The notes under the pieces: generated by a model | Database searches by the model: none | What the model was told of the DNA's origin: nothing | The model's input: the letters and a program-made list of their open reading frames with translations, nothing else | Position numbers and translations under genes: made by a program | Part shown: one piece after another, positions 1-8,451 of the stretch | Layout of the letters: each line of letters begins with the position of its first letter | Position numbering within the stretch: position 1 is the first letter of the stretch | NCBI GenBank assembly: GCA_019415335.1 | Contig: DXKH01000096.1 | Span: 1-8,451 of the forward strand | From: Citrobacter sp. | GTDB taxonomy: Bacteria; Pseudomonadota; Gammaproteobacteria; Enterobacterales; Enterobacteriaceae | Length of the DNA: 8,451 nt | Direction: 5' to 3'

Positions 1-638
1 ATATTTTGCTGTTCCCGCCAGGAGAGATTCATCACTACGGTCGTCATCCGGAGGCTCACGAATGGTATCACCAGTGGGTTTACTTTCGTCCGCGCGCCTA
101 CTGGCATGAATGGCTTAACTGGCCGTCGATATTTGCCAATACCGGTTTCTTTCGCCCGGATGAAGCGCACCAGCCGCATTTCAGCGACCTGTTTGGGCAA
201 ATCATTAATGCCGGACAAGGGGAAGGGCGCTATTCGGAATTGCTGGCGATAAATCTGCTTGAGCAATTGTTACTGCGGCGCATGGAAGCGATTAACGAGT
301 CGCTTCATCCGCCGATGGATAATCGGGTACGCGAGGCTTGTCAGTACATCAGCGATCACCTGGCAGACAGTAATTTTGATATCGCCAGCGTCGCACAGCA
401 TGTCTGCCTGTCGCCGTCGCGTCTGTCGCATTTGTTCCGCCAGCAGTTAGGGATTAGCGTATTAAGCTGGCGCGAGGACCAGCGCATCAGTCAGGCGAAG
501 CTGCTTTTGAGCACCACCCGGATGCCTATCGCCACAGTCGGTCGCAATGTCGGTTTTGACGATCAACTCTATTTCTCGCGAGTATTTAAAAAATGCACCG
601 GGGCCAGCCCGAGCGAGTTTAGGGCTGGATGTGAATAA
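1..638 (+). CDS. araC: AraC, arabinose-responsive transcriptional regulator (5' end missing)
   Basis: AraC activates or represses araBAD, araFGH and araE in the cytoplasm according to L-arabinose. The gene enters the window in frame (first full codon ATT at 3-5), equivalent to about residue 71 of K-12 AraC. The visible part holds the end of the cupin sensor domain, with HHY (H80-Y82) and WYHQW (W91-W95) that line the arabinose pocket, then the dimerisation helices ([14 protein letters not shown]). The DNA-binding domain carries two helix-turn-helix units, [19 protein letters not shown] and the AraC/XylS signature region ending [16 protein letters not shown]. As I recall it, K-12 AraC has 292 residues and ends GCEEKVNDVAVKLS; here a TAA directly follows GCE, giving about 281. 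The tail lies beyond the second HTH, so function is probably kept. araBAD should lie beyond the left edge. Identification is near certain; the tail comparison relies on memory. Confidence 0.97.
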
Positions 639-672
639 TAAGAAAGAAGGGGGAGTCTCTTACTTTCGTTAC

Positions 673-702
673 CTGACGTTATTTATATATGTTACGGATA
701 AT
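673..702 (+). promoter_or_regulatory. Candidate sigma-70 promoter for the cassette operon
   Basis: A -35-like CTGACG (673-678, four of six consensus bases) and a -10-like GATAAT (697-702, five of six) are separated by 18 bases. Transcription would start near 709 and leave a leader of about 150 nt before the ATG at 862. The surroundings are very AT-rich, so chance matches are likely. It is the best pair I found upstream of the fused regulator-kinase gene. The 24-base dyad at 740-763 would lie just downstream of the start point, where a repressor could block transcription. Confidence 0.35.
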
Positions 703-739
703 TAATTTTATTTTATTTGTAAACTAAATATTAATTATC

Positions 740-763
740 TTTAGGTGAATCGTTTCGCCTGAA
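740..763. promoter_or_regulatory. 24-base dyad: candidate operator or weak hairpin
   Basis: The half-sites TTTAGGTGAA (740-749) and TTCGCCTGAA (754-763) are inverted copies with two transition mismatches and a four-base centre TCGT. Over the full 24 bases, 9 of 12 symmetric positions match. It is the clearest dyad in the intergenic region and lies upstream of a gene encoding a DeoR-type DNA-binding domain, so autoregulation is a reasonable inference. As RNA it could form a 10-bp stem with two G-U pairs, followed by a U-rich stretch, so it could instead be a weak terminator for araC. It also resembles a degenerate CRP site (GGTGA-N6-TCGCC), but the match is poor. Confidence 0.4.
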
Positions 764-861
764 TAATATTTTTGTTTGTTTTTGCTTGCCTTTTTTTTTC
801 TTGATAAAAATCCCGATAACAATTTCTTTTTTAGTGATAATAAAATCAAAAAGGAAGACTT

Positions 862-2094
862 ATGTATCGGGATACCCGTCGTGAATATATTGTCCGGTTA
901 CTTCGCAACAAGGATGAGTGCAGTGTTAGCGATTTAGCTAACTATTTTTCTGTTACCAAAGAGACGATTCGGACAGATTTAGCGTGGTTGCAAAAGCGTG
1001 GTGTAGTGAGTCGTCATCATGGAGGCGTCTCATTGAAAAAACATTTAATGCAAAATGCGCTTTCGCAACAAGAGTATGTCGATATGAGTTTGCTTATCAA
1101 GCAACAACAGCAGGGTATTGGCTATTTAACCTCGCTTGATGATAAAGGACGCCGAATGGTAGGTAAAGTTTGTGTGTTAGGATCATTTAACGTCGATATT
1201 GTGGCGAAAGTGTATCGCTTCCCGAATGAAGGCGAAACGTTAGTGGCCAGGGAAACTACCATGGGGCCGGGGGGTAAAGGCGCGAATCAGGCACTAGCCG
1301 CTCATCGGGCAGGTGCGCAAATACACTTCGCCTGTAAGATTGGTCGCGATCAGTTTAATCATTTTGCCCGCAATCATATTGAGTCCATTGGTATTGGTTC
1401 ATTTACTTTTTATGAGTCTGAACTATCTACCACCGGTTGTGCGGTCATTTATGTAAATGATGAAGGTGAAAACATGATTGCTATGTCTCCAGGGGCAAAT
1501 CATGAATTAAGTGATAACGATATTATTCAACTTTCTCACTTTATAGCCGAGTCCGATGTATTCATTGTACAGATGGAAAATAATCTTGCCGCTACTCAAC
1601 TGGCATTAAAATGTGCTCAAAAAATGCAGGTGACAACGATTTTAAATCCTGCACCGTGGTCCAGTGATGTCGCCACATTATTACCTTTTGTTGATATTGT
1701 GACGCCAAATGAAACCGAAGCATCGGCGATGTCAGGTATGGTAATTGACAATATTTCTGATGCTGTGAAGGCTGCGAAGCATATTTATAATGCCGGGCAA
1801 TGTTCAGTAATTATTACGATGGGAAAACGAGGTGCATTAATTTATGACGGGCAACAATGTGCGCATATTCCGGCATTTTCGGCAGTCGCTGTAGATACAA
1901 CAGGTGCGGGTGATGCGTTTAATGGCGCGCTCGCCGCCGCACTGGCGAAGGGAGAATCACTTGTTAAAGCAGCCTGGTATGCCAGCGCTTTCGCTTCGCT
2001 GGCAGTAGAAAAAGAAGGGGCAGCCAATATGCCTGATATCTCTCTGGTGGATGCAAGAATTCAGCAGCAGAATGTTGCCATTCAGACTTTCTGA
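862..2094 (+). CDS. DeoR-type HTH regulator fused to a ribokinase-like PfkB kinase
   Basis: A 410-residue, two-part cytoplasmic protein. Residues 1 to about 60 form a DeoR-family winged helix-turn-helix, with recognition helix near VTKETIRTDL (31-40) and the family HGG turn (53-55). A linker of about 40 residues follows. From about residue 99 a complete ribokinase-like domain begins (KVCVLGSFNVD): GGKGANQA (137-144), TPNETEA, and DTTGAGDAF (345-353) with the anion hole and catalytic base D351. N110, D112, G137, E239 and D351 match remembered E. coli RbsK residues N14, D16, G41, E143 and D255 at a constant offset of 96, so the sugar site looks intact and the kinase is probably active. The usual DeoR sugar-phosphate-sensing domain is absent and the kinase takes its place. 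It may phosphorylate the pathway sugar, sense it, or both. Start ATG is supported by AAGGAAG at 851-857. It is the first gene of the cassette; the lyase gene follows after 25 bases. The architecture is clear, the substrate unknown. Confidence 0.9.
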   Translation: MYRDTRREYIVRLLRNKDECSVSDLANYFSVTKETIRTDLAWLQKRGVVSRHHGGVSLKKHLMQNALSQQEYVDMSLLIKQQQQGIGYLTSLDDKGRRMVGKVCVLGSFNVDIVAKVYRFPNEGETLVARETTMGPGGKGANQALAAHRAGAQIHFACKIGRDQFNHFARNHIESIGIGSFTFYESELSTTGCAVIYVNDEGENMIAMSPGANHELSDNDIIQLSHFIAESDVFIVQMENNLAATQLALKCAQKMQVTTILNPAPWSSDVATLLPFVDIVTPNETEASAMSGMVIDNISDAVKAAKHIYNAGQCSVIITMGKRGALIYDGQQCAHIPAFSAVAVDTTGAGDAFNGALAAALAKGESLVKAAWYASAFASLAVEKEGAANMPDISLVDARIQQQNVAIQTF

Positions 2095-2119
2095 TGTTTC
2101 ACTGAACGAAGGATGAAAT

Positions 2120-3043
2120 ATGAAAACAATTGAAGGGATTATTCCGGTAATGCTAACGCCTTTTACGGCGGATAATAAAATTGATTACCTGGGTCTTAAA
2201 CGGCTAATTGACTGGTATATCGAAAACGGTGCCGACGCGTTATTTGCCGTGTGTCAGTCCAGTGAAATGCAGTATTTAACTTTAGAAGAGCGCGTGGAGC
2301 TGGCGAGCTTTGTGGTTGAATATAGCCAACAACGAGTACCGGTTATTGCGTCCGGGCATATTTCTGATGATCTGGAACAGCAAATTCAGGAGCTCAATGC
2401 TATGGCGGCAACGGGCATTGATGCGCTGGTGTTAGTGACGAATCATCTTGATCCACATAACGAAGGTACCACGGTATTCCTCCGTACGCTTGATGCGCTA
2501 TTGATGTCATTACCCGAAAGTATGGCGCTGGGTCTGTATGAATGCCCGGCCCCGTATCGCCGCTTATTAACCGATGAGGAACTGCTTTACTGCGCACAAA
2601 GCGGGCGTTTTCAAATCTTAAAAGACGTCAGTTGTGATCTACCTACAGTGACGCGACGGGTGCAATTAACTCAGCACACGCCAATGACGATTGTTAATGC
2701 TAATGCTGCCATTGCCTGGGAGGCGATGCTTGCAGGTTCGAAAGGTTTTTGTGGCGTCTTTGCCAACTTTCATCCTGACTTGTATCACTGGCTTTGGCTT
2801 GAAGGAAAACAACACCCTGAAGAGGCAAAACAACTCGCCTGGTTTTTATCGCTGAGTGCCGTCAGTGAAAATATTGGCTATCCGAAAAATGCCAAAATAT
2901 TTCATCAGCAGCGAGGAACATTTGACTGTGTTCATTGCCGGGTAACGGCTGACGATGTGCTGAAAAAATATTGGGGGCTGGAGGTGGTGCTAAAACAAAT
3001 TGCTGATGCCGCAGATTTCCAGCGTCAACAACTCAAATATTAA
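2120..3043 (+). CDS. DapA/NanA-superfamily Schiff-base aldolase or synthase, substrate unknown
   Basis: This 307-residue protein has the length and TIM-barrel pattern of the dihydrodipicolinate synthase / N-acetylneuraminate lyase family. These cytoplasmic enzymes join or split pyruvate, or another 2-oxo acid, and an aldehyde through a lysine Schiff base. It opens with IIPVMLTPFTADNKID. The catalytic Tyr is in LYEC (Y140) and the Schiff-base Lys in LKDVS (K168); their 28-residue spacing equals that of E. coli DapA (Y133, K161). Two family positions differ. The GTTGE-type loop that binds the 2-oxo acid carboxylate is CQSSE (45-49), and the DapA arginine R138 after the Tyr aligns with P145, with R147 nearby. 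It is therefore unlikely to be true DapA or NanA and belongs to a catabolic subgroup I cannot assign. RBS AAGGA lies at 2109-2113. It sits 25 bases after the regulator-kinase and 54 bases before tctC, so it is probably co-transcribed with both. Confidence 0.88.
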   Translation: MKTIEGIIPVMLTPFTADNKIDYLGLKRLIDWYIENGADALFAVCQSSEMQYLTLEERVELASFVVEYSQQRVPVIASGHISDDLEQQIQELNAMAATGIDALVLVTNHLDPHNEGTTVFLRTLDALLMSLPESMALGLYECPAPYRRLLTDEELLYCAQSGRFQILKDVSCDLPTVTRRVQLTQHTPMTIVNANAAIAWEAMLAGSKGFCGVFANFHPDLYHWLWLEGKQHPEEAKQLAWFLSLSAVSENIGYPKNAKIFHQQRGTFDCVHCRVTADDVLKKYWGLEVVLKQIADAADFQRQQLKY

Positions 3044-3049
3044 TATCCG

Positions 3050-3063
3050 ACAGCACTTGCTGT
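3050..3063 (+). other. Small intercistronic inverted repeat
   Basis: ACAGCA (3050-3055) and TGCTGT (3058-3063) are perfect inverted copies just after the lyase stop codon; as RNA the likely fold is a 5-bp stem with a 4-base loop. It is followed by AT-rich sequence (TATTAAAAAATAATTAA) but no clean U-run, so full termination is unlikely. It could mark an mRNA processing or stability point that separates expression of the enzyme gene from the binding-protein gene. A repeat this short could also be chance. Confidence 0.3.
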
Positions 3064-3097
3064 TATTAAAAAATAATTAAGACAGGAGTCTACAAAT

Positions 3098-4051
3098 ATG
3101 AAACGTACCCTGATGAGTTGTGCTGTTGCTTCACTGCTGGTTTCAGGTTCCGCGCTGGCTGCATGGCCAGAAAAACCAATCCAAATCATTGTCCCCTGGG
3201 GCGCGGGAGGAAATACCGATACTGTTGCACGCCTGGTGGCAGAAGGGCTACAAAAAGAGTTGAAAGTGAATGTCAACGTGGTGAATCGCACGGGAGGTGC
3301 TGGGGTGGTTGGCCATGATGCCATTGCGAAAGCTAAAGCGGATGGCTATACCCTGGGAATTGCGACGGTAGAAATCACCATGATGCACCATCAGGGGATG
3401 ACGGCGTTAACGTATCAGAACTACACGCCAATTACACGGCTGGCAGTGAATCTGGGAGGCGTGCAAGTCGCAGCAAATTCGCAGTTCGAAAATATCGTCC
3501 AGATGACCGACTACATCAAGGCGAATCCAGGTAAGTTAAAAGCATCGGGTAGCGGGTTAAATTCCGGCTGGCATCTGAACTTGATAGGTATGCTCGACAG
3601 TATGGGGCTTCCGCCTTCTGCCGTGACCTGGGTGCCTTCTGAAGGTTCCAGTTCTGCACTGATGGAACTGGTTTCCGGTGGTATAGATTTTACAACGTCA
3701 TCACCAGGCGAAGCGAAAAGTATGGTCGATGCCAAAATGGTGCGTAATTTAGCGACCATGGCAGAAAAATCAGCAGGGCTTTATAAAGATCTTCCTGTAT
3801 TCCAACAAGCAACTGGCTATAAATATCATTTGGTGACATGGAATGCCTTAGTGGTTCCGGCGGGTACTCCTGAAGAGGTCTCACAAAAATTAACTGCCGC
3901 TATGCAGGCAGTGTTTGCGCAGGGGAAATTACAAGAATTCGCTACCAAACAGGGTTTCGAAGTTTACCCGCTGTATGGCAAAGAGATGACGACATTTATG
4001 GCAGATGAAGATGCCAGATACGGAAAATTAATAGCCAAAATCAAAGGTTAA
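3098..4051 (+). CDS. TctC/Bug-family periplasmic solute-binding protein of a tripartite tricarboxylate transporter
   Basis: This 317-residue protein is the periplasmic receptor that captures the solute and delivers it to the TctAB membrane complex. The N-terminus is a classic Sec signal peptide: MKR, a hydrophobic stretch and SALA, with predicted cleavage after A21 before AWPEKP. No lipobox cysteine is seen at the cleavage site, so it should be soluble. The mature start PIQIIVPWGAGGNTDTVAR (27-45) and the NRTGGAGVVG loop (63-72) are the two glycine-rich ligand loops of the Bug family, which usually hold a carboxylate; D41 is the typical acidic residue. The length is normal (about 310-330). 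Ligands in the family include citrate, tricarballylate, dicarboxylates and aromatic acids, and the sequence does not decide between them. RBS AGGAG lies at 3084-3088. tctB and tctA follow on the same strand. Confidence 0.93.
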   Translation: MKRTLMSCAVASLLVSGSALAAWPEKPIQIIVPWGAGGNTDTVARLVAEGLQKELKVNVNVVNRTGGAGVVGHDAIAKAKADGYTLGIATVEITMMHHQGMTALTYQNYTPITRLAVNLGGVQVAANSQFENIVQMTDYIKANPGKLKASGSGLNSGWHLNLIGMLDSMGLPPSAVTWVPSEGSSSALMELVSGGIDFTTSSPGEAKSMVDAKMVRNLATMAEKSAGLYKDLPVFQQATGYKYHLVTWNALVVPAGTPEEVSQKLTAAMQAVFAQGKLQEFATKQGFEVYPLYGKEMTTFMADEDARYGKLIAKIKG

Positions 4052-4059
4052 TCAGACAG

Positions 4060-4080
4060 GGCGGTGAATATATCGCCGCC
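4060..4080 (+). other. GC-rich intercistronic hairpin between tctC and tctB
   Basis: GGCGGTGA (4060-4067) and TCGCCGCC (4073-4080) form an 8-bp stem with one G-U pair and the loop ATATA. It begins 8 bases after the tctC stop. No U-run follows, so read-through into tctB is expected. Its place, directly after a binding-protein gene and before the membrane components, is typical of hairpins that protect the upstream message from 3' exonucleases and let the binding protein be made in excess. The stem covers an upstream in-frame GTG (4064), which argues against that GTG as the tctB start. Confidence 0.6.
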
Positions 4081-4087
4081 AAATTAC

Positions 4088-4092
4088 AGGGA
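4088..4092 (+). promoter_or_regulatory. Ribosome binding site that decides the tctB start
   Basis: AGGGA is placed 7 bases before the ATG at 4100. The alternative GTG at 4064 has only a weak AGG three bases before it and lies inside the GC-rich hairpin, so the ATG at 4100 is the better start. Confidence 0.6.
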
Positions 4093-4099
4093 TAGCATT

Positions 4100-4537
4100 A
4101 TGCGCATAATACCGATAACGCCGTTATTTCTGCTGATTTTTGCCATGTTTATTTTTGGCTGGAGCATAACGCAATATGGAGGCATATCGCAGTATGGCGC
4201 TGGATTTATGCCTTGCATCATCAGTGGATTGTTGTTGTTTTTAGCGGCTATTGATGTAGCGATAGATATTAAACACCGGCACCGTAACAAAGTTTCTTTA
4301 ACTTTTGATGAAGTGAAAACACTTTTACTGGTTATTACAGTGGTACTACTGTTTGTATTACTGTTAGATATTCTCGGCTTTGTGATTTGCTCATTTTTGT
4401 TGCTTTTTATTTTAATGAAAATACGAGGTGTCAGACTTTTGCATTCCGTTATCGTTTCGATATCGGCATCTCTTATTATCTGGTTCATTTTTGCCAGAGT
4501 GTTGTTGGTCGCCTTTCCTGAAGGAATCTTGTTTTAA
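4100..4537 (+). CDS. TctB-family small membrane subunit of the tripartite tricarboxylate transporter
   Basis: From ATG 4100 the protein has 145 residues, normal for TctB, the poorly conserved small inner-membrane subunit that works with TctA. Hydrophobic segments lie near residues 4-22, 36-55, 73-107 (two helices either side of a break at LLDILGF) and 114-138. A charged loop with KHRHRNK lies between the second and third. The end, LLVAFPEGILF, resembles the usual TctB ending with a Pro-x-Gly. An in-frame GTG at 4064 would add 12 polar residues (start MNISPPNYRDSI) but has a poor RBS and falls in the hairpin at 4060-4080. The stop codon overlaps the tctA RBS (AAGGA, 4536-4540), implying translational coupling. 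Assignment rests on size, hydrophobicity and position between tctC and tctA more than on motifs. Confidence 0.85.
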   Translation: MRIIPITPLFLLIFAMFIFGWSITQYGGISQYGAGFMPCIISGLLLFLAAIDVAIDIKHRHRNKVSLTFDEVKTLLLVITVVLLFVLLLDILGFVICSFLLLFILMKIRGVRLLHSVIVSISASLIIWFIFARVLLVAFPEGILF

Positions 4538-4546
4538 GGATGCAAT

Positions 4547-6034
4547 ATGGATATTTTGATTCAGGCACTAACGTATATTAATTTGAATGCCATTCTGGCC
4601 ATTATTGCTGCTACGGCCTTTGGGTTATTTGTGGGGGCCATCCCTGGATTGACCGCAACGATGGCGGTTGCACTAATGGTGCCTTTTACCTTCTTTCTTG
4701 ATCCTATTCCCGCCCTGGCATTAATGATTGCCGTTGGTGCGTCATCCATTTATGCCGGAGATATCCCCGGCGCACTTTTGCGTATACCAGGGACACCTGC
4801 TTCGGCGGCTTATGTTGCTGATTCAAATGAACTGGTCAAGCAAGGGAAGGTGAATCGCGTATTGGGACTTGGGCTGGTGAGTTCGGTCATTGGTGGCGTG
4901 ATTGGATCACTTATTTTGATGTTGGCTGCGCCTGTACTGGCGAAATTTGCCCTTAATTTTAGTTCTTATGAATACACATGGCTTTCTCTTTTAGGCTTAA
5001 CCTGCGCGACTCTGGTTGTGGGTAATCAACCACTGAAAGGCATGGTGACCTTATGTTTGGGATTATTACTGGCGTGTATCGGTTATGATCAAATATCCGG
5101 GGTTCCACGTTTTACGTTTGGTCAAATCAGCTTGTTACAAGGGGTGAACTTTATCCCGGCGATGATTGGTCTGTTCGCGATATCCGGCGCAATTGAATAT
5201 TATCGTGACAAAATTAGCCAGGTAAGTGGTGTTGTGCCACAAACGCAAACGGGGATTAATTTATTCAAGGGAATGGGGCAGGTGATTTGGTCACGAAAAT
5301 TAAATCTTGGCCGAAGTAGTATTATCGGTACGCTTATCGGAGCATTACCCGGCGCTGGAGCGGATATTGCTGCGTGGATAAGTTACGCCATTTCAAAAAA
5401 ATTCTCTCGCCAGCAGGAGTTATATGGGCATGGATCTGAGGAGGCAATTGTTGATTCCTCGAGCAGTAACAACGCCAGTCTGGCGGGGAGTTGGATCCCT
5501 TCATTAGTTTTCGGTATTCCGGGCGATTCTGCCGCTGCAATTATCATCGGCGTGCTCTATATGAAGGATATGAATCCAGGGCCGACATTATTTCTGTTCC
5601 AGGCTGATAAACTTTATGCCGTATTTATCTTGTTTCTGATCGCCAATATTGCATTACTACCGTTAGCCACAATTGCGGTCAGTTTCATCAAACGCATCAT
5701 CTGGATTGATAAAGCGATTCTGTACCCGATTATTCTGATTTTCAGTATTGTCGGTGCATTTGCTATCGATAACTCGGGTGCCTCTGTCGTTGTCATGTTG
5801 GTCATGGGGGTTCTTGGATACTGGTTACAACGTAAGGAATACCCGGTTTCGCCCATTATTCTGGGGATGATTCTTGGGCCAATGTTGGAAAAAAACTTAT
5901 TATCTTCAATGATTAAGTCTAATGGCGAATGGCTGGCGTTTGTTGAGCGCCCGGTATCTATGGCACTGGCTGTCTGTTTCTTTTTGGTTGTCGCGTTGCA
6001 AGGACGCAATATCTACCGTTCATTTAGCCGTTAA
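4547..6034 (+). CDS. TctA-family large membrane subunit of the tripartite tricarboxylate transporter
   Basis: A 495-residue polytopic inner-membrane protein, the permease that moves the solute delivered by the periplasmic receptor, driven by an ion gradient rather than ATP. The length is typical of TctA (about 500) and the chain is hydrophobic throughout, with roughly 11-12 membrane segments. Family hallmarks are all visible: GAIPGLTATMA (30-40), GDIPGALLRIPGTPAS (71-86), the second-half counterpart GALPGAGADIAAW (265-277) and FGIPGDSAA (322-330). The paired PG motifs reflect the internal two-fold repeat of the family. The frame is open across the full family length, so the gene appears functional. 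It starts 9 bases after tctB with RBS AAGGA at 4536-4540 and is the last cassette gene; an 11-bp inverted repeat follows the stop. Confidence 0.95.
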   Translation: MDILIQALTYINLNAILAIIAATAFGLFVGAIPGLTATMAVALMVPFTFFLDPIPALALMIAVGASSIYAGDIPGALLRIPGTPASAAYVADSNELVKQGKVNRVLGLGLVSSVIGGVIGSLILMLAAPVLAKFALNFSSYEYTWLSLLGLTCATLVVGNQPLKGMVTLCLGLLLACIGYDQISGVPRFTFGQISLLQGVNFIPAMIGLFAISGAIEYYRDKISQVSGVVPQTQTGINLFKGMGQVIWSRKLNLGRSSIIGTLIGALPGAGADIAAWISYAISKKFSRQQELYGHGSEEAIVDSSSSNNASLAGSWIPSLVFGIPGDSAAAIIIGVLYMKDMNPGPTLFLFQADKLYAVFILFLIANIALLPLATIAVSFIKRIIWIDKAILYPIILIFSIVGAFAIDNSGASVVVMLVMGVLGYWLQRKEYPVSPIILGMILGPMLEKNLLSSMIKSNGEWLAFVERPVSMALAVCFFLVVALQGRNIYRSFSR

Positions 6035-6045
6035 TCCGTTGTTTT

Positions 6046-6072
6046 CAGACCATCCAAGTTGTGGATGGTCTG
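6046..6072 (+). terminator. Perfect 11-bp inverted repeat at the end of the cassette operon
   Basis: CAGACCATCCA (6046-6056) and TGGATGGTCTG (6062-6072) pair perfectly around the loop AGTTG, starting 12 bases after the tctA stop. The position suits an operon end. The next bases (CCTTCCCCTAAG) are not a U-run on either strand, so this is not a textbook intrinsic terminator. It may be an mRNA 3'-end stabiliser behind Rho-dependent termination. Confidence 0.55.
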
Positions 6073-6159
6073 CCTTCCCCTAAGTAAAATCCTGCGTGAC
6101 TGCTAAATTTATACTCTAAATGATTCGCGTTGCAGGAATATATTCATACAAAGAATAGA

Positions 6160-6188
6160 TTGACCTGAATACCACCACTTTGCACAAT
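6160..6188 (+). promoter_or_regulatory. Candidate sigma-70 promoter for yabI
   Basis: TTGACC (6160-6165, five of six -35 bases) and CACAAT (6183-6188, four of six -10 bases) are 17 bases apart. Transcription would start near 6195 and leave a leader of about 23 nt. This lies in DNA that differs from the remembered K-12 sequence upstream of yabI, so the promoter may have come with the cassette. Confidence 0.4.
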
Positions 6189-6217
6189 CCACGACGAATT
6201 CATCAACCGGGCACATT

Positions 6218-6982
6218 ATGCAAGCATTGCTGGAACACTTTATTACCCAATCCACCGTGTATTCATTGATGGCGGTAGTGTTGGTGGCCTTTCTGGAGTC
6301 GCTGGCGCTGGTCGGTTTGATTCTGCCCGGTACGGTGCTGATGGCGGGGCTGGGAGCGTTGATTGGCAGCGGTGAGTTAAGTTTCTGGTACGCCTGGCTG
6401 GCGGGGATTATTGGCTGCCTGATGGGCGACTGGATCTCCTTCTGGCTGGGCTGGCGTTTTAAAAAGCCGTTGCATCGCTGGTCATTTCTGAAGAAGAACA
6501 AAGCATTACTCGATAAAACCGAACATGCGCTGCATCAGCACAGCATGTTCACCATTCTGGTCGGTCGTTTTGTCGGCCCGACGCGTCCGCTGGTGCCAAT
6601 GGTGGCAGGGATGCTGGATCTGCCGGTGGCGAAATTTATTACGCCAAATATTATCGGCTGCCTGTTATGGCCACCGTTTTACTTCCTGCCGGGGATTCTG
6701 GCGGGTGCGGCGATCGATATTCCTGCCGGGATGCAGAGCGGTGAGTTTAAATGGTTGCTGCTGGTGACGGCGGTATTGTTGTGGGTTGGTGGCTGGCTGT
6801 GCTGGCGGTTATGGCGCAGCGGTAAAGCGACTGACCGTTTGAGTCATTATTTGTCCCGCGGTCGTTTGTTGTGGTTGACGCCGTTGATTTCTGCCATCGG
6901 CGTGGTGGCGCTGGTGGTGTTAATTCGCCACCCGTTGATGCCGGTGTATATCGATATTTTGCGTAAAGTGGTTGGGGGTTAG
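6218..6982 (+). CDS. yabI: YabI, DedA-family inner-membrane protein
   Basis: At 254 residues this matches the size and almost all of the remembered sequence of E. coli YabI. DedA proteins are inner-membrane proteins linked to membrane homeostasis, proton-motive-force maintenance and lipid translocation; E. coli has several partly redundant members. Visible hallmarks are the embedded acidic residue and PG turn in FLESLALVGLILPGTV (E27, P37-G38), GDWISFWLG (G70-D71), and the paired arginines in GRFVGPTRPLVPMVAGM (R117, R123). There are about five or six hydrophobic segments, including a C-terminal one (LTPLISAIGVVALVVLI). The RBS is weak (CCGGGC near 6208-6212), as I recall it being in K-12. 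The gene converges with thiQ across a BIME. It belongs to the conserved backbone, not to the cassette. Confidence 0.96.
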   Translation: MQALLEHFITQSTVYSLMAVVLVAFLESLALVGLILPGTVLMAGLGALIGSGELSFWYAWLAGIIGCLMGDWISFWLGWRFKKPLHRWSFLKKNKALLDKTEHALHQHSMFTILVGRFVGPTRPLVPMVAGMLDLPVAKFITPNIIGCLLWPPFYFLPGILAGAAIDIPAGMQSGEFKWLLLVTAVLLWVGGWLCWRLWRSGKATDRLSHYLSRGRLLWLTPLISAIGVVALVVLIRHPLMPVYIDILRKVVGG

Positions 6983-7002
6983 GGGATAGCCTTGTGCGGG
7001 TT

Positions 7003-7088
<86 letters not shown>

Positions 7089-7095
7089 GTGCATA

Positions 7096-7794
7096 TTAAC
7101 CTTTAATTCCCAACAGCGCCGAAGCACTCGCCTTACCGCTCAACAACTCATCGGTCTTACCCTGCCAGGCGATACGCCCGTCGGCGACCACCACCGAGCG
7201 CGTGGCGATCCGCGCCGCATCTTCCACACTGTGCGACACCATCAATAGCGTCATTTTTTGCTGTTGGCAGCTCGTGCTCACCAGCGTCAGCATCTCCTGA
7301 CGTAGCGCCGGATCGAGCGCGGAAAACGGTTCATCGAGCAATAAAATGGGCTGTTCGCGTACCAGACAACGCGCTAACGCCACGCGCTGTCGCTGACCGC
7401 CGGAAAGCTCGCCAGGTAACCGCGCCATTAAATTATCAATCCCCATCTGGTGGGCAATCGCGTGCATTTTCTTCTGCTGCGCCGCATTTAGTTTCAACCC
7501 CGGATTTAGCCCCAGCCCGATGTTCTGCGCGACCGTCAGGTGGCTGAACAGGTTGTTCTCCTGAAACAGCATTGACACCGGACGACGTGACGGTGGCGTT
7601 GTGGTGTGATCTACGCCGTCGAGAGTCAGCAAACCGCTGGCTGGCGTCAGAAAACCGGCGATCAAATTTAGCAGGGTGCTTTTACCCGCGCCGCTTGGCC
7701 CGAGGATCGCCATCTGCTCGCCGCGTTCCACCGTTAAGCTAAAACGCATCGGCAAATGGTGGTAAAGCCAGGTGATATCAGTCAGTTTTAACAT
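7096..7794 (-). CDS. thiQ: ThiQ, ATP-binding subunit of the thiamine ABC transporter
   Basis: ThiQ is the cytoplasmic ATPase that powers ThiBPQ uptake of thiamine, thiamine phosphate and thiamine diphosphate. From the start MLKLTDITW the protein has 232 residues, the K-12 length. All ABC motifs are present: Walker [10 protein letters not shown] (32-40), Q-loop Q78 in LFQEN, signature LSGGQ (130-134), Walker B LLLDEP (151-156, with E155) and switch H188 in VSHS. The ATG at 7794-7792 is preceded on the minus strand by GGGGCGA as RBS. A longer in-frame start at 7815 would add MKKYRGE and is less likely. The gene overlaps the end of thiP by 17 bases, implying translational coupling. The thiB-proximal THI-box riboswitch that controls this operon lies outside the window. 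Confidence 0.97.
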
Positions 7795-8451
7795 TTCGCC
7801 CCGGTATTTTTTCAATCACGGTAAACAGCAGAAAACAGAGCAGCAGCAGAATTAACGCGGTGACCGCGCCGTCCTGGCTGCGATAGGAGCCAATTTGCTG
7901 GTAGAGATAAAACGGCAGGGTACGGAAATCATCGTTACCGAACAATGCCACCACGCCAAAATCACCAATCGACAGCACACAAGCAAAGGCCAGCGCCTGC
8001 GCCAGTGGACGTTTCAGGGCGCGCAGCTCCACCACTTTTAAGCGTGACCAGCCTTCAATGCCCAGCGACTGACACAACATGCTGTAGCGGGCGGTGATAT
8101 CGCGCATCGGGTTTTCCAGTACTTTCAGCGCATAAGGGATTGCCATTAACGCATTGGTGAAAATCACAATGCCGTCAGCAGATTGTGGCAGGCCGATAGT
8201 GTTGTTGAGCAGTAAAAAGAAGCCCGTAGCCAGTACAATCCCCGGCATGGCGAGGATCAACATGCCGCTCATCTCCAGCGCCTGACCCGCCAGCATTTTC
8301 TGCCGTGCCCGAAGTTCGCGACTGCTCCATAGCAGCATCATGGTCAGCACTCCGCCCAATACGCCTGCCGCCAGCGCAATACGCAACGAGGTCCACAGCG
8401 CCTGCCACAGCACCGGTTGTGCCAGCACTTCCGGCAACTGGCGATTTACCC
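7778..8451 (-). CDS. thiP: ThiP, thiamine ABC transporter permease (5' end missing)
   Basis: This is the C-terminal part of the inner-membrane permease of ThiBPQ, about 223 residues of the 536 in K-12. The frame runs off the right edge; the first full codon encodes Val at 8449-8447, giving [13 protein letters not shown], so no start codon is in the window. Five hydrophobic segments are visible, including [38 protein letters not shown] and a last one in [15 protein letters not shown]. The cytoplasmic EAA-like loop that docks on ThiQ lies around [19 protein letters not shown]. This is the second half of a duplicated permease fold, as expected for the fused thiamine and iron permease family. The stop lies inside thiQ, with a 17-base overlap. 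Confidence 0.96.

Follow-up and report, generated by a model that had tools for sequence, protein, structure and literature searches.

A five-gene operon of an HTH-kinase fusion, a DHDPS-family lyase and a TctABC transporter, with a possible role in 3-deoxy-oct-2-ulosonic acid uptake and degradation

The window, by which we mean the whole 8,451-nucleotide stretch of DNA analysed, carries a five-gene operon at positions 862 to 6034, between araC and yabI, that encodes a DeoR-HTH/ribokinase fusion, a DHDPS-family lyase and the TctC, TctB and TctA proteins. The annotated features are as follows:

3..638, + strand: araC, 3' part (left flank); Pfam AraC_binding and HTH_18, strain A42 annotation
770..787, + strand: pair of direct repeats spaced at a 10-bp period, TTYYGTTTnnTTYYGYTT, candidate operator for the HTH-kinase; pattern match
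862..2094, + strand: fused DeoR-type HTH (residues 6-58) and ribokinase-like PfkB kinase (residues 102-390); Pfam, best solved relative E. coli ribokinase, ribose-site residues kept
2120..3043, + strand: DHDPS-superfamily Schiff-base lyase, QSSEM subfamily, with Lys168 and Tyr140; Pfam DHDPS, 72.5 bits
3098..4051, + strand: TctC, periplasmic substrate-binding protein; Pfam PF03401, 127.3 bits
4100..4537, + strand: TctB, small permease subunit; start by strain A42 annotation, Pfam PF07331 on the longer frame, 66.6 bits
4547..6034, + strand: TctA, large permease subunit; Pfam PF01970, 427.4 bits
6046..6072, + strand: hairpin 3' of tctA, possible transcription end; 11-bp stem, z-score -3.16, without a T run and absent from the list of predicted terminators
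6218..6982, + strand: yabI, DedA family (right flank); Pfam VTT domain, strain A42 annotation

All five operon genes are intact reading frames on the + strand, separated from kinase to TctA by 25, 54, 48 and 9 nt, and all their products score above the Pfam cut-offs, in agreement with the original prediction of an operon that combines a complete TctABC tripartite tricarboxylate transporter, a Schiff-base lyase and a sugar kinase bearing its own HTH. Over its length the operon is identical to that of strain A42, where the annotated TctB start corresponds to 4100; the longest TctB frame begins at 4064. Its genes have a G+C content of 0.38-0.49, against 0.54-0.57 in araC, yabI and thiQ. Dating by synonymous divergence was abandoned: several operon genes gave saturated or non-computable values and the flanks were high as well, which leaves descent and transfer indistinguishable.

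The operon is present in 570 of 5426 complete E. coli genomes, about one tenth of a collection biased by sequencing choices. A search beyond E. coli recovered the same five-gene set in Klebsiella, Phytobacter, Tolumonas (whose kinase gene runs off the contig) and three Vibrio species, and the set is therefore no accident of a single lineage. A single-sequence scan of genome contigs yielded seven loci, and a class-wide genome sample returned the close family in one of 369 genomes at E 1e-80, namely the nearest relative itself, which makes the close family patchy.

We compared the distinct loci whose lyase is at least 60% identical to that of the window (clade A; 47 rather than 48, as L077 duplicates L002). 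A ribokinase-family kinase lies upstream of the lyase in 46 of them, so the kinase-lyase association is not due to chance, and co-occurrence by accident in one lineage is excluded. The transporter varies, with MFS carriers at 34 loci, TctABC at 11 and neither at two: the conserved core is kinase plus lyase, and TctABC, although present in full here, is an exchangeable part, which corrects the original outline. The exception, L130, has no kinase, and in the lyase tree (from which the short L116 sequence was left out) it lies on a branch of zero length apart from all other A members, and A therefore does not form a single clade there. Five plasmid loci with lyases of 50-60% identity were kept apart from these counts, and a kinase is annotated at one of them.

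Upstream of the kinase, the direct-repeat pattern has its sole match in the window at 770-787, with none in 200 shuffled sequences. It recurs 90-110 bp upstream of the kinase in all 41 loci examined, the same loci from which the pattern was derived; L077, L041 and clade A loci without a kinase start or the full 150 upstream bases were excluded, and the window was added. This conservation makes the repeat a candidate operator for the HTH-kinase.

The kinase carries both domains in one chain, with scores of 226.4 bits for PfkB and 55.3 bits for the N-terminal HTH_DeoR (PF08220, cut-off 21). Its residues Asn110, Asp112, Gly138, Lys139, Asn142, Glu239 and Asp351, invariant in 15 of 15 sequences, match RbsK Asn14, Asp16, Gly42, Lys43, Asn46, Glu143 and Asp255, which we take to be ribose-site and catalytic residues. 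The protein falls short of the ribokinase model TIGR02152 by less than 1 bit (298.8 against 299.65), and reaches 56-59 bits with KDG kinase models whose cut-offs are at least 400. HTH-kinases and ribokinases spread far beyond the range of the lyase (117 of 392 genomes matched at E 1e-60), and kinase identity alone is therefore no pathway marker. Lyase-free relatives of the kinase often adjoin nucleoside hydrolases (L019, L020, L141, L144, L148 and L149) or an ADP-ribosylglycohydrolase, and the hydrolases speak equally for ribose and for D-arabinose. Such neighbours, like the near-threshold TIGR02152 score, would suit a variant of the pathway proposed below that releases D-ribose, or some other pentose, from an uncommon octulosonate or another ribose-bearing acid for phosphorylation by a plain ribokinase. 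We regard this variant as a serious though less likely rival, given the predicted fucose/arabinose-isomerase fold in the sister clade described below and the fact that, to our knowledge, no common natural 3-deoxy-octulosonate yields ribose.

The lyase fits the family profile and TIM-barrel fold of the DHDPS/NAL superfamily of class I aldolases. Its Lys168 and Tyr140, invariant among 36 aligned relatives, align with the catalytic Lys161/Tyr133 of DapA and Lys165/Tyr137 of NanA. The remaining active-site signatures diverge: the DapA GTTGE motif reads CQSSE and DapA Tyr106/Tyr107 are replaced by His109/Leu110, whereas NanA Asp191/Glu192, the Asp-Glu sugar-binding pair described in PMC4016182, align with Ala196/Ala197. 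Assigning a substrate from the best-scoring enzyme family was dropped, since the DapA model (TIGR00674, 77.5 bits against 206.15), the NCBIfam NanA models (32.9 against 382 and 38 against 281 bits) and other DHDPS models score far under cut-off and the fold matches do not separate one family from another. YagE and KDG aldolases number among the DHDPS relatives, and at L011, L013 and L130 lyases of the family adjoin dehydrogenases instead of the kinase, as might be expected if the lyase were an aldolase or dehydratase for a shorter sugar acid, such as a 2-keto-3-deoxy aldonate, and the kinase used either that acid or a small aldehyde. The ribokinase type and retained ribose site of the kinase, its low scores with KDG kinase models and the pentulose kinase scanned from the sister clade nevertheless make this explanation improbable. 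If the substrate were a nine-carbon acid such as Kdn, Neu5Ac or a relative, degraded much as sialic acid is, this would account for the YhcH family proteins and BNR repeats found at some related loci. That reading sits so poorly with the Ala/Ala substitution, the NanA model scores and the pentose-type kinases that we consider it very improbable. The one YhcH protein scanned reached 116 bits against the 160 of the NanQ anomerase model.

Further evidence comes from a sister lyase clade (clade B), for which 32 places were found (G528 and G795 were not fetched). Among 31 loci, an FGGY-family kinase occurs at 29, a protein with a predicted fucose/arabinose-isomerase fold at 30 and a BNR protein at 26. 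The one kinase scanned is a pentulose kinase. The predicted model of the isomerase-like protein clearly indicates the fold, and the same isomerases top its Foldseek matches, but with large rmsd; by sequence it remains under the Pfam cut-off (26.8 against 29.3 bits), has an hhalign probability of 2.9 and one chance PDB hit, and matches none of the NCBIfam models, so that its putative isomerase assignment derives from the predicted fold. The BNR protein weakly resembles sialidases, its best match among solved structures being 9db6 at E 1e-5. Of the 55 genomes with at least one of the two clades, 14 contain both, which is odd if A and B act on a single substrate.

Taken together, the partner enzymes (the HTH-ribokinase, the predicted isomerase and FGGY kinase of clade B, and the nucleoside-hydrolase neighbours) suggest that an aldopentose is freed in the cytoplasm. 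Paired with a pyruvate lyase, this would point to a 3-deoxy-oct-2-ulosonate, for which the best candidate is Kdo, cleaved to pyruvate and D-arabinose. Most Gram-negative bacteria carry Kdo as a constituent of their outer surface, and plant pectin contains it too. We therefore tentatively propose, with confidence a little short of evenly balanced, that the operon serves the uptake and degradation of a 3-deoxy-oct-2-ulosonic acid, most likely Kdo, under a self-regulating HTH-kinase. Import would be the task of TctABC. The lyase would form a Schiff base at Lys168 and cleave the acid to pyruvate plus an aldopentose, of which D-arabinose is the likeliest, and the ribokinase domain would phosphorylate this pentose at C5. 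Two fates are conceivable for D-arabinose 5-phosphate: conversion to ribulose 5-phosphate by KdsD/GutQ, isomerases with a housekeeping role, or return to the synthesis of Kdo. The HTH half of the kinase would bind the upstream repeat and regulate the operon that encodes it, with the pentose as signal. The proposal is weakened by the nucleoside-hydrolase neighbours of lyase-free kinases, the overlap of clades A and B, the YhcH score below the NanQ cut-off, the mostly kinase-free plasmid loci, the kinase-free L130, the dependence of the isomerase assignment on a predicted fold and the weak sialidase resemblance of the BNR protein. The original outline of carboxylate import, a 2-oxo-acid lyase step, sugar phosphorylation and a regulatory kinase fits the comparative evidence; of its two lyase directions cleavage is likelier than condensation, and its sugar acid or similar carboxylate narrows to one that would free an aldopentose.

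We know of no genetically defined route of Kdo breakdown. The matches listed in the open-licence PMC literature include no account of the operon or of a Kdo catabolic pathway. It is conceivable, though somewhat less likely than not, that we are dealing with a genetically undefined Kdo-eating pathway in which import, cleavage to pyruvate and D-arabinose by a lyase of a new subfamily, and phosphorylation by an HTH-kinase that regulates itself lead to D-arabinose 5-phosphate, burnt or reused for LPS. The sister operon, equipped with an isomerase, a pentulose kinase and a BNR protein, would then arrive at ribulose 5-phosphate along a different path. If so, roughly one tenth of complete E. coli genomes could feed on or recycle Kdo, and a function could be assigned to widespread proteins that so far bear only the name 'dihydrodipicolinate synthase family protein'. 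The fusion of the kinase to a DNA-binding domain of its own would, moreover, provide a compact sensor of sugar released within the cell.

Among known systems, the E. coli nan operon (NanA, NanK, NanE, NanT, YhcH/NanQ) likewise combines ulosonic-acid import, a Schiff-base lyase and a sugar kinase, with YhcH at some of the loci related to ours; here, however, the lyase lies outside the NanA family, the kinase is ribokinase-like with its own HTH, the transporter is TctABC, MFS or TRAP, and no NanE was recognised among the neighbours looked at. Other TctCBA transporters have the same three subunits in the same C-B-A order, whereas here they belong with a lyase/kinase pathway in which other carriers can take their place. 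Lyase-free HTH-ribokinase loci share the kinase type, a transporter and a pentose-freeing enzyme, which is a nucleoside hydrolase there and would be a carboxylic-acid lyase here. Finally, clade B operons (FGGY kinase, isomerase-fold protein, lyase, BNR_2, TctCBA or MFS, LacI) have a sister lyase of the QSSEM type and often the same kind of transporter, but replace the HTH-ribokinase with a putative isomerase and an FGGY-family kinase and add a LacI regulator and a BNR protein.

The window is a piece of E. coli chromosome that runs from the 3' part of araC through an operon of five + strand genes to yabI, thiQ and part of thiP. The original prediction of an operon at 862-6034 was right, and each of the five products scores above its Pfam cut-off:

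862-2094, + strand, fusion of a DeoR-type helix-turn-helix (HTH) domain to a ribokinase-like domain (the kinase)
2120-3043, + strand, DHDPS-superfamily protein (the lyase)
from the lyase to 6034, + strand, TctC, TctB and TctA, in that order

Strain A42 has an identical operon, and at least 80% of it is found in a single place, always chromosomal, in 570 of 5426 complete E. coli genomes; in the plasmid collection, the lyase is matched at 100% in one 834-kb record. Since the araC-side flank is matched in 5351 of the 5426 genomes, most strains carry the flank without the operon. Two E. coli records, NZ_CP051663.1 and NZ_CP010876.1, match the lyase as two fragments, and the annotation places an IS1 transposase between or next to these, so the gene is interrupted in some strains.

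The operon is more than an accident of one lineage. Klebsiella spallanzanii and Phytobacter massiliensis carry the five genes in this order, likewise between araC and yabI; three Vibrio species share the arrangement at other genomic places, and a Tolumonas contig has the set with the kinase cut by the contig end. Within the family, 55 of 392 genomes encode a lyase relative at E <= 1e-50, and the matches fall into two identity sets, clade A (at least 63%, 39 places in 37 genomes) and clade B (42-47%, 32 places in 32 genomes), which co-occur in 14 genomes (all three genome counts made by hand) versus about 3 expected from independent draws that ignore kinship. In a tree of 91 lyases both clades separate from 13 DapA/NanA-type rows and clade B holds together, each with support 100/100, and the subfamily motif QSSEM is present in 48/48 A, 28/30 B and 0/13 outgroup rows. 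In one genome (L125) the A and B genes lie ~6 kb apart, and a clade B match with three internal stop codons (G528:C1:4073023-4073748) is probably a decayed gene. A second, larger operon type accompanies clade B (L044, L045, L046, L047, L097-L115 and others), comprising an FGGY-family kinase, a protein of predicted isomerase fold annotated as 'signal transduction protein', the sister lyase, BNR_2, TctCBA or an MFS transporter, and LacI.

Loci were fetched with flanks for 39/39 clade A and 30/32 clade B places and pooled with further loci from genome and plasmid searches, after which their genes were clustered. At lyase identities of at least 60%, a ribokinase-family kinase stands upstream of the lyase in 46 of 47 distinct loci (47/48 before removal of one duplicate), which excludes chance co-occurrence in a single lineage. 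The comparative evidence supports the proposed outline of carboxylate import, a lyase step involving a 2-oxo acid and sugar phosphorylation by a kinase doubling as regulator. Forty of the 46 kinases are long enough for the HTH; the short ones include L003, at a contig end, and the broken-up copy L042, whose two parts are separated by a stretch including masked bases. The transporter varies: MFS in 20 loci, MFS plus a YhcH family protein in 14, TctABC in 11 and neither in two, namely Azospirillum L010 (a TRAP system and ribokinase) and L130 (a TRAP-like set and a dehydrogenase-like protein, kinase absent). With the kinase nearly constant and the transporter variable, kinase and lyase make up the functional core, which can be served by different importers; of the originally proposed set, TctABC is the exchangeable component.

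At 50-60% lyase identity the pairing is looser, an annotated ribokinase being found in one of five plasmid loci (Burkholderia L012). Dehydrogenases, among other genes, occur in Agrobacterium L011 and Rhizobium L013. In L130 and L011 a dehydrogenase-like protein, annotated in L011 as phosphoglycerate dehydrogenase, adjoins the lyase in place of the kinase, an arrangement that may represent another way into this lyase reaction. The kinase-lyase-YhcH form is plasmid-borne in Salmonella (L009) and in Pantoea (L008, on a plasmid typed as conjugative).

The best solved relative of the kinase is RbsK, and the ribose-site and catalytic residues examined are kept in 15/15 aligned sequences. Among 18 loci picked from kinase matches without an adjacent lyase, ten neighbour proteins were scanned against Pfam, which identified nucleoside hydrolases in six cases (L141, L143, L144, L148, L149, L154); the others are an ADP-ribosylglycohydrolase (L145), a GATase1-like protein (PF07090, L150) and, both in L152, Dak1 and another DHDPS enzyme. 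Another DHDPS enzyme is also near the kinase in L153; L147, L155 and L157 resemble the scanned loci by look alone, and by eye no such enzyme is apparent near the kinase in L140, L142 and L146. On plasmids, annotated nucleoside hydrolases (L019, L020) or a glutamine amidotransferase (L017, L018) lie nearby. Judged from these neighbourhoods, HTH-kinases of this type often appear beside enzymes that would free a pentose, usually ribose, in the cell, which supports the shape of the pathway and also lends weight to an alternative in which the freed pentose is D-ribose, or another pentose, instead of Kdo-derived D-arabinose.

The six scanned hydrolase loci, L019 and L020 also encode transporters and are likely of a self-regulated nucleoside-ribose salvage type. 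L152 offers a further transporter-lyase-kinase combination, with TctCBA, Dak1 and the other-type DHDPS enzyme beside the HTH-kinase. In five loci, identified by annotation (L017, L018), PF07090 (L150) or look (L151, L156), the HTH-kinase adjoins a glutamine-amidotransferase-like protein, and the neighbourhood also encodes a hydrolase or a phosphotriesterase-like protein.

A pattern of paired direct repeats (10-bp period) precedes the kinase in 41/41 upstream regions examined, 90-99 bp (once 110) from its start, versus at most 1/41 in 500 Markov shuffles, a figure that measures conservation rather than providing an independent test, as the pattern was derived from the same regions. It occurs once in the window, upstream of 4/18 lyase-free relatives and of 0/4 plasmid relatives; its presence with and without the lyase would suit an operator of the fused HTH, a domain that would bind the repeat in response to the pentose.

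Retro-aldol cleavage by the lyase would yield pyruvate and an aldopentose, making the substrate a 3-deoxy-oct-2-ulosonate. Kdo is the abundant natural compound of this class, and splitting it yields D-arabinose. We regard release and phosphorylation of an aldopentose as probable; the full account with Kdo is tentative, marginally more apt to be wrong than right. Among the papers listed from the open-licence PMC literature, none describes such a pathway.

Lys168 and Tyr140 of the lyase align with NanA Lys165/Tyr137 and DapA Lys161/Tyr133 (numbered on their own sequences), while NanA Asp191/Glu192 are replaced by Ala196/Ala197 and DapA Tyr106/Tyr107 by His109/Leu110; the enzyme is a member of the class I aldolase superfamily, distinct from both NanA and DapA. 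The one YhcH protein scanned from these loci belongs to the YhcH family and scores below the N-acetylneuraminate anomerase cut-off. E. coli YhcH opens the N-acetylneuraminate ring for its aldolase (PMC8141875), by analogy with which YhcH at lyase loci would fit a ring-closing ulosonic acid, and NanA enzymes synthesize Kdo in vitro from pyruvate and D-arabinose (PMC4016182).
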